A stretch of 64,000 nucleotides of DNA from Candidatus Macondimonas diazotrophica. GTDB lineage: Bacteria > Pseudomonadota > Gammaproteobacteria > UBA5335. Shown piece after piece: positions 1-64,000 of this stretch (position 1 is its first letter; each line of letters starts with the position of its first letter). Below the pieces are notes generated by a model, which made no database searches, was not told the origin of the DNA, and was given only the letters and a program-made list of their open reading frames with translations. Location of the stretch: assembly GCF_004684205.1 (NCBI RefSeq), contig NZ_SRIO01000002.1, positions 62,001 through 126,000 of the forward strand. The letters run 5' to 3'. Position numbers and translations under genes: made by a program.

Positions 1-2
1 AC

Positions 3-275
<273 letters not shown>

Positions 276-330
276 GGTCGTAGACGGCTGTTGCCCCGTT
301 CGGAACGACACGGTCTTGGAAGGAGGGCGG

Positions 331-633
331 GTGGCGCGTCGCCTGGGCTTGTTTTTGATCGGCCTGTTGGTGGTCCTCCACTACCAGATCTGGATCGCGC
401 CCGACGGATTGCGCCAGTGGGTCAGGCTGGGGCGCATGGTGTCAAGCCAGGCGGCCGACAATGAGGCACTTGCCGAACGCAATGATGTCCTCGCCGCTGA
501 GGTCCGTGATCTCAAGCAGGGACTGGAAGCCGTAGAGGAGCGCGCGCGGCGGGAATTGGGTATGGTCGGCGAAGGTGAAACGTTCTACCAATTCGTGCAT
601 AAACCCGATGATAAGCGCCCGTCCCGCCGTTGA
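331..633 (+). CDS. ftsB: Cell division protein FtsB
   Basis: FtsB is a small bitopic inner-membrane protein that forms the FtsQLB complex of the divisome. The 100-residue product has one N-terminal membrane segment (LGLFLIGLLVVLHYQIWI), then a predicted coiled coil (NEALAERNDVLAAEVRDLKQGLEA) and the family motif ARRELGMVGEGETFYQF near the C-terminus. I chose the GTG at 331 because an AGGAGG ribosome site lies at 321-326; a TTG at 316 in frame would place that site inside the gene. The 3' end overlaps the ispD start by 26 nt, so the two are probably translationally coupled. Confidence 0.93.
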   Translation: MARRLGLFLIGLLVVLHYQIWIAPDGLRQWVRLGRMVSSQAADNEALAERNDVLAAEVRDLKQGLEAVEERARRELGMVGEGETFYQFVHKPDDKRPSRR

Positions 634-1363
634 TCCCACCGACGTATGGGCCATCGTTCCGGCTGCGGGACTTGGCTCGCGCATGGGAATCGATCGCCCC
701 AAACAATATATTCAGCTGCTGAACAAGCCGATACTCGGATGGGTATTGCAGGCACTGCTGGCCGAGCCGCGAATCCGCGGCATCGCGCTGGTGGTGAGCG
801 CGCAGGATGAGCAGGTTGACAGCCTGCCGGAGTTGGCGCATCCGGCCATCGAGCGGGTCATCGGCGGTTCGGAGCGGCAGGATTCGGTGCTCTGTGGACT
901 GGATGCGCTGGCCAAGCGGGCACAAAGCAATGATTGGGTACTGGTGCACGACGCTGCGCGTCCTTGCCTGCATCCCGAAGATTTGAGCCGGCTGATCGAA
1001 TGCACGCACAATCCGGCCTTTTCAGGCGGCATCCTTGCAACGCCGGTGGCGGATACCCTCAAACGGGCGGACAGCCGGAGACAGGTGGTTCAAACCGTAT
1101 CCCGCAGTGGCCTGTGGCGGGCATTGACGCCCCAGATCTTTCGTCTGGACCATTTGCGCGCAGCGCTGACCAGCGCTGCGCGTGAGCGGGTTCCGGTCAC
1201 CGACGAAGCGCAGGCCATGGAGCGTGCCGGTCATGCCGTTCGGCTAGTGCCCGGCCGGGCCGACAACCTCAAGATCACCTATCCTGAGGACCTTGCTCTG
1301 GCCGAGGCCGTTCTGAGCGTTCGCCATGATCCACATGCCGGGGATCCGGCCGAGAGGAAATGA
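608..1363 (+). CDS. ispD: 2-C-methyl-D-erythritol 4-phosphate cytidylyltransferase
   Basis: IspD makes CDP-methylerythritol from MEP and CTP in the non-mevalonate isoprenoid pathway. The 251-residue protein starts with the nucleotide-binding loop [21 protein letters not shown] (residues about 15-35), carries the VHDAARPC signature, the [13 protein letters not shown] segment and the C-terminal [14 protein letters not shown] motif. The ATG at 608 lies inside the end of ftsB; the upstream in-frame GTG at 575 would add residues not seen in the family. The stop overlaps the start of ispF (ATGA at 1360-1363), so ftsB-ispD-ispF-truD read as one coupled unit. Confidence 0.95.
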
Positions 1364-1845
1364 TGCGAATCGGTCACGGTTTCGACGTTCATGCATTCGG
1401 CCCCGGCACGTTTGTCACATTGGGCGGTGTGCGCATTACCCACGAACGCGGTCTGATCGCCCATTCGGACGGCGATGTGGCCTTGCATGCCTTGTGCGAT
1501 GCGCTCCTTGGCGCCGCTGGCCTGGGCGATATCGGCCAGCATTTTCCCGACACCGATCCACAGTGGCGCGATGCCGATAGCCGTGAGCTGCTGCGCAAGG
1601 TGCGCTTGTTGATCACAGCGCGCGCCTTGCGGCCCGCCAATGTTGACATCACCATCGTGGCCCAGGCACCGCGGATGGCGCCACACATTCCGGCGATGCG
1701 AGCATCGATTGCGGAAGATCTCGGTCTGCGCGAGGATCGGGTCAATATCAAGGCAACCACTACCGAGGGACTCGGCTTTATCGGGCGACGCGAAGGCATC
1801 GCCGTGCACGCTGTGGCCTTGCTCCAGGAGATCGTCAATGACTGA
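1360..1845 (+). CDS. ispF: 2-C-methyl-D-erythritol 2,4-cyclodiphosphate synthase
   Basis: IspF cyclises CDP-ME 2-phosphate to ME-cPP, releasing CMP, as a homotrimeric zinc enzyme. The 161-residue product has the expected [11 protein letters not shown] start with the metal-binding D-x-H, the [28 protein letters not shown] block (second metal histidine) and the C-terminal [18 protein letters not shown] motif. Length is typical. It overlaps ispD by 4 nt and truD by 8 nt. Two adjacent ATGs (1360 and 1363) are possible starts; the first gives the ATGA overlap. Confidence 0.97.
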
Positions 1846-2995
1846 GCCTGCGTCGTGCGCTGAGGCCACGGAGATCGCCTGCGAGGCATGGACACCCATT
1901 GCATCGGCGCTTCTGGGCAACGTCGATTGGTTGCCCGGCGCATACGGTTTGCCGCCTTTGCGCGGACAACTGCGAGTGGCGCCCGAAGATTTCCTCGTCG
2001 AAGAGGTACTCGGTTTCGAACCCGATGGCGAGGGTCAGCACCGCCTCATTCACATTGAGAAACGCTTGCTCAACACCAGTGAGGTGGCTGACGCCTTGGC
2101 GCAGGTGGCGGGTGTCGCACGTCATGCGGTGGGATACGGCGGGCGAAAGGATCGTCGGGCCGTCGCCCGTCAATGGTTTTCGGTCGATCTGGCGGGACGG
2201 GAAGAGCCCAACTGGCATGCGGGGCTCGCTGCGCTGCTCGCGGATCGGCTCCGGATCCTGGCGGTGGTGCCGCATCGGCGCAAGCTGCGAATCGGAACGC
2301 TCGCCGGAAATCGATTTCAGTTGCATATCCGCAATGTGCAGGGAGATCGGGAGGCTGCAGAGGCGCGCTGGCAGCAAATCATGGCCGGTGGAGTACCGAA
2401 TTATTTCGGCCCCCAGCGGTTTGGAGAAGGTGGCAGCAATGTGTCGCGAGCGCTGGCCTGGTTTGCCGGCGGGCGTCCGCCGCGCCGTTCGCAGCGCGAT
2501 CTGCTGCTTTCAGCGGCGCGGAGCGCCTTGTTCAACCAGCTTCTCGCACATCGTGTGAAGGATCAGTCGTGGGATGTCGCCCGGATCGGCGATGTCCTGC
2601 AACTCGAGGGTCGTGGCAGTTGGTTCGTGTACGGGCCGGATGAATCGGCTGATGAGATCGCGGTGCGGATACGGGATGGAGAGCTGCACCCAACCGGCCC
2701 GCTGTGGGGCGCTGGGGAATCGGCAGCCGATGGCGCTGTTCGGGCGTTGGAGAATGGGTTGGTGGCGACCTATCCGGAGCTGGCTACCGGCTTGGCGCGT
2801 GTTGGGTTGCGCCAGGATCGTCGGGCTTTGCGCGTGTTCCCCCGTGAGGCCCGTTTCTGCTGGCAGGATTCCGGGCTCATGCTGTCGTTCACGCTGCCGC
2901 CGGGAGCGTTCGCCACAACGGTGGTCAAGGAGCTGTTGCACCCGGATGGTCCGGATGACGCCTCGCTCTCGAATCACGGCGTTGTGCTGGACTGA
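1838..2995 (+). CDS. truD: tRNA pseudouridine(13) synthase TruD
   Basis: TruD converts U13 of tRNA-Glu to pseudouridine. The 385-residue protein contains the catalytic aspartate motif [18 protein letters not shown] (residues about 97-114), an upstream [19 protein letters not shown] segment, the [11 protein letters not shown] motif and C-terminal [18 protein letters not shown], all typical for the family. The true start is the ATG at 1838, overlapping the ispF stop; the open frame runs further back only as a shadow of ispF. The N-terminal 40 residues are slightly longer than in E. coli. Placement after ispF is the conserved gammaproteobacterial order. Confidence 0.95.
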
Positions 2996-3071
2996 CCGGG
3001 GTAAGATCTCGGTATTTCGTCATTGCGGGCAAGCATTCTGGGTCCTGCTCTGACAAGGGAGGATAGTCGCC

Positions 3072-3854
3072 ATGCGTTCTCGTTCGTCGATGCATCGTGT
3101 CCGGTCTAACCATGGCGTCAAGGTGGCCGTGAGCGTCGGGCTGGTGGCGCTGCCGGTGCTGACCGCGGCGGCGCCCCACTGGGATTACGTTGAAAACGGA
3201 CCCTACGGTCCATCGCAGTGGGGGGCGCTGTCGTCGGCGTATGAGACCTGTCGGAGCGGACACAGCCAGTCGCCGGTCGATGTGGAACGCCCTGTTTCGG
3301 CGGCATTGCATCCCCTCGATTGGCATTACGTACCCATGCCGGCACAAATCGTCAATACCGGACATGCGATGCAGATTTCGCCGGCGGGTGAGCAGGACGA
3401 AAGCTTCGTTCTGGACGGGCACCGGTATCACTTGCAGCAGATTCATTTCCATGCGCCGAGCGAGCACCACATCAAAGGCCATGCGTTTCCGTTGGAAGCC
3501 CATTTCGTTCACCAGGATGAGGCGGGTCATCTGGCAGTGGTCGCGGTCCTTTTCGATTCAGGTCCATCGCTCCCCATCCTCGAATCCCTGTGGCCGGCGA
3601 TGCCTGAAGAGGCCGGCGCGACGCTGGATGCCGGTCGACTCATCGATCCCCGGGAACTGTTGCCGCAAAGCAGGGGCTATTTTCGCCTCAGTGGGTCGCT
3701 GACCACACCGCCCTGTTCGGAGGGCGTGCTGTGGCTCATTCTGAAGTCGCATCCCACCGTCGCGTCTACCCAGGTGGCGCGGTTGGCCCAGCTCGTTGGT
3801 GGACACAACAATCGTCCGATTCAGCCGCGCCATGGGCGCGATATCCTGGAATAA
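3072..3854 (+). CDS. Alpha-class carbonic anhydrase, exported
   Basis: This is a probable periplasmic CO2 hydratase. The 260-residue protein begins with a basic, hydrophobic leader (residues 1-35, ending near TAAAPHW). The mature part has the alpha-CA hallmarks: WGALSSAYETCRSGHSQSPVDV, the zinc histidine motif QIHFHAPSEHHIKG, then the third zinc histidine in LEAHFVHQD, and SGSLTTPPCSEGVLWLIL. Two cysteines (in YETC and PPCSEG) are placed to form the usual periplasmic disulfide. A clear AAGGGAGG site precedes the ATG. It stands alone between truD and an SDR gene and probably interconverts CO2 and bicarbonate in the periplasm. Confidence 0.93.
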   Translation: MRSRSSMHRVRSNHGVKVAVSVGLVALPVLTAAAPHWDYVENGPYGPSQWGALSSAYETCRSGHSQSPVDVERPVSAALHPLDWHYVPMPAQIVNTGHAMQISPAGEQDESFVLDGHRYHLQQIHFHAPSEHHIKGHAFPLEAHFVHQDEAGHLAVVAVLFDSGPSLPILESLWPAMPEEAGATLDAGRLIDPRELLPQSRGYFRLSGSLTTPPCSEGVLWLILKSHPTVASTQVARLAQLVGGHNNRPIQPRHGRDILE

Positions 3855-3906
3855 CATCCGCTGGCGGGCGCTTGCCTGTGGGTGCCCGGGTCACTATCGT
3901 TAAGCG

Positions 3907-3935
3907 TCACCCCGGTGGCATTTCACCGAATGGTG
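3907..3935. promoter_or_regulatory. Tandem imperfect inverted repeats upstream of the SDR gene
   Basis: Two CACC/GGTG arm pairs lie in tandem: TCACC-CC-GGTGG at 3907-3918 and TCACC-GAAT-GGTGG at 3922-3935, about 35-60 bp upstream of the dehydrogenase start codon. The arrangement resembles a paired operator, but no regulator is encoded nearby, so function is inference. Confidence 0.3.
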
Positions 3936-3967
3936 GTCAATTTAAGAACTGACAAGGAGACAGGGAA

Positions 3968-4873
3968 ATGTCCGATATGTTGCGTTATGACGGGCGGGTC
4001 GCAGTGGTGACCGGTGGGGGCAATGGTTTGGGACGCGCGCATGCCATGTTGCTGGCCTCGCGCGGCGCCAAGGTGGTGGTCAACGATCTCGGCGGTGCCG
4101 TCGACGGGTCAGGCTCGTCAGCCACGGCGGCCGAGCGGGTGGTAGCGGAGATCGTGGAAGCCGGCGGCGAGGCCGTGGCCGATCGCAACAGCGTCTCCAC
4201 CGTTGAGGGCGGGCAGGCCATCATCAAGACCGCGCTGGACGCCTTCGGTCGCGTGGACATCGTGGTCAACAATGCGGGTATTCTTCGCGACAAGTCCTTC
4301 AAGAACATGTCGCCGGAATTCCTTGATCCGGTCCTGGACGTGCACCTGAAGGGCGCCTTTTGGGTGACACAAGCAGCCTGGGAGCTGATGCGCGAGCAGA
4401 AGTATGGTCGCATCGTCAACACCAGCTCGGCAGCCGGTATCTTCGGCAATTTCGGCCAGACCAATTATGGCGCGGCCAAGATGGGCATCGTCGGTTTCAC
4501 CAATGTGCTCAAGCAGGAAGGCCAGAAATACAACATCAAGGCCAACGTCCTCGCGCCGGGCGCCAAGACTCGTATGACCGAGGAACTCATGGGGCCCATG
4601 GCCACCCAATTTCGTATGGAACCGGAGCTTGTTTCGCCGATCGTCGCCTATCTTTGCCATGAGTCGTGCAAGGTCAACGGCGAGATCTATTCGGCCGCTG
4701 CCGGGCGGGTGGGGCGTATCTTTATAGGCGCCACAAAAGGGGTTTTTAACCCGGATAGTATGACAATCGAGTATATTCGCGATCATTTTGATGAAATTCG
4801 TGATACCGAAGGTTACATTATCCCGGGCAGTGCCATGGAAGAGATGGGCCTGTTGATGAAGGCCAAGAAGTAA
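3968..4873 (+). CDS. SDR family dehydrogenase, HSD17B4 / 3-hydroxyacyl-CoA type
   Basis: This short-chain dehydrogenase (301 residues) resembles the dehydrogenase domain of peroxisomal multifunctional enzyme 2 (HSD17B4), which oxidises 3-hydroxyacyl-CoA or 17-beta-hydroxysteroids. Seen: the NAD(P)-binding motif TGGGNGLGRAHA (about residues 15-26), the family-specific VVNDLGGAVDGSG, the NNAG motif, the catalytic Ser in NTSSAAGIFGNFGQ and the YGAAK pair. The C-terminal extension (residues 250-301, EYIRDHFDEIRDTEGYIIPG) is also typical of this subfamily, which is longer than plain FabG. A strong AAGGAG site precedes the ATG. The next gene is a small monooxygenase-fold protein. Substrate cannot be read from the sequence. 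Confidence 0.85.
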   Translation: MSDMLRYDGRVAVVTGGGNGLGRAHAMLLASRGAKVVVNDLGGAVDGSGSSATAAERVVAEIVEAGGEAVADRNSVSTVEGGQAIIKTALDAFGRVDIVVNNAGILRDKSFKNMSPEFLDPVLDVHLKGAFWVTQAAWELMREQKYGRIVNTSSAAGIFGNFGQTNYGAAKMGIVGFTNVLKQEGQKYNIKANVLAPGAKTRMTEELMGPMATQFRMEPELVSPIVAYLCHESCKVNGEIYSAAAGRVGRIFIGATKGVFNPDSMTIEYIRDHFDEIRDTEGYIIPGSAMEEMGLLMKAKK

Positions 4874-4953
4874 GCTGAATCGGTCCGCGCCGTCGCTCCG
4901 GAGGCGGCGCGGGAATCTCCCGGGGCTGCCTGTTTCTCTTTGGAGATAAAGTG

Positions 4954-5259
4954 ATGTTCATCGCCATGAATCGCTTCAAGATCGCCCGCGGCGAAGAGGA
5001 AGCGTTCGAGACGCTGTGGCGCGAGCGTGACAGTCATTTGCAGGGCGTGCCCGGCTTTCAGGGATTCCATCTGCTGCGCGGCTCGTCCGAAGATGACCAT
5101 ACGCTGTTCGCGTCGCATTCAATCTGGGCGTCGCGCGCCGCATTCGAGGCATGGACCCATTCGGAGGCATTCCGAAAGGCTCATGCCAACGCCGGGGGAT
5201 CGAACCGTTCGATGTACCTGGGGCCGCCGAAATTCGAGGGATTCGAGGTCGTCCTGTAG
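4954..5259 (+). CDS. Antibiotic biosynthesis monooxygenase-fold (IsdG/HmoB-like) protein
   Basis: A 101-residue ferredoxin-like (dimeric alpha-beta barrel) protein. It has the pattern FIAMNRFKIARGEEEAFETLWRERDSHLQGVPGFQGFHLLRG followed by ASHSIWASRAAFEAWTHSEAFRKAHA, which matches the ABM/heme-degrading monooxygenase family. The conserved N-x-F and a histidine within the SEAFRKAHA helix match residues used for heme binding in IsdG-type proteins. ATG at 4954 follows a TGGAGA site; GTG at 4951 is an alternative. It lies about 80 bp after the SDR gene on the same strand. Heme oxygenase activity is inference; the fold assignment is solid. Confidence 0.8.
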   Translation: MFIAMNRFKIARGEEEAFETLWRERDSHLQGVPGFQGFHLLRGSSEDDHTLFASHSIWASRAAFEAWTHSEAFRKAHANAGGSNRSMYLGPPKFEGFEVVL

Positions 5260-5294
5260 CGCTGTTACGGTGTCTTCTTCGAGCCCTGCCGGAT

Positions 5295-6218
5295 TCAGGA
5301 TGACTTGCTGATCAGCGGAACGAAGCGATACGGCAGGATTTTGGGCGAAAACCGGTAGAGACGATCGAAGTCGCGCTGATTCGCGTTATAAACGCCGAAT
5401 CCGTGGTGTGACAGAATGATTTCGTTCTCTGGGGTGAGGACTTCGTAGTCCGCTTCGAGTGGCGCCAAGGTATCCTGAAACAAGGCAATCACGGCTCCCT
5501 GCCCCGGCTTGACCAGTGGGTTGAGTACCCCCAGGCGTTGTGCGTTCGGGTCTTTCAGATTCGCATAGTGCACGTAGCTGGGGCCGTCCGGGTAGAAAAA
5601 ACCCACCCCCCCAAAAGTTTCTACCTTGAGCTGTCGTAGGGTGTCATCCAGCTTGCGGGGGCGGGGGTGACGAGCCGCCCAGCGCATCTTGGTCCGAACA
5701 AGCGCCACGGAAACGACACTAGCGCCACCGCTGCCTCCCCGCACCAGCAGGTCACTACCGGTTTCGAGCGCTTGCAGCATCAGCGATTCAAGGGTCTTGA
5801 CTGCGGATACACCCTTGATGGTGGGTGGGGAGCTGAGGTTCTCGTCGGTCTGGGTATTCAGCACGCCAACGGTCGGGATGTCGCGTGCTTCGGCCAGCAG
5901 TTTCAGAAAGTAGGGCTCGCGGCCAGCCTTGGGATTCGCGCCATTGACGAAGATGAGCCGCTCGTCCCGCATGCCGGAAGCACCGACGGCGGGCGGAACC
6001 GTCATGACATCGATACTGTGCGGATCATAGAAACACCCGTCTCCCCCGACGTAGTAGCCCGAGTAGCTGGAAAGCTCGGCACTTTCAGGTAGGCTGATTC
6101 CACGCGCGTCCGAACAATCCGCAAGGGCTGCCGTGGCGGTCGTCAGTCCCAAGCCGGCCATGGCGGTTGCTCGCATGATCCGGCTCCGTCCAAGCCACCG
6201 AATCTTGTTTCTTCTCAT
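5295..6218 (-). CDS. Exported protein, alpha/beta-hydrolase-like, function unknown
   Basis: I do not recognise this 307-residue protein as a named family. It has an N-terminal signal sequence (about residues 1-33, MRATAMAGLGLTTATAALA). The mature part contains ERLIFVNGANP, which resembles the oxyanion strand of alpha/beta hydrolases, then LLVRGGSGGASVVSVAL, a G-x-S-x-G nucleophile elbow, and a late IILSHHGFGVYNANQRDFDRLY that could supply the catalytic histidine. A GGAG ribosome site precedes the ATG. It lies 76 bp downstream of the secreted GH-A glycosidase on the same strand and may be co-transcribed with it. Hydrolase activity is inference. Confidence 0.75.
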   Translation of the reverse strand: MRRNKIRWLGRSRIMRATAMAGLGLTTATAALADCSDARGISLPESAELSSYSGYYVGGDGCFYDPHSIDVMTVPPAVGASGMRDERLIFVNGANPKAGREPYFLKLLAEARDIPTVGVLNTQTDENLSSPPTIKGVSAVKTLESLMLQALETGSDLLVRGGSGGASVVSVALVRTKMRWAARHPRPRKLDDTLRQLKVETFGGVGFFYPDGPSYVHYANLKDPNAQRLGVLNPLVKPGQGAVIALFQDTLAPLEADYEVLTPENEIILSHHGFGVYNANQRDFDRLYRFSPKILPYRFVPLISKSS

Positions 6219-6294
6219 CCCAAACTCCTCACGCGGGGTTCAATGCAAAGATGGAAAAGAGACTTGGGTTTGTCGGACAGGCTCCGATCGACAC

Positions 6295-7407
6295 TCAGGG
6301 GGCAGGCGTCGTGCAAGCTTCGATGATGTCGCCATACCGTGTCCATGCGGGCTTCGGTGTCCGGTCGGGCTCCACCAATCCGAATACTTCTTCCCGCGGG
6401 ATGAGTTCATCGGGATTATCCAGATACTGGTAGAAATAAACACCCTTGGCGCCGCCGTCGATGGCTGACCGAACCATGGTTTCGATATAGGTCGCCTGCT
6501 GCTCGCGCAGCTGCGTGCCTTCATCCTCCGGCGTCTGAGGATCGTCCGGCGGCGTTTGGTAGCCGGTCTCAAAGATCATGACGTCCTTTCCACCACTGGC
6601 TGCGTGCGCCTCCTTGATTTGGTTCGTGACCAGGTTTTCGAAACCGACCGGTGGGGCACCGGCATTGAACGATGGGTAAGAGTAGAGCCCAACGGCATCG
6701 AAGCGGAAACGCTCGGCCGATTCCCGGATATGTCTTTGCCAGCCCGGGAAGCCGGGGCTGATGGTCAGCACGATTTCCGAATCGGGGTCGTGGCGTTCCA
6801 CAGCCTGGGAGAGCGTACGCAGGATTTCCCGGTTGATGATCGGCGGGAACAGACCCTCTCGCCATTGCAGCAGGACATGGATGAACGCGATGTGCAACTC
6901 GTTTTCCAGTCCCCAGACATCGACATCGTCTGCGTAGCGTTCCACGACTGCATCGGCATAGCGGGTCAAGGCTGCCACATAGTGGGGCCCAATCATTTTC
7001 CGGGTCCACAGCGGCGAGACTGGGCGAACACGGGTGTTGTAGCCGTTCCCGAGCGTCCCTGCGATGCGGATTCCGTTCGCATGGGCGGCTTCCACCAACA
7101 TATCGAAGTAGCTGAAATCGAACAGCGCACCCTGCTCGGGTTCGATGCGGCCCCAGGCGAAATCGATGCGGATCCACTGGATGCCATTTTGTGCCATGCG
7201 CTCGAGATCCTCGGGTTGCAGTTCATAACCCGGGAAGTTGACGTGATAGGCGACCAGTCCCCATTGGAAGTCCGGCGGAACAGTTCCGGCCGCGGGGCAG
7301 GACGTTGCGGCGTAGCCCGGAGAGACGATGCACCAGCAAAGCAGACCGGCCATGAGCGATGACAGGGACAGGCGTTTCAGGCACGTCGTATGGCTGTTTC
7401 GATTCAC
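6295..7407 (-). CDS. Exported clan GH-A glycoside hydrolase (paralogue 1)
   Basis: A 370-residue exported (beta/alpha)8-barrel glycosidase. The signal peptide covers roughly residues 1-33 and ends in PGYAATS. Barrel markers are WGLVAYHVNFPGYEL, WIRIDFAWGRIEPEQG, the acid/base glutamate in WGLENELHIA and the nucleophile glutamate in VMIFETGYQT, followed by GVYFYQYLDNP, the usual GH-A order. GTG at 7407 is the start, with GGGGG eight bases upstream. A second copy lies at 14694-15893. The closest general resemblance is to GH5/GH39-like enzymes, but I cannot assign a numbered family or substrate. The next gene on the strand is the unknown exported protein. Confidence 0.85.
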   Translation of the reverse strand: MNRNSHTTCLKRLSLSSLMAGLLCWCIVSPGYAATSCPAAGTVPPDFQWGLVAYHVNFPGYELQPEDLERMAQNGIQWIRIDFAWGRIEPEQGALFDFSYFDMLVEAAHANGIRIAGTLGNGYNTRVRPVSPLWTRKMIGPHYVAALTRYADAVVERYADDVDVWGLENELHIAFIHVLLQWREGLFPPIINREILRTLSQAVERHDPDSEIVLTISPGFPGWQRHIRESAERFRFDAVGLYSYPSFNAGAPPVGFENLVTNQIKEAHAASGGKDVMIFETGYQTPPDDPQTPEDEGTQLREQQATYIETMVRSAIDGGAKGVYFYQYLDNPDELIPREEVFGLVEPDRTPKPAWTRYGDIIEACTTPAP

Positions 7408-7703
7408 TTGGAACCCCCTAATCGTAGATTCGCTATTGGCGTTATTCAGGTTTGTATTGTCGATGATAGCGTCATCGCACCGATGGGCTGTTGCGCTGAT
7501 AAGACCATTCCCAACTGTGATTCCGGATTTTTGACCATATCGCGCGTCTTCCGGTTGGTTCAGGTGACTGGTAGATTTTTTCTAGCAAAATAGATGCCTC
7601 TGTCGCGTTCAAAGGCGCTCCGGCAACGTTTGCCATCGCACAGCCGCGCCGGTATGGTCAGCAATTCGTGGGTTTCGCGTGCGCAGACTGAACGGAAAGT
7701 TTC

Positions 7704-8954
7704 ATGTATAAACAATTGATTGTAATCCTGATGGCGTCTCTTCTTGCCTGCATGTCCGGAGTCGGGAGCGCGTCCGACTCCTTCGCAGTTTGCTTGAGTG
7801 ATCTGCGCAATCAGGCGCGTCAGGCGGGCGTTCGGTCGGAGACACTGGCAACCGCTTTTGCGACCATCAAAGAGCGCCCCGATGTTGTGCGCACTGATCG
7901 AGGGGGGCAAAGCGAGTTTGTCTCGACGTTCTGGAACTACCTCGAACGCAGCATCAGTCCGACGCGCCTGCAAAACGGGCAGGCACTTCTGGAGCAGCAC
8001 CGTCCCCTGTTGATGCGCCTCCATGCAGAGTACGGGGTACCCCCGGAGTACCTGGTAGCGTTATGGGGCTTGGAAACCAATTTCGGGAATTACTTCGGCG
8101 ACATTCCGACCTTGGACGCGCTCGCAACATTGGCTTGCGATGCCCGACGTAGCCGCATGTTCAGCCGGCAATTCGTCGATGCGGTGGCGATGGTCGACGA
8201 GGGTCGCCTGAATCTGGCCGATCTGCGAGGTTCCTGGGCCGGCGCCATGGGACATGCGCAGTTCATGCCGACCACCATGCGCCATTATGCGGTGGACTAT
8301 GATCGCGATGGCCGCATCGACCTGTGGCGCAGCCTGCCCGATGCTCTGGGATCGGCAGCGAACTACCTGAGCCGCATGGGTTGGCGTCCAGGCGATCGCT
8401 GGGGCGAGGAGGTGATGGTGCGCGATCCTGCCGTCTTGGCTTATGGTGGCTATCGTCAACGCAAGCCGGTTGAGCAGTGGAACCAACTTGGTGTTCGCCG
8501 TCTGGATGGGTCCCGCCTGCCTGAACGTGCCGATTCGGTCTCGCTGCTGGCGCCCGCGGGCAAACGCGGGCCCATCTTCATCACGTATCCCAATTTCCGA
8601 GTCATCATGCGGTGGAATGCATCGACCAGCTATGTCTTGGCGGTCGGACTGTTGGCTGATCGGCTGGCGGGTGGGGAGCCCCTACATGCAAAGGCGCCGC
8701 GCGTTACCCGCTATCGCCGCGCCGATGGCCGGGAAATTCAGCGCCATCTCCAATTGCTCGGCTACAACATCACGAGCATCGACGGCGTGGTTGGCGGGGA
8801 AACCCGTGCGGCCATCCATGCCTTCTTGCGTGACGCGCAGCTGCCGTTGGATGGTGAACCGGATGACGAACTCCTGGGTGCCTTGAGGAGCGCGAGCAAG
8901 CGGGCAGGCTTTTCGGTCCCCTTGGATGAGACTGACATGACGGCATCGCCCTGA
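7704..8954 (+). CDS. Membrane-bound lytic murein transglycosylase, MltB family with peptidoglycan-binding domain
   Basis: This enzyme cleaves peptidoglycan glycan strands, leaving 1,6-anhydro ends. The 416-residue protein has a short leader with a possible lipobox (SLLAC, Cys16), so it may be a lipoprotein like MltB. The transglycosylase domain spans about residues 30-320, with the catalytic glutamate in VALWGLETNFGNYFG, then GSWAGAMGHAQFMPTT and the D-x-D-x-D loop VDYDRDGRIDLW. Residues about 335-400 (EIQRHLQLLGYNITSIDGVVGGETRAAI) form a PG_binding_1 domain. It stands alone, divergent from the GH-A gene. Confidence 0.92.
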   Translation: MYKQLIVILMASLLACMSGVGSASDSFAVCLSDLRNQARQAGVRSETLATAFATIKERPDVVRTDRGGQSEFVSTFWNYLERSISPTRLQNGQALLEQHRPLLMRLHAEYGVPPEYLVALWGLETNFGNYFGDIPTLDALATLACDARRSRMFSRQFVDAVAMVDEGRLNLADLRGSWAGAMGHAQFMPTTMRHYAVDYDRDGRIDLWRSLPDALGSAANYLSRMGWRPGDRWGEEVMVRDPAVLAYGGYRQRKPVEQWNQLGVRRLDGSRLPERADSVSLLAPAGKRGPIFITYPNFRVIMRWNASTSYVLAVGLLADRLAGGEPLHAKAPRVTRYRRADGREIQRHLQLLGYNITSIDGVVGGETRAAIHAFLRDAQLPLDGEPDDELLGALRSASKRAGFSVPLDETDMTASP

Positions 8955-9295
8955 ACCGGTCGGTTCCGTGATGAGCCATGTGTTGGGCATCCGTCGGGGC
9001 ATTGGAATAAGCCGAGTAATCGACCTCTTGCGACGGAACGCTGTCACGCGCCGCATGCCGACGATCGCAAGCAAAAGAAAGCCCCCTTGGTTGTGGGGGC
9101 AAAGCATGTGGTTGGGAGAACAGGGATGCTTGTTGTTCTGTTGTCTCAAAGGCCGGTTGTGTGTTGTGCGTCCATGCGCTTTCTATCCAGCAATGCTTAT
9201 GCCAATTATTAGGATTGCAGATCGGAAGCGCGGTGTGAGACGTTCCGCCCGCCGTTTCGCTTCCCCGAGGTGACCTAGAGCGACAGGGTTTGACG
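8955..9295. other. Intergenic stretch without a convincing gene
   Basis: 341 bp between the transglycosylase and the minus-strand MnmM-like gene. Apart from the hairpin at 9081-9100 I see no open frame with a ribosome site and no RNA gene. The short plus-strand frame through it has no recognisable protein features. Confidence 0.6.
9081..9100 (-). terminator. Rho-independent terminator of the mnm operon
   Basis: Perfect 6-bp stem GCCCCC/GGGGGC (9081-9086 with 9095-9100) with an 8-nt loop. Read on the minus strand it is followed by TTTCTTTTGC, a good U-rich tail. It lies about 200 bp past the minus-strand methyltransferase stop. Read on the plus strand it is preceded by A-rich sequence but lacks a U-tract. 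Confidence 0.7.
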
Positions 9296-9931
9296 TTACT
9301 TCGGGCCTAATTCGACCTCTCTAGGGTCGAGGGTGGCCCGGCTGATCCACGCCCAGCGTGGCGCGGGTCGGCGTTTGGATGGTGGACAGGTCCACCAGAC
9401 GCGCCAGTCTCGCTCAGGCAGACATTCGCTCCATCGAGCCACCGCATGGGCCTCAAGGTCCCCGCCGGGATGACCGGGGTAAGCCATGATGCTTATCGCG
9501 CCATTGTCGCTGAGCCATTGGGTGCATGCTTGCAACGCCATCAAGGTGGTGGTGGGTCGCGTGATGATGCAATGGTTCGATCCAGGCCGGTATCCCAAGT
9601 TGAATACGGCGATTTGCAGCTGACCACGTAATTCCGGGGGCAAAAGGTCAGGCAGACAGGCGTGGTTGCCCTGATGGAGTCGAACGCGGGCTGCGAGATT
9701 GCTGGATAAGAGGCGAGCCCGGGTTTCCGCAATGGCCTCCGGCTGGATGTCGATGGCATGAACTTGGCCATGCGCACTGACCAGTCGTGCCAAATGAACC
9801 GTGTCGTGACCGTTGCCGCAGGTCGCGTCAAGCGCCACATCGCCGGGTTGAACCCATGTAGCCAACCGGCGATGAACGGCACGAATCAACGCTTCAGGGC
9901 GCGGCGAGTCGGGTGGCATAACGGTGCACAT
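9296..9931 (-). CDS. mnmM: MnmM/YtqB-like class I methyltransferase (tRNA wobble uridine)
   Basis: A 211-residue SAM methyltransferase of the rRNA_methylase/YtqB family. Motif I is VALDATCGNGHDTVHLARLV, the acidic strand-2 residue is in VHAIDIQPEAI, and the family-specific FNLGYRPGSNHCIITRP plus MAYPGHPGGDLEA follow; these match YtqB rather than true rRNA methylases. B. subtilis YtqB was renamed MnmM because it methylates nm5s2U to mnm5s2U in tRNA. The gene overlaps the end of the MnmC(o)-like gene by 38 nt (start 9931; ATG 9919 is an alternative), suggesting coupled synthesis and a shared tRNA-modification role. Confidence 0.78.
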   Translation of the reverse strand: MCTVMPPDSPRPEALIRAVHRRLATWVQPGDVALDATCGNGHDTVHLARLVSAHGQVHAIDIQPEAIAETRARLLSSNLAARVRLHQGNHACLPDLLPPELRGQLQIAVFNLGYRPGSNHCIITRPTTTLMALQACTQWLSDNGAISIMAYPGHPGGDLEAHAVARWSECLPERDWRVWWTCPPSKRRPAPRWAWISRATLDPREVELGPK

Positions 9932-10970
9932 CCACTGCAGCGGGAAGGGGGGCGCCGCCCGTCAGGTGTCGGGTCAGCTGCTGCGCGCTATCAGGCGCAC
10001 GGAGGATGCCGCGGCTGCCCAGTCCGTTGAAGATGGCGAGCCAAGACCACCTCGGGTGGCGGCCCAGGACCGGCTCACGATCGGGTGTTGCCATGCGGGT
10101 TCCGGCGTGATGGGCGAGCACATCGATCGTTAGCGGAACAGTGACATGATCCTGTAGTCGCTGGAGCAGCTGATGCCGTCCAGCGTTCGTCGGCCCGGCG
10201 GCGGAATGTCCGGGTTGATGGGTTGCGCCGAGCCAATAGCGGCGCTCTCCAAGAGGAAGCAGCGTGATCCCGGCGCTGACGGCAGTGGACCACTCCGCCG
10301 AGAGCCGAACAATCAGGCTTTCGCCGCCATTAGGTTGAAGTGGCAATCCGTCCCAGTAGGGATTACGGGTGATGCCGGCGCCTTCGCACGACAGCACGCA
10401 GCCGACCGGACGGCCGCGCCACATGATGCAGCCATTTCGCGGATCGATGCGGCACCAATCGAATGGATCCGGAAGTTGATGGCCATAGGCGTCGACTCGT
10501 CCGGCTGCCGATGCCAACATGGTTGGAAGATCCAATCGCCAGGCGTTGTGGATTTCCAAGCCGCCGAATGGTGCCCTGAATTCGGCAATGGGCGGTGTTT
10601 CGAACCATGGCCCCAGCCACGGATGGCGAGTCGATTGCGCGCGAGCGCGTTCGGAAGCGCTTTGGCACAGACGGTGCACGCTCGTCGGCGTAATCAAGGA
10701 GTGGCCCAGTTCGTGGCCTAATCGTTCATAATACTGGCGGGCGGCCGTGGATCGTGCAATGAGATCGCGCATGGGCGCCAGGCGCGGTGCGGTGAACGGG
10801 TTCATGAGTCCCCCGGCCGCGTGCGAGGCACTGGGCCGGCCGGCTGCGGTAACCATGGTGATCCGGTGTCCAGCGCGGCTGAGTTCCAATGCCATCAGCG
10901 CGCCGGATAGTCCGCTCCCGACGATTAGGGTATCGATGGGCGCCGCAGTGGGTCGGACGTTTTTCTGCAT
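9894..10970 (-). CDS. FAD-dependent oxidoreductase resembling the MnmC C-terminal domain, MnmC(o)
   Basis: A 358-residue DAO-fold flavoprotein. It has the FAD dinucleotide motif VGSGLSGALMALELSRAGH near the N-terminus, HAAGGLMNPFTAPRL at about residue 50, and the C-terminal blocks HHAGTRMATPDREPVLGR and FNGLGSRGILRAPDSAQQL. The last two align closely with the MnmC oxidoreductase domain (ALGSRGL...AP), which removes carboxymethyl from cmnm5U to give nm5U. No methyltransferase domain is fused; instead the overlapping downstream gene is MnmM-like. Glycine oxidase ThiO is a related alternative, but the GSRG block and the partner favour tRNA modification. Confidence 0.75.
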   Translation of the reverse strand: MQKNVRPTAAPIDTLIVGSGLSGALMALELSRAGHRITMVTAAGRPSASHAAGGLMNPFTAPRLAPMRDLIARSTAARQYYERLGHELGHSLITPTSVHRLCQSASERARAQSTRHPWLGPWFETPPIAEFRAPFGGLEIHNAWRLDLPTMLASAAGRVDAYGHQLPDPFDWCRIDPRNGCIMWRGRPVGCVLSCEGAGITRNPYWDGLPLQPNGGESLIVRLSAEWSTAVSAGITLLPLGERRYWLGATHQPGHSAAGPTNAGRHQLLQRLQDHVTVPLTIDVLAHHAGTRMATPDREPVLGRHPRWSWLAIFNGLGSRGILRAPDSAQQLTRHLTGGAPLPAAVDVHRYATRLAAP

Positions 10971-11150
10971 GTACTGAGCCTGGCTCTGATGCGCGATGTG
11001 AGGCCGTGATTGGTTACCATGGGCCGTATACGAAGAACGGGCTCGATGGTGCCCCGATTCCCGCCAACCGCACGGATGCCGTCACGATAGGGCGGTCGTA
11101 GGCGATCGGCGGGCCAATTTTAACTGGACTGAGTGGGACGGACACACCGT

Positions 11151-11927
11151 ATGACCGAATGGCTGATGTGGGTGAACAATCCGGAAGCCTGGGTGGCCTT
11201 GGTAACCCTGATTCTTCTGGAAATCGTGTTGGGAATCGACAACATCGTCTTCATTTCCATCCTGTCCGATCGGCTGCCTGCCAACCAGCGGCCCCGTGCG
11301 CGTCAGCTGGGTCTGTTGGTTGCACTGGTCACACGTATCCTGCTGCTGTTGTCGTTAGCGTGGATGGTGCGGCTGACCAAGCCACTTTTCTCGATCGCCG
11401 GTTTCGAGCTGGCTGGGCGTGATCTGATTCTATTGGGTGGTGGGTTGTTCTTGCTCGTCAAGGCGACTTTGGAGATCTACGACAAACTCGAAGGCGCTGA
11501 AGGCGACCGCGATGCCAAAGCCATGGGCGGGTTTGCTGCCGTGATTCTCCAGATCGGGATCATGGATATCGTGTTCTCGCTGGACTCCGTGATCACGGCG
11601 GTCGGCATGGTCAATGATATCCCCGTCATGGTGATCGCAGTCATGGTGGCTGTCTTGTTCATGCTGGTGGCGGTCAATCCGATAAGTAATTTCATTGACC
11701 AACATCCATCGGTAAAGATTCTGGCGCTGAGTTTCCTGATCATGATCGGCATGGTGCTCGTGGCTGAAGGACTCTCGTTCCATGTACCCAAGGGTTACAT
11801 CTATTTCGCCATGGCGTTCTCGATATTCGTCGAGATGATCAACATTCGCATTAAAAGCGCGCGAGCCGTGGAGCCTGTGGAGTTGCGGCAACCCTACAGC
11901 GACCATCCACGGGATTCGTCCCGATAG
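11151..11927 (+). CDS. TerC family integral membrane protein
   Basis: A 258-residue polytopic membrane protein (about seven segments). It shows the TerC signatures LEIVLGIDNIVFISILSDRLP and IMDIVFSLDSVITAVGMV, whose acidic residues within the membrane are thought to handle metal ions. Members of this branch (YgdQ/YoaE) have been linked to Mn2+ export or loading of exported enzymes. The chosen start at 11151 gives the usual MTEWLMWVNNPEAW N-terminus; a GTG at 11133 is less likely. The HAD phosphatase gene starts 18 bp downstream, so the two are probably co-transcribed. Confidence 0.9.
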   Translation: MTEWLMWVNNPEAWVALVTLILLEIVLGIDNIVFISILSDRLPANQRPRARQLGLLVALVTRILLLLSLAWMVRLTKPLFSIAGFELAGRDLILLGGGLFLLVKATLEIYDKLEGAEGDRDAKAMGGFAAVILQIGIMDIVFSLDSVITAVGMVNDIPVMVIAVMVAVLFMLVAVNPISNFIDQHPSVKILALSFLIMIGMVLVAEGLSFHVPKGYIYFAMAFSIFVEMINIRIKSARAVEPVELRQPYSDHPRDSSR

Positions 11928-11945
11928 GACTGGACTGGAACGGCC

Positions 11946-12725
11946 GTGGAACGGCATTTGCCTGCAGTTCGAGGATGTGTACTGGACCTGAGTGGTGTGC
12001 TGCACGTCGGCAGCACACCACTGCCCGGGGCCCGCGAAGCATTGGCACAACTGCGGCGTTTGCCATTGGCGTTGCGGTTTTTGACCAACACCAGTCGAAC
12101 GCCCCATGCGGTTTTGCTGGATCACCTCGCGCGGATGGGTTTCGATATTCCGGCGGCCGAATTGCTCACCGCGCCATTGGCGACACGGGCCGTTCTGGAA
12201 AGACGGTGTCTGCGCCCCTATTTTCTGATTCATCCACACCTTCGGCCCGATTTCGTTGGCTTGAACACGCGGATGCCGAATGCCGTCGTTGTGGGTGATG
12301 CCGGCCGATATTTTACCTACCGCCGGCTGAACACGGCGCTGCGCTTGCTGGTGGATGGGGCGCCTCTGATTGCCATTGCGAACAACCGCTACTTCATGAG
12401 TGACGATGGATTGAACTTGGATGCCGGGGCTTTCGTCGCCGGCCTCGAGTATGCCGCGGGTTGTAGAGCCGAGACATTGGGCAAACCTGCCCCCGGTATT
12501 TTTCTCGAAGCGTGCGCTCAAATGGGTCTTCCGCCTGCATCGGTCATGATGGTCGGAGATGATGTCCAGGCCGATGTGCTGGGCGCACTCGATGCCGGCT
12601 TGCAAGCGGTCTTGGTGCGAACTGGCAAGTTTCGCGAGACGGATTTACAGCAACTGGGGGGACGTGCCCCGGTGCATGATGATCTGAAGCGCCTCGTCAA
12701 CGCCCTATCGGCTGCGATGGGGTAA
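11946..12725 (+). CDS. HAD-superfamily phosphatase, LHPP-like subclass IIA
   Basis: A 259-residue HAD phosphatase. Motif I reads VLDLSGVLHVG: the usual second aspartate of DxD is serine, which is characteristic of the LHPP (phospholysine/phosphohistidine phosphatase) group rather than a defect. Motif II is FLTNTSR, the lysine motif is in LGKPAPGIF and motif IV is MVGDDVQADVLGA. The start is a GTG at 11946, close behind the terC stop. Substrate is unknown; broad phosphatase or pyrophosphatase action is known for the family. Confidence 0.82.
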   Translation: MERHLPAVRGCVLDLSGVLHVGSTPLPGAREALAQLRRLPLALRFLTNTSRTPHAVLLDHLARMGFDIPAAELLTAPLATRAVLERRCLRPYFLIHPHLRPDFVGLNTRMPNAVVVGDAGRYFTYRRLNTALRLLVDGAPLIAIANNRYFMSDDGLNLDAGAFVAGLEYAAGCRAETLGKPAPGIFLEACAQMGLPPASVMMVGDDVQADVLGALDAGLQAVLVRTGKFRETDLQQLGGRAPVHDDLKRLVNALSAAMG

Positions 12726-12990
12726 GTGATTCTCGGCCGCTTCTTTCCCAGTCCGACACGATACGCCCTGCAGGGTGGCGCTAGTGCTGACCCATGGCGG
12801 CTCCAAGTGTCTCCAAAAGCAGACGCGTGGCGTGCGAGTGGCGGTCCTTGCTAGGGTCCCCCTTCATGTCTAGCGACGACTGCCGATGCAGTGAAAAGGC
12901 GCGGTATGAATAACGGTGCCGCAGGCTCGATTCCTTCGGTCATGAAACCGTGTCCCAGAATCGAGAATTACGAGAAGTAGAGTAGATGCG

Positions 12991-14232
12991 ATGAGCACAG
13001 CCGTTCTTTTCAATCTGCCCGGTGCGGCCGGACATATCAACCCCACCGTTGGGTTGGTGTCTGAACTGATCGCTCGCGGCGAGCGGGTCATCTATTACGC
13101 GGGAGAAGACAGTCGCCTGCAATTCGAGGCGCTGGGCGCGACGTTTCGCACCTATCATCCATTTTTCGAGTATCAGCATAGTGCAGAGGTGGCCACTTCC
13201 TTGGGCGCAGCGACCTTCATGATGCTGGATCATGCCGAACGTGCCCTGACCGGCCTGGTCGAAGTGATGGAGAAAGACAAGCCAGATTATATTCTCTACG
13301 ACTCCTGCTGCATGTTTGGAAAATATTTGGCCAAGCGGCTGGGTGTCCCGGGAATTTGTCTGGTCACCACGATCGTCAGTTCACCACTGTTGCTCATGAG
13401 CGATCCAGCGCTGCTGATGAAGGTCGCCCGGGATATCACCATGATGACGCCGCAGGTTTTGCGCACTCGGCGCCGTGTGATAAATCTGTTGAAATCCGTC
13501 GGCGTGAAATATCGCAATTTGATTCATCATGGCTTCGATATCTTTATCAATGAAGGCGATCTGAATCTCGTTTTTCTGGGGCCGGCATCCCAGCCCATGC
13601 CGAAAATGCTGAAGAAGCACTATGTCCTAGTGGGTGCATCCATCCCGGAAGGGCGCGATCCAGCCATGGACCTGCCCGCCAACTGGGGGGGCAGGACACC
13701 CTTGGTGTATGTCTCCTTGGGAACGGTCCATAACGCCAAGCAGGATTTTTACCTCAAATGTTTCAAGGCGTTGGCCGATCTGCCGTGCAAAGTCGTCATG
13801 TCGGTCGGCAAAAACACGGATATCGCTGCGCTGGGTCCAATTCCCGCCAATTTCCTGGTTCGCAATCGCGTACCGCAACTGGACATCCTCAAGCGCGCGC
13901 AGGTGTTCGTGAGCCACGGTGGCATGAACAGCATCAATGAAAGCACCTATTTCGGCGTGCCGCTGGTCATGGTGCCGCAACAGTTCGAGCAGGCCTTCAA
14001 TGCACGCCGTATTCGCAAGCAAGGTGCGGGGCTCATGATCAAGCCCGAGCATCTCACGGTGGAGAATCTTCGTGCTGCGGTGAATGACATCCTCACCCAC
14101 GAGCATTACCAGCGTAACGCCTCCCGATTGAGCCGGCAGATTCGGGCGCTGGGCGGGCATGTCGGTGCAGCGGACGAAATTCTGCGGTTCACGCATGGTG
14201 ATGCGCGGCCGAGCCTCCGCAAAACTGCCTGA
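12991..14232 (+). CDS. GT1 (MGT/UGT-like) glycosyltransferase
   Basis: A 413-residue GT-B enzyme. The N-terminal acceptor domain begins FNLPGAAGHINPTVGLVSELI, with the catalytic histidine in the GH-x-NP motif. The C-terminal donor domain carries VYVSLGTVHN and the PSPG-like box VSHGGMNSINESTYFGVPLVMVPQQFEQ that binds nucleotide sugar. This matches macrolide/sterol/zeaxanthin-type glycosyltransferases that decorate small hydrophobic acceptors. It overlaps the next membrane-protein gene. The nearby acyl-CoA and glycosidase genes hint at a glycolipid, but the acceptor is unknown. Confidence 0.88.
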   Translation: MSTAVLFNLPGAAGHINPTVGLVSELIARGERVIYYAGEDSRLQFEALGATFRTYHPFFEYQHSAEVATSLGAATFMMLDHAERALTGLVEVMEKDKPDYILYDSCCMFGKYLAKRLGVPGICLVTTIVSSPLLLMSDPALLMKVARDITMMTPQVLRTRRRVINLLKSVGVKYRNLIHHGFDIFINEGDLNLVFLGPASQPMPKMLKKHYVLVGASIPEGRDPAMDLPANWGGRTPLVYVSLGTVHNAKQDFYLKCFKALADLPCKVVMSVGKNTDIAALGPIPANFLVRNRVPQLDILKRAQVFVSHGGMNSINESTYFGVPLVMVPQQFEQAFNARRIRKQGAGLMIKPEHLTVENLRAAVNDILTHEHYQRNASRLSRQIRALGGHVGAADEILRFTHGDARPSLRKTA

Positions 14233-14776
14233 GCAGGTCAAAGGCCAACGCGCTAGCGCTGTGGGCCGTGAGACCGTGCATTTCAGCGAACGCCTGTGGG
14301 CTTTCGCGGTCACGCTGGGATTGGTCGTGACCCTGCTGGCCGCGCAGCTTTTCACGACCATGATGCAGATTGGTCTGTTTCACGTATTCCGTCTGCGGAT
14401 CGACGCCATCGTGTTCGGGGCGACAATTGCAGGACCTGAAATATCGCTTCTCCCCTGGCTGATTGGTGCCGGAGCCTACATGCTGGTGGCCTTCCGGCAT
14501 TGGAAGCGCTTGCTGTGGTGCGCAGCGCCCGTCGCACTCATGCTGTTGGGTGACGGGTTGAGTGGCTTGCGGGGTCTACGGGCTGAATCAGCTGGCGCAG
14601 CAGCCGGCATCGGCTGGGTGCTGGAGTTCGCGGGCGGGATCCAGTTTGCAGTTGGCGGTAATCTCCCGGCAACAGCTGGATTCATCATCGGATTTATCGT
14701 GATGATGAAGAAGCTTCTCTTCGATCTGCTGGTTGCGCAGCCGATCCCGCATCCCGTTCAACTTCGCGAGCGATGA
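14195..14776 (+). CDS. Putative membrane protein, unknown function
   Basis: No family recognised. From ATG 14195 (which overlaps the GT1 gene by 38 nt) the 193-residue product has a hydrophilic start, then about four membrane segments: AFAVTLGLVVTLLAAQLF, the ISLLPWLIGAGAYMLVAF region, LLWCAAPVALMLLGDGL and a C-terminal FIIGFIVMMKKLLFDLLV. No ribosome site is clear and the start could also be 14201 or later. The C-terminal 83 nt overlap the 3' end of the convergent glycosidase. Coupling with the glycosyltransferase suggests a related role, which is inference. Confidence 0.6.
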   Translation: MVMRGRASAKLPEQVKGQRASAVGRETVHFSERLWAFAVTLGLVVTLLAAQLFTTMMQIGLFHVFRLRIDAIVFGATIAGPEISLLPWLIGAGAYMLVAFRHWKRLLWCAAPVALMLLGDGLSGLRGLRAESAGAAAGIGWVLEFAGGIQFAVGGNLPATAGFIIGFIVMMKKLLFDLLVAQPIPHPVQLRER

Positions 14777-15893
14777 GGCTTCGATAGCGCTGCCATGCGG
14801 CTTTGGGCGTTCGATCGGATGTGACCAAGCCGAAATATCGTTCGCGTCCCGCCTCATTGCGGTTATCCAAATACTGGTAGAAGAAGATGCCGATCGCACC
14901 GGCTTGACGGCTGGCCTGACTCACGGCCTCGAGGTAGTCCGCCTGCAGGGTTTCGGTCCAGGGCGGCTTTTCGGTGTGCATGCCGGTTTCCAGAATGAGG
15001 ATGGGCCGTCCGCCGCTGGCTTGACGCGCGCGTGCGATTTGGCCCTTGATGCTGTCGACCAGTGCCAGATCGGGAACAAAACCCGCCGGATAGGTGTGGA
15101 TTCCGACCACATCGTAGTCGATCAGGCGGTTCATGCGTTCGATGCCGGATTCGAAAAAGGCCAACGGTGTGACGCTGATGATCAGCTCAGCCCCAGGGGC
15201 CTGGGTGTGTACGGCATGAGCGAGTGTCTGCATCACCCGATTCATGAAATCCGGCGTCCAAACGCCGACACGCCAGCCGATGAGACTGTGGACGTTGGGG
15301 ATGTTGAACTCGTTTTCCACCGCGAAGCTGTGGATCCGATCCGCGAAGTGGCGGGTGGTTGCTTCGGCATAGTCTTCCAAGGCAGCAAGATAGTCCGCTT
15401 CGTCCAGATTCCGCGTCCAAGCTGGCGCGATCGGGCGGTTGCCATTGTAACCGGCGCCAATTTTCCCGACGACCGCGAGACCGCGTTGGCGCGCGGCATC
15501 CACGAGGAGGTCGAAGAAAGCGAAATCAAAGGGCGATTGCGGATCGGGCTGAATGCGGGACCACGCCAGATCGATGCTTAGCCACCGAATGCCCGCATCG
15601 GCCATTCGGTCAATGTCGGAAAGCGTCAGTTCGTAACCGGGCAGATCGACATGATAGGCCACCAATCCCCACCGAAAAGGCGGTTCCGCAGCATCGCCAG
15701 CAGGCGTGAGTCGCTGCGAGTCGACGCCCAGGCTTGCATGCGAGAATCCCAGCAGGATCGCGACCGCCAGGTGGCGGAGTCGTTGCTGGATTTGGAGCCC
15801 CCTTTCCTGCCGTAGCGGACGGAGCGAACGGAAGAGTCGCGGCAAGCCGGAAAGCGGGATGCGACCCGGGAGCCGCATCCCGCCAAGACTCAC
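14694..15893 (-). CDS. Exported clan GH-A glycoside hydrolase (paralogue 2)
   Basis: A 399-residue paralogue of the protein at 6295-7407, collinear along the whole barrel: WGLVAYHVDLPGYEL, WLSIDLAWSRIQPD, the acid/base glutamate in FAVENEFNIP, the nucleophile in LILETGMHT and GIFFYQYLDN. The open frame begins with a GTG at 15893 that overlaps the acyl-CoA dehydrogenase stop (GTGA), so translation may be coupled. However, the signal-like segment (RLRHLAVAILLGFSHASLG) begins only near residue 38, and an AAAGGGGG site at 15798-15805 precedes an in-frame ATC at 15791-15789, exactly where paralogue 1 has its GTG. Substrate unknown. Confidence 0.8.
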   Translation of the reverse strand: MSLGGMRLPGRIPLSGLPRLFRSLRPLRQERGLQIQQRLRHLAVAILLGFSHASLGVDSQRLTPAGDAAEPPFRWGLVAYHVDLPGYELTLSDIDRMADAGIRWLSIDLAWSRIQPDPQSPFDFAFFDLLVDAARQRGLAVVGKIGAGYNGNRPIAPAWTRNLDEADYLAALEDYAEATTRHFADRIHSFAVENEFNIPNVHSLIGWRVGVWTPDFMNRVMQTLAHAVHTQAPGAELIISVTPLAFFESGIERMNRLIDYDVVGIHTYPAGFVPDLALVDSIKGQIARARQASGGRPILILETGMHTEKPPWTETLQADYLEAVSQASRQAGAIGIFFYQYLDNRNEAGRERYFGLVTSDRTPKAAWQRYRSLIAREVERDAGSAAQPADRREASSSSR

Positions 15894-17035
15894 GCCGCAG
15901 CAGCCATCAAGTCGGCATACCGCTTGAGGTGGAAGTCAGTGGTTCCGAACTGCGAGCAGAACATGGTCAGCCGGCGGAAGTAATGACCGATATCCAGTTC
16001 TTCGGTCATGCCGATGCCGCCATGCATCTGAACTGCCTGCTGGGCGATAAGACGCGCTTTTTCGCCCACGAACTGCTTGGCAGCTGATACCGCCATGCGT
16101 CGCGCGACCGGATCGGAATCCGTCACTTTCAGGCTGGCCATCAGCACCATGGAGCGGCATGCTTCCACAGCGGTGAACAGATCCACCGCGCGATGCTGCA
16201 GCGCCTGGAAGGAGCCGATGGGGACGCCGAACTGCTTGCGGGTCTTGAGGTAGTCGACCGTTTTGCGCATTGCGGCGTGCATGGCACCCAGGGCATCGGC
16301 GCAGGCCGCCACAGTGGCATGATCGACTGCTTCGTCGAGCGCATCGAAGCCGGCACCTTCGCTGCCGACCAGTGCATCGGCGTTGACCTGAACGTTGTTC
16401 AGCCGCACGTTGCCAGCGTGGCTGCCGTCCATTGTGCGAAAGCCTTTGATCTCGACACCTGCCGCTTTGGTATCGACCAGGAACAGCGAGATCCCGTTCG
16501 TGTCCAGGCGCTCTCCACTGGTCCGGGCAGAGACGATCAGCACATCCGCGGAAGCGGCGCCCAGCACGACGGCCTTTTCACCGTTGAGTACATAGCCTGC
16601 GCCGTTCTTTTCGGCGCGGGTCTGGACATCGGCGGTGTTGAAACGGCTTTCCTGCTCGGTGTAGGCCACGGCGAGCAGCTTTTCCCCGCCAATCAACGCG
16701 GGAATCAGGCTTTCTTTCTGCGCATCACTGCCGTTGCGCGCAATCAGGCCGCCGGCGAGCACGATGGCGCTGAGGTAGGGTTCGAGCACCATGCCGGTGC
16801 CGAATGCTTCCATGACCTGAACGATGTCGACGATGCCGCCGCCCAAGCCGCCTTGCTCTTCGGCGAAGGGAATGCCCAGCCAGCCCATATCCGCGAACTG
16901 TTGCCAATGAGCTCGGCTGAATCCATTTTCTTCGGCCAGAACCTTCTTGCGTGCATCGAAGCTGTAATCATTGCGGATGAACTTGTCGACCGCGTTGCGA
17001 ATGAGCTTTTGTTCTTCAGACAGATTGAAATCCAT
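15890..17035 (-). CDS. Acyl-CoA dehydrogenase (second of a pair)
   Basis: A 381-residue FAD enzyme that introduces an alpha-beta double bond into acyl-CoA. The N-terminal helical domain (MDFNLSEEQKLIRNAVDKFI), the middle beta domain with VAYTEQESRFNTADVQ and the C-terminal helical domain with MHGGIGMTEELDIGHYFRRLTMF are all present. The usual glutamate base of other ACADs is not obvious near GIGMTEE, and the first motif (YTEQESR) is looser than in the upstream partner. The gene follows the other dehydrogenase by 12 bp. Paired, diverged ACADs of this type often form heteromers for steroid side chains or unusual acyl-CoAs; that is inference here. Confidence 0.88.
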   Translation of the reverse strand: MDFNLSEEQKLIRNAVDKFIRNDYSFDARKKVLAEENGFSRAHWQQFADMGWLGIPFAEEQGGLGGGIVDIVQVMEAFGTGMVLEPYLSAIVLAGGLIARNGSDAQKESLIPALIGGEKLLAVAYTEQESRFNTADVQTRAEKNGAGYVLNGEKAVVLGAASADVLIVSARTSGERLDTNGISLFLVDTKAAGVEIKGFRTMDGSHAGNVRLNNVQVNADALVGSEGAGFDALDEAVDHATVAACADALGAMHAAMRKTVDYLKTRKQFGVPIGSFQALQHRAVDLFTAVEACRSMVLMASLKVTDSDPVARRMAVSAAKQFVGEKARLIAQQAVQMHGGIGMTEELDIGHYFRRLTMFCSQFGTTDFHLKRYADLMAAAA

Positions 17036-17047
17036 ATCAGCGTATCC

Positions 17048-18229
17048 TTACTTGAAGTTCAGACCGAGAATCATCTTGGCGATGACATTTTTCTGTACCT
17101 CGTCGCTGCCGCCATAGATCGTGGCGGCGCGGGTGAAGGCGTAGCGCATCATGGTGCTGGCGTACTCGGCCGGTCCCACCTCGCCTTCTGCCTTCCAGGG
17201 CCAGGCGTACTGGCCGGCAAGTTCCACGCCGAGTTCGGACAGTTCCTGCTGGACAGCGGTGCCGTCAAGTTTCAGGAGGGAAGATTCCGGCCCCGGCGCC
17301 TTGCCCGCGGCGGTGGCCGCCAAGGTCCGCAGGTTGGTGTATTCGAGCGCAGTCAGGTTGATCTCGGCCTTGGCCAGTTTCTGGCGCAGATTGGGGTCGT
17401 TCATCAGCGGTTCGCCATTGGCGCCGTTTTCACGTGCCATGCGCTTCAAATTGGTCATGTGGACCTTGCTGTCCGCTACGCCTGCGATGGTGGTGCGCTC
17501 GTGGGTCAGCAGATACTTGGCCACGGTCCAGCCCTGGCCTTCCTTGCCGACCAGATTTTTCTTCGGCACCCGAACGTCGGTGAAGAAGGTTTCGTTGAGA
17601 TGGTGTTCGCCATCGATGGAGATGATCGGACGGACCTCGATTCCAGGGGTGTCCATATCGATCAGCAGGAAGGAGATCCCTTCTTGCTTCTTGCCTTCGG
17701 TGCTGGTGCGCACCAGGCAGAAAATGCGATTGGCCCAGTGGCCGTAGGTGGTCCAGATCTTGGAGCCATTGACGATATAGTCGTCACCGTCGGAAACCGC
17801 CATGGTCTTGAGACTGGCAAGGTCCGAGCCGGCGCCGGGTTCGGAATAGCCTTGGCACCACCAGTCATCGCAGTTGCGGATGCGGGGGAGGTAGTAGTCC
17901 TTCTGCTCCTGCGTGCCGAAGGCCATGAGCACCGGCCCCAGCATGATGATGCCCATGGACAGGCCAATAGGGGCATTTGCGCGGGCGCGCTCCATGTCGA
18001 AGATATAGCGCTGGGTGGCTGTCCAATCGGGGCCGCCGTACTCCTTGGGCCAACCGGTGACCAACCATCCCCGGCCGTTCAGGATACGCTGCCACGCTAC
18101 CAGCTCGTCCTTCGACAGCATGATCCCGAGCTCGGTCTTGCGCTTCAGGTCCGCCGGTAGATTCTGCGCGAACCATTCCCGCACTTCCTGCTGGAAGGCC
18201 AGCTCCTCGGGGGAAAAATCGATATTCAT
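17048..18229 (-). CDS. Acyl-CoA dehydrogenase (first of a pair)
   Basis: A 393-residue acyl-CoA dehydrogenase. It has MNIDFSPEELAFQQEVREWF at the start, CQGYSEPGAGSDLASLKT and IVNGSKIWTTYGHWANRIF (FAD and substrate contacts), and YGGSDEVQKNVIAKMILG at the C-terminus. The start at 18229 is set by an AAGGAG site just upstream; the open frame extends further only by chance. It is first in a minus-strand unit with the second dehydrogenase and probably the secreted glycosidase. The promoter region is shared with divergent fnr and contains an FNR box, so oxygen control of this unit is possible. Confidence 0.92.
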   Translation of the reverse strand: MNIDFSPEELAFQQEVREWFAQNLPADLKRKTELGIMLSKDELVAWQRILNGRGWLVTGWPKEYGGPDWTATQRYIFDMERARANAPIGLSMGIIMLGPVLMAFGTQEQKDYYLPRIRNCDDWWCQGYSEPGAGSDLASLKTMAVSDGDDYIVNGSKIWTTYGHWANRIFCLVRTSTEGKKQEGISFLLIDMDTPGIEVRPIISIDGEHHLNETFFTDVRVPKKNLVGKEGQGWTVAKYLLTHERTTIAGVADSKVHMTNLKRMARENGANGEPLMNDPNLRQKLAKAEINLTALEYTNLRTLAATAAGKAPGPESSLLKLDGTAVQQELSELGVELAGQYAWPWKAEGEVGPAEYASTMMRYAFTRAATIYGGSDEVQKNVIAKMILGLNFK

Positions 18230-18568
18230 TCGTGCTCCTTGCTTGTGAAAGGATGAACTGCCCCGTGGATGTCGATTCGGGGTTCCATCGGCTTTTCCAT
18301 GCGACCGCCGGACGGTCGCTGAAAGCGACCATTTTAGCGGAACGGCGAGTTCGAGCGAAGCATTCTGGTGCGGGCAGTCTGGCAGCCCGTCGTGCAGAAA
18401 GCGGCACGAATCGATTCTGGAGCGCGATTTCACGGCGTACGTCTTGACCTGAGTCAAGTGAGAGGACTCTAATTGAACGGGATCCGAGTCTGTTTTTCTG
18501 GGCGCCTGCCGCCGCACGCTGCCTCTTTGGCCCCCTCATCAGCATCGAACGTCGACTGGAAAACGCCA
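18230..18568. other. Divergent promoter region between acyl-CoA dehydrogenase and fnr
   Basis: 339 bp with no gene. It holds the FNR box at 18444-18457 and, nearer the dehydrogenase, a hairpin with 7-bp arms GCGACCG/CGGTCGC (18301-18307 with 18313-18319). Confidence 0.6.
18444..18457. promoter_or_regulatory. FNR box upstream of fnr
   Basis: TTGAC-CTGA-GTCAA is a perfect inverted repeat matching the FNR/ANR consensus TTGAT-N4-ATCAA except for one symmetric change. It lies 111 bp before the fnr ATG and about 215 bp before the divergent acyl-CoA dehydrogenase. Autoregulation of fnr is the simplest reading. Confidence 0.75.
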
Positions 18569-19330
18569 ATGACCGAAATCGTGCAATTCCGGGAACTGAA
18601 ACGTGCGTGCGGAAATTGCAGCTTGCGAGAGCTGTGCCTGCCGTATGGAATCGATCAGGCGGATCTGCGTCTGCTTGAGGATCTGGTACAGCGCCTTCCC
18701 CCCAAGACTCGCGGCAAAGCGCTGTTCGTCCAGGGCGATCCCTTGAAATCCATTTTCGCCATCCGCACGGGTTCGGTGAAAAGCGTCACGCTGGGGGCAG
18801 ATGGCGCCGAGCAGATCACGGGTTTTCATTTTCCTGGGGAGCTGGTCGGTTTCGATGCCATCGCCGGGGAGTTTCACGACTGCTCTGCTGTCGCACTGGA
18901 AGATACCAGCTTGTGTGAGATTCCTTTCGAGCGGCTCGATGAACTCAGTGGGCAGGTGCCGGGCCTGCGGCGGCAGTTGATGCGATTGTTGTCCCGGGAG
19001 ATTCAGCAGGAGCAGCATCTGCTGTTGCTCCTCGGCAAGAAGGGCGCCGAAGCGCGCCTGGCGGCGTTCCTGTTGAGCCTGTCCAGCCGCTTCGCCGGGC
19101 GGGGCCTGTCGCCGACTCGGCTTCACTTCAGCATGGCGCGGGGTGAAATCGCCAACTACCTCGGGTTGGCCGTGGAGACCGTAAGCCGCCTGTTCGCCCG
19201 ATTCCAGCAAGACGATCTAATCGCTGCGGATGGTCGGGACGTGACACTCCTCGATCTGCCCCGACTCCACGCAGTGGCTGAGGTCGCTCCCGATGCCACC
19301 ACCTCCATGTCCACCCGGAGCAAGTGCTGA
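18569..19330 (+). CDS. fnr: Oxygen-sensing Fnr/Anr transcription regulator
   Basis: A 253-residue CRP/FNR-family regulator. It keeps the four cysteines that hold the oxygen-labile 4Fe-4S cluster: Cys14, Cys17 and Cys23 in ACGNCSLRELC and Cys116 in SLCEIPF. The effector domain covers residues 40-150, the dimerisation helix follows (VPGLRRQLMRLLSREIQ), and the recognition helix reads LAVETVSRLFARFQ, with the E-x-x-S-R residues that read TTGAT half-sites. ATG 18569 is chosen over the upstream TTG because it matches Fnr lengths. The last 114 nt overlap the convergent TauE/SafE gene. It sits next to the cco cluster it probably activates. Confidence 0.94.
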   Translation: MTEIVQFRELKRACGNCSLRELCLPYGIDQADLRLLEDLVQRLPPKTRGKALFVQGDPLKSIFAIRTGSVKSVTLGADGAEQITGFHFPGELVGFDAIAGEFHDCSAVALEDTSLCEIPFERLDELSGQVPGLRRQLMRLLSREIQQEQHLLLLLGKKGAEARLAAFLLSLSSRFAGRGLSPTRLHFSMARGEIANYLGLAVETVSRLFARFQQDDLIAADGRDVTLLDLPRLHAVAEVAPDATTSMSTRSKC

Positions 19331-20038
19331 CGCCGTACTGTGCGGATGACCGTCCATGTGACGGGCCATCATCAGCGGCCCCGTTGCCGTCCACACGCCG
19401 AAGCCGATGACCGTGAGGCCGAACAGCCGGCGCACCTCCACGGCCGCCAGAGCGCGCTGCAATCGTTGCCCGAGCAGCCCCAGGCTCAGCATGGCGGGAA
19501 GGGTGCCGAAGCCGAACGCCAGCATGATGCTCGCGCCCGCCGTTGCGCTACCGCTGACCAGTGCAGTCAGCAAGGCGCTGTAGACGAGGCCGCAGGGGAT
19601 CCAGCCCCACAGCGCGCCGAAAGCCAGAGCCTGCGCGGCGCTGCGGCGTGGATCGAAACGCCGGGCCAGCGGACCGATGCGGCGCCATAGCGGAATGCCG
19701 AGCCGTTCCAGACGCCGCAGTCCCGTCCAGCCGATGGCCACATGCAGACCGACGGCGATCATCATCAGCCCCATCATGAGACGGAGCGCTCCGCCCCAGG
19801 CCAGTGCCTCGCCGGTCAAGGCGCCAAGCTGCCAACCCAGGCTGCCGACTAGGGCGCCAGCCAGCGAGTAGCTGCCCAGGCGTCCTGCATTGAATGCCAG
19901 GATACGGCCAGGCCGCGCGCGCGCGGCGCTGCTTCCCGCCAACGAGGCGATGCCGCCGCACATGCCCAGGCAGTGCGCGCTGCCCAGTGTGCCGGCGACC
20001 CATGCGGACAGGAGACCGAGCTGGATGACGGTGCTCAC
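19217..20038 (-). CDS. TauE/SafE (DsbD-like) membrane protein of the cco cluster
   Basis: A 273-residue polytopic membrane protein of the kind commonly encoded behind ccoS. It has GTLGSAHCLGMCGGIASLAG near the N-terminus and ALWGWIPCGLVYSALLTALV in the middle, each with cysteines in or next to membrane segments, as in DsbD-type electron or metal transfer proteins. The C-terminus is histidine- and glycine-rich (HMDGHPHSTASALAPGGHGGGG), which may bind metal. GTG 20038 overlaps the ccoS stop. A role in copper delivery or cbb3 maturation is inferred from position. The 3' end overlaps fnr. Confidence 0.82.
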   Translation of the reverse strand: MSTVIQLGLLSAWVAGTLGSAHCLGMCGGIASLAGSSAARARPGRILAFNAGRLGSYSLAGALVGSLGWQLGALTGEALAWGGALRLMMGLMMIAVGLHVAIGWTGLRRLERLGIPLWRRIGPLARRFDPRRSAAQALAFGALWGWIPCGLVYSALLTALVSGSATAGASIMLAFGFGTLPAMLSLGLLGQRLQRALAAVEVRRLFGLTVIGFGVWTATGPLMMARHMDGHPHSTASALAPGGHGGGGIGSDLSHCVESGQIEECHVPTIRSD

Positions 20039-20211
20039 GGCGCTTTCTCATCGGCATCGGTGTCGGGCGGGGGCGGATCATCCATCAGCATGCGCCAGGC
20101 CGGACTGTCGAGGTCATCGAACTGGCCTGTGTGAACGGCCCAGAAAAACGCAGCCACCGCCAGGCCGACCAGGACCAGACTCAACGGAATCAACAGGAAC
20201 ATCGCGTTCAT
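20035..20211 (-). CDS. ccoS: cbb3 oxidase maturation protein CcoS
   Basis: A 58-residue single-span membrane protein (MFLLIPLSLVLVGLAVAAFFWAV) with the family pattern TGQFDDLDSPAWRMLMDD. CcoS is needed for insertion of heme and copper cofactors into cbb3 oxidase. The start overlaps the ccoI stop (ATGA) and the stop overlaps the TauE/SafE start. Confidence 0.93.
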   Translation of the reverse strand: MNAMFLLIPLSLVLVGLAVAAFFWAVHTGQFDDLDSPAWRMLMDDPPPPDTDADEKAP

Positions 20212-22661
20212 GAGGGCTGCGTCGCCATGTCGGACGTTGCGGATACCGATCGCCGGGTCGGGCGATAGAGGCGCTGCGCATTCAGAACGACCAGCACCGA
20301 ACTGATCGACATCCCGAGGGATGCCAGCCAAGGCGTCACCAGGCCGGCCGCCGCCAGCGGGACCGCCACGGCATTGTAGGCCAGTGCCCAGGCCAGATTC
20401 TGGCGGATGATCCGTTTGCTGCGCCGAGCGGTGCGAATCAGATCCGGCAGGACGCTCAAACGGTCCTGGAGGAGGATCAGGTCAGCGCTGGTTTGAGCCA
20501 GCGCTGTGCCGCTGGACATGGCGATGGAGACATCGGCCTGAGCCAGCAAGGGCGCATCATTTACGCCGTCGCCCACGGCGAGCACACGCGTCCCCCCGGT
20601 CTGCAGGGTTTCAAGCAGGGCGAGCTTTTCCTCGGGACGCAAGCGTGCATGCGCCCGATCGCATCCCACGGCATCGGCGATCGCGTCAACGGCGCGGATC
20701 GCATCGCCGCTGGCGATTTGACTTTCAACGCCCAACCGGCGCAGTTCGGCCAGTGTATCTCGCGCATCGTGGCGAACCGGATCGCTGACCGCGAACCACG
20801 CCAGAGGGCCCGCATCATCACCGAGCAGCAGCCAGCTCGATCCGGCGTCCTCGGGCGTCGCGGGCGGTGTGGATTGCCACAACGCGGCTGTGAAGTCGGC
20901 GCGTCCCAGCCGCACTCGCCGGTGACCCATGCGTCCTTGGACGCCCTCGCCGGCGATCAGGCGGACATCGTCGGCGGTCTCGGCCGCCGGCGCGGCAGCG
21001 GTGAATGCGAGGGCCAAAGGATGACGGATCGTGCGTTCCAGCGCGGCGGCTTCAGCCAAGGCCTGTTCGCGGGTGATGTGTTCGCGCAGGAGCCGGACAT
21101 GCGTGATCTGAGGTTTCCCGCGAGTGAGTGTCCCCGTCTTGTCGAAGATGGCGTGTCGCGTATCGCTCAGGGTTTCGAGCGCTGCCGTGCGCAGCACGAC
21201 AACCCCGCGGGTGAGCAGATGCGCGGTTGCGGCGACCAGGGCCGTCGGCGTGGCAATCGACAGCGCGCAAGGGCAGGTGACCACCAATACGGCCAGGGCG
21301 ACGTTCATGGCCTGCTCGGGGTCGGCGCGCCACCACCAGGCGCAGAGGGCCGCCAGCAGCAGAACCGTCGGCGCGAAGAGAGCCGCCAGCCGATCCGCCT
21401 GGGCGGCATCCGGCGGCCGTTCGGCCTGGGCTTTGCGCAGCAGACGGCCGATGTGCGAAATCGTGGTGTCGGCGTTGCAGGCCGTCACGTCCATTCGCAA
21501 GGCTGCAGTACCGTTCATGCTGCCCGCGATGACCTGCTCGCCACATGCCCGATAAACCGGCTTGGATTCACCGGTCAGCAGGGATTCGTCGATCCAGGCG
21601 CCTTCATCCAGTACCCGCCCATCTGCCGGCAGTGCGCTGCCGGGCGCGACCCGGACCCGGTTGCCGGGCATGAGCTCTTGCAGGGTAATGGTTTCGACAC
21701 CGTCGGCGGTTTCTCGCAGGCAAGTATCCGGCAACAGCCGCGCCAGCGCATCGCTGCTCTCGCCGGCTCGGGCACGCGCCGCCGCTTGCAGGAAGCGCGC
21801 GAGTGTCAGGAAGAAGATGAACATGCAGACCGTATCGAAGTAGACCGGCCCGGTCCCGATCAGCGTATTGCGAGCGCTGGCGATGAAGGCGATGCCGATG
21901 GCGATGGAAACCGGCATGTCCATGCCGATGCGATAGACGCGCAACCCGCGATAGGCCTTCTGAAAAAACGGCGCGCCGGCGTAGAACACCACCGGCGTCG
22001 TGATCAGCAGGCTGATCAGTTTCAGGAAATCGGCATAAGTCGGATCCATGCCATGAAAATCACCGCTGTAGAGTGACAGCGCGTAGGTCATCGCCTGCAT
22101 CATGCCCAGCCCGGAGACCGCCAGCCGCTTGAGCGCCTGACGTCGTTCGCGCACATGCAGGGCGCTGGCCTGACCGGCTTTCTGGGGATGCGGCGGATAG
22201 CCCAGAGCTGCGAGCCGCTCCAACATACGGCTCAGGCGAGTTTGGGCGGGGTCTAAATGCAGCAGAACACGGGCATTGGCGGCATTGACCTGGACACCGC
22301 GCACGCCCGGCTCATTGCCGAGTGCGCCTTCGATCAGCCAGGCACATGCCGCACAATTGAGGTTTTCCACCAGCAGCTCTGCCTCCAGGCTGCCATCGGG
22401 TCGCGTGACGACGAAGCTGCGTTGGGCCTGCGGGCGATCGTAGGCGATAAAACGGGCCTGTTCGGTCGGTTCGACCGGCGCCACGGCGGGTGTGGTGCGC
22501 CAGCGGTAATATGCGCCAAGACCTGCCGAATCGATCCATTGCGCGGCCATTTCGCAGCCCACGCAACACACGGGTTGCACCTTGCCATGGATGACGACCT
22601 GATGTCTGGGGTCGCTGTCGGGGACCGGCTGGCCGCAGTGGAAGCAGTCGGATGCCGGCAT
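20208..22661 (-). CDS. ccoI: Copper-translocating P-type ATPase CcoI (FixI/CopA2 type)
   Basis: An 817-residue P1B-type ATPase that moves copper for cbb3 oxidase assembly. Residues 1-50 form the cysteine-rich CcoI N-terminus (CFHCGQPV and VCCVGCEMAAQW), followed by a heavy-metal domain with LNCAACAWLIEGAL. The membrane metal site is VTCPCALSIATP, the phosphorylation motif is FDKTGTLTRGKP and the hinge is AVGDGVNDAPLLAQADVSIAM. Length and order match the FixI branch rather than housekeeping CopA. It lies between ccoH and ccoS in the operon. Confidence 0.95.
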   Translation of the reverse strand: MPASDCFHCGQPVPDSDPRHQVVIHGKVQPVCCVGCEMAAQWIDSAGLGAYYRWRTTPAVAPVEPTEQARFIAYDRPQAQRSFVVTRPDGSLEAELLVENLNCAACAWLIEGALGNEPGVRGVQVNAANARVLLHLDPAQTRLSRMLERLAALGYPPHPQKAGQASALHVRERRQALKRLAVSGLGMMQAMTYALSLYSGDFHGMDPTYADFLKLISLLITTPVVFYAGAPFFQKAYRGLRVYRIGMDMPVSIAIGIAFIASARNTLIGTGPVYFDTVCMFIFFLTLARFLQAAARARAGESSDALARLLPDTCLRETADGVETITLQELMPGNRVRVAPGSALPADGRVLDEGAWIDESLLTGESKPVYRACGEQVIAGSMNGTAALRMDVTACNADTTISHIGRLLRKAQAERPPDAAQADRLAALFAPTVLLLAALCAWWWRADPEQAMNVALAVLVVTCPCALSIATPTALVAATAHLLTRGVVVLRTAALETLSDTRHAIFDKTGTLTRGKPQITHVRLLREHITREQALAEAAALERTIRHPLALAFTAAAPAAETADDVRLIAGEGVQGRMGHRRVRLGRADFTAALWQSTPPATPEDAGSSWLLLGDDAGPLAWFAVSDPVRHDARDTLAELRRLGVESQIASGDAIRAVDAIADAVGCDRAHARLRPEEKLALLETLQTGGTRVLAVGDGVNDAPLLAQADVSIAMSSGTALAQTSADLILLQDRLSVLPDLIRTARRSKRIIRQNLAWALAYNAVAVPLAAAGLVTPWLASLGMSISSVLVVLNAQRLYRPTRRSVSATSDMATQPS

Positions 22662-22664
22662 GAT

Positions 22665-23144
22665 CTAGCCTTCCCGCGACACCAGCGGAACCAATCGCGT
22701 GGCGTCGGTGCCCGGCCGCCAGCGTCCTTCCAGAACCCAGCCAGCCTGACTTTCCAGGCGCAGCACGCGCGGTTCGCGCAAGCCATTGGGCAGGCGCGCT
22801 TCATATTCGCCCGGTGCGAACGGTTGCAGAATGCTGATCTGATCCCGGTCCGGCAGGGTCGGATGTAACCAGCGCAGGGTCAGGGGTGTATTTGCCGTCT
22901 CGCCGCTCACGCGCAGGTAGAGACGCTCGCTGTCGAGCCGAAAGCTCAGCGTTGCGCTCGTGGGCCCTGGAATGGCGTCCGGTTGGAGCGCAATTCCGAC
23001 GCGACTGAACCGGTCCGGAAGCAGGGTGTCCGCGTGCTCCACGGCAATCCACAGGGTGATGAATCCGCCGATCACAGCCGCTGCCGGGGGCAGCATCAGA
23101 AACCAGGGCCAGAATTGGCGGTACCAGGGCGGTGAGATATTCAT
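22665..23144 (-). CDS. ccoH: cbb3 oxidase assembly protein CcoH (FixH)
   Basis: A 159-residue protein with one N-terminal membrane anchor (PWFLMLPPAAAVIGGFITLWIAV) and a periplasmic beta-rich domain (TLSFRLDSERLYLRVSGETANTPLTLRWLHPT), as in FixH. It starts in a 4-nt overlap with ccoG (ATGA) and ends 3 bp before ccoI. CcoH associates with the oxidase during assembly. Confidence 0.9.
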   Translation of the reverse strand: MNISPPWYRQFWPWFLMLPPAAAVIGGFITLWIAVEHADTLLPDRFSRVGIALQPDAIPGPTSATLSFRLDSERLYLRVSGETANTPLTLRWLHPTLPDRDQISILQPFAPGEYEARLPNGLREPRVLRLESQAGWVLEGRWRPGTDATRLVPLVSREG

Positions 23145-24565
23145 GGTGTTTGCGTCGACCTCGGGCCCAGGAAACGGGCGGTTTCACGAATGACGGGGGC
23201 ATCGGGATCATCCACGGTATGCAGAATGAGCTCGACATCCACCGAGCCGCTGACGGCGCTTGCGGGCACCTGAACCCGGGCCGGAATCGGTTGAATGGCG
23301 CCGGGTGGGAGGGTGATGGTGGCCGGATCGCTTTGCGCCTGGATTCCCGTGATGCCTCTGGCTTCGAGCCGATAGCTGTGCGGGGTTTCACTGCGGTTGT
23401 TGATCTTCAAGGTGTAGCTGTTCTCGATCCGACCGTCGTCCAGGGTCCGGTAGAGCGCATTGCGATCGCGCAGCACATCCATCGACAGCACCGGCCGGGT
23501 GAGAATTGCATACACCGTCAGACCGCCGGCGATGAGGAGAATGGTCGCGTAGATCACAATTCGCGGCCGAATGACGTGGGTGGCTTTGCCGTCCAGCGCA
23601 TTCTGGGTCGTGTAGCGGACCAGGCCTCGCGGATAGCCCATGCGATCCATGACCTGGTCACACACGTCGATACACGCGGCGCAGCCGATGCATTCATATT
23701 GCAGCCCCCTGCGGATGTCGATCCCGGTCGGGCAGACCTGAACGCACATCGTGCAGTCGATGCAATCGCCCAGGCCAACCTGTTTGGGATCGCTGCCGCG
23801 GCGGCGGCTGCCGCGCGGCTCACCGCGCTGTTCATCATAGGAAATGATCAGGCTGTCGCGGTCGAACATGGCGCTCTGGAATCGCGCATAGGGACACATG
23901 TACATGCAGACCTGCTCCCGCAGGAAGCCTGCGTTGCCGTAGGTGGCAAAGCCGTAGAAGAACACCCAGAACGATTCCCATGGTCCCAGCTGGAATCGGA
24001 CCAACTCTGCCAGCAGCTGACGAATCGGCGTGAAATAGCCGACGAAGGTCAGACCGGTCCAGAAACCGATTGCAATCCAGATGGCATGTTTTCCCCCGCG
24101 GCGCAGGAGTTTATCGCGCGTCCATGGGGATTGATCCATTTTGATGCGCTGCACGCGATCGCCTTCGATCTTGCGCTCGATCCAGAGGAACATTTCGGTC
24201 CACAAGGTCTGCGGGCAGGTGTAACCGCACCATAGCCGGCCGGCCAGGGCGGTGAAGAAGAGGAGGGTCACCGCGGCCAGGACCAGCAGGATGGCGGCAT
24301 AGATGAAATCCTGCGGGTAGAACGTCATCCACAGGATATGGAACCGGCGTGCCGGCAAATCCCAGAGGATGATCTGGCGATCGCCCCACGGTACCCAGCA
24401 CAGGGTGTAGAACGCGCCGAGGATCAGGACGAGGGCAATGCGTCGCAATCGCTGATAGGTGCCGGTCACCTCACGGGGATGGATCTTCCGGCGCGCAGCG
24501 TAAAGCGAGCCGTTGTCATCTGTCTCGGGCGGCGGTGCGGAATGTCGGGAGGAGGCGGTATTCAT
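23141..24565 (-). CDS. ccoG: cbb3 accessory ferredoxin-like protein CcoG
   Basis: A 474-residue membrane protein with five membrane segments and two 4Fe-4S cluster motifs in DCIDCTMCVQVCPTGIDI and YECIGCAACIDVCDQVM. The N-terminal part carries GRLWCGYTCPQTLWTEMFLW and the C-terminus is an Ig-like FixG_C domain (residues about 350-474). CcoG reduces Cu2+ for oxidase assembly. Its start overlaps the stop of the small membrane gene upstream. Confidence 0.95.
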   Translation of the reverse strand: MNTASSRHSAPPPETDDNGSLYAARRKIHPREVTGTYQRLRRIALVLILGAFYTLCWVPWGDRQIILWDLPARRFHILWMTFYPQDFIYAAILLVLAAVTLLFFTALAGRLWCGYTCPQTLWTEMFLWIERKIEGDRVQRIKMDQSPWTRDKLLRRGGKHAIWIAIGFWTGLTFVGYFTPIRQLLAELVRFQLGPWESFWVFFYGFATYGNAGFLREQVCMYMCPYARFQSAMFDRDSLIISYDEQRGEPRGSRRRGSDPKQVGLGDCIDCTMCVQVCPTGIDIRRGLQYECIGCAACIDVCDQVMDRMGYPRGLVRYTTQNALDGKATHVIRPRIVIYATILLIAGGLTVYAILTRPVLSMDVLRDRNALYRTLDDGRIENSYTLKINNRSETPHSYRLEARGITGIQAQSDPATITLPPGAIQPIPARVQVPASAVSGSVDVELILHTVDDPDAPVIRETARFLGPRSTQTP

Positions 24566-24879
24566 GGCATCTCGCGGTTCGAATCATCCGCTGCAGTTCC
24601 CTCTGCGCTTGGACCTGCCGGCGTCCTGAGCAGGATGTAGGTAAAGAGGCTGGACAAGGTCGTCACGCCCCAGAACATGAAAAAACCCAAGGTATAGCCG
24701 AGTTCCCGGCTGATCTCCCATTCCGGGCAAGTGGCCAGATGCAGCACGTGGGGATCAACCTGGGAGAAAAACGCGGCCGTGGCGACGACCGCGCTGACAA
24801 AGGAAGGCCAGAGCACCACCGCAATCGCCCGCGACAGGGCGCCAAGGCGGTATTCCATGTTCTCTGGTGCATCGATCAT
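24562..24879 (-). CDS. Conserved two-span membrane protein inside the cco operon, function unknown
   Basis: A 105-residue protein with two clear membrane segments: LSRAIAVVLWPSFVSAVVATAAFF and LGYTLGFFMFWGVTTLSSLFTYILL. Between them lies a short loop with VDPHVLHLATCPEWEISRE. It begins 9 bp after ccoP ends and its stop overlaps the ccoG start (ATGA), so it is firmly in the operon. It is not CcoQ (found separately at 25794-25967) nor CcoS. Similar small proteins occur in other proteobacteria as conserved hypotheticals, as far as I recall. A role in cbb3 assembly or stability is inferred from position. Confidence 0.8.
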   Translation of the reverse strand: MIDAPENMEYRLGALSRAIAVVLWPSFVSAVVATAAFFSQVDPHVLHLATCPEWEISRELGYTLGFFMFWGVTTLSSLFTYILLRTPAGPSAEGTAADDSNREMP

Positions 24880-24888
24880 GGTCGTACC

Positions 24889-25797
24889 TCAGGGTTTGGG
24901 TGGACTGCCCCGATGCGACAGGTGGTACACATACGCGGCCAGCAGGTGGGCACGGTCGGGACCCAGGATCGGCTCATGGGCCGGCATATGACCTTGGCGG
25001 CCGCCTCGGATGGTCTGCGCGATGGTGTCCGCCGAGCCCCCGTAAAGCCAGATGCGGTCGGTCAGATCCGGCGCGCCCAGCGCTGTATTTCCCTTGCCGT
25101 CCGCACCATGGCAGGCGGCGCAGACTGTGGTGAACTTCTGCTGGCCGGCCGCCGCCAGAACGGGATCGCTCGGGCGTCCGCTCAGGCTGAGGACATGTTG
25201 GGTGACTGCGCGCACGCCTTCCTCACCCAGCATGGGTCCGAAGGGCGGCATGACCCCGTTGCGCCCTTTGAGGATGGTCTCCAGTACGGTCTCGGGCGCC
25301 GCGCCGTAGAGCCAATCGCCATCGGTCAGGTTGGGAAAACCTGGCCCGCCTTGGGCGTCGGAACCATGACAACCGGCACAGGTGTTAGCGAATAGCCGGG
25401 CGGCGGTTTCCATTGCTTCCGGGTTGCGACTCAGTTCCGCAAGCTCGGTGGCGGCGTAGGCCTGGAACAACGGACCGTAGCTTTTTTCGGCTTCGGCGAT
25501 CTGCGTTTCATAGGCCCCCACCTGGCTCCAGCCCAGGAGTCCCCGGAAGTTGCCAAGGCCGGGGTAGAGAGCCAGATAGATCACCGAAAATATGATGCTC
25601 AGGTAGAACAGGTAGAGCCACCAGCGCGGCATCGGCTTGTTGTATTCGGTCAGATCGCCGTCCCAGACATGGCCGGTGGTATCGGTGCTGGCGGGTTCAT
25701 CTTTGCGTGGCTTGGCTGTCCAGCGGATCAGCCAGACTGCAGCTGCAATGTTCACAACCGTGAGCAGGACGACATACAGGCTCCAGAAACTGCTCAT
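24889..25797 (-). CDS. ccoP: cbb3 cytochrome c oxidase subunit III, diheme CcoP
   Basis: A 302-residue membrane-anchored cytochrome c. Two membrane helices lie in residues 1-80 (SLYVVLLTVVNIAAAVWLI and LYLFYLSIIFSVIYLALYPG), followed by two heme c sites, CAGCHGSDAQGGPGFPNLTD and CAACHGADGKGNTALGAPDL, each with a downstream methionine ligand candidate. Electrons from soluble cytochromes enter the oxidase here. It starts in a 4-nt overlap with ccoQ. Confidence 0.96.
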   Translation of the reverse strand: MSSFWSLYVVLLTVVNIAAAVWLIRWTAKPRKDEPASTDTTGHVWDGDLTEYNKPMPRWWLYLFYLSIIFSVIYLALYPGLGNFRGLLGWSQVGAYETQIAEAEKSYGPLFQAYAATELAELSRNPEAMETAARLFANTCAGCHGSDAQGGPGFPNLTDGDWLYGAAPETVLETILKGRNGVMPPFGPMLGEEGVRAVTQHVLSLSGRPSDPVLAAAGQQKFTTVCAACHGADGKGNTALGAPDLTDRIWLYGGSADTIAQTIRGGRQGHMPAHEPILGPDRAHLLAAYVYHLSHRGSPPKP

Positions 25798-25967
25798 GAA
25801 CGGCTCCTTTGGTCGGCGCTTTCGAGCGGCTCGTCCTCTTGCAGCGGGAGGCGGGCAACACGGTCAAAGTCTGCAGGCTTGTGCCACAGGTAGGTCCAGG
25901 CCACGATGCCGATGAACACCAGCATCAGGATCAACGTGATGAGGCCCATCAGGGTTCCGCTTTGCAT
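25794..25967 (-). CDS. ccoQ: cbb3 oxidase subunit CcoQ
   Basis: A 57-residue protein found by reading the gap between ccoO and ccoP. It begins MQSGTLMGLITLILMLVF, continues with a single span and the family-typical GIVAWTYLWHK, and ends with an acidic tail. The stop codon overlaps the ccoP start (ATGA) and the start codon is only 3 bp from the ccoO stop. CcoQ stabilises the cbb3 complex. Confidence 0.93.
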   Translation of the reverse strand: MQSGTLMGLITLILMLVFIGIVAWTYLWHKPADFDRVARLPLQEDEPLESADQRSRS

Positions 25968-25970
25968 GGT

Positions 25971-26585
25971 TCACCTCTGTCCTGAAAGGGCGACGCCCAA
26001 GCCTTGCAGGTAGGCAATCAGAGCGTCTTGCTCGGTCTTGCCGGCCAGTGTTGCGCCAGCGCCGTCGATGTCGGCGTCGCTGTAGGGAACGCCCAGTGTC
26101 TTGAGCGTGCGCATGTGGGCAGCGATGGTTTGGCCGTCGACCAGCTTGTCTGCCAGCCAGGGATAGCCCGGCATGTTGGATTCCGGTACGACATCGCGTG
26201 GGTTGTTCAGATGCACACGATGCCAGTCGTCCGAATAGCGTCCCCCGACCCGTGCCAGATCAGGTCCGGTGCGCTTGGAACCCCATTGGAACGGGCGGTC
26301 ATAGACGAATTCGCCGGCGACCGAGTAATGCCCGTAGCGCTCCGTCTCGGCACGGAACGGTCGCACCATCTGGGAATGGCAGTTGTAGCAGCCTTCCCGC
26401 ACGTAGATGTCGCGTCCCGCCAAGGTCAGGGCGGAATAGGGGGTGACGCCGGGCGCAGGCGTCGTGGTCTGGGCGCTGAAGATCAGCGGGACGATCTGGA
26501 CCAGCCCGCCGATGCTGATGACCACCGCAATCAGCACGGCCATCAGGGCAATGTTCTTTTCGACGAACTCATGTTGCTGAGACAT
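25971..26585 (-). CDS. ccoO: cbb3 oxidase subunit II, monoheme CcoO
   Basis: A 204-residue membrane-anchored cytochrome c. One N-terminal span ([24 protein letters not shown]) is followed by the heme site [17 protein letters not shown] and by the conserved [20 protein letters not shown] and [10 protein letters not shown] with the methionine ligand. ATG 26585 (MSQQHEF) is the family start; the longer open frame is chance. Second gene of the operon. Confidence 0.96.
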
Positions 26586-26607
26586 CCGGGAAACTCCTGC
26601 AGCGACT

Positions 26608-28047
26608 TCAAAGATGGGCGGGGTCAGGCAACAGCACCGGAGCGGGTGTCGTCTTTTCGGCCATCTGGACGGTCTTGAACACATTCCACGCCATCATCAC
26701 CATGCCGGTCAGGTAGAGGAGTCCGCCGCTCAGGCGGATGGCGTAGTAGGGATAGGTCGCCTTCAGGCTTTCGATGAAGGTGTAGGTCAGCGTGCCGTCC
26801 GTATTTACCGCGCGCCACATGAGTCCCTGCATCACCCCCGAGATCCACATCGATCCGGCGTAAGCCGCGATCCCGATGGTGGCGATCCAGAAATGCCATT
26901 CGACCAGTCGCATGCTCCACATCTCCCGGCGGCCATACAGCCGCGGGATGAGGGCATACAGCGAGCCCATGGTGATGAAGCCGACCCAGCCGAGTGCGCC
27001 GGAATGCACGTGACCGATCGTCCAGTCGGTGTAATGCGACAGGGCGTTGACGGTCTTGATCGACATCATCGGTCCCTCGAAGGTGCTCATGCCGTAGAAC
27101 GATAGCGACACGATGAGGAACTTCAGAATGGGATCGGTGCGCAGTTTGTGCCAGGCACCCGAGAGGGTCATGATGCCGTTGATCATGCCGCCCCAGGACG
27201 GCGCCAGCAGCATCAGCGAGAACACCATGCCCAGCGACTGCGCCCAGTCGGGCAGCGCGGTGTAGTGCAGATGATGGGGGCCGGCCCACATGTAGATGGA
27301 AATCAGCGCCCAGAAGTGCACGATGGACAGGCGGTAGGAATAGATCGGTCGTTCCGCCTGCTTGGGCACGAAGTAGTACATCATGCCGAGAAAGCCGGCG
27401 GTGAGGAAAAAACCCACGGCATTATGCCCGTACCACCACTGCACCATGGCGTCAACGGCGCCGGCGTAGGCCGAGTAGGACTTCGTCGGTCCGGCGGGCA
27501 AGGCGGCGCTGTTGACGATGTGGAGCACCGCCACAGTGAGGATGAAGGCGCCATAGAACCAGTTGGCGACGAAGATGTGGGGAACTCGCCGCTTGATGAT
27601 GGTGCCGAAGAACACGACGGCGTAGGCGACCCAGACCACGGCGATCAGCAGATCGATGGGCCATTCCAGTTCCGCGTACTCCTTCCCCTGGGTCCAGCCC
27701 ATCGGCAACGAAATGGCCGCCAACAGGATGACCAACTGCCACCCCCAGAAAACAAAGGCGGCGAGCCCGTCGCTGAACAGGCGGGTATGGCAGGTTCGCT
27801 GGACCACATAGAACGAGGTGCCCATCAGCGCGCTGCCGCCGAAGGCGAAGATGACGGCATTGGTGTGCAGCGGGCGCAACCGGCCGTAGCTGAGCCACGG
27901 CAGATCGAAGTTGAGCGCGGGCCAGAGCAGTTGAGCGGCGATGAACACGCCCGCCACCATTCCCACCAAGCCCCAAATGACGGTTGCGATGGAGAACTGG
28001 CGAACGACGCGATCATTGTAGGTTTCGCTCGCATGAGTTGCCTGCAT
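26608..28047 (-). CDS. ccoN: cbb3 oxidase catalytic subunit I, CcoN
   Basis: A 479-residue heme-copper oxidase catalytic subunit with about 12 membrane spans; reduces O2 at a high-affinity heme b3-CuB site and pumps protons. Histidine ligands are visible in [14 protein letters not shown] (low-spin heme), [28 protein letters not shown] (CuB His and the cbb3 tyrosine region), [19 protein letters not shown] (two CuB His) and [17 protein letters not shown] (heme ligands). First gene of the operon ccoNOQP-x-ccoGHIS, 86 bp behind a perfect FNR box. Confidence 0.97.
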
Positions 28048-28133
28048 GGCGGGTTCCTTTTCTTGATGCGTTGAAAATCTGTAAATGGCGGAGAGGTCAG
28101 GACGAATTTTGCGCTGCTCGTGGTCGAGGGGCT

Positions 28134-28147
28134 TTGATCTATATCAA
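28134..28147 (-). promoter_or_regulatory. FNR box of the cco operon promoter
   Basis: TTGAT-CTAT-ATCAA is an exact match to the FNR/ANR consensus. Its centre (28140.5) is 94 bp from the ccoN ATG. An A/T-rich -10 candidate (CAAAAT region, about 28105-28111 on the minus strand) sits roughly 31 bp from the centre, the spacing of a class II activated promoter. The divergent hydrolase gene lies on the other side. Confidence 0.85.
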
Positions 28148-28303
28148 GGCGTGGTTCAATGGTTTTCTGCAGATATATTGAAGTTTCCAATAGTTAGTAT
28201 GTGGCATTGGCGCCCTGCGCGCGTGACCGGTCTGGTTCTAATTGACATGTAATTGTGGTAAAGACAGAGATTGGATTCGTGCAAATTCCTTCAAAGAGAC
28301 TTC

Positions 28304-29221
28304 ATGGAAGAAGTTGCTGTCCGCCTCCCGCGGTTGATCCCCGGGACAGTCTGGTCTTATCCCATCAGTCGCGACATGGAACTCCGTGGCCGCGAGTTTC
28401 TGCGCGGACGATCCACCCTGCTCCATTTCGTTCATGGCAATGGCCTGTGTGGTTTGGCGTATTGGCCGATGCTCAAGCCGCTGACCGATCGATACGATCT
28501 ATGCCTGCACGATGCCCAGGGACATGGCGACAGCGATGACGGGCATCGATTTCCGGGTTGGAACCTGAGCGCGGAACGCATGGCACAGGTGGTGTTTCAC
28601 CGGCGGCGTATCTGGGGACAGCGCGAGGTGATCGGGTGCGGACATAGTTTTGGGGGCGTGTTGACGTTGCTTGCGGCGGCGCGATACCCGAGCCTGTTCG
28701 ATGCGGTCATATTGCTCGATCCGATCATCTATCCGCGTTGGCTCGCCGGCGTGGCGGCTACGTCGTATTACACCGGCCTCAGTCGCTACAATCCCATGGC
28801 CTTGCGAGCTCGTCGTCGGCGGCGGGAATGGCCGAACCGTGCGGCGGCGCTCGAATATTTTCGCGATCGCGGCATGTTCGCCGGGTGGCGTGAGGATGCC
28901 TTGCATAGTTATGTCGACCATGCTTTGGCGAAACTGGCCTGTGGCAGCGTCGCGCTCAAGTGTCCGCCATGGGTTGAATCCCAAGTCTTTTCAGGTTTTC
29001 CCCGCGGCATATGGTTGGCGTTGCAGCGTATCTCCTGTCCGACATTGATTCTTTACGGACAGCATACCTATCGATTCATCCCACCGGCGGTGCGCCGTGC
29101 GCACGAGATCAACCCGCGTATCCAGACTCGGATGATGCCGGGCAATCATTTCTTCATGCAGCAGATGCCTGAGCGCACCAGCACCGCGATCGAGGCGTGG
29201 TTGGTTTCCCAGGGCTATTGA
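28304..29221 (+). CDS. Alpha/beta hydrolase
   Basis: A 305-residue alpha/beta hydrolase. The oxyanion region is LLHFVHGNGLCGLAYWPML, an H-D-A-x-GHG motif follows (LHDAQGHGDSDD), the nucleophile elbow is IGCGHSFGGVLTLLAA with the catalytic serine, and the late histidine is in MMPGNHFFMQQMPE. No signal peptide. ATG 28304 is preferred to the TTG at 28271. Its 3' end overlaps the convergent MFS gene by 7 bp. Esterase, lipase or haloperoxidase-like action cannot be separated by reading alone. Confidence 0.85.
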   Translation: MEEVAVRLPRLIPGTVWSYPISRDMELRGREFLRGRSTLLHFVHGNGLCGLAYWPMLKPLTDRYDLCLHDAQGHGDSDDGHRFPGWNLSAERMAQVVFHRRRIWGQREVIGCGHSFGGVLTLLAAARYPSLFDAVILLDPIIYPRWLAGVAATSYYTGLSRYNPMALRARRRRREWPNRAAALEYFRDRGMFAGWREDALHSYVDHALAKLACGSVALKCPPWVESQVFSGFPRGIWLALQRISCPTLILYGQHTYRFIPPAVRRAHEINPRIQTRMMPGNHFFMQQMPERTSTAIEAWLVSQGY

Positions 29222-30414
29222 GAACGCATTCCGGCAGGCGGGCCGACGGCGCTGAGTGCGCAGGGAATGGCGAGCAGGACCAGACTGCCGGCGATCAGGA
29301 AAATCCCGGGCAGGCCCACCCGAACCACGGCCAGGCCCAGGCCAAACTGGGCCAGGATGGTACCGATGTTGAAGGCTGCGACGAACAGGGACATGCCGCG
29401 TCCATGTTCGTGAGACGGGAGATGATTGATCAGCATCACGTTCAAGGTCGGGTAGGCGAGGGAATGACCGATACCCACCAGAATCCCGCACAGGACATAG
29501 ACTGACTGGCTGTCGATGCGCGCCAGCAAACTGGTTCCGGCGGCCATGGCGATGAGCGAGAGGGTGAGCACAAAGCGTTTGCTGTTCCCGTCGACCAGGT
29601 GGGAGAAGCCCAGGCGGATCATGATGGAGGTCAGGGCAAAGGCCAGTGTCAGCAGGGTGACCGGCTCAATCCCTCTCGCCAGCGCCTGGGGCTGGGAGAA
29701 TACCAGCACGGTTCCGAACGCGAGGCCCATGAGGAGAGCGCTGGTGGCGATCTTGCCGATCACCGGCTCGAAGGCAAGTCTGCGCCATGAGCGGGACGTG
29801 GCAGGACGCCGGCTTTCGCGTTGCGAGGTCGGCTCGGGGAGCCGCGAACCCACCAGCAAGGCCAGCAGGCTCCAGCCCGAGGCCAGCACGAAGACCGGGA
29901 TGAAGCCATGCATGTGGGCGACCCACTCCGCCAATGCGGGTGCCAAGCCGTAGGTGACGAGTGTCGAGACACCGAACAGGCCCAGCGCGCCACCGCGGCG
30001 CGCCGGATCGACCAGGTCCACGGCCAGCGTCGAGGAGTTGACGAACCAGCAGGCGAAAGCAAGGCCCTGTAGTCCCCGCAGGAGATAGGGGGTCGACCCC
30101 ATATCGCCCACGCCGATGAATGCCAGCGCGGTCAGGCCGAGCAGCCCTGCCCCCGCAATCAGGAACGGACGCCGACCGTGCCGATCCGAGCCACTGCCGA
30201 TGAAGGGAAGACACGCCACCATGCAAAGCCCATAGGCGGCCATGATGGTGCCGACCTGGCGATCGCTCGCCCCCAATTCCGTTATGAGATACTTCGGGAG
30301 CAGGAAAAACGTGGCGAAGCCCATGAAAAAACAAAAATTCGCAACCATCAGGCTCGCGAAGGGATGTTGATTCAGGCGGCGTTTCCAAGGGTGGCGGGTT
30401 GACTGATCCGGCAT
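29215..30414 (-). CDS. MFS transporter
   Basis: A 399-residue major facilitator superfamily permease with 12 predicted membrane spans. It starts FASLMVANFCFFMGFATFFLLPKYLITELG and contains the loop 2-3 signature GSGSDRHGRRPFLIAGAG (G-x-x-x-D-R-x-G-R-R). The fold resembles drug/metabolite efflux permeases of the YfcJ/YbcL kind. Start 30414 is chosen because the 220-residue upstream extension overlaps the nitroreductase on the other strand and lacks membrane character. Substrate unknown. Confidence 0.9.
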   Translation of the reverse strand: MPDQSTRHPWKRRLNQHPFASLMVANFCFFMGFATFFLLPKYLITELGASDRQVGTIMAAYGLCMVACLPFIGSGSDRHGRRPFLIAGAGLLGLTALAFIGVGDMGSTPYLLRGLQGLAFACWFVNSSTLAVDLVDPARRGGALGLFGVSTLVTYGLAPALAEWVAHMHGFIPVFVLASGWSLLALLVGSRLPEPTSQRESRRPATSRSWRRLAFEPVIGKIATSALLMGLAFGTVLVFSQPQALARGIEPVTLLTLAFALTSIMIRLGFSHLVDGNSKRFVLTLSLIAMAAGTSLLARIDSQSVYVLCGILVGIGHSLAYPTLNVMLINHLPSHEHGRGMSLFVAAFNIGTILAQFGLGLAVVRVGLPGIFLIAGSLVLLAIPCALSAVGPPAGMRSQ

Positions 30415-30480
30415 GAATATCCCCTGGGAGCGACAGCGCTGATTATAAACCGGCCATGACCGGGTCACAGGAGGACCGAC

Positions 30481-31149
30481 ATGCAATTCGACGAAGCGAT
30501 CAGGCGGCGCTATAGCGCGCGCGCATTTCAGGATCGCGAAGTGCCTCGAGCGCACCTTGAGGCCATCCTGGAGTCGGCGCGTCACACGCCCTCGTGGTGC
30601 AATACGCAACCGTGGGAGCCGGTAGTCACCGTTTCGCGGACGGCAACGGATCGCTTCCGTGAAGCCCTGTGGGCACACGTGCAGTCGGGTCGTACGCCGC
30701 AACCCGATCATCCGTTTCCGGTTCGCTACGAAGAGCCCCATGCCACGCGGCGCAAGCGCTGCGGCGGCGCGCTCTATACGGCCTTGGGCATCGCGCGGGA
30801 GAACAAGCGGGGCGCATTCGAACAGACACTGAAGAATTTCCGCCTGTTCGAGGCGCCGCATGTCCTGCTCGTGTTCTGCCACGAAAGCCTGGGGTTTTAC
30901 GGGGGCGTGGATTGCGGGTTGTATCTGCAATCCTTCCTGCTGGCCGCTCAGGCCCGGGACGTCCAGACCTGCGCCCAAGCAGCACTCGCGACCTATCCCG
31001 CCTTTGTCCGGGAATACTTTGACATGCCGGCGGATCGCAAGCTGCTGTTCGGCTGTTCCTTCGGCTATGCCGATCCCGATCATCCGGCCAATGGTTTTCG
31101 GACTGAGCGCGAAACCGTCGAGGCTCAGGTCCGTTTCGTGGATCGCTGA
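30481..31149 (+). CDS. Nitroreductase family flavoprotein
   Basis: A 222-residue FMN enzyme of the nitroreductase superfamily. The FMN phosphate motif RRYSARAFQDREVPRAHLEAILESARHTPSWCNTQPWEPVV opens the protein (residues about 8-50), and GVDCGLYLQSFLLAAQARDVQTCAQAALATYP and LLFGCSFGYADPDHPANGF cover the isoalloxazine and C-terminal parts. A GGAGG site precedes the ATG. Close relatives reduce nitroaromatics or enones with NAD(P)H. It is divergent from the MFS gene. Confidence 0.9.
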   Translation: MQFDEAIRRRYSARAFQDREVPRAHLEAILESARHTPSWCNTQPWEPVVTVSRTATDRFREALWAHVQSGRTPQPDHPFPVRYEEPHATRRKRCGGALYTALGIARENKRGAFEQTLKNFRLFEAPHVLLVFCHESLGFYGGVDCGLYLQSFLLAAQARDVQTCAQAALATYPAFVREYFDMPADRKLLFGCSFGYADPDHPANGFRTERETVEAQVRFVDR

Positions 31150-31223
31150 ACAGGCCGCGCGCCATCGTCCCGTGCCGGCTCAGGGAGGGCGCCGCGCCGA
31201 CCGGCGCGGATGTTTCGCGCAAT

Positions 31224-31244
31224 GGCATCGTTTATGACGATGCC
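31224..31244 (+). terminator. Hairpin downstream of the nitroreductase
   Basis: Stem GGCATCGT/ACGATGCC with a 5-nt loop (31224-31231 with 31237-31244), about 75 bp after the nitroreductase stop. There is no long U-tract (TTCCCG follows), so it is a weak terminator candidate. Confidence 0.45.
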
Positions 31245-31258
31245 TTCCCGAAATAAAT

Positions 31259-31292
31259 CGGGCGCCATCCCTGGGTTCAGAGGTGGCGCCCG
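31259..31292 (-). terminator. Terminator of the AlkB-like gene
   Basis: Inverted repeat CGGGCGCCA/TGGCGCCCG (31259-31267 with 31284-31292, loop rich in C and T). On the minus strand it is followed by ATTTATTT, and it lies 20 bp beyond the AlkB-like stop codon. Confidence 0.65.
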
Positions 31293-31311
31293 GTGATGAG
31301 CGAATCGGCGA

Positions 31312-32565
31312 TCAGGCCGTCGCCAATCGATCGGCAGGATGCGGCCTGGCAGATTCCGGCGCGGCTGGTCCGTTTTCCGCGAAATACCGCTTGGCGGCTT
31401 CCACCAGATCCGGGATTCCGCTCTGCAGATTTTCCGTCATGGCCAGACGGCGCTCTTCCGGCGTTGCCATGTTGAGGTCCCAATACAAGAGCTTCTGGGC
31501 CATCAGCTCGTTCCACAGCGGGGGGATCAGCGCAATGAGAAAGCTGATGCCGTAGCCGTAGATGGTCGTGGGCGCTTGATCACGAAAGGCTTTCAGGTCC
31601 CAGAACTCCACGCTGGCATCGGCGTGGTGGTGCGAGTGCCGCGAGATGGCCACGGTGACGTAATAGCTGGCCGTCACATTGCTGTTCCAGGCATGGCGCA
31701 CCTGCATGGGCTCGGTGGGCACCCGGACCAGCCCGTAATGCTCGATGTAGTTGGCCAGCTCCAGCGCTAGGTGGGTGACAAAGGTCACGCCCAGGATGCC
31801 GAGCAATCCGTACAGACCCGCCGCCCAGATGAAGAACACCACCACCAGAAGCTCCATGCCCCAGCCGCGCAGCGCCTTGTTGCGCCAATTCCAGGGTGAC
31901 TGCCCCATGCGCTGAAGGCGTTCGGCCTCCAGATCCCAGGTCATTTTCTTCTGACCGACGATGGAGCGAATCATGAAGTGATAGAAGTTCTCGCCCCGGC
32001 GTGCCGTGGCGGGGTCAGCCGGGGTGCAGACCAGGTTGTGATGACCATAGGGATGGCGGATCGAGAAGTGCGTGAACAGGCTGAACGCCTCGCCCAGCCG
32101 GCCGATGAACACGGCCAGTGGATTTTCGGTGCGATGCGTCAACTCATGGCCTACGGCGATGGAGGCGAGCGCCCCTGCCAGACCGCCCAGTCCGACGACA
32201 CCCACTGTGGTCCAGACGGTGCTGAGTTCGGCTTGGCGGCTCAGGATATCGACGCCTGTGATGGAACCGACGGCGGCACCGAGACCGAACAGATCGTTGG
32301 GCAGCCCCATATACCAGGCCACCAGCACGATCATGGCGATGCTGGCCAGTTGGCTGAAATACTGAATGGGGTAGAAGATCCATGCCTGTTCATAGGCCGG
32401 CTCTTCCTCGTAGCGTCCGGACAGAAGCTCGCCGATCAGCAAGGCGCCAATGGCGCTGGCGAAAAACGTGAACGGCCAGACTCCGCCAGTCAAGGTGATC
32501 GGGATGCCCGCCAGGACGATCCAGGTGCCGATGAAAAATCGGCTGTACTTCCAGATTGCGCTCAT
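31312..32565 (-). CDS. AlkB-family membrane di-iron hydroxylase (alkane 1-monooxygenase-like)
   Basis: A 417-residue membrane di-iron enzyme. All histidine boxes of the AlkB family are present: GHELTHR, then RHPYGHHNLVCTPADPATARRGE, the AlkB-specific NYIEHYGLVR, and SRHSHHHADAS. About six membrane spans lie between them. AlkB inserts oxygen at the terminal carbon of alkanes with electrons from rubredoxin; NYIEHYG separates it from plain fatty acid desaturases and XylM. No rubredoxin gene is visible nearby. ATG 32565 follows a GGAGGAG site. Its promoter region holds a TetR-type palindrome. The real substrate (alkane, fatty acid, terpenoid) is open. Confidence 0.87.
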   Translation of the reverse strand: MSAIWKYSRFFIGTWIVLAGIPITLTGGVWPFTFFASAIGALLIGELLSGRYEEEPAYEQAWIFYPIQYFSQLASIAMIVLVAWYMGLPNDLFGLGAAVGSITGVDILSRQAELSTVWTTVGVVGLGGLAGALASIAVGHELTHRTENPLAVFIGRLGEAFSLFTHFSIRHPYGHHNLVCTPADPATARRGENFYHFMIRSIVGQKKMTWDLEAERLQRMGQSPWNWRNKALRGWGMELLVVVFFIWAAGLYGLLGILGVTFVTHLALELANYIEHYGLVRVPTEPMQVRHAWNSNVTASYYVTVAISRHSHHHADASVEFWDLKAFRDQAPTTIYGYGISFLIALIPPLWNELMAQKLLYWDLNMATPEERRLAMTENLQSGIPDLVEAAKRYFAENGPAAPESARPHPADRLATA

Positions 32566-32614
32566 TGGTGTCTCCTCCACGCGCGAAATCAAACAGGCCC
32601 CTCAGCCTGTGCGA

Positions 32615-32654
32615 CCGCCTCGTGATACAGGTCATTGACCTAGGCGGCTTTTTT
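32615..32654 (+). terminator. Strong hairpin with T-tract in the AlkB-like leader
   Basis: Outer stem CCGCCT/AGGCGG (32615-32620 with 32642-32647) encloses a second stem AGGTCA/TGACCT, and CTTTTTT follows on the plus strand. It reads as a rho-independent terminator for plus-strand transcription, although no plus-strand gene ends nearby. On the minus strand it would fold in the 5' leader of the AlkB-like mRNA. Confidence 0.6.
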
Positions 32655-32664
32655 GTATGAGTTT

Positions 32665-32693
32665 ATTGTCCCACAGACTGAACGGTCGTTCAA
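32665..32693 (-). promoter_or_regulatory. Sigma-70-like promoter with TetR-type palindrome before the AlkB-like gene
   Basis: TGAACG-GT-CGTTCA (32679-32692) is a perfect 14-bp palindrome of the type bound by TetR-family repressors. On the minus strand TTGAAC (32693-32688), a -35 candidate, overlaps it and is followed after 17 bp by GACAAT (32670-32665), a -10 candidate. A repressor bound here would block transcription of the AlkB-like gene about 100 bp downstream. Confidence 0.55.
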
Positions 32694-32731
32694 TGACGGC
32701 GCCAAAAAACCGTAGGCTTCTAAGCTGGCGG

Positions 32732-33577
32732 TTACTTGACGGCGGTGACGATGCCGTAGATCCAGGCGCGGCCAATCAGGCAGGGATACTGGAGTTTGGC
32801 CGCGATGATGTTTCGAGTCTGGACCGGTGTGCGGATATGGAGCTTTTCCAGCAGCTTGCCACCCCACAGGGTGTATTTCGCGGCCAGATGCATGCGCCGT
32901 GACGACGGCAACACACGAGCACACGCATCGTCGAAGCGGATGTCGCGAAAGCCCAGATCGGTGAGATCGTGCTGGAATTGCTGGACGCCGGCGAGGTTGT
33001 CGACTGCCCAGCCATCGAGCCAGCGCTGGTAGTCTTCGCGTAGGTGCTCCGGAAAGGTGCTGTCGTTCATGAAGCCGTCGGTGATCACCAGGCGGCCGCC
33101 GGGTTTCAGTAGCCGGTAGGCTTCGCGGAGAAAGTCGCGCTTGTCGATGGCGTAGCTTACGCTTTCCATGCCGTAGATGCCGTCGAAAGATGCATCCGGC
33201 AACCCGGTATCGGTGTAGCTTCGGCGAACGAAATTCACTTGTCCTTGGAGGTTCCGCCGGCGGACCAGCTTCTCGGCCCGCGCCAGTTGGTCCGGCGAGA
33301 TGTTCACCCCCGTAACCTGCGCACCGCGGTTCTCGGCCATCCAGATGCTGGTGCCGCCGATCCCGCAGCCGGCGTCCATCAGTCGATGTCCCGGCTCGAG
33401 CTTGAGGCGTTCGGCAACCTGCCGGTTCATGTTGACTACCGCGGCATGAAGGCCGCGATGCTCGGCATCATGGTAGCCGTAGTGCAGTCCGAGATGCCGG
33501 AAGGTCCCCCAGATCATGAGGTAGTCGATGTGGCTTTCCCGGTAGTAGTCCAGGATTGATTGCTGCTGGGTGTCCAT
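32732..33577 (-). CDS. SAM-dependent methyltransferase (UbiE/SMT/CFA-like)
   Basis: A 281-residue class I methyltransferase. Motif I is HRLMDAGCGIGGTSIWMAE, the acidic strand-2 segment is VTGVNISPDQLARA, and motif post-II is DGIYGMESVSYAIDK with LLKPGGRLVITDGF. The pattern matches tocopherol/sterol or small-lipid C- and O-methyltransferases. ATG 33577 (MDTQQQS) is the likely start; the longer frame upstream runs into the divergent membrane gene. It lies upstream of the AlkB-like gene on the same strand but with a promoter-bearing 166-bp gap. Substrate unknown. Confidence 0.85.
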   Translation of the reverse strand: MDTQQQSILDYYRESHIDYLMIWGTFRHLGLHYGYHDAEHRGLHAAVVNMNRQVAERLKLEPGHRLMDAGCGIGGTSIWMAENRGAQVTGVNISPDQLARAEKLVRRRNLQGQVNFVRRSYTDTGLPDASFDGIYGMESVSYAIDKRDFLREAYRLLKPGGRLVITDGFMNDSTFPEHLREDYQRWLDGWAVDNLAGVQQFQHDLTDLGFRDIRFDDACARVLPSSRRMHLAAKYTLWGGKLLEKLHIRTPVQTRNIIAAKLQYPCLIGRAWIYGIVTAVK

Positions 33578-33692
33578 ACCATATCGCGGAGGTGGAAAAG
33601 GCCCGGCAAGTATAGCAGTCGATCCGCACGGCGCTTGCATTATGATAAATATGAGGAGGGGCATGTGCGGTGTGGCGAATGAGCCCGCCCCC

Positions 33693-33977
33693 ATGGAGAA
33701 CACAAGGATGTGGCACGCGGAGGGAAAGCGAGTGCGCCGCTGGTGGTCCGCAAAAAACCAAATACTGATCGAGCATCGGAGCCGGTTTCTGGTTCTGGGA
33801 TTCGGCCTGTGCCTGATCGCAACCTACTATTCGGCCAGCGTTCCCCGGGGTGGGCGCATGCTCGCTTACTTCTGGAGCCCGCAGGCTGACGTGGAGTTGC
33901 GGTTGGCTTTTATCCTCGGCGGGCTGTTCCTGTTCCTGGGGTTATGGGGCTACAAGCTGCGTCACGACGAGCGCTGA
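33693..33977 (+). CDS. Small membrane protein, unknown function
   Basis: From ATG 33693 this is a 94-residue protein with a basic N-terminus (KRVRRWWSAKNQILIEHRSR) and two membrane segments, FLVLGFGLCLIATYYSA and LRLAFILGGLFLFLGLWGYKL. I do not recognise a family. ATG 33708 is an alternative start; earlier ones overlap the divergent methyltransferase. It ends 40 bp from the end of convergent purL. Confidence 0.55.
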   Translation: MENTRMWHAEGKRVRRWWSAKNQILIEHRSRFLVLGFGLCLIATYYSASVPRGGRMLAYFWSPQADVELRLAFILGGLFLFLGLWGYKLRHDER

Positions 33978-34017
33978 TTTGCCCGACTGCGCTCCGAAAT
34001 ATTCGCACAGCGGCTGT

Positions 34018-37000
34018 TCAGCCGACCCATGCGCGGGCGTTCTGGAACATCCGCAGCCAAGGACTGTCCTCGGGCCAGTCATCCGGGTGCCAGGACAGGT
34101 GGATGCTGCGAATCACGCGCTCCGGGTGTGGCATCAGGATGGTCGCGCGGCCATCCTCGGAGGTCAGGCCAGTGATACCGCCCGGTGACCCATTTGGGTT
34201 GGCGGGATAGCGTTCGGCCGGATCGCCTTGGGCGTCGATGTAGCGCAGTGCAACGCGCGCTTGCGCCGCATCCGCCGGATGGTCGAAAGCGACCCGGCCT
34301 TCGCCATGGGCCACCGCAATCGGCAGGCGTGCGCCGGAAAGCCCGTTCAGAAACAGCGACGGAGAATCCAGCACCTCGACCAGACTTAGCCGCGCCTCGA
34401 ACTGTTCCGAGCGGTTGCGCAGGAAACGCGGCCAGTGTCCAGCGCCGGGGATCAGCGTCTTAAGCTGGGAGAGCATCTGACAGCCGTTGCAGACGCCCAG
34501 CGAAAAGCTGTCCGGGCGTTCGAAAAACGCCTGGAACATCTCCCGAAGTTGGGCATTGAAGAGGATCCGCTTGGCCCATCCGCCGCCGGCCCCGAGCACA
34601 TCGCCGAACGAAAAGCCGCCGCAGGCGACCAGGCCCTGAAAATCGGCGAGTGAGGCGGCACCGGTCAGCAGGTCGCTCATGTGCACATCGACAGCCGCGA
34701 AGCCGGCGCGATCGAAGGCCGCCGCCATCTCGACATGGCCATTGACGCCCTGTTCGCGCAGGATGGCGACCCGAGGCCGTCGAGCCGGGGATGGCGCGGG
34801 CAGCGGCGTGAGTACGGGCAGACAGGCCGCGCCAAGCCCGGGATCATCGCCGGCCTCGAGCGCGGCGTAGGCTTCGTCGGCACAGTCCGGATCGTCGCGC
34901 AGTCGCTGCAGCGCATGGCTGGTTTCGGACCAAATGCGGTGCCAGGCGAGGCGATCACCGGTCAGTACGGACTCGTTGCCGGCGCGAAAGCGGAGTGTGG
35001 CGCCGGGCTCCGGTTGGCCGATGCTGTGCACACAGAACCCGAGTCCGGCCTGCTCGAATGCAGTCCGTACCGCGGCGTGGTCCGATTCGCGAATCTGAAT
35101 CACCGCGCCGAGTTCTTCGGCGAACAGCGCGCCAGCCGGGCTGCCGCCGAGCACGCCCAGATCGACATCGAGACCGCAGCCGCCAGCAAAGGCCATTTCC
35201 GCCAGGGTGACGAACAGCCCGCCGTCGGATCGGTCGTGATAGGCCAGCAGCCGGCCTTGCCTGGACAGTTCATGGACGGTGCGGATGAAGGCGCGCAGTC
35301 GCGCCGGTTCATCGACATCGGGCACCTCGCCGCCCAGACGACCGAACACCTGGGCCAGGCAAGAGCCACCCAGACGCTGACGGCCCGCGCCCAGATCAAT
35401 CAGCAGCAGGGTGCTGGGGCCGGCATTCAGGCGCAGCTGGGGCGTCAGGTGATGCCGCACATCCTCGACCGTGGCGAAGGCCGAAACGATGAGCGACACT
35501 GGCGCGGTCACGCTCGCGGTGCGCATCCCGTCCTGCCAGACGGTCTTCATCGACAGGGAATCCTTGCCGACCGGAATGGTGATGTCGAGTGCGGGGCACA
35601 GTTCCATGCCTACGGCGCGCACCGCGTCGAACAGCGCCGCATCCTCGCCGGGATGCCCTGCGGCCGCCATCCAGTTGGCGGAAAGAACCACATCTGCTGT
35701 ATCGCGGATCGCCGCGGCGGCGAGATTCGTCAGGGCCTCGCCCACGGCCAGCCGAGCCGCCGCCGCGGCGTCCACGAGTGCGGCGGGGGTGCGTTCGCCC
35801 AGCGCCATGGCTTCTCCGGTCCAGCCGCTGTAGGTCGTGGCGGTCATGGCGCAATCGGCGACCGGCACCTGCCATGGGCCCACCATCTGGTCGCGCACGG
35901 TGAGTCCCCCGACGCTGCGATCGCCGATGGTGATGAGGAAGGTCTTGTCCGCGATGGTGGGCAGGCGGAGCAGGCGCTCCGCGGCCTCCTGCAGATCGAC
36001 GGCGCGCAGCGCGTCATCCTCTCGTGCCCCGGCCGGGGCATTGTGGGCGAGCCGATGGGTCTCTCGATGCATGCGCGGCGGCTTGCCGAGCAGAACGGAC
36101 AGCGGCAGATCGATGGGCTCATTCCCGAAGTGCGCATCGGTCAGGGCCAGATCGGCATTCTCGGTGGCCTCGCCGACGATGGCGTAGGGGCAGGATTCGC
36201 GTTCACACAAAGCGATGAACGCAGGCAGCCGCGCAGGGTCGATGGCGAGCACATAACGTTCCTGCGCCTCATTGCACCAGATTTCCATCGGCGACATGCC
36301 CGGGTCGTCACTCGGGATGGCGCGCAGGTCGAATCGGCCGCCGCGCGCGCTGTCGTGCACCAGCTCGGGCAGTGCATTGGACAGTCCGCCGGCGCCGACG
36401 TCGTGAATCGCCAGGATCGGGTTGTCCGCCCCGCGCTGCCAGCATTGGTCGATGACTTCCTGGCAACGTCGCTCCATTTCGGGATTCTCGCGTTGCACCG
36501 AGGCGAAATCGAGCTCGGCGTTGCTCTGGCCGCTGCTCATGCTGGATGCCGCGCTGCCCCCGAGGCCGAGCAGCAGTGCCGGCCCACCCAGCACCACCAG
36601 TGGGGCCTGCGGGGGGATGGGCTGTTTCTCGACATGGTCGCGACGGATGTTGCCCATGCCGCCGGCCAGCATGATGGGTTTGTGGTAGCCGCGCACCTCC
36701 ACGGTCCCGGATCGCTCGATGGACTGTTCGTAGCTGCGGAAGAAGCCGGCGAGGTTGGGGCGCCCGAACTCGTTGTTGTAGCCGGCGCCACCCAAGGGAC
36801 CGGCCAGCATGATGTCCAGTGCCGAGGCAATGGCGGGTGGACGGCCATGATCGATCTCCCACGGTCGTGCCTTGCCGGGCAGATTCAGGTTGGAGACCGC
36901 GAAGCCGGTCAGCCCCGCTTTCGGATGGGCGCCGCGGCCCGTTGCGCCTTCGTCGCGAATCTCACCGCCCGCGCCGGTTGCCGCGCCGGGAAAGGGCGCA

Positions 37001-37902
37001 ATCGCCGTGGGGTGGTTGTGGGTTTCCACCTTCATCAGCAGATCGATGGCTTCGGTCGCGGCGCCATACTCACGGGTGGCGGGATCCGGGAAAAAACGCT
37101 CGCCCGAATGGCCTTCGATGACGGCCGAGTTGTCCTTGTAGGCCGAGAGGATGCCGCGGCTGCGATGCGCGTAAGTGTTGCGGATCATGCCGAACAGCGA
37201 TTGATCCTGGGCCTGTCCGTCGATCACCCAGCTGGCGTTGAAGATCTTGTGCCGGCAGTGCTCGGAATTGGCCTGGGCGAACATCATCAGCTCGACGTCC
37301 GTGGGGTCCCGACCGAGCTGGCCGAAGCTGTCCAGCAGGTAGTCGATTTCATCGGGGGCGAGCGCCAGCCCCCAGTCCCGGTTGGCCGTTTCCAGCGCAG
37401 CGCGTCCGCCGGTAAGAACGGGGACGGTACGCAGCGGGGCGGGCTCCGGATGGCGAAACAGCAGCAGCTCGGCATCGGTGATGCGTTCGATCAGGGTCTG
37501 GGTCAGCCGGTCATGCAGCAGATCGCCCAGATCCGCTCCAGGCGAGCGTTCCGGTGGAAAGCCGGTCAGCTCCAGCCGCACGGCACGCTCGATGCGCCGA
37601 ACCTCGGTGAGGCCACAGCCACGCGCGATGTCGGTGGCCTTGCTGCACCAGGGCGAAACCGTACCGGCGCGCGGGATGACCCACAGCTGCCGGCTCGCCG
37701 CCGCCGGCTCGGCTGCGGGCATCGCGTCGAGCAGTCGTTCGAGTCGGGCTTCGGCCGCCGGGTCCAGCGGCCCGGACAGGTCCACCAGGTAGTCGTGATG
37801 CGCCGTGACCGCCGAGACGGTGGGCATGCGCGTCTGGATCGTCTGGAGCAGCTGGGCCAGCCGAAAGGGCGACAAGGCGGGGGATCCGTGGATGAGACGC
37901 AT
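34018..37902 (-). CDS. purL: Phosphoribosylformylglycinamidine synthase (single-chain PurL)
   Basis: A 1294-residue large-type PurL that makes FGAM from FGAR, glutamine and ATP in purine synthesis. Seen: the N-terminal PurS-like domain, the linker, the AIRS-fold synthetase halves with [45 protein letters not shown] and GKDSLSMKT, and a C-terminal class I glutaminase with [26 protein letters not shown] (catalytic Cys) and the late His/Glu in PHPERVIRS. It ends VQNARAWVG-like. It is the last gene of a DUF1820-MBL-purL minus-strand unit (gap 29 bp). Start at 37902 follows a GAGGA site. Confidence 0.97.
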
Positions 37903-37931
37903 GCATAGTCCTCAAAAAAACGGCGATTCGC

Positions 37932-38711
37932 TTAGCGGTGCCGGACCATCTCGTGCCAGTCCAGGCCCTGATCCTGCGGCGCCAGTGTCAGCTCTGCCGC
38001 CTCGGCCGGCAGGCGATCCGCCAAGGCCTGGCGGACATGATGGGGCGAGTTGTTCTTTTCGCTGATGTGCCCGGCGATCAGGTGCTGCAGGGCCTGCCGG
38101 TCGACGCCTGCCAGCAATTCTACCGCCTGATGGTTATTCAGGTGGCCGAGCTGTCCGCCGACGCGCGCCTGCAGTTCCGGTGGATAGGGCCCGGCGGCGA
38201 GCAGGCCGGGGTCATGGTTGAACTCCAGGATCAGCGCGTCGAGCCCATCGAGGCAGCGCCGCATATGCGGTGTGACATGGCCGGCGTCGCTGAGAACGCC
38301 CAGGCGCTGGTCGCCATCCGAGAACACGAACTGGCAGGGTTCGCGCGCATCGTGTGGGACCGGATAGGGCTGGATGGCCAGATCGCCGATGACAAAGGCT
38401 TCATGCGGGTTGAAGAGTCGCACCTCGGGCAGTTTGGGCGTGCCCGCACCGCGATAGGTGCCGGCGGTCAACCACACCGGCAGCTTGAAGCGCCGTGCCA
38501 GCCGCGCCACCCCGCCCATGTGGTCGCCATGTTCATGGGTCACCACGATGGCACACAGATCCTCGCCAGTCAGGCCCAGAACGGCCAGGCGGCGCAGGGT
38601 TTCATTGACGGCGAAACCGCAATCCATCAACACCGTTGTCCGGCCGCAGCGGACCACCGTGGCATTGCCACGGCTGCCGCTGCCAAGGGTGGCGAAACGC
38701 AGCCCGGCCAT
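37932..38711 (-). CDS. MBL-fold metallo-hydrolase (YycJ/WalJ-like)
   Basis: A 259-residue metallo-beta-lactamase-fold protein. The start LRFATLGSGSRGNATVVRCG and metal motif VVTHEHGDHMGGVARLA match the YycJ/WalJ group of predicted exonucleases. Further ligands are in LGVLSDAGHVTPHM and a late LIAGHISEKNNSP. It lies 12 bp after the DUF1820 gene and 29 bp before purL, on the same strand. Nuclease action is by family only. Confidence 0.87.
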   Translation of the reverse strand: MAGLRFATLGSGSRGNATVVRCGRTTVLMDCGFAVNETLRRLAVLGLTGEDLCAIVVTHEHGDHMGGVARLARRFKLPVWLTAGTYRGAGTPKLPEVRLFNPHEAFVIGDLAIQPYPVPHDAREPCQFVFSDGDQRLGVLSDAGHVTPHMRRCLDGLDALILEFNHDPGLLAAGPYPPELQARVGGQLGHLNNHQAVELLAGVDRQALQHLIAGHISEKNNSPHHVRQALADRLPAEAAELTLAPQDQGLDWHEMVRHR

Positions 38712-38723
38712 CGGCTGGATTGA

Positions 38724-39059
38724 TCAGCGCGTGCCCGGGCCGTTGCCCGGATTGTTGTAGAACGGTCCGGGAAACGGGGTTACATTGCCGTCGAGCGGTG
38801 TGATGCGGGCTACGCCTTCGCGCTCGACCTCGTCGATGCGAATCAGGGCATGCAGAGGAACGTGACTGCGTTCGACGCCGGCAAACTCGCTTTTGAGGCG
38901 TTCTTCGGACGGATCCACCAGAACATCCGACCGGGTTCCGAAGATCAGGTTTTCCAGGGTCACAAAACCGTAGAGTGCGTCTTGGGTGACGGTGCGGGCA
39001 TAGACTTCATAGACCTTGCCCTGGTTGAGGAAACTCACCCGAAAAAGCTTGTTTGCCAT
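38724..39059 (-). CDS. DUF1820 family protein
   Basis: A 111-residue protein that matches DUF1820: MANKLFRVSFLNQGKVYEVYARTV, then YGFVTLENLIFGTRSDVLVDPSEERLKSEF and HALIRIDEVEREGVARI with a closing NVTPFPGPF. Widely conserved in gammaproteobacteria with unknown function. The start is ATG 39059; it is the first gene of the unit leading to purL. Confidence 0.88.
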   Translation of the reverse strand: MANKLFRVSFLNQGKVYEVYARTVTQDALYGFVTLENLIFGTRSDVLVDPSEERLKSEFAGVERSHVPLHALIRIDEVEREGVARITPLDGNVTPFPGPFYNNPGNGPGTR

Positions 39060-39164
39060 GTACACTCCATCACGAATCCGCAAAGGCACTGCTGGCCTTT
39101 TTCAATGGGACGGTAGTGTAACGTAAGCAGTCTCCGTCCGCCCCTGGATTTCTGGAGCGAACCG

Positions 39165-39767
39165 ATGAACGAGGCCCTGCGCATCGAGTCCCTGACCGGC
39201 CCGGCGATTCGGCCGTATCTCGATGCCGTGGCGCGCTTGCGCATCGCGGTGTTTCGCGACTTCCCGTACTTGTATGATGGTTCGCTCGACTACGAGACGG
39301 ACTATCTGGCGGCCTACAGCGCCTGCGCGGAGAGTTTGTTCGTCTTGGTCTACGCGGGGAGCGAGATCGTGGGCGCGTCGACGGGCATGCCGCTCGCCGC
39401 CGAAACCGCCGCGCTCCGGCAGCCGTTTCAGGCCCGTGGTCTGGCGGTTGAATCGGTATTCTACTTCGGAGAGTCGGTCCTGCTGCGATCCTATCGCGGG
39501 CGTGGCCTGGGCCGCCGCTTCTTCGATGCGCGCGAGGGCTATGCCCGGCAATTGGGTCGATTCACCCATACGGCATTTTGCGCGGTGGAACGCCCGATGG
39601 ATCATCCGCTGCGTCCGGCGGATCATCGCCCGCTCGATGCGTTCTGGGCGCAGCGGGGTTATCACCGCGATCGGCAATTGCAGGCCCGGATGAGATGGAA
39701 GGACGTCGATCAGGCAGTCGCTACGGACAAGACGATGATTTTCTGGTTGCGAACGCTCGACGCCTAG
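39165..39767 (+). CDS. GNAT family N-acetyltransferase
   Basis: A 200-residue acetyltransferase. The acetyl-CoA site is ESVLLRSYRGRGLGRRFFDAREGYARQL (R-x-x-G-x-G/A), preceded by a beta strand VLVYAGSEIVGASTGMPL. The N-terminus INEAL-RIESLTGPAIRPYLDAVARLRIAVFRDFPYLY is typical of this GNAT subgroup. It is divergent from the DUF1820-purL unit. Acceptor unknown. Confidence 0.85.
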   Translation: MNEALRIESLTGPAIRPYLDAVARLRIAVFRDFPYLYDGSLDYETDYLAAYSACAESLFVLVYAGSEIVGASTGMPLAAETAALRQPFQARGLAVESVFYFGESVLLRSYRGRGLGRRFFDAREGYARQLGRFTHTAFCAVERPMDHPLRPADHRPLDAFWAQRGYHRDRQLQARMRWKDVDQAVATDKTMIFWLRTLDA

Positions 39768-39845
39768 GCCAAGGGGCCACGGGCAGATCAACCCTGGGTG
39801 CTGCGGTGTGATGTGAAAGGCGGATCGTTCAAAGGAGTTGGAAGA

Positions 39846-40403
39846 ATGAGCAGCCGTTGGGCTCACAGAATCGGGATGGCCGTCCTGGGTGCGGGGTGGT
39901 GCACGCTGGTTGCGGCGCAAGAGGCCGAGGTATTTACCCTGCCCGAGGAGCCGCCGGTGGAATCGGAGCAGATCGACCTGGACCGTGATGCGGATGAGGT
40001 GAACATCCCCGCCCTGCCCGGGACCGGGGTTGCGACACCGTCCACGGTTTCGGCGCCTACCTCAGCGCGCCGGGCGATCGCCGCGCCGCTGCCCGGTCTT
40101 CCCAGCGGAAGCGGGCGCATGGGAAATCCCGGTACCAGGCAAATCGAGCAGTTCGCACGCATCTATCGTGAGCTGGAAGCCATACATGCCCGCTACCAGC
40201 GTCTGGTACCGGCGGCAGATGAACTGGAGCGACAGAGTCTGGCGCTGAGCGGAAATGCCGAAATGCGTGCGGCCATCGAGCAAGGCGGGATGAGCGTAGC
40301 GGACTACAATGCGATCTCACTTCGCCGCTGGGAAGATGCCGACGTTGCCCGTCGGGTGGACGAAGCGCTGGCGGCTACGGCGGGCAAGCCGGGCGGCCGT
40401 TGA
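39846..40403 (+). CDS. Exported hypothetical protein, DUF4168-like
   Basis: A 185-residue exported protein with a signal sequence (about residues 1-23, GMAVLGAGWCTLVAAQ). A low-complexity acidic/proline segment follows and then a helical domain (TRQIEQFARIYRELEAIHARYQRLV, MSVADYNAISLRRWEDADVARRV) resembling DUF4168, where an F-A-x-x-Y helix and a YN-x-I motif recur. An AAAGGAG site sets ATG 39846. Its stop is one base from the stop of the convergent DUF4124 gene. Function unknown. Confidence 0.75.
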   Translation: MSSRWAHRIGMAVLGAGWCTLVAAQEAEVFTLPEEPPVESEQIDLDRDADEVNIPALPGTGVATPSTVSAPTSARRAIAAPLPGLPSGSGRMGNPGTRQIEQFARIYRELEAIHARYQRLVPAADELERQSLALSGNAEMRAAIEQGGMSVADYNAISLRRWEDADVARRVDEALAATAGKPGGR

Positions 40404-40404
40404 C

Positions 40405-40926
40405 TCAGCGCTGCTGGCGGCCGGCATTGTCGTAGGCGATGACGCGGCCTTCGCGGAACCTCACGATCCGGCGGCCGTCGCCCCGATCGGGGTAGTGCCA
40501 GCGCTCCTCCCTGCCCTGTGCACTGGCCGATTTGCCGATCCGATCCGGCGTGCCAAGCAGTTGCCGGATTTGCGCGGTGGTCATGCCGGCCATGATTTCC
40601 CGCCGCTGATAAGCATCCTCGATGCGTTTTTCGCGGGCATGGTTTTCCAGCCATTGCCGATCGGCCTGCCGCTGCGTGGCCTCGGCAATGGCCGATTCCC
40701 GTTCCCAGCGCCGAATGCGGTCGGCCTGTGCCTGCTGCGCGGCGGGATTCAACCGTCCGGAGGGGTGTGGATCGGGCCGTTCGATGCGGCCTCCGGTGCA
40801 GGATCGATCGGTATAGACGATTCGCCCGTGCTGTTCGCAGCGATACACCTCGGCCTCGGCCAGCCCGGTTGCACCGCACAGCACCAGCAAAGCTGCCCCA
40901 CCCAATGGTATGCGAGCGTGCGTCAT
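40405..40926 (-). CDS. Exported DUF4124 protein with SmpA/BamE-like C-terminus
   Basis: A 173-residue exported protein. A signal sequence (GGAALLVLCGATGLAEA) is followed by VYRCEQHGRIVYTDRSCTGG, a DUF4124 domain with paired cysteines, a charged helical linker (residues about 60-115), and MTTAQIRQLLGTPDRIGKS plus RWHYPDRGDGRRIVRFREGRV, which resembles the SmpA/OmlA (BamE) fold. GGGGAGGG before ATG 40926 supports the start. Function unknown; probably periplasmic or envelope-associated. Confidence 0.75.
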   Translation of the reverse strand: MTHARIPLGGAALLVLCGATGLAEAEVYRCEQHGRIVYTDRSCTGGRIERPDPHPSGRLNPAAQQAQADRIRRWERESAIAEATQRQADRQWLENHAREKRIEDAYQRREIMAGMTTAQIRQLLGTPDRIGKSASAQGREERWHYPDRGDGRRIVRFREGRVIAYDNAGRQQR

Positions 40927-41115
40927 GGACCCTCCCCGGATCATCCGATGGCGAGGGTATCGGCGGCAGACGGCTGTGAAACTTGAGCGGCATCAGACAC
41001 GGATTCCGGATGTGCCGATGATCCCGCACGACGCGCCGCAATTCTGATCCCGGACGAAGCCGTGCCGCGCGGTCCAGCGACCACGCGGCGCCCCAGCCGG
41101 TGGGGATACGCCGGC

Positions 41116-41913
41116 TTAAGCGACTCGGCGCAGCATCACCGGGCTGCGTTCGGTGCGCGCATCGGCCCAGCGGACCAGCGAAATCTGGCCCTGGCGGTCT
41201 TCTGCCAGCGCGGTACAGCTCTCCACCCAGTCGCCGCAGTTGCAGTACTGCAGGTTGTGAATGCGCGAGATTTCAGCATGGTGGATGTGGCCGCAGATGA
41301 CGCCGTCGATACCATAACGCGCTGCTTCACGGGCCACGGCCTGCTCATAGTTGCCGATGTATTTCACGGCTTCCTTGACGCGGCCCTTGACGAAGGCGGA
41401 CAGGGACCAGTAGGGCTGTCCCATGATCTGGCGGACCATGTTGACGGGCCGATTCAGTTGCAGCAGGGCATCGTAGACCTTGCTGCCGAACAGTGCAGCG
41501 AGTTGCGAGTACTGCACCACACTGTCGAATTCATCTCCGTGCAGCACCAGAAAGCGCTTGCCGTCCACCGTGGTGTGCATGGCATGACGATGAATGGCGA
41601 TGCCCCCGAATGTGGTTCCGGCATGGTCGCGAAACAGGGCATCGTGATTGCCGGGAATGTAGATGACTTCGGTGCCCTGACGCGACACGCCGAGCAGATA
41701 GCGCAGCACGTTGTTGTGCGCCTGCGGCCAATAGATGCCGCGCCGCAGCGCCCATACGTCAATGATGTCGCCGACCAGGTAGAGCCGCTCGCAGGGGTGT
41801 TCATGGAGGAACTCGAGCAGCATGTCGGCCTGGCAGCCACGGCTGCCCAGATGAACATCGGAAATCCAGATCGTGCGGTATTTCGACTCGGCGGGACTGG
41901 ATGTCGTGTTCAT
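41116..41913 (-). CDS. LpxH-like metallophosphoesterase (PlcP-type phospholipid headgroup hydrolase candidate)
   Basis: A 265-residue calcineurin-like phosphoesterase with WISDVHLGSRG, LVGDIIDVW, IPGNHDALF, LVLHGDEFD and GHIHHA, the full metal-site series of the LpxH/COG2908 family. The insert PYWSLSAFVKGRVKEAVKYI is longer than in LpxH itself. In several bacteria a COG2908 enzyme, PlcP, removes the phosphate headgroup of phospholipids under phosphate starvation and is encoded beside a glycosyltransferase, as here. It is last in the operon with SQD1 and GT4 genes (31-bp gap). PlcP identity is inference from context; UDP-2,3-diacylglucosamine hydrolase is the alternative. Confidence 0.85.
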   Translation of the reverse strand: MNTTSSPAESKYRTIWISDVHLGSRGCQADMLLEFLHEHPCERLYLVGDIIDVWALRRGIYWPQAHNNVLRYLLGVSRQGTEVIYIPGNHDALFRDHAGTTFGGIAIHRHAMHTTVDGKRFLVLHGDEFDSVVQYSQLAALFGSKVYDALLQLNRPVNMVRQIMGQPYWSLSAFVKGRVKEAVKYIGNYEQAVAREAARYGIDGVICGHIHHAEISRIHNLQYCNCGDWVESCTALAEDRQGQISLVRWADARTERSPVMLRRVA

Positions 41914-41944
41914 GGCGAAACCTCCAGGTGTTGGGAAATCGACT

Positions 41945-43141
41945 TCATGCCACGGCTGCGGTGGGCGTTTCCCCGTCGTCGCGGCGCCAGCGGGACGTGC
42001 ATGGAATCTTGCGAAGATCGCAGCGATTGGCGTAGCGCCGTGCAATGTCGTGGACTTCCTGCATCAAGCCTTCACTCAGCGTGGTGGGCTTGAGACCGAG
42101 ATCAAGCAGACAGCGGTGATCCACCTGAAGCTCGTTTTCCGGCGCCTCGCGACGGGGATTGGGCAGGAAGCGCATGGCAGCACCGGTTTGCTCGGCCACC
42201 AGGGCGGCCAGATCGCGTACCCGGTGCACCTCGGTGAGCTGATTCATGATGTGCACGCGCTCGCCGATGCGGGGCGGATGGCGCAGTGCCAGTTCGATGC
42301 AGCGCACCGTATCCTGGATGTGGATGAAAGCGCGGGTCTGGCCCCCGGTGCCATGGATGGTCAGCGGGTGACCGACGGCGGCCTGCATCAGGAAGCGGTT
42401 GAGGACGGTGCCATAATCGCCGTCATAATCGAAGCGATTGATCAGCCGTTCATCAAGCTGGGTTTCAGCGGTCTGGGTGCCCCAGACGATGCCCTGGTGC
42501 AGGTCGGTCACGCGGATCTGGTCGTTCTTGTTGTAGAACGCGAAGAGCAGTTGATCCTGGGTCTTGGTCATGTGGTAGACGCTGCCCGGATCGGTCGGGT
42601 GCAGGATTTCCCGGTCACGCCAACGCCCCTTCGCATCGCGGATGCGCACCGGCAGATAGCCCTCCGGAATCGGCGCATCGTTCCCGCCGTAGCCATACAC
42701 ACCCATGGTGCCCAGGTGGACCAGATGGGCATCCAGTCCAGTTTCGACCAGGGCGCACAACAGATTGTGCGTCGCCGCGAGGTTGTTCTGCACGGTGTAG
42801 CGCTTGGTGGCCGGTGAGCGCATCGAATAGGGCGCCGAGCGTTGCTCGGCGAAATGCACGATGGCATCCGGGCACGACCGGCGCAGCAGTTCGCACAGCG
42901 CGTCATAATCATGTGCCAGATCGAGCGCGCTGAATTCAATGACGCGCCCGGTCCGTTCGTGCCAGGTGCCCAGGCGCGTTTCCATCGACGCGATGGGCGT
43001 GAGCGAGGCGGTCCCCAGCTGGTGATCGATCCGGCGCCGCGAGAGGTTATCGACGATCGATACCTTCATGCCGCGCGCGCTCAGATGCAGCGCTGTCGGC
43101 CAGCCGCAGAATCCGTCTCCACCGAGCACCAGTACGTTCAT
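41945..43141 (-). CDS. sqdB: UDP-sulfoquinovose synthase, SQD1/SqdB type
   Basis: A 398-residue extended SDR. The N-terminus VLVLGGDGFCGWPTALHLSARG and IVDNLSRRRIDHQLG match SQD1 closely, as do IVHFAEQRSAPYSM and the catalytic HLGTMGVYG with VYHMTKTQDQLLFAFYNKN (Tyr-x3-Lys). SQD1 makes UDP-sulfoquinovose from UDP-glucose and sulfite, the donor for the sulfolipid SQDG. Its start overlaps the GT4 stop (ATGA). Position between a glycosyltransferase and a PlcP-type phosphatase supports lipid remodelling. Another UDP-sugar epimerase role cannot be excluded, but the SQD1 blocks are strong. Confidence 0.88.
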   Translation of the reverse strand: MNVLVLGGDGFCGWPTALHLSARGMKVSIVDNLSRRRIDHQLGTASLTPIASMETRLGTWHERTGRVIEFSALDLAHDYDALCELLRRSCPDAIVHFAEQRSAPYSMRSPATKRYTVQNNLAATHNLLCALVETGLDAHLVHLGTMGVYGYGGNDAPIPEGYLPVRIRDAKGRWRDREILHPTDPGSVYHMTKTQDQLLFAFYNKNDQIRVTDLHQGIVWGTQTAETQLDERLINRFDYDGDYGTVLNRFLMQAAVGHPLTIHGTGGQTRAFIHIQDTVRCIELALRHPPRIGERVHIMNQLTEVHRVRDLAALVAEQTGAAMRFLPNPRREAPENELQVDHRCLLDLGLKPTTLSEGLMQEVHDIARRYANRCDLRKIPCTSRWRRDDGETPTAAVA

Positions 43142-44193
43142 GGGCGATCTCCCTTGAGGGGCAGGCTGTCGAACAGGGAAAAGGGCAGCGGAATCCGTGC
43201 CGGAACCAGATAGTTCAGGAATTCCTCTGTGCTGTTGCCGAGTGACCAGCCCATCGCCGCAGCGCGGCAGACGGCAGGATCCAGTTCGAGGCATTTCAAC
43301 GCGGCCTGCCGCAGGTCCTCATCCAGGTAGCCGGTTTCACCTTTTTGAATCAGGCTTGAAGGCCCCGTGACGGGGTAGGCCGCGACGGGGACGCCGCAGG
43401 CCAGCGCTTCCATCATCACCAGACCGAGGGTGTCGGTGCGGCTGGGAAACACGAAGCAGTCGGCATTGGACAGGTGCCGAACCAGCGCCTCTCCGGTCTG
43501 CATGCCGGTGAAGCGAATCTCGGGATAACGCGCTTCGAGTTCCTGTCGCGCGGGTCCATCGCCGACGACGTATTTGGTTCCGGGTAGATCCAGGCGCAGG
43601 AAATCTTCAATGTTCTTTTCAGGCGCGACACGACCCATGTACATGAATATCGGCCGTGGGCCGTCCAGAAAATCCTTGGCCATGGGGCGGAACAGATCGG
43701 AATCCACGCCGCGTCGCCATAACACCAGATTACTGAAGCCCCGGTTGCGCAATTCCTCGATCAGATCCTGATTGCTCACCAAGGTGCGCGTCGCTGCGCC
43801 ATGAAACCAGCGCATTAGGGCATAGCCGGGGCCAATCGGCAGGATGGGGACGCGGGTGTTGACGTATTCGGGAAAGCGGGTATGGAACGAGGTGGTGAAC
43901 TGCAGGTTGTGCGCCGTGCAGTAGCGGCGTGCTGCGAGTCCAAGCGGCCCCTCGGTGGCGATGTGAATATGCTCGGGCTCGAAGGCATCGAGCAGCCGGC
44001 GCACCTTTCCATCCGGCCACACCGCTAGACGGATTTCCGCGTAGCCCGGCATGGGAACCGTGTTGAACAGGCCCGGTTGAATGACTTTGACCAGATGGCC
44101 GAGGGCGCGAAGGCGGTTATCGAGCGTGCTGAGGGTTCGGACCACCCCATTGATCTGAGGCTTCCAAGCGTCGGTTATCAAGGCAATTCGCAT
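43138..44193 (-). CDS. GT4 glycosyltransferase (Agt/SqdX-like lipid glycosyltransferase candidate)
   Basis: A 351-residue GT-B glycosyltransferase of family 4. It has MRIALITDAWKPQINGVVRTL, a central WRRGVDSDLFRP motif, YMGRVAPEKNIEDFLRL and the donor-site E-x7-E in SRTDTLGLVMMEALACGVPV. Related proteins transfer sugars to diacylglycerol or phosphatidylinositol. It is the first gene of the operon with SQD1 and the PlcP-type gene, and a Pho-box-like promoter lies upstream, so transfer of sulfoquinovose or another sugar to diacylglycerol is the likely job. The acceptor and donor remain inference. Confidence 0.85.
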   Translation of the reverse strand: MRIALITDAWKPQINGVVRTLSTLDNRLRALGHLVKVIQPGLFNTVPMPGYAEIRLAVWPDGKVRRLLDAFEPEHIHIATEGPLGLAARRYCTAHNLQFTTSFHTRFPEYVNTRVPILPIGPGYALMRWFHGAATRTLVSNQDLIEELRNRGFSNLVLWRRGVDSDLFRPMAKDFLDGPRPIFMYMGRVAPEKNIEDFLRLDLPGTKYVVGDGPARQELEARYPEIRFTGMQTGEALVRHLSNADCFVFPSRTDTLGLVMMEALACGVPVAAYPVTGPSSLIQKGETGYLDEDLRQAALKCLELDPAVCRAAAMGWSLGNSTEEFLNYLVPARIPLPFSLFDSLPLKGDRP

Positions 44194-44257
44194 TCATCAT
44201 CTCGCTGCAACTGGCAATTTTCCAGCCGGGAACGGCCCGGGATGCGCGTTGCAGCGG

Positions 44258-44313
44258 ATTATGGAAAGTGCCCATGACGAAACGATAACGCTCGGGTAAC
44301 ACTTTAATGACGT
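44258..44313 (-). promoter_or_regulatory. Pho-box-like promoter of the lipid-remodelling operon
   Basis: Read on the plus strand, four 7-bp units recur every 11 bp: ATGACGA (44274), ATAACGC (44285), GTAACAC (44296) and ATGACGT (44307). They fit R-T-R-A-C-R-N, the complement of the PhoB half-site CTGTCAT. On the minus strand the last unit is followed after 10 bp by CATAAT (44263-44258), a 5/6 match to the -10 consensus, the spacing of PhoB-activated promoters. The leader to the GT4 start would be about 58 nt. The outermost unit overlaps the MscK-like stop codon. Confidence 0.65.
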
Positions 44314-47300
44314 TCATCCGCCGGAGTGCGAAAGCCGTGGAGGGCTTCCGGCGAAACCGAACGCAAATGCACATCCCGCTGGGGAAAGGGAATTTCGATG
44401 CCGGCTTCACGCAACCGGCGCTCCAGCTCCATATGCAGCTGGTGGCGCACCAGAATGGAGTCGGCCAGGGTCTTGACGAAGACGCGCAGCTCAAAGTTCA
44501 GCGAACTATCTCCAAAGCCCAGGAACAGCACGGCCGGAACCGGTTCCTTCAGGATCAGCGCATTGTCGTGAATGACGGTCTCCATCACGCTCAGCGCCTT
44601 CTGGGTATCCGAGCCGTAGGCGATTCCAACCGGAATGATCGTGCGGGTGACCAGATCGCTCAGCGTCCAGTTGATGATGGAATCGGTCACGAAGCTCTTG
44701 TTGGGAACGATGAGTTCCTTGCGGTCCCAATCCAGAATGGTGGTGGCCCGGATGCGAATGCGGGACACGGTTCCTGAAACGCCTCCGACGGTGACCGTAT
44801 CGCCGATGCGGATGGGACGTTCAAACAGGATGATAATGCCGGCCACGAAATTGGCGACGATTTCCTGCAAACCGAAGCCCAGTCCCACTGAGAGCGCAGC
44901 CACCAGCCATTGCGCCTTGCTCCAGTCGATTCCCAACTGGTTGACCACCACAACCAGACCGACCAAAAAGATCGCGTACCGGCTGAGCAGGGTTGCTGCA
45001 TAACGGGTGCCGGCATCGACACTTTGGCGCTGCAGCACCAGCACCTCGAGCAGGCCCGGGATATTGCGCGCTGCGCTAACGGTCAGCGCCAGCGCAACCA
45101 GTGCCAGTCCGATGCTGCCGAGGGTGATTGCCTGCACGGTCGGCGGGGCGTCTCCGCCGCTGGGCGCGGTGATTGACCAGAGCGTGATCCGGTCCAGTAC
45201 CTTGAGCGCGCCGAAGATATCGCTCCAGATCACGTACAGACCACCCAGCACCATCACGCTCAGCGCCAGCTTGAGCAGCGCTCTGACCTGCTCGTTCATG
45301 GTCTCCAGGTCCATCATGGGTTCCCGTGATGGCAAGGTCGCACCTTCGCCGCCGGTGGCGTGCGCGGGCGGTTCCTCCGGAGCCGGGCGCAGATGGTCTA
45401 TCAGCTCCTGACCCGCACGGGCCACTTCGATGTGACGCAGGCTGACCGACAGACCACGGATCAGCAGGCTGATCACCAAGGCGCTTGCCGCCAGCAGCCA
45501 GCCGGTAAAGAAGGCCCGGGACTGCAGATGCACAGCGGTGTAGGTGTAGCCGAAAATCGGCATTACAGCCAGCACTGAAGCGCTGGCGAGCAGCAGCACG
45601 TAGCTGAGGTTGCGTCCCCGCCACGCCCATCCCTCGTGATGACTTTGCAGCCAGGCTCCCAAGACCCCGCGCGCCGGATGAAAGATCCGCGCGATGAAAA
45701 CCACCAGGGCCACCGAAAAAACGATGTAGACGGCTCGCCCGAGCACCGGCATGCTCAGGCCGCGTGGATCGGCGGCGGCCAGACGCATCAGAACGGTGGC
45801 CAATGCGGTCAGGATTACCAGCCAACGCAGATTGCGGTAGAGCAGTTCGCGCGTTTGGGGTTGCCAGCGGAAGTGGGCTTCCAGGACGCCGCCGCGGCTG
45901 GCCAGACGCCGGAAAGACTCGATGACCCAACTGATCCACGCGGCGTGAATCAGGCCATCGCTGAGTCCCCACACGAAGCGGTCATTGCTCCCCTGTTGCT
46001 GCAGCATCCATCCCAGCAATCCGGCCAGGATGGGTAGTGGCAAGGCCAAAACGAAACTCGCCAGTGCGGCCCCGACGGTCAGGCTGAAGCGATCGTGTGC
46101 CGGATTGCCGACTTCGGTGCCGGTCCATTGCAGATAGCGCCGCAGCTTGGGCCGACTCCATACCGTCGCCAGAAGCGTGAGCAACGCCAGGGCGACGATC
46201 AGGGGCCGACTCTGTGCTTCGATCAGCGTGGCGTGGCGAACCCGCTGCCAGCGGGCGGGATCAGTCAGGGCGGTCAGTTCATTGAACAGTTCGACAAACC
46301 AGGCGCTTCGGATCGGCAGATCGCTGGCAATCCACAACAGATTTTCATCGAGCAGCCGCGTGTAGTCCGCCCCGATCTGAGTGAGCCGTTTCTGGCTCAG
46401 GTCCAGTTGGCTCAAGCGATCGATGAGCGTCAGATAGCTCCGGCTCAGTTGCTCGAGCAGATCCTTCTGGCTGTCCAGCAGTAATTCGGCTTCTGCGAGC
46501 AGCCGATCGGTTTGGCGGGTATCCAGCTGGAGCTGCGGATCCTCGTCCTGCAGGCGTGCGCGGGCGGCCTGTGCCGTGTCGGCGAGTTGGCGCCGCTTCT
46601 CGTCGATTTGGAACTGCCGCAGGCGCGTTTGGGCGATCTGTTCGCTGCGGGTGCGGGCTTGCTGGCGATAGGCTTGTAGATCCGGTAGCCGTTTACGCTG
46701 CTCGTGCAGAACCCGGTTCAGCGTCTGGCCTACACCGGCGATTTCGATCTGGGTCTGGGCGCTGCGGTAGAGCGTTTCGACATCTTCCAACTGACGCAGG
46801 GTGTTTTCGTTGTCGCGGCTGACTTCGTCGAGCGCACGGGCCAGTGCGGTGAGTTCATCGGCCAGAGCGGCGTTCTCGGCCGCCAGATTGCGGATCATCG
46901 GGTGGCGGGAATCGGCTTGTTCAATCGCACGCAGGGTTTCCGCGGTGGCCTGGTCGGCGCTCAGCAGCCGACTGCGGCCCAGCCGCTGAATGAGGACATC
47001 CACTCGGGCCTGCAGGGTACGCTGCAGGCCGCGCAGCTGATCCCGTTCCGCCGCCAGCAGCGCCAAGCGCATCGGATGGGTCTGCAGTTTGGTCTGGCGC
47101 AGACTGATCTCGGTATCGAGCAGCCGGTAGCGGGCTGCCTGGGTGAGCAGCGACGGGCTGAGGGCTTGGTCGTTCGCCTGTGCGGGAAACGAGGCGACCA
47201 GATTATCCAGTTCACCCTCCAGGCGCGCGATATCGTCGCGCAACTGGGTGGGCTGCATCGTCAGCTTCGTCAGCTCGGTTTCCAACTGGCTCAGCCGCGA

Positions 47301-47678
47301 TTGCGTTTCGCTCAGGCGCCGTTGCGCGCTGTCCAGGGCCTTTTCCATGGCCGGAATCCCTGCGTTGGGCAGGGGAAGCGGTTCGACCGCGGGCGCGGAG
47401 CGCCGGAGTTTGTTGATGCGACTGTCTGCCTGCCGGGCTGTTTCCCGCAGGGTGGAAATCTGCTGTTTCAGGTCGGCGATGCGTTCGAGGCTATCCCGAA
47501 CCGGCTGGAGCGTTTCGTCCTCCGCGCGCTGGCCGACCGCTTGCATGATGGTCGCCATCGTCGGGATGCGCTGGTCGAACGTCGGGGGATCCTCGGCTCC
47601 GGCCACCGGCATGCCGGCAAGTGTGAGCATGAGGAGAGCGAGACAGAGAGCCAGGAGTGATCGCACAGGGCGGCGCAT
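44304..47678 (-). CDS. Large mechanosensitive channel, MscK/KefA-like
   Basis: A 1124-residue MscS-superfamily channel. A signal peptide (MRRPVRSLLALCLALLMLTLAGMPVAGA) leads into a long periplasmic coiled-coil region (to about residue 480, repeated Q/L/E/R heptads), then about 11 membrane spans and the pore domain GLGFGLQEIVANFVAGIIILFERPIRIGDTVTVGGVSGTVSRI followed by KELIVPNKSFVTDSIINW. The C-terminal cytoplasmic vestibule (LRVFVKTLADSILVRHQLHMELERRLREAGIEIPFPQRDVHLR) is complete. It releases solutes at high membrane tension; potassium-dependent gating as in MscK is not shown by sequence. Confidence 0.93.
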   Translation of the reverse strand: MRRPVRSLLALCLALLMLTLAGMPVAGAEDPPTFDQRIPTMATIMQAVGQRAEDETLQPVRDSLERIADLKQQISTLRETARQADSRINKLRRSAPAVEPLPLPNAGIPAMEKALDSAQRRLSETQSRLSQLETELTKLTMQPTQLRDDIARLEGELDNLVASFPAQANDQALSPSLLTQAARYRLLDTEISLRQTKLQTHPMRLALLAAERDQLRGLQRTLQARVDVLIQRLGRSRLLSADQATAETLRAIEQADSRHPMIRNLAAENAALADELTALARALDEVSRDNENTLRQLEDVETLYRSAQTQIEIAGVGQTLNRVLHEQRKRLPDLQAYRQQARTRSEQIAQTRLRQFQIDEKRRQLADTAQAARARLQDEDPQLQLDTRQTDRLLAEAELLLDSQKDLLEQLSRSYLTLIDRLSQLDLSQKRLTQIGADYTRLLDENLLWIASDLPIRSAWFVELFNELTALTDPARWQRVRHATLIEAQSRPLIVALALLTLLATVWSRPKLRRYLQWTGTEVGNPAHDRFSLTVGAALASFVLALPLPILAGLLGWMLQQQGSNDRFVWGLSDGLIHAAWISWVIESFRRLASRGGVLEAHFRWQPQTRELLYRNLRWLVILTALATVLMRLAAADPRGLSMPVLGRAVYIVFSVALVVFIARIFHPARGVLGAWLQSHHEGWAWRGRNLSYVLLLASASVLAVMPIFGYTYTAVHLQSRAFFTGWLLAASALVISLLIRGLSVSLRHIEVARAGQELIDHLRPAPEEPPAHATGGEGATLPSREPMMDLETMNEQVRALLKLALSVMVLGGLYVIWSDIFGALKVLDRITLWSITAPSGGDAPPTVQAITLGSIGLALVALALTVSAARNIPGLLEVLVLQRQSVDAGTRYAATLLSRYAIFLVGLVVVVNQLGIDWSKAQWLVAALSVGLGFGLQEIVANFVAGIIILFERPIRIGDTVTVGGVSGTVSRIRIRATTILDWDRKELIVPNKSFVTDSIINWTLSDLVTRTIIPVGIAYGSDTQKALSVMETVIHDNALILKEPVPAVLFLGFGDSSLNFELRVFVKTLADSILVRHQLHMELERRLREAGIEIPFPQRDVHLRSVSPEALHGFRTPADERH

Positions 47679-47738
47679 TGCATAGCCATCGGATTGAATT
47701 TGGCAACTTTTAACCCAGCTGTGCGACCCGCTGCAAGC

Positions 47739-47760
47739 AGGGCGGGCGAGAACCCGCCCT
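47739..47760 (-). terminator. Hairpin downstream of hsp20
   Basis: Perfect 8-bp stem AGGGCGGG/CCCGCCCT with a 6-nt loop (47739-47746 with 47753-47760), 11 bp past the hsp20 stop on the minus strand. No U-tract follows, so it may act as an mRNA-end stabiliser rather than a full terminator. Confidence 0.5.
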
Positions 47761-47770
47761 GGAGGGGAAC

Positions 47771-48298
47771 TCAGGTGCTTTCAATGGTCAACTTTTGCTT
47801 GCGGGCCACTTCCCGCTTGGGCACGGTGATTTCCAGCAGGCCGTCCTTGCAGCTTGCCTTGGCCTTCTCGGCGTCTACGGCTGCGGGCAGTTCGATGGTC
47901 CGGATGAATTCCCGAGAGCTGATCTCGCGGCGATGGAATTCTCCGTTTTCCTCGGTTTCGCTTCGCTTGTGGCCTCGCACCGTCAGGCTTTGATCGGTGA
48001 GGGTCACGTCCAGATCCTCGGCCGTCATGCCGGGAACCTGGGCCCGAACCACGACTTCGGCATCCCGGTCGATGACGTCCATGGCCGGCAGTTCCAGCTC
48101 AGCGGTCCGGAACCATTCATCAAGGCGAGGCCATTCGCGCGGCGTCATGGAAAGCGGGCGGTTGAAGAACCGTTCGAATTCCCGTTCCATTTCCCGCCAC
48201 GGATGCAGCCACCGTGTCGAAGGCGCCGGCGGGATGGCGGGCTGGGCTTGGGGTGTTGCGGGACTGCTGGATTCGGGGTTTTTTTCGACTTCGGTCAT
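47771..48298 (-). CDS. Hsp20/alpha-crystallin small heat-shock protein
   Basis: A 175-residue small heat-shock chaperone. A proline/alanine-rich N-terminal arm and WLHPWREMEREFERFFNRPLSM precede the alpha-crystallin domain (LPAMDVIDRDAEVVVRAQVPGMTAEDLDVTLTDQSLTVRGH and REISSREFIRTIELPAAVDAEKAKASCKDGLLEITVPK), ending with the family K-x-V tail. It holds unfolding proteins without ATP. An FNR box lies 111 bp upstream, which would link it to low oxygen. Confidence 0.93.
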   Translation of the reverse strand: MTEVEKNPESSSPATPQAQPAIPPAPSTRWLHPWREMEREFERFFNRPLSMTPREWPRLDEWFRTAELELPAMDVIDRDAEVVVRAQVPGMTAEDLDVTLTDQSLTVRGHKRSETEENGEFHRREISSREFIRTIELPAAVDAEKAKASCKDGLLEITVPKREVARKQKLTIEST

Positions 48299-48409
48299 GT
48301 CATGCCTCCAATGGTGTCAAGGATGCAAGCGCTTGCCGGAAGCTCCGGCAGCTTTTCGAAGGGCCGGAAACGGGTTTGTTCAATCTGAAACGATCAGATT
48401 CAAGAGGCC

Positions 48410-48423
48410 TTGATCTGCATCAA
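48410..48423. promoter_or_regulatory. FNR box between hsp20 and the CoA-transferase
   Basis: TTGAT-CTGC-ATCAA is an exact FNR/ANR consensus. It is centred 118 bp before the hsp20 ATG and about 107 bp before the CoA-transferase ATG. A weak -10 candidate (CAGATT, 48387-48382, minus strand) is about 31 bp from the centre toward hsp20, so hsp20 is the likelier target. Confidence 0.75.
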
Positions 48424-48523
48424 GAATCCGCGTCCGCGCGTGGGGACCCCCGTCGACTTCACGGGCCGGGCTGATCGGCTATGCTTGGACCTTTCGAGCG
48501 TACATTTGCCAGGGAGGCAACAC

Positions 48524-49654
48524 ATGGGACCATTGGAAGGAATCAAGGTGCTGGAAATCGCGGGCATCGGACCCGGTCCGTTCTGCGGCATGATGCTGGC
48601 AGACATGGGCGCGGAGATCCTGCGTGTCGACAAGAAAAACATTCCGGGCCTTTCCGGCAAGTTCGACGTGCTCGGCCGCGGCCGGCGTTCGGTCACGGTG
48701 GACCTCAAGAAACCCGAAGGGGTCGAGGCGGTCCTGCGTCTGACCGAGCAAGCCGATGTGCTGATGGAAGGTTACCGTCCGGGTGTCATGGAGCGGCTGG
48801 GATTGGGCCCCGAGGTGTGTCTGGCGCGCAATCCGCGTCTGGTCTATGCGCGCATGACGGGCTGGGGGCAGTACGGACCCCTGGCCCATGCGGCCGGGCA
48901 CGACATGAACTACATCGCCATTAGCGGCGCGCTGCACGCCATCGGCCGGGCGGGCGAACGCCCTGTGCCGCCGATCAACCTCGTCGGCGATTTCGGCGGC
49001 GGCGGCCTGTTGCAGGCCTACGGCATCGTCTGCGCCCTTCTGGAGCGCGGCCGCTCCGGCAAGGGCCAAGTGATCGACACCGCCATGACCGACGGCGCTG
49101 CGCTGCTGATGACCATGATGTACGGCTTCAAGGCCGCCGGCATGTGGAAGGACAGCCCCGAAAGCAACCTGCTCGACGGAGCCGCTCATTTCTATGATAC
49201 CTACACCTGCAAGGACGGCCGTCACGTGGCCATCGGTTCCATCGAGCCGCAGTTCTATACCTTGCTGCTGGAAAAGACAGGGCTCAAGGACGATCCGGAG
49301 TTCCGCAACCAGATGAACCAGCGCCAGTGGCCGGCGCTCAAGGCCAAGTTGCAGGCGGTATTCCTGACCAAGACCCGCGATGAATGGACCGAGATCATGG
49401 AAGGCACTGATGTCTGTTTCGGGCCGGTGCTGAGCATGGAAGAGGCACCGAATCACCCGCACAACACCGCCCGCCAGACCTTCATCACCCGCGATGGGGT
49501 GGTGCAACCGGCGCCGGCGCCGCGTTTCAGCCGCACGGTGCCCGAGTTGCCGTCCGAGCCGCCCAAGGCTGGACAGCACAATGACGAGGCGCTGGTCGAC
49601 TGGGGATTCTCGACGGCTGACGTGGCCCGCCTGAAGGAACTGAAAGTGATATAG
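48524..49654 (+). CDS. CaiB/BaiF family CoA-transferase (alpha-methylacyl-CoA racemase-like)
   Basis: A 376-residue class III CoA-transferase-family enzyme. The N-terminal Rossmann-like segment [33 protein letters not shown] is diagnostic; [13 protein letters not shown] supplies the region with the racemase His/Asp pair in Amacr-type members (GHDMNY), and the central [19 protein letters not shown] follows. GHDMNY and the lack of the transferase aspartate pattern favour alpha-methylacyl-CoA racemase, which serves branched-chain or steroid side-chain degradation. An AGGGAGG site sets the start. Confidence 0.88.
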
Positions 49655-50106
49655 CCGAGGGCAGATACGATAGGCGTGCTGCGTTGCAGCGCCACCTTGG
49701 CAGGTTTTAGAGATCGGGGACGGTAGGGGACGGATGCCGCCGATCGGCCACTACGCCGCTTCAGCGGGTAATGAGTGGAGGCGCGGTTTTTCCGTTGGCG
49801 TTGGCTGCATTGAGCCTGCCCAGTTGATGGACAGCGGCTCACCGACAGCCTGATTGGTATCGGCCCCGCAGAGATCCCAGCGGTCAAGTGTTGCGAAGTG
49901 AGTGGATAACACTCGCTGCCCTCACGAGGGCGTCAGGGGGACGCATTGGACCTACGGAGGCGAGGAAGCCGCAAGCACACTCGTTCGCCGGGCCTCGATG
50001 GCGACATGGTTCAGGACAAGACGCGACGCATCGGGTCCTGGTGTGGGGACGAGGAGAAGGAACGCGGTCGGCCCCGTGGGATACCCCCTGCGGTATGCAA
50101 GGATGT
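49655..50106. other. Intergenic stretch without a convincing gene
   Basis: 452 bp between the CoA-transferase and the minus-strand ArsR gene. A weak hairpin (GGCGTGCTGC/GCAGCGCC, 49673-49693) just after the CoA-transferase may end its transcript. The remaining frames have no ribosome site and no recognisable protein pattern. I see no resistance gene that could belong to the ArsR regulator. Confidence 0.55.
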
Positions 50107-50448
50107 TCAATCGGCGCCAGCCGGGCAGCTCAAGACGTCCATCAGCGGGGCGCAGATCGCGAGGTCGCCTTGGCAGCAATCTGCCAGCAGATAAGTCAGC
50201 AGGGCCTGCATGGCGGCATGATCTGCCGTGTAGCGGATACTGCGGCCCATCCGCGTACCCTTGATCAGACGCGCTTGCTCGAGGATGCGCAGATGAGCCG
50301 AAAGCGTATTCTGCAATACGTTCAGGCGTTCTGCGATCATGCCGGCGGGCAACCCGTCCGGGCTTTCCTGAATCAGCAGGCGGAAAATACCAAGGCGTGT
50401 GCCATGAGCTAAGGCGCCAAGCGCGTGCAGGGCATCGGTCTCGTTCAT
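50107..50448 (-). CDS. ArsR-family transcription regulator
   Basis: A 113-residue winged-helix regulator. ALHALGALAHGTRLGIFRLLIQESPDGLPAGMIAERLNVLQNTLSAHLRILEQARLI is the classic ArsR DNA-binding domain, and the wing is GRSIRYTADHAAM. Cysteines sit near the C-terminus (LADCCQGDLAIC and LSCPAGAD) and could bind metal or metalloid, but the classical ELCVCDL alpha-3 site is absent. The start is ATG 50448 with an AT-rich promoter upstream. There is no obvious target operon. Confidence 0.88.
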   Translation of the reverse strand: MNETDALHALGALAHGTRLGIFRLLIQESPDGLPAGMIAERLNVLQNTLSAHLRILEQARLIKGTRMGRSIRYTADHAAMQALLTYLLADCCQGDLAICAPLMDVLSCPAGAD

Positions 50449-50977
50449 ATTTCTATAATTCCAGATCTTAGGATGTATTTTCAAGGCGCCTCTTGGAAGG
50501 GACCGCGAGGAACGCTGCGGACGGTGATATCGACGTCCGGTATCAGGGGACGATGCTGTGAAATGTGCTAGTGGGCTTTGATCGCAAGCGCTCGTTCCTC
50601 GGCGGTCCATCCAGACGAGCGATCTGACTCTCCGGAAGGAATTCGATGCACATTCGCTTTGGTTGTCTCTCATGTGCCTGAAGTGGAGACAGCCGGCAAT
50701 GCAAGCGTTCATGGAAGCCGCCGACGCACGACAATGCGAACGCTGGCCGCTGTGAACCGGATGGGGGACGCTGACGTCTGTCCGCGGCCCCTTTCACGGT
50801 GTGAGCGCTCGGGCAGTGACATGTTCTCGACGATCGAATCCATTAACCGTGGATCATTGCTCGAACCGAGCCTGCGCAAACGAGAGTCGTGCATCCAGAA
50901 CGGGCAAGCACGCTTCGCTGGTTGTGGTGAGCCCATCAATGCCTGGCCGAGGCCCGTTCTCATGTTCCCGAGATCAC
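50449..50977. other. Gene-poor stretch
   Basis: 529 bp between the ArsR gene and the end of the SDR gene. Open frames on both strands lack ribosome sites and have no family pattern. It may be an eroded remnant; nothing specific can be supported. Confidence 0.5.
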
Positions 50978-51856
50978 CTAAAAGGCCCTTCCGCCCGTGA
51001 CGGGAATAACGGCGCCGGATATGTAGGAAGCCTCCGCCCCCGCGAGGAACACATAGGCGCTAGCCAGTTCGGCCGGCTGGCCTGCGCGGCCCATTGGCGT
51101 GCTCTGACCGAAGGTCTGCAGCTTTGTGTCCCACTCGGTCCCGGGAATGAGCGGCGTCCAGATCGGGCCGGGTGCAACGGCGTTGACCCGTATGCCACGC
51201 GGCGTCAACTCCTGAGCCAAGGCTTGGGTAAATGCGACCTGTGCGGCCTTGGTCATCGCGTAATCGAGCAGGTCTGGTGTGGGGGATGACGCTTGAATGG
51301 ATGCGGTGGTGATGATGCTGGCGCCGGCTTTCAGATGAGGGAGGACAGTACGCGCTACCCACAGCATTCCATACAGATTGGTCTTGAATGTCCGGTCCAT
51401 TTCTGATGTCTCGAGATTCTCCAGGCCGTCCCGATTTTTCTGGTAGCCGGCATTCAAGACCAGGATATCCAGGCCACCTAGAACATCGAGAGCTTTTTGT
51501 ACGGCTTCTGTGCAATAGCGTTCTTCACGAACATCGCCGGGCAGGAGCAGGCAACGGCGGCTTTCTCGCGTTACCCAGTCTTGAGTATTCTCGGCATCTT
51601 TCTGTTCTTCGGGCATATAGGAAATCGCGATATCTGCTCCTTCACGCGCAAAAGCGATTGCAACCGCGCGTCCAATACCTGAATCACCACCCGTAATGAG
51701 GGCGCGTCGACCGGTCAGCTTTCCGGACCCGACATAACTTTCCTCGCCATGATCCGGTCTAGGTATGGTCTCGTCGGTCTTTGCCGGTTGCGCCTGGGCT
51801 TGCTCCGGAAATTCGCCTTGGTGTCCACGCTTGGTGGGATCCATGGAAGATGTCAT
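50978..51856 (-). CDS. SDR family oxidoreductase, YghA type
   Basis: A 292-residue classical short-chain dehydrogenase with an N-terminal 45-residue arm (DPTKRGHQGEFPEQAQAQPA) typical of the YghA/YhdF stress-related group. It has LITGGDSGIGRAVAIAFAREGADIA, the LNAGYQ variant of NNAG, the catalytic TTASIQASSPTPDLLDYAMTKAA (Ser, Tyr-x3-Lys), and VNAVAPGPIWTPL. AAGGAG precedes ATG 51856. It opens a cluster of predicted stress proteins on the opposite strand. Confidence 0.9.
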   Translation of the reverse strand: MTSSMDPTKRGHQGEFPEQAQAQPAKTDETIPRPDHGEESYVGSGKLTGRRALITGGDSGIGRAVAIAFAREGADIAISYMPEEQKDAENTQDWVTRESRRCLLLPGDVREERYCTEAVQKALDVLGGLDILVLNAGYQKNRDGLENLETSEMDRTFKTNLYGMLWVARTVLPHLKAGASIITTASIQASSPTPDLLDYAMTKAAQVAFTQALAQELTPRGIRVNAVAPGPIWTPLIPGTEWDTKLQTFGQSTPMGRAGQPAELASAYVFLAGAEASYISGAVIPVTGGRAF

Positions 51857-52353
51857 GTCGGTTCTCCTTATACGGATAAGAAACTCGTGACTTGACCGCT
51901 TAAGTTTGCTCACCTGAACTCTCATCGTCCGTGGACCGTCGATCCACGTCCAGGCGGGCTGTTTCGAACAGACAACGGCATCCTGCCGATAGTTCCGAAA
52001 CTTGAATCGAGACTCGCCGAAACGGTATGGACTCACCGAAGAATCGGGTACGGACGGCGAGGGGGGTGTAATAAAAGAATCATGTTCTCTGGCGTGCATC
52101 TCAGGTTCTATTTGAGAGTTAGTTTCCAAGCCAATGAAAAAAGATAAGAAATGTCCTTATTGGCTTTGCCAGGCGCGAGCCGGAGCGCCCGTTTGAATGC
52201 CTGATCCGCAGCGCCTCTGGGTAATCTCATGACGCCCTTCGTGCAAGGCAGAACGGAACTTCATCCTACAGGGGATGGTCCTTATGGAGCGTGAAGTGGA
52301 GAGCCGTTATCGACGCATAGCATGCATTAGTCGTCATCTCTTTGGAGGTTTTC
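51857..52353. other. Divergent regulatory stretch between the SDR and DUF4142 genes
   Basis: 497 bp with no convincing gene. On the plus strand GGAACTT (52255-52261) is followed after 16 bp by GTCCTTA (52278), a plausible ECF sigma-type promoter about 75 bp before the DUF4142 start; this is weak evidence. Local base composition falls toward the DUF4142 gene. Confidence 0.45.
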
Positions 52354-52887
52354 ATGACGAAATATATAAGCAAGTATCTTTTGCTACTGATCGTTGGATT
52401 TGGAATTGCCCTTACAGTGCAAGCGTCTGAAAATGGCGACGCCCAAGACGCCTCGGAACGCTTCATCAAGAATGTGTCCATGTCAAGTCTCTTTGAGATC
52501 GAGGCGGCTGAAGTTGTATTCGATAGATCGAAGAATCCGGAAGTAATACGTATCGCAGAACGAATGATTCGGGATCACAAAGCATCGTCGGAGGAGCTGA
52601 AGAACATTCTGATTAAAGAAAAGCTTCGATTTCGATTTAGCATGACCCTGGATGAGGAGCATGCGGATAAGATCCGGGAACTAAAGAAGGCTTCTGAGGA
52701 TAAATTCGACAAGACATATTTGACGATGCAAGAAGACGCTCATGAGGACACCATAGACGAGTTCGAGCGCTTCCTGGACGCCAAGGACACCCATCCTGAA
52801 CTCAGGAAGTTTGCAGAGCGGAATTTGCCGATCATCAAGCAGCATCATCAAAAAATCGATAATGCTGAAAGGATGAGAGCGAACTGA
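52354..52887 (+). CDS. Exported DUF4142-like protein
   Basis: A 177-residue exported helical protein. The leader is MTKYISKYLLLLIVGFGIALTVQAS. The mature part matches the DUF4142 (ferritin-like) pattern: ASERFIKNVSMSSLFEIEAAEVVFDRSKNPEVIRIAERMIRDHKASSEEL, then LDAKDTHPELRKFAERNLPIIKQHHQKI. Ribosome site GGAGG at 52344-52348 supports ATG 52354. The gene is clearly AT-richer than its neighbours, with codons ending in A/T, suggesting transfer. Domain function is unknown. Confidence 0.85.
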   Translation: MTKYISKYLLLLIVGFGIALTVQASENGDAQDASERFIKNVSMSSLFEIEAAEVVFDRSKNPEVIRIAERMIRDHKASSEELKNILIKEKLRFRFSMTLDEEHADKIRELKKASEDKFDKTYLTMQEDAHEDTIDEFERFLDAKDTHPELRKFAERNLPIIKQHHQKIDNAERMRAN

Positions 52888-53397
52888 TCGGATAATTTAT
52901 TTGGGAGGCGCCGCAGGATCGCCTGTGAAACATCGGTGATTGGATCCGCGCTTAAAGAAGCGACTTCGGATGGCTGGAAGCGGAGGAATGCTATGGCTCG
53001 GAGCGCAACCAACACCGGAGTAGCTTTTGGCGCTGGAATCGATCCACGTTCAGGATTCACGGGTGTGGTGGCGGATTCCGTTGGCTGAATTCGCGTACAC
53101 GGAAGCTGAGGCGTGCCGTTTTGGATTGATGCGTCTTGTCATCGGCTGCGCGACTGAGGCCAGCCTTAAGAACCAAGGAGGTACGGGCAATGACAATCGA
53201 TCGCAAATGCTCTGACGAAGAAGCTCACAACTCGGTATGTGCCGGGATGGATATGGGCCGTCGATGCCAAATCGTGAGCAAGGGCGGGCAACGGCGCGCC
53301 GGCAATTCCTGAGCCCAGTGACGAAGCCGTACTCGCTCATGCGCGTGTCGTTATCGCTTTTTTAGATGGTCGAATCGACATCAGGAGAGGTCATTCT
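52888..53397. other. Gene-poor stretch with possible tiny ORFs
   Basis: 510 bp between the DUF4142 gene and the first ferritin-like gene. It contains the 40-codon ORF at 53190 and a second short frame, ATG 52993 to stop 53088, with GGAGG six bases upstream. No other signal is clear. Confidence 0.5.
53190..53312 (+). CDS. Possible small cysteine-containing protein
   Basis: A 40-residue ORF with an excellent ribosome site (AAGGAGGT at 53175-53182, 7 bp before the ATG). The product starts MTIDRKCSDEEAHNS, contains three cysteines (residues 7, 17, 26) and a basic C-terminus. No family recognised. The ribosome site is the main support; the ORF is short enough to be chance. Confidence 0.4.
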   Translation: MTIDRKCSDEEAHNSVCAGMDMGRRCQIVSKGGQRRAGNS

Positions 53398-54204
53398 ATG
53401 CAAGCTACCACTTTTGGCCTGAATCGTACCGGGGCTGACATGTCGCCCCGCGATACCCATACGATGGCATCAGCCGCAGACAAGGCGAGCCCGGAGCGTT
53501 TGATACTTACGCCTGAAATGGACATGCAACGGCTGGCCGATGCAAGGGACGCGGAGTCCATCGGCTCGGTTCCGCCACCGCTCTCGCTGAAGGGCGTGGT
53601 GAAGGCTGGCATGGCTGTACTGGAAGGCGGCGCTCCGGCCGTCTTCATCGATAAGCTGGGCGAGCGGTTAGCCTTCGAACGGTCCGGGACGCGGCTCTAT
53701 GATGCGTTGATCATCAAGTACCAAGCGGCGCGGGAAACCGGAAATGAGGTGCTGCCGACGGCCGCAGAGGCGCTCAAAAGCTCGCCGGGTGCGGCCGTAC
53801 TCGTCGATGTGCTCCAAGAGGATCCTCTGGAGAGTTTGGTGCGGATCCGGAACGAGGAACTCGCCCATTTCCAAATGCTCTGCGACTGCATGAAGCGCAT
53901 GGGCGGTGATCCGACGGCCATGACACCCTGTGCCGACGTGGCAGGTACAGCGACCGGCGGCATCCTGCAGGTCGTTACCGATCCGCGGACGACACTCGCC
54001 CAGGCGTTGACGGCCATCCTGAGCGCTGAGCTTACCGATCAGGCCGGCTGGGACCTTCTTGAACTGTTGGCGCGGGACGTGGGTCAGCCGGATCTGGCGA
54101 CCTTGTTTCATGGCGCGCTCGAAGAGGAGCAAGCGCATGTCGACATCATCCGTAGCTGGTTGGCCCATTTGCTTTCCGGCGAGGCCGGAACAGTCGCGGT
54201 CTGA
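53398..54204 (+). CDS. Ferritin-like di-iron protein (first of a pair)
   Basis: A 268-residue protein whose C-terminal 170 residues form a ferritin-like four-helix bundle with a complete di-iron set: Glu in GERLAFERSGTRLYD, E-x-x-H in RNEELAHFQML, Glu in SAELTDQAGWDLL and E-x-x-H in EEEQAHVDIIRSWL. The first 90 residues are a less ordered arm. No signal peptide. It lies 26 bp before a second, larger ferritin-like gene. Oxidase, peroxide scavenging or iron handling are possible; the family is not one I can name. Confidence 0.75.
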   Translation: MQATTFGLNRTGADMSPRDTHTMASAADKASPERLILTPEMDMQRLADARDAESIGSVPPPLSLKGVVKAGMAVLEGGAPAVFIDKLGERLAFERSGTRLYDALIIKYQAARETGNEVLPTAAEALKSSPGAAVLVDVLQEDPLESLVRIRNEELAHFQMLCDCMKRMGGDPTAMTPCADVAGTATGGILQVVTDPRTTLAQALTAILSAELTDQAGWDLLELLARDVGQPDLATLFHGALEEEQAHVDIIRSWLAHLLSGEAGTVAV

Positions 54205-54230
54205 GCATCGATCACGGAGGGTTAAATCGT

Positions 54231-55412
54231 ATGACCATCAATCTGTTGCAAGATAAAGGCGCCACGCTTGATCGGCAGCGATTCACGTGGAGGGACATGG
54301 TCGGCAAACCGATCAGTAAACTCGATGACGACGCGTTCACCCGCGTTCGCGTCGTGCTGATGAACGGCATCGAATCAGATTCGATCCGCACCAAGCAGAC
54401 CGCACTGCGGATGAATCTTCCCCTGCGCGAGAAACTGGCGCAGTTGATGCGCGCCGAGCAGCATCAGGAAACCTGCATCAACTGGTTGCTGGGCCCGGAC
54501 CATTCGCCGCTCGAGACCACCATCGCCTACGAACAGGTCGCCATCGAGGTGACCGCCTCCATTGCCCAGCTCGAGCAGGACGATTATCAGTCGCAAAGCT
54601 ATCGGTATGCACTGCTCGAGGATTTCGACCATCTGTATCGCTACGCCGCTTTGCTGGATCGGCTGGAGGGCAAGGACGCGAACAACATCACGCAGGGCTA
54701 CACGGACATCATCCCGGGGCGGCCCACGCTGGTGCATCATCGCGCGCCCGAGCACGAGCTGACGGAGCCCTATGCCCGCGATGCGGCGCTCGCCACCAAG
54801 CTTCACGCCCTGACCTTGGTGTCCGGTGAATACCAGACGCACGACTACTACATGCACTTCGGCCCCACCTTCGCCGATCCGGTGGCGCGGCAGCTCTATG
54901 CGGAGATCGCCTCGGTCGAGTCCCAGCACATCACGCATTACGGCTGCATGCTCAATCCCGAGGAATCGCTGCTGGAAAAGCTGCTGATCTGCGAGGCCAA
55001 TGAGGTGTGGAACTACGCGGCCTGCGCTCAGCAGGAGTCCAATCCCCGGCTGAAGGCACTGTGGGAGCGGTTCCTCGATTACGAACTGGGTCACCTGCAA
55101 CTGGCGCGGCAGCTGTTCCAGGATGTCGAGCGGCGTGATCCGGCCGAGGTGCTGGGCGACGGCATCCTGCCGCCGGGGATCCGTTACGAAAGCCAGCGCG
55201 AGTATGTGCGCCGTGTCCTGGCCGATGAAGTGTCGCTGCGCAAGAACGGTACGCGCTTCGTGCCGGAATCTGAGGAAGGGGCTTCCTCGCTCGAGTACCG
55301 CGAAGCCATCAATGCCGAGGGCTCGCCGTCTGGGATGGTCTCGGCAACCTATCATTGGGAGGCGGGCACCGAGCTGGTTCGTCAGGACCCGCACCAACGG
55401 TTGGCCGGCTGA
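54231..55412 (+). CDS. Large ferritin-like protein (second of a pair)
   Basis: A 393-residue cytosolic protein. The C-terminal half (residues about 195-320) carries a full di-iron pattern: Glu in LVSGEYQTHDYYM, E-x-x-H in IASVESQHITHYG, Glu in LICEANEVWNYA and E-x-x-H in DYELGHLQLARQLF. The N-terminal half has a looser copy (LMRAEQHQETCINW, YEQVAIEVTASIAQLE, LLEDFDHLYRYA), suggesting an internal duplication with decay. It follows the smaller ferritin-like gene with 26 bp spacing and is probably co-transcribed. Not a named family to me. Confidence 0.72.
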   Translation: MTINLLQDKGATLDRQRFTWRDMVGKPISKLDDDAFTRVRVVLMNGIESDSIRTKQTALRMNLPLREKLAQLMRAEQHQETCINWLLGPDHSPLETTIAYEQVAIEVTASIAQLEQDDYQSQSYRYALLEDFDHLYRYAALLDRLEGKDANNITQGYTDIIPGRPTLVHHRAPEHELTEPYARDAALATKLHALTLVSGEYQTHDYYMHFGPTFADPVARQLYAEIASVESQHITHYGCMLNPEESLLEKLLICEANEVWNYAACAQQESNPRLKALWERFLDYELGHLQLARQLFQDVERRDPAEVLGDGILPPGIRYESQREYVRRVLADEVSLRKNGTRFVPESEEGASSLEYREAINAEGSPSGMVSATYHWEAGTELVRQDPHQRLAG

Positions 55413-55425
55413 TCGGCTCTGAGAC

Positions 55426-55451
55426 GCGCCCATGGTACCAGCCATGGGCGC
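55426..55451 (+). terminator. Perfect hairpin after the ferritin-like pair
   Basis: A 10-bp perfect stem GCGCCCATGG/CCATGGGCGC with a 6-nt loop, 14 bp past the stop codon. No U-tract follows. The inner 24 bp are flanked by an 8-bp direct repeat, CTGAGACG (55419-55426 and 55451-55458). Confidence 0.5.
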
Positions 55452-55547
55452 TGAGACGGAGATCTCTGGGGGTTGCGGTGTGTTAACAGCCCCGTCAGAC
55501 GATGGGAAAGGATCGCGGGGGCATAGTTGGACACCCCTGGTCTGCTG

Positions 55548-55733
55548 TCAGCTTGATTTGTGCTCGGGCTTGTCTTGGCGCGGGGTGGACGCCAGCTCTT
55601 CAAGTTGGCGCTCGCTCATCGACTCGTACATCTGGCGCGCTGGCCCTTGGAGCTGCGTCTTGGATGTCTCGCCGCGCTTTGCGGCCAAAGCGGCGCCGGC
55701 TGCCTTTTGCTGTGCCTTTGATTTCGCGGGCAT
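55548..55733 (-). CDS. DUF3008 family small protein
   Basis: A 61-residue, very charged protein: MPAKSKAQQKAAGAALAAKRG, then LQGPARQMYESMSERQLEELAST, the hallmark of DUF3008 proteins, which are widespread and often near stress genes. GAGGAG precedes ATG 55733. Function unknown. Confidence 0.85.
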   Translation of the reverse strand: MPAKSKAQQKAAGAALAAKRGETSKTQLQGPARQMYESMSERQLEELASTPRQDKPEHKSS

Positions 55734-56166
55734 AGCGACACTCCTCTGGACAAAGTGACGCACTTTGTGACCGAGGGTTCGTGGCAAGGTTCCGTATTGC
55801 GGGGACGATCGGTCGGCTTCCGCCGGTTTGTTGGCACGGCGCGAGCGGGGCGTAGGTTACCAAGGCGGTCATATTGAGCGATGCCTCGATGACTCAATCG
55901 GGACCAGGCTTAAGTCAAGAACAGGCCGGCATTCTGACGAGCCAGATCACCATACAGGCATCCGGTGGGCTCCGAAGTGCTTCGGGCTTCATCGCGTGGG
56001 ATAAAGATCACCAGCCTGAACGAGAGCAGACGGGGGGTATCTGTGTCGCGCGATGCGTTATGACGCGCGGTGCCAAGGAGCAGAGGCGAGACATGCAACG
56101 CCTTTTCAGGCGCAGGGGGCCGCGGGGAATAACGGCGGAGCGGTGCCGCCGCGATTCATTTGAAAT
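55734..56166. other. Gene-poor stretch beside tRNA-Asn
   Basis: 433 bp between the DUF3008 gene and the tRNA. The long frame across it on the plus strand is antisense to the tRNA and is an artefact. I see no integrase and no second copy of the tRNA 3' end as an attachment site. Confidence 0.55.
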
Positions 56167-56242
56167 TGGCTCCCCGGGACGGGCTCGAACCGCCGACCCG
56201 GTGATTAACAGTCACCTGCTCTACCGACTGAGCTACCGGGGA
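56167..56242 (-). tRNA. tRNA-Asn (anticodon GTT), CCA encoded
   Basis: 76 nt on the minus strand folding as a full cloverleaf: acceptor TCCCCGG/CCGGGGA, D stem GCTC/GAGC, anticodon stem GGTGA/TCACC with loop CTGTTAA (anticodon GTT), variable loop GGGTC, T arm with TTCGAGC, discriminator G and encoded CCA. Confidence 0.97.
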
Positions 56243-56307
56243 ACAACAAGCCGTAAATCCTAGCCGACGCCCCGGTCCGCGTCAAGGCAGATCGGGGCCG
56301 GTTAGAC

Positions 56308-57492
56308 TTAGCCGAGCGCTTGTGCGAGCCGGTCCAGCGCCTTGTCCAGCAACGTCTGGCTGGTCGCGTAGGACAGGCGCATATGACCGGGGCTGCCGAA
56401 GGCTGAGCCGGGGACCAGGGCGACCAGGGCTTCGTTGAGCAGGAATTCGCCGAGTGCGATGTCGTCGGCCAGATCGTCGCGCCGTTGCAACACCTCGGAG
56501 AAGTCCGGGAAGGCATAGAACGTTCCGTCGGACGGCAGACAGCGCACGCCGGGCAACGCATTGAGGCGAGCCACCACCGCGTCGTGACGCTGGCGGAAGG
56601 CCTTGACCATCTCGGTCACGCAGGACTGATCGCCCTGCAGCGCTGCTTCCGCCGCAACCTGCGAAATGGACGTGGGATTGGATGTGCTCTGGGATTGAAC
56701 CTTGGTCATGGCCTGGATCAGCGCCTGCGGCCCGGCCGCGTAGCCGATGCGCCAACCCGTCATGGCATGGCTCTTGGACACCCCGTTGATGACCACGGTC
56801 CGCTCCACCAGATCCGGGCAAGCCATGGCGATGTTGACGAACGGCTCACCGGTCCACAGGATGACTTCATAGATGTCGTCGCTGGCGATGAGGACATCGG
56901 GGTGGCGACGCAGCACGTCCCCCAGGGCCTCGAGTTCAGCGCGGCTGTAGGCCTTGCCGGTCGGGTTGGACGGGCTGTTGAGGACCAGGAGCCGGGTACG
57001 CGGGGTGATCGCTGCTTCGAGTTGCGCCGCGGTGATCTTGAAGCCGGCATCCATCGTGGTTGGGACGATGACTGGCGTAGCATCGGCGATCAGCACCATG
57101 TCCGGATACGAGACCCAATAGGGTGCGGGGATGATGACTTCGTCGCCGGCATCGAGCAGGGCGAGGCACAGGTTGAAAAAGCTCTGCTTGGCGCCGCAGG
57201 AGACCAGAAGCTGCTTGGGCGTGTAGCGCAAGTGATTGTCGCGCTCGAATTTCTCGATGATTGCCTGCTTCAGCCCGGTCGTGCCGTCGACCGCCGTATA
57301 CTTGGTAAAACCGCGCGCGATTGCCTCGGCCGCTGCGGTCTTGATGTGTTCGGGCGTATCAAAATCCGGCTCCCCGGCGCCGAGGCCGATCACGTCCTTG
57401 CCGCTGGCTTTGAGCGCCGCCGCGCGAGCGGTGACCGCAAGGGTGGGGGAGGGCTTGATGCGTTGAACGCGCTGAGACAAACGAATGCCCAA
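56308..57492 (-). CDS. Class I-beta aspartate aminotransferase-like enzyme
   Basis: A 394-residue PLP aminotransferase that moves the amino group between aspartate (or a related acid) and 2-oxoglutarate. It has LGAGEPDFDTPEHIK, the cofactor-binding NSPSNPTGK, the Schiff-base lysine in INGVSKSHAMTGWRIGY, and the C-terminal arginine in MRLSYATS. This is the thermophile/Rhizobium-type AspAT subgroup (AAT I-beta), typically encoded opposite uvrB. The start codon is TTG at 57492, preceded by GAGAGGA; no ATG fits. Prephenate aminotransferase activity is possible in this subgroup. Confidence 0.92.
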   Translation of the reverse strand: MGIRLSQRVQRIKPSPTLAVTARAAALKASGKDVIGLGAGEPDFDTPEHIKTAAAEAIARGFTKYTAVDGTTGLKQAIIEKFERDNHLRYTPKQLLVSCGAKQSFFNLCLALLDAGDEVIIPAPYWVSYPDMVLIADATPVIVPTTMDAGFKITAAQLEAAITPRTRLLVLNSPSNPTGKAYSRAELEALGDVLRRHPDVLIASDDIYEVILWTGEPFVNIAMACPDLVERTVVINGVSKSHAMTGWRIGYAAGPQALIQAMTKVQSQSTSNPTSISQVAAEAALQGDQSCVTEMVKAFRQRHDAVVARLNALPGVRCLPSDGTFYAFPDFSEVLQRRDDLADDIALGEFLLNEALVALVPGSAFGSPGHMRLSYATSQTLLDKALDRLAQALG

Positions 57493-57558
57493 GATAATGT
57501 CCTCTCGATGCGGCTGCCAAATAACCGCTCATCATAACCACCGCTCTGGACCATCGCA

Positions 57559-59565
57559 ATGACCAACCGATTCGAAGTACATGCCGATTACGCCCCCGCC
57601 GGCGACCAGCCGGACGCCATCGCGCGTCTGGTGGAAGGGCTCGAGGATGGCTTGGCCCGACAGATCCTGCTGGGGGTGACCGGTTCGGGCAAGACCTTCA
57701 GCATCGCGCATGTCATCGCCAAACTGCAGCGTCCCGCCCTGATCCTGGCGCCGAACAAGACGCTCGCCGCCCAGCTCTATGGCGAGATGAAAGGCTTTTT
57801 CCCGCGTAACGCGGTGGAGTACTTCGTTTCCTACTACGACTACTACCAGCCCGAGGCCTATGTCGCCTCGACCGACACCTATATCGAAAAGGATGCCTCG
57901 ATCAACGAACACATCGAGCAGATGCGTCTGTCGGCCACCAAGGCCATGTTGGAGCGACGCGACGCCATCGTCGTCGCCAGTGTTTCGGCGATTTATGGCT
58001 TGGGTGATCCCGAAGCGTACTTCAGCATGGTGCTGCATCTGCTGCCGGGCGATCGCATCGATCAGCGCGTGTTGCTGCGCCGTCTCGCGGAACTGCAGTA
58101 CACCCGCAACGAAATCGAACTGGGGCGGGGCACTTACCGCGTGCGCGGGGATGTCATCGACATCTTCCCCGCCGAATCGGAGCAGGAAGCGGTGCGCGTC
58201 GAGCTGTTCGACGATGAAATCGAATCGATCCGCAGCTTCGATCCGCTCACCGGCGAGCTGGGCCGTCCGTTGTCGCGCTATACCATCTATCCCAAGACCC
58301 ACTACGTCACGCCACGCGAAACGCTGCTCGCCGCCGTCGAACAGATTCGCATCGATCTCAAGCAGCGGCTCGAAAGCCTGCGCGCGCAAAATCGCCTGCT
58401 CGAAGCCCAACGGCTGGAGCAGCGCACTCAGTTCGACCTGGAGATGATCGCCGAGCTCGGCTATTGCTCGGGGATCGAGAACTACTCGCGCTATCTGTCC
58501 GGCCGCCAGCCAGGCGAACCGCCACCGACCCTGTTCGATTACCTGCCGCCCGACGCATTGCTGGTGATCGATGAAAGTCATGTCACCATTCCCCAGCTGG
58601 GTGCCATGTACAAGGGTGACCGATCGCGCAAGGAAAACCTGGTCGAGTATGGCTTTCGGCTGCCTTCGGCGCTGGATAACCGGCCGCTCCGCTTCGAAGA
58701 GTTCGAACGCCTCGCGCCGCAGACGATCTTCGTCTCCGCCACGCCCGGACCCTATGAGCTCTCGCACAATGACGCCGTGATCGAACAGGTGGTCCGCCCG
58801 ACCGGGCTCGTCGATCCGCAGGTGGAAGTGCGCCCCGCGCGCACCCAGGTCGACGATGTTCTGGGGGAAATCCGCATCCGCGCCGAGGCCGGTGAACGCG
58901 TGCTCATCACCACGCTCACCAAACGCATGGCCGAGGACCTCACCGACTTTCTGGCTGAGCACAACGTCCGCGTGCGCTACATGCATTCGGACATCGACGC
59001 TGTCGAGCGCGTCGAGCTGGTGCGTGGCCTGCGGCTGGGCGAGTTTGACGTGCTGGTCGGCATCAACCTGTTGCGCGAAGGCCTGGACATGCCCGAGGTG
59101 TCGCTGGTGGCCGTGCTCGACGCCGACAAGGAAGGCTTTCTGCGCTCCGAGCGCTCGCTGATCCAGACCATCGGTCGCGCCGCTCGCAATCTCAACGGCC
59201 GCGCGATTCTCTACGCCGACTATGTGACCGACTCCATGCGTCGGGCCATCGACGAGACCGATCGGCGCCGCCAAAAGCAGGAAACCTTCAACGCCGAACA
59301 CGGCATCACCCCGCAGGGCATCCGCAAGCGCGTCGAGGACATTCTCGAGACCGGCCGCGCCATTCCCGGCCGCAAGCTGCAGGACAAGAGCCGGCGCCTG
59401 CGGCCCGAGGATCGACGCCTGCTCACCGATCCCGCGGCCATGGACAAGAAGGTCCGCGAACTCGAAGCCCGCATGCAGCGCCATGCGCGTGATCTGGAAT
59501 TCGAGCAGGCCGCCAAGGTTCGCGACGAAATCCGTCGCCTGCGCGACGCCCAGATCGCGGAGTGA
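57559..59565 (+). CDS. uvrB: Excinuclease ABC subunit B
   Basis: A 668-residue helicase-like subunit of nucleotide excision repair. Walker A is [16 protein letters not shown], the beta-hairpin is in [30 protein letters not shown], helicase motifs include [36 protein letters not shown] and QTIGRAARN, and the UvrC-binding UVR domain closes the protein ([28 protein letters not shown]). Start 57559 matches the family ([17 protein letters not shown]). I see no clear LexA box in the 66-bp divergent promoter region. Confidence 0.97.
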
Positions 59566-59612
59566 GTCGCAACCCGACGCGCTTTCATCACGCGGTTGCC
59601 CGAAAAAGCGGC

Positions 59613-59643
59613 GCGTCTTTATCCCCGCGGGTGCGGGGAATAC
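59613..59643. repeat. Single sequence resembling a type I-E CRISPR repeat
   Basis: TTTATCCCCGC, then GGGT, then GCGGGGAA (59618-59640) matches the E. coli-type I-E repeat core except for the 4-nt hairpin loop. The CCCCGC/GCGGGG stem has no U-tract, so it is not an obvious terminator for uvrB or the YidH-like gene. There is no second copy at repeat-spacer distance and no cas gene in the window. Confidence 0.4.
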
Positions 59644-59695
59644 GGTATGAGAATAGGCGAACCGCTGTGGCTTGAGCGGGCCCGTGCGCGCCCGC

Positions 59696-60103
59696 TCAGC
59701 GTGCCGGCAATCCGGCGGCGGCATGGGGCATCAGCGTCGATTGCAGCCCGAGGTGAATCATCAGGCCCAGACCCAGCAGCGCGACGGCCAGCGCGAGCAG
59801 AGAGCCGAAATGAACGGCGTAACCGGGTGGAATCTCGACCGGTCGCAGGGTTTTCAGCGCGCGATGGTATTGGAATACCGAGCCGAGGGCCGCGAAGACG
59901 CCCAGAGCGATGAAGGCGAGGCCGACCCAGAACGAACCGCCGCGAGGGATAGGTGCGCCGGGCGGGGAGAACAGCATGTGAGCGAACAGCCCGAAGCGCT
60001 CCACGGCGAAGCCGAAGGCCATGAGCGTCAGACTGGTTCGGTTCCAGGCCAGCAGCGTGCGCTCGGCGGCCATGAAAACCCGGGGGTCGTTCAGCTCGGA
60101 CAT
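59696..60103 (-). CDS. DUF202 (YidH-like) membrane protein
   Basis: A 135-residue inner-membrane protein with three spans: TSLTLMAFGFAVERFGLF, FWVGLAFIALGVFAALGSVF and GSLLALAVALLGLGLMIHLG. The opening DPRVFMAAERTLLAWNRTSL is the DUF202 signature. Its start overlaps the end of the desulfurase fusion gene by 13 bp. Function unknown. Confidence 0.87.
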   Translation of the reverse strand: MSELNDPRVFMAAERTLLAWNRTSLTLMAFGFAVERFGLFAHMLFSPPGAPIPRGGSFWVGLAFIALGVFAALGSVFQYHRALKTLRPVEIPPGYAVHFGSLLALAVALLGLGLMIHLGLQSTLMPHAAAGLPAR

Positions 60104-61695
60104 GCGGTGCTCGGCGCGGCGGGCGCCTGCTGTTCGGGCGAGTGGGCGAGGGCCCGCTTCAGGGCGTCTTCGACGGTAAGGGTCACGCCGCGCTGGGCGC
60201 CTGTGAGGGCCAGCGCCTCGGCCATCGCGGCGCCGGTCAGATTTGCCGCCGCAGTCTGATCACGCCCTTCCAGCCAATCGGCGCACCAGGCGGCTGCGGC
60301 GAGTGTGGCGGGACAGCCCCAGGCGCTGAAGCGGGCCTGTTCGATGCGACGCCCATCGATGGCCAGATTCCAGCGCACCCAAGCACCGTGCTGTGGCGTG
60401 CCGGCTTCTCCTTGAACGACCCCTGGTGCCGGCCTCAGGTGGCCGGTTCGAGGCAATCGCGCGAACCAGTCACATACGGCTGGGCTGTAGGCGGGGGGCA
60501 GGGTGGTGGGGCCGGGCAACTGGTCGACCGGTTCTCCGGCGGCGACCCGTTGCAGGCGAATGATCGCCCGGCGCAGGGCCGCAGCGGCCCGATCGATATC
60601 GGCTTCGCGGGTCCAACGGCCAGGGGAGAGGCGCAGTGCACCCTGTGCGGTCACCGGGTCCAGTCCAAGGGACTGCAGCACGGCGGACGGTTCGCCCTCG
60701 GCGGCGCTGCAGGCCGAGCCGGCGGACGCTGAAACCGTGTCCCACAGGCTGGCAAGCAGGCTTGCGCGCGCCGCGCCCCGGATGACGACATTGCGAATGC
60801 CCGGTACGCGGGGCGTGTCCGAGCCGATCCAGACCAGATCCGGCACATCGGCGAGAGCTGTTTCGAGCCGGGCAACGAGATCGGTAAGACGGGCCTGTTC
60901 GGTCTCGCGCTCCTGCATGACGATGTCGGCGGCTGCGCCCATGCCGACGATCTGGTGGACCGCCAGCGTTCCGGCACGGCGTTCGCGCTCCTGACCACCG
61001 CCGTGCATCTGTGCGACAAGTCCGGCGCGCGGTCGATCGCGTACGAACAGCGCACCGATACCCTGTGGGCCGTAGAACTTGTGTGCAGACAGCGACAGAT
61101 AATCCACCGCCAGCGTCTCCACGTCGATGGCCAGTCGGCCGGCGCTCTGCGCGGCATCGACATGGAACCGGACGTTGCGTTCACGGCACATGGCGCCCAG
61201 CGCCGCGATATCGTGGATGATGCCGGTTTCGTTGTTGACCTGCATGAGGGACACCAGCACGGTATCCGGCCGCAGCGCGGCGGCCAGCTGGTCCGGATGG
61301 ATGCGCCCGTCAGCAGCAGGCTGCAAGCGGGTGACGTGCCAGCCCTGTGCTTCCAGCGACCCGACCGGCTCCAGTACCGCGGGGTGCTCGGTCAGGGCGG
61401 TGACGAGATGTCGGCCGCGGGCCGCATAGAACGCGCAGGCGCCTTTGATGGCGAGGTTGTTCGCCTCGGTGGCCCCGCTGGTGAACACGATCTCGCGCGG
61501 GGTGGCGCCGATCAGCCGGGCGACCTGGGCACGAGCCGCCTCCACAGCGGCGGCGGCGTGCTGGCCGTAGGGATGCTGGATGGCGGAAGGATTGCCATGA
61601 CCGTGCGTGGGACCGAGTACGGCGGTCATCGCGGCGATCACCCGGGGATCGGTGGGCGTGGTTGCGGCGTGGTCCAGATAGACCGGTTCGCTCAT
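60091..61695 (-). CDS. IscS-type cysteine desulfurase fused to a degenerate IscU-like domain
   Basis: A 534-residue fusion. Residues 1-385 are an IscS/NifS-type PLP enzyme: [40 protein letters not shown], the PLP lysine in [16 protein letters not shown], and the active-site cysteine in [16 protein letters not shown]. Residues about 405-515 align with IscU ([74 protein letters not shown]). Of the three IscU cluster cysteines only the middle one (WGC) remains; the first is replaced (GTPQHG for GAPACG) and the third is lost. Its ATG overlaps the cysE stop. It probably supplies sulfur rather than building clusters; that is inference. Confidence 0.85.
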
Positions 61696-62504
61696 GGTCC
61701 CGACCTGGAATGTGCTGCGTTCCCGGGAGGTTCAGGGCGCGCTTGGGCGGATTCTTCCATGGGAATGACGTCGCACGGTGGCGGCGCCGGGAGCGGTTCG
61801 CCGGTTTCACCTTCGAGGCGGTGCAGCCGCTCGCCCAGGGTCTGTAGGCATTCGTCCATGGCATGGATGTGATCGAGCATGCCGTTGATGGCATGAGCCA
61901 CCGGGTCAGGCATCTCGCGGGTGAGCCCGTAGGCATCGAAGCCCATGCGCTCCGCAATGGCCTGGCGTTTGGCATCCGGGGCGGGACGGGTAGTCTCGCG
62001 CACGACCCGTGCCGGAATGCCGACTACGGTCGCATCCGGCGGCACGTCGCGAACGACCACGGCATTGGAGCCCACGCGGGCGTTCGCACCGATCCGGATC
62101 GGCCCCAGGATCTTGGCGCCGGCACCCACGACGACGCCCTGTTCCAGGCTGGGGTGTCGCTTCCCGCCCGCCCAGCTGGTGCCGCCCAGGGTCACCCCGT
62201 GATAGAGCGTGCAGTCATCGGCGACTTCGGCGGTTTCGCCGATCACGACGCCCATGCCGTGATCGATGAAAAAGCGTCGCCCCAATCGGGCGCCCGGATG
62301 GATCTCGATGCCGGTCAGCCAGCGCCCCACGTGCGACAACAGTCGTGCCGGCCAGAGCAGGCCGCGCCGCCACAGGGCATGGCTCGCTCGATGCAGCCAG
62401 ATGGCGTGGAGTCCGGGGTAGGCGGTCAGCACCTCGCGGATACTGCGCGCTGCCGGATCGCGCTCGAAGACGCATTGAATGTCTTCCCGCAGGCGTTCCC
62501 ACAT
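61692..62504 (-). CDS. cysE: Serine O-acetyltransferase
   Basis: A 270-residue left-handed beta-helix acetyltransferase that activates serine for cysteine synthesis. N-terminal [44 protein letters not shown] and hexapeptide repeats with [42 protein letters not shown] are diagnostic; the catalytic His/Asp are in this block. The short epsilon-type length (catalytic part about 190 residues) is followed by an 80-residue proline-rich tail that is not usual. Upstream of the desulfurase fusion in the same unit; makes substrate for it. Confidence 0.95.
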
Positions 62505-62553
62505 GATTCGGTTCCGATTACTGGCGGAGGCGCAACGCCTCCTGTGCGGATCA

Positions 62554-63312
62554 TTATACGTTGCGGTCCGATGCGCCACCGGGGCGGCGGGTGCGGCCGC
62601 CCTGGATAGCGCTCAGAATCCCGCGCAGGATATTGATTTCCTCGACTTCCGGTTGCGCCCGGTTGGACAGCCGCCGAAGTCGCCGCATCAACTGGCGGGG
62701 ATTGCCCCGGTCGAGAAAACCGATCTCGGCCAGTACCTCTTCCAGATGCGCGTGGAAGTTTTCCAAGGCTGCGCTGCTGGCCGGTGTGCCTGGTGTATCG
62801 GGTGCTTCGACCGGGCTGGCCGGGCCGTCAAGCATCGCCATGCGCCATTCATAGGCCACGACCTGAACTGCTGCGGCAAGGTTGAGCGAGCCGTATTCCG
62901 GATTGGATGGGATGTTCACCCGCACATGGCACAGGTCCAATTCTTCATTGGTCAACCCGGTCCGTTCGCGTCCGAACACCAGTGCCGCGTTGGTCTGTTC
63001 GCCGAGATGCGTCAGATGCTGCGCCGCTTGGCGCGCTGTCAGAGACGGACCCGAGAGCGAGCGGGGTCGCGCACTGAGTCCGGCCACCCAGTGACAGCCG
63101 GCGAGCGCCGCTGGCAGTGTCGGGTGGATGCAGGCCTGTTCGAGCAGGTCTTCGGCCCCGGCGGCCATGGCGACCGCCTGGGGGTCGGGAAAACGCTCCG
63201 GAGCCACCAGATGCAGTTCGCTGAGCCCCATGGTTTTCATGGCTCGAGCCGTGGCGCCGATGTTGCCCGGATGGGAGGTGCCCACCAGCACGATGCGTGG
63301 TGCACGACTCAT
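62554..63312 (-). CDS. trmJ: tRNA (cytidine/uridine-2'-O)-methyltransferase TrmJ
   Basis: A 252-residue SPOUT methyltransferase that modifies position 32 of tRNAs. The trefoil-knot motifs [48 protein letters not shown] and [29 protein letters not shown] are complete; a C-terminal helical extension ([30 protein letters not shown]) fits TrmJ. Its start overlaps the amidase stop (ATGA), and cysE follows by 49 bp; the trmJ-cysE-desulfurase order is common. Confidence 0.95.
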
Positions 63313-64000
63313 GGACTCAGTGCCGGATCGCCCGCCAGTGACAGCTCGGATTCCTGGGCCTGGGCCATGCTGGCGAAACGGGTATCCGGCATGCGCTCCA
63401 GGGCATATGCCCGCAGCCCGCTAAAAATCGCCGATGCGATGCGCCGCTGATGGGAAGGATCTTTCAGGCGGCGCTCTTCATGTGGATTGGTGATGAACGC
63501 GGTTTCCACGAGGATCGACGGAATGTCCGGCGACTTGAGTACCAGAAACCCCGCCTGCTGGACAGCTTCCTTGTGCAGTGGGCCGAGACGACCGAGTTCG
63601 CCCAGAACCCGGTCGGCGAGCAGGAAACTGGCGTCGATGGTGGCCGTCTGGGACAGATCCAAAAGCACTTGAGCGAGCACATCGTCCTTGTCATGCAGCT
63701 TGACCCCGCCGACCAGATCTGCAGCGTTTTCCCGTTCGGCCAGCCAGCGTGCGGCTTCGCTCGTGGCGCCGCGTTGGGACAGGACATACACCGACGAACC
63801 CCGGCTGGAGGTGTTCTTGAACGCGTCGGCATGCACCGAGACGAATAAATCAGCCTGGTGCTTGCGAGCTTTCTGAATGCGTTGTCGCAAGGTGAGAAAA
63901 TAATCCCCATCCCGGATGAGCACCGCTTTCATGCCCGGTTCCCGATCGATGCGCCGCGCCAGCTCTCGGGCGATTCCAAGCGTGACGTCCTTTTCGCGTG
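63309..64000 (-). CDS. N-acetylmuramoyl-L-alanine amidase, C-terminal part (5' end outside the window)
   Basis: The frame is open to the window edge and reads about 230 residues: the amidase_3 motifs KDVTLGIARELARRIDREPGMKAVLIRDGDYFLTLRQRI, then ADLFVSVHADAF (zinc ligand region) and the catalytic glutamate in ILVETAFITNPHEE, followed by ASAIFSGLRAYAL. This matches AmiA/B/C zinc amidases that split daughter-cell peptidoglycan. The C-terminus ends soon after the catalytic domain, with no LysM domain. Confidence 0.95.
   Translation of the reverse strand, partial: REKDVTLGIARELARRIDREPGMKAVLIRDGDYFLTLRQRIQKARKHQADLFVSVHADAFKNTSSRGSSVYVLSQRGATSEAARWLAERENAADLVGGVKLHDKDDVLAQVLLDLSQTATIDASFLLADRVLGELGRLGPLHKEAVQQAGFLVLKSPDIPSILVETAFITNPHEERRLKDPSHQRRIASAIFSGLRAYALERMPDTRFASMAQAQESELSLAGDPALSP

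Follow-up and report, generated by a model that had tools for sequence, protein, structure and literature searches.

The locus raises the question of which enzyme acts alongside MnmM in place of MnmC(o). The paper that reported the discovery of MnmM described the MnmC(o)-like partner in MnmM-containing organisms as unknown and found no oxidoreductase operon or fusion (PMC9976899). The gene pair in the window (the whole 64,000-nt stretch of Candidatus Macondimonas diazotrophica DNA analysed here) represents such an operon, and proteins of the Mariprofundaceae represent such a fusion. We propose, with a probability of roughly 80%, that the overlapping genes encode an analogue of MnmC made of two proteins, occasionally fused, that serves the conversion of cmnm5U to nm5U and then to mnm5U.

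9296..9931, minus strand: MnmM (YtqB family) tRNA nm5(s2)U34 methyltransferase, assigned by NF053511, PDB 8h0s and active-site residues; the conserved start is probably the ATG at 9919.
9894..10970, minus strand: FAD-dependent amine oxidase with a DAO fold, 358 aa, of an MnmM-associated family, assigned by PF01266 (E=6.5e-25), its own clade and an AF2 model; context, fold and fusion suggest a cmnm5(s2)U34 to nm5(s2)U34 activity.
9894..9919, minus strand: gene overlap, 26 nt from the conserved start or 38 nt from the ATG at 9931; it probably couples the translation of oxidase and MnmM.

Both open reading frames lie where the preliminary description placed them, but the 38 nt overlap that it gave requires translation to begin at the first ATG (9931). 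An overlap of 26 nt is more probable: the sister genome L030 lacks the equivalent of 9931 and retains only the ATG that corresponds to 9919, and the L019 junction likewise overlaps by 26 nt. The genes flanking the pair (a lytic transglycosylase, TerC, a HAD hydrolase and an ABM domain) form an ordinary mixture with no relation to tRNA. Further out, two paralogous glycoside-hydrolase-like proteins flank the pair at 6295-7407(-) and 14694-15893(-) (PF02449, E about 1e-8), and a UDP-glycosyltransferase-like protein at 12991-14232(+) (PF00201, E=1.8e-22) adjoins the HAD hydrolase and TerC.

The ORF at 9296-9931(-) was identified as MnmM by the NCBIfam equivalog model NF053511 (169.7 bits, cut-off 135) and matched the solved B. 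subtilis YtqB (8h0s) with E=6.9e-31. Window residues D43, N111, Y114, Y151 and H154 correspond to B. subtilis D34, N101, Y104, Y141 and H144, mutation of any of which abolished activity (PMC9976899). With the model, the match to solved YtqB and the active-site residues in agreement, the earlier placement of the methyltransferase in the YtqB/MnmM family, a type known from Gram-positive bacteria and plants, is borne out, and the methyl step, in which the window MnmM would methylate nm5(s2)U34, is well supported.

The oxidase proved to be something other than the lone FAD half of MnmC that the preliminary description had taken it for. It scored below the cut-offs of both the ThiO model TIGR02352 (65.5 bits, cut-off 250.8) and the MnmC1/MnmC_Cterm model TIGR03197 (63.1 bits, cut-off 174.2; 49.3 bits in the genome search). 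Profile comparison placed the oxidase family at about equal distance from MnmC(o) (score 241) and ThiO (score 254). In trees the family formed a clade of its own (SH-aLRT 100, and 95 in a second tree), apart from the MnmC FAD domains and ThiO (SH-aLRT 96 and 98, respectively, in the first tree); the first tree holds few outgroups, with E. coli SolA and DadA as long branches, and the root is not fixed. The family thus falls outside the ThiO clade, which answers the earlier concern that the FAD protein might group with glycine oxidases. By these sequence comparisons, the oxidase differs from the FAD half of MnmC and is a family of its own within the glycine-oxidase/MnmC(o) superfamily. Because its clade is separate from MnmC(o), both halves of MnmC, and not the methyl half alone, appear to be replaced.

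The AF2 model of the oxidase (pLDDT 90.2) was compared with known structures using Foldseek, which ranked iminodiacetate oxidase and glycine oxidases above E. coli MnmC (rank 16); the top match was the iminodiacetate oxidase IdaA (6pxs), with a TM score of 0.75 and 20% identity. Iminodiacetate oxidase, glycine oxidase and MnmC share one chemistry: they oxidise a carboxymethylamine at the bond between C-alpha and N. The MnmC1 reaction has been described in these terms (PMC3648344). The C-terminal motif of the oxidase family, NG[LF]GS[RK]G, resembles GLGSRG of MnmC and is unlike GHYRNG of ThiO; the window oxidase carries GLGSRG near its C-terminus, and GxGS[RK]G is present in 19 of 25 family members, the others having A or G for S. 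The arginine of the GxRP motif (R292) is invariant across the family, and in the alignment it matches the glycine oxidase arginine that binds the substrate carboxylate. Where glycine oxidase has its second arginine, the family members have S and then R or K, which is also the arrangement in GLGSRG of MnmC.

Across a class sample of 369 genomes, MnmM was found in 29 above the cut-off, in one just below it and in one as a fragment. At 25 of 30 MnmM loci in this sample the same oxidase family lies directly upstream, on the same strand and in the same order, with junctions that range from touching to an overlap of about 50 nt and with oxidase identities mostly of 25-35%. This adjacency is far beyond chance, and the operon link between the two genes that the preliminary description had put forward is upheld by the recurring gene order. 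A profile built from the 25 paired oxidases and run on the 369 genomes recovered the family in 28 of them at 302 bits or more; the next match scored 126 bits and the known ThiO of the Macondimonas genome fell among the lower-scoring matches, which sets the family clearly apart. MnmM is present in 26 of the 28 genomes with the oxidase versus 5 of the 341 others, and the Fisher p=1.1e-32 for this contrast overstates independence because the sampled genomes are kin, although the holders nonetheless span many families. Distances between oxidases correlate with those between MnmM proteins (r=0.63, none of 5000 permutations as high), with a contribution from shared ancestry.

Clear matches to PF05430, the MnmC(m) domain, occur at more than 40 bits in about 85 of the 369 genomes and in none of the 31 with MnmM (p=2e-4), a class-wide pattern that agrees with the reported mutual exclusion of MnmM and MnmC (PMC9976899). 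The pattern shows mutual exclusion with MnmC; the replacement of the MnmC methyl domain put forward in the preliminary description is a historical event that may lie behind it. In roughly 250 of the 369 genomes, MnmM and a clear MnmC methyl domain are both missing.

The exceptions to the pairing are few. One genome (G356, L122) combines the oxidase with a stand-alone, unlinked MnmC(m) (PF05430) in place of MnmM, and another (G034, L103), assembled as one contig, has the oxidase while MnmM and MnmC(m) are both undetected. MnmM occurs without the oxidase in G322, G155, G266 and G362, all of them complete enough; the latter three (L035, L036, L037) belong to one family, and no TIGR01212 protein scored above the cut-off in them. 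G079 (L106) has the oxidase and MnmM on separate contigs; an operon is thus not the only form that the pairing takes.

For a view beyond the class, named genomes were scanned with a 10-sequence subset of the oxidase alignment, which returned at least 572 relatives. Among the best 80 of these, in a tally that also took in three extra loci without MnmM, MnmM lies downstream on the same strand at 59 and in another arrangement at none. Holders include Methylobacter, Methylomonas, Methylotuvimicrobium buryatense 5G, Nitrosomonas communis (Betaproteobacteria) and Mariprofundus (zetaproteobacteria). In a few bins of Opitutia and Bacteroidia (L138, L173, L200) the oxidase has no MnmM next to it, reflecting either transfer or binning error. 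In the phylum sample, the oxidase was present in 37 genomes outside the class, all of one family, several of these loci being identical to named Mariprofundaceae records.

In six Mariprofundaceae genomes oxidase and MnmM share one open frame of 554-583 codons, with the oxidase N-terminal. The fusions map to the tree as two changes, one uniting five genomes of the genus Mariprofundus and one in another genus, which gives at least two origins. Sequencing error is unlikely, since the fused frame is common to five genomes; the fusion in the sixth stands alone.

The genome from which the window derives (2.8 Mb, 94 contigs, 96% complete) encodes MnmG (885.8 bits) and MnmE (302.4 bits), both above their cut-offs. 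The preliminary description had named a fused mnmC elsewhere in the genome as grounds for refutation; none was found in this 96%-complete genome, and neither was a PF05430 MnmC methyl domain; at that completeness the absence of MnmC is probable rather than certain, and the class-wide pattern supports it. For the radical SAM family TIGR01212, presumably that of YtqA/MnmL, the best score anywhere in the genome, the neighbourhood of MnmM included, was 24 bits against a cut-off of 180, so MnmL was rejected as the partner of MnmM here. The genome has a separate ThiO (276 bits, cut-off 250.8), located on contig C4, and the window oxidase is thus not the ThiO of this organism.

In the pathway that we propose, MnmE and MnmG would place cmnm5 (or nm5) on the wobble U34. 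The FAD oxidase would then oxidise cmnm5(s2)U34 at its C-alpha to N bond, in the manner of glycine oxidase and MnmC(o), to give nm5(s2)U34 and glyoxylate, and MnmM would convert nm5(s2)U34 to mnm5(s2)U34. The gene overlap and, in some lineages, the fusion would hold the two enzymes together. What the oxidase acts on, and which tRNA product finally results in this organism, are our inferences: because MnmC(o) is no closer to the oxidase than ThiO is, and in view of the Foldseek order, it is the context that points to a tRNA substrate. MnmEG can form nm5U with ammonium (PMC3936742), so the oxidase is not strictly needed to provide the substrate of MnmM.

This last route belongs to a reading that we hold to be improbable, namely that the substrate of the oxidase is a small free amine such as glycine, sarcosine or iminodiacetate, that MnmM by itself uses nm5U made by MnmEG and ammonium, and that the two genes are linked by co-expression only. 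Its nearest folds, the iminodiacetate and glycine oxidases, agree with such a role, as do the four genomes with MnmM and no oxidase; yet the near-exclusive co-occurrence of oxidase and MnmM, and a fusion with at least two origins, would be left unexplained. Nor would it account for the genome that joins the oxidase to a stand-alone MnmC(m), or for the separate ThiO present in 22 of 30 MnmM genomes. A still smaller chance, which we put as very low, is that the MnmM label is wrong and the pair modifies a target other than tRNA U34. Pfam labels the MnmM family a putative rRNA methylase, and K11 and K110, lysines through which B. subtilis MnmM contacts RNA, are replaced by the histidines H20 and H120 in the window protein, as happens in many relatives. 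However, lysine occupies the K11 position in none of 28 relatives and the K110 position in 14 of 28, so that these changes are natural variation within the family and no grounds to exclude membership. The NF053511 score well above the equivalog cut-off, the catalytic N, Y and H conserved in 27-28 of 28 relatives, and the mutual exclusion with MnmC(m) all speak for U34, and methyltransferase activity has been demonstrated for members of the family (PMC9976899).

A different ancestry with the same function is conceivable, and we regard it as doubtful: the oxidase could be a highly diverged MnmC(o) orthologue split from MnmC, the methyltransferase alone having been exchanged. The common GxGS[RK]G motif, the shared superfamily and the same expected reaction would fit such a descent. 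Against it stand the separate clade outside the supported MnmC clade, the score below the MnmC1 cut-off and the equal profile distance to ThiO; with the root not fixed, a sister relation to MnmC(o) may still hold. Returning to the pair as an MnmC analogue, we lean slightly towards the broader view that its oxidase represents a cmnm5U oxidase of a third kind, recruited independently of MnmC(o) and the radical-SAM MnmL and distinct from both. It would be partnered by MnmM in gamma-, beta- and zetaproteobacteria and would have fused with it more than once into an inverted, convergent MnmC.

If true, a single enzymatic step would have a third solution, a bifunctional tRNA enzyme would clearly have been assembled by convergence, and several hundred generic annotations as "FAD oxidoreductase" and "rRNA methylase" could be corrected. 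Candidate residues and a cultivated species, Methylotuvimicrobium buryatense 5G, are available for study of the oxidase. Our literature search found no published description of the oxidase-MnmM pair; Jaroch et al. 2024, whose abstract on routes to mnm5s2U reportedly mentions fusions and alternative arrangements, lay outside its scope. Part of the finding may already be known, and priority is uncertain.

Among known systems, ThiO shares with the oxidase the DAO fold, a profile match and the invariant GxRP arginine (R292), expected to bind the carboxylate, but it belongs to a separate clade and carries GHYRNG where the oxidase has NGxGS[RK]G. IdaA (6pxs), judging by its name, removes the carboxymethyl group of a secondary amine, which is the chemistry proposed for the oxidase; unlike the oxidase, it acts on a free small-molecule substrate and has no link to MnmM. 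The Gram-positive YtqA-YtqB (MnmL-MnmM) is reportedly presented by Jaroch et al. 2024 as a two-gene arrangement. Its methyltransferase is of the same family as that in the window, whereas its partner YtqA, as cited in PMC12245174 and PMC10965804, is a radical SAM enzyme in place of the flavin oxidase found here. With E. coli MnmC the pair shares the two final steps expected of it, the combination of a SAM methyltransferase with an FAD oxidase (both oxidases belonging to one superfamily), and a GxGSRG-type motif. MnmC is, however, one fused MnmC(m)-MnmC(o) protein and the window holds two overlapping genes; the methyltransferase is PF05430 in the former and MnmM in the latter, and the oxidase clades are likewise separate. 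The preliminary description had called the two methyltransferases unrelated and non-homologous: MnmC(m) and MnmM are non-orthologous and of different families of Rossmann-fold methyltransferases, but they may be homologous. Where the pair is fused, in Mariprofundaceae, the oxidase precedes the methyltransferase, the reverse of the order in MnmC.
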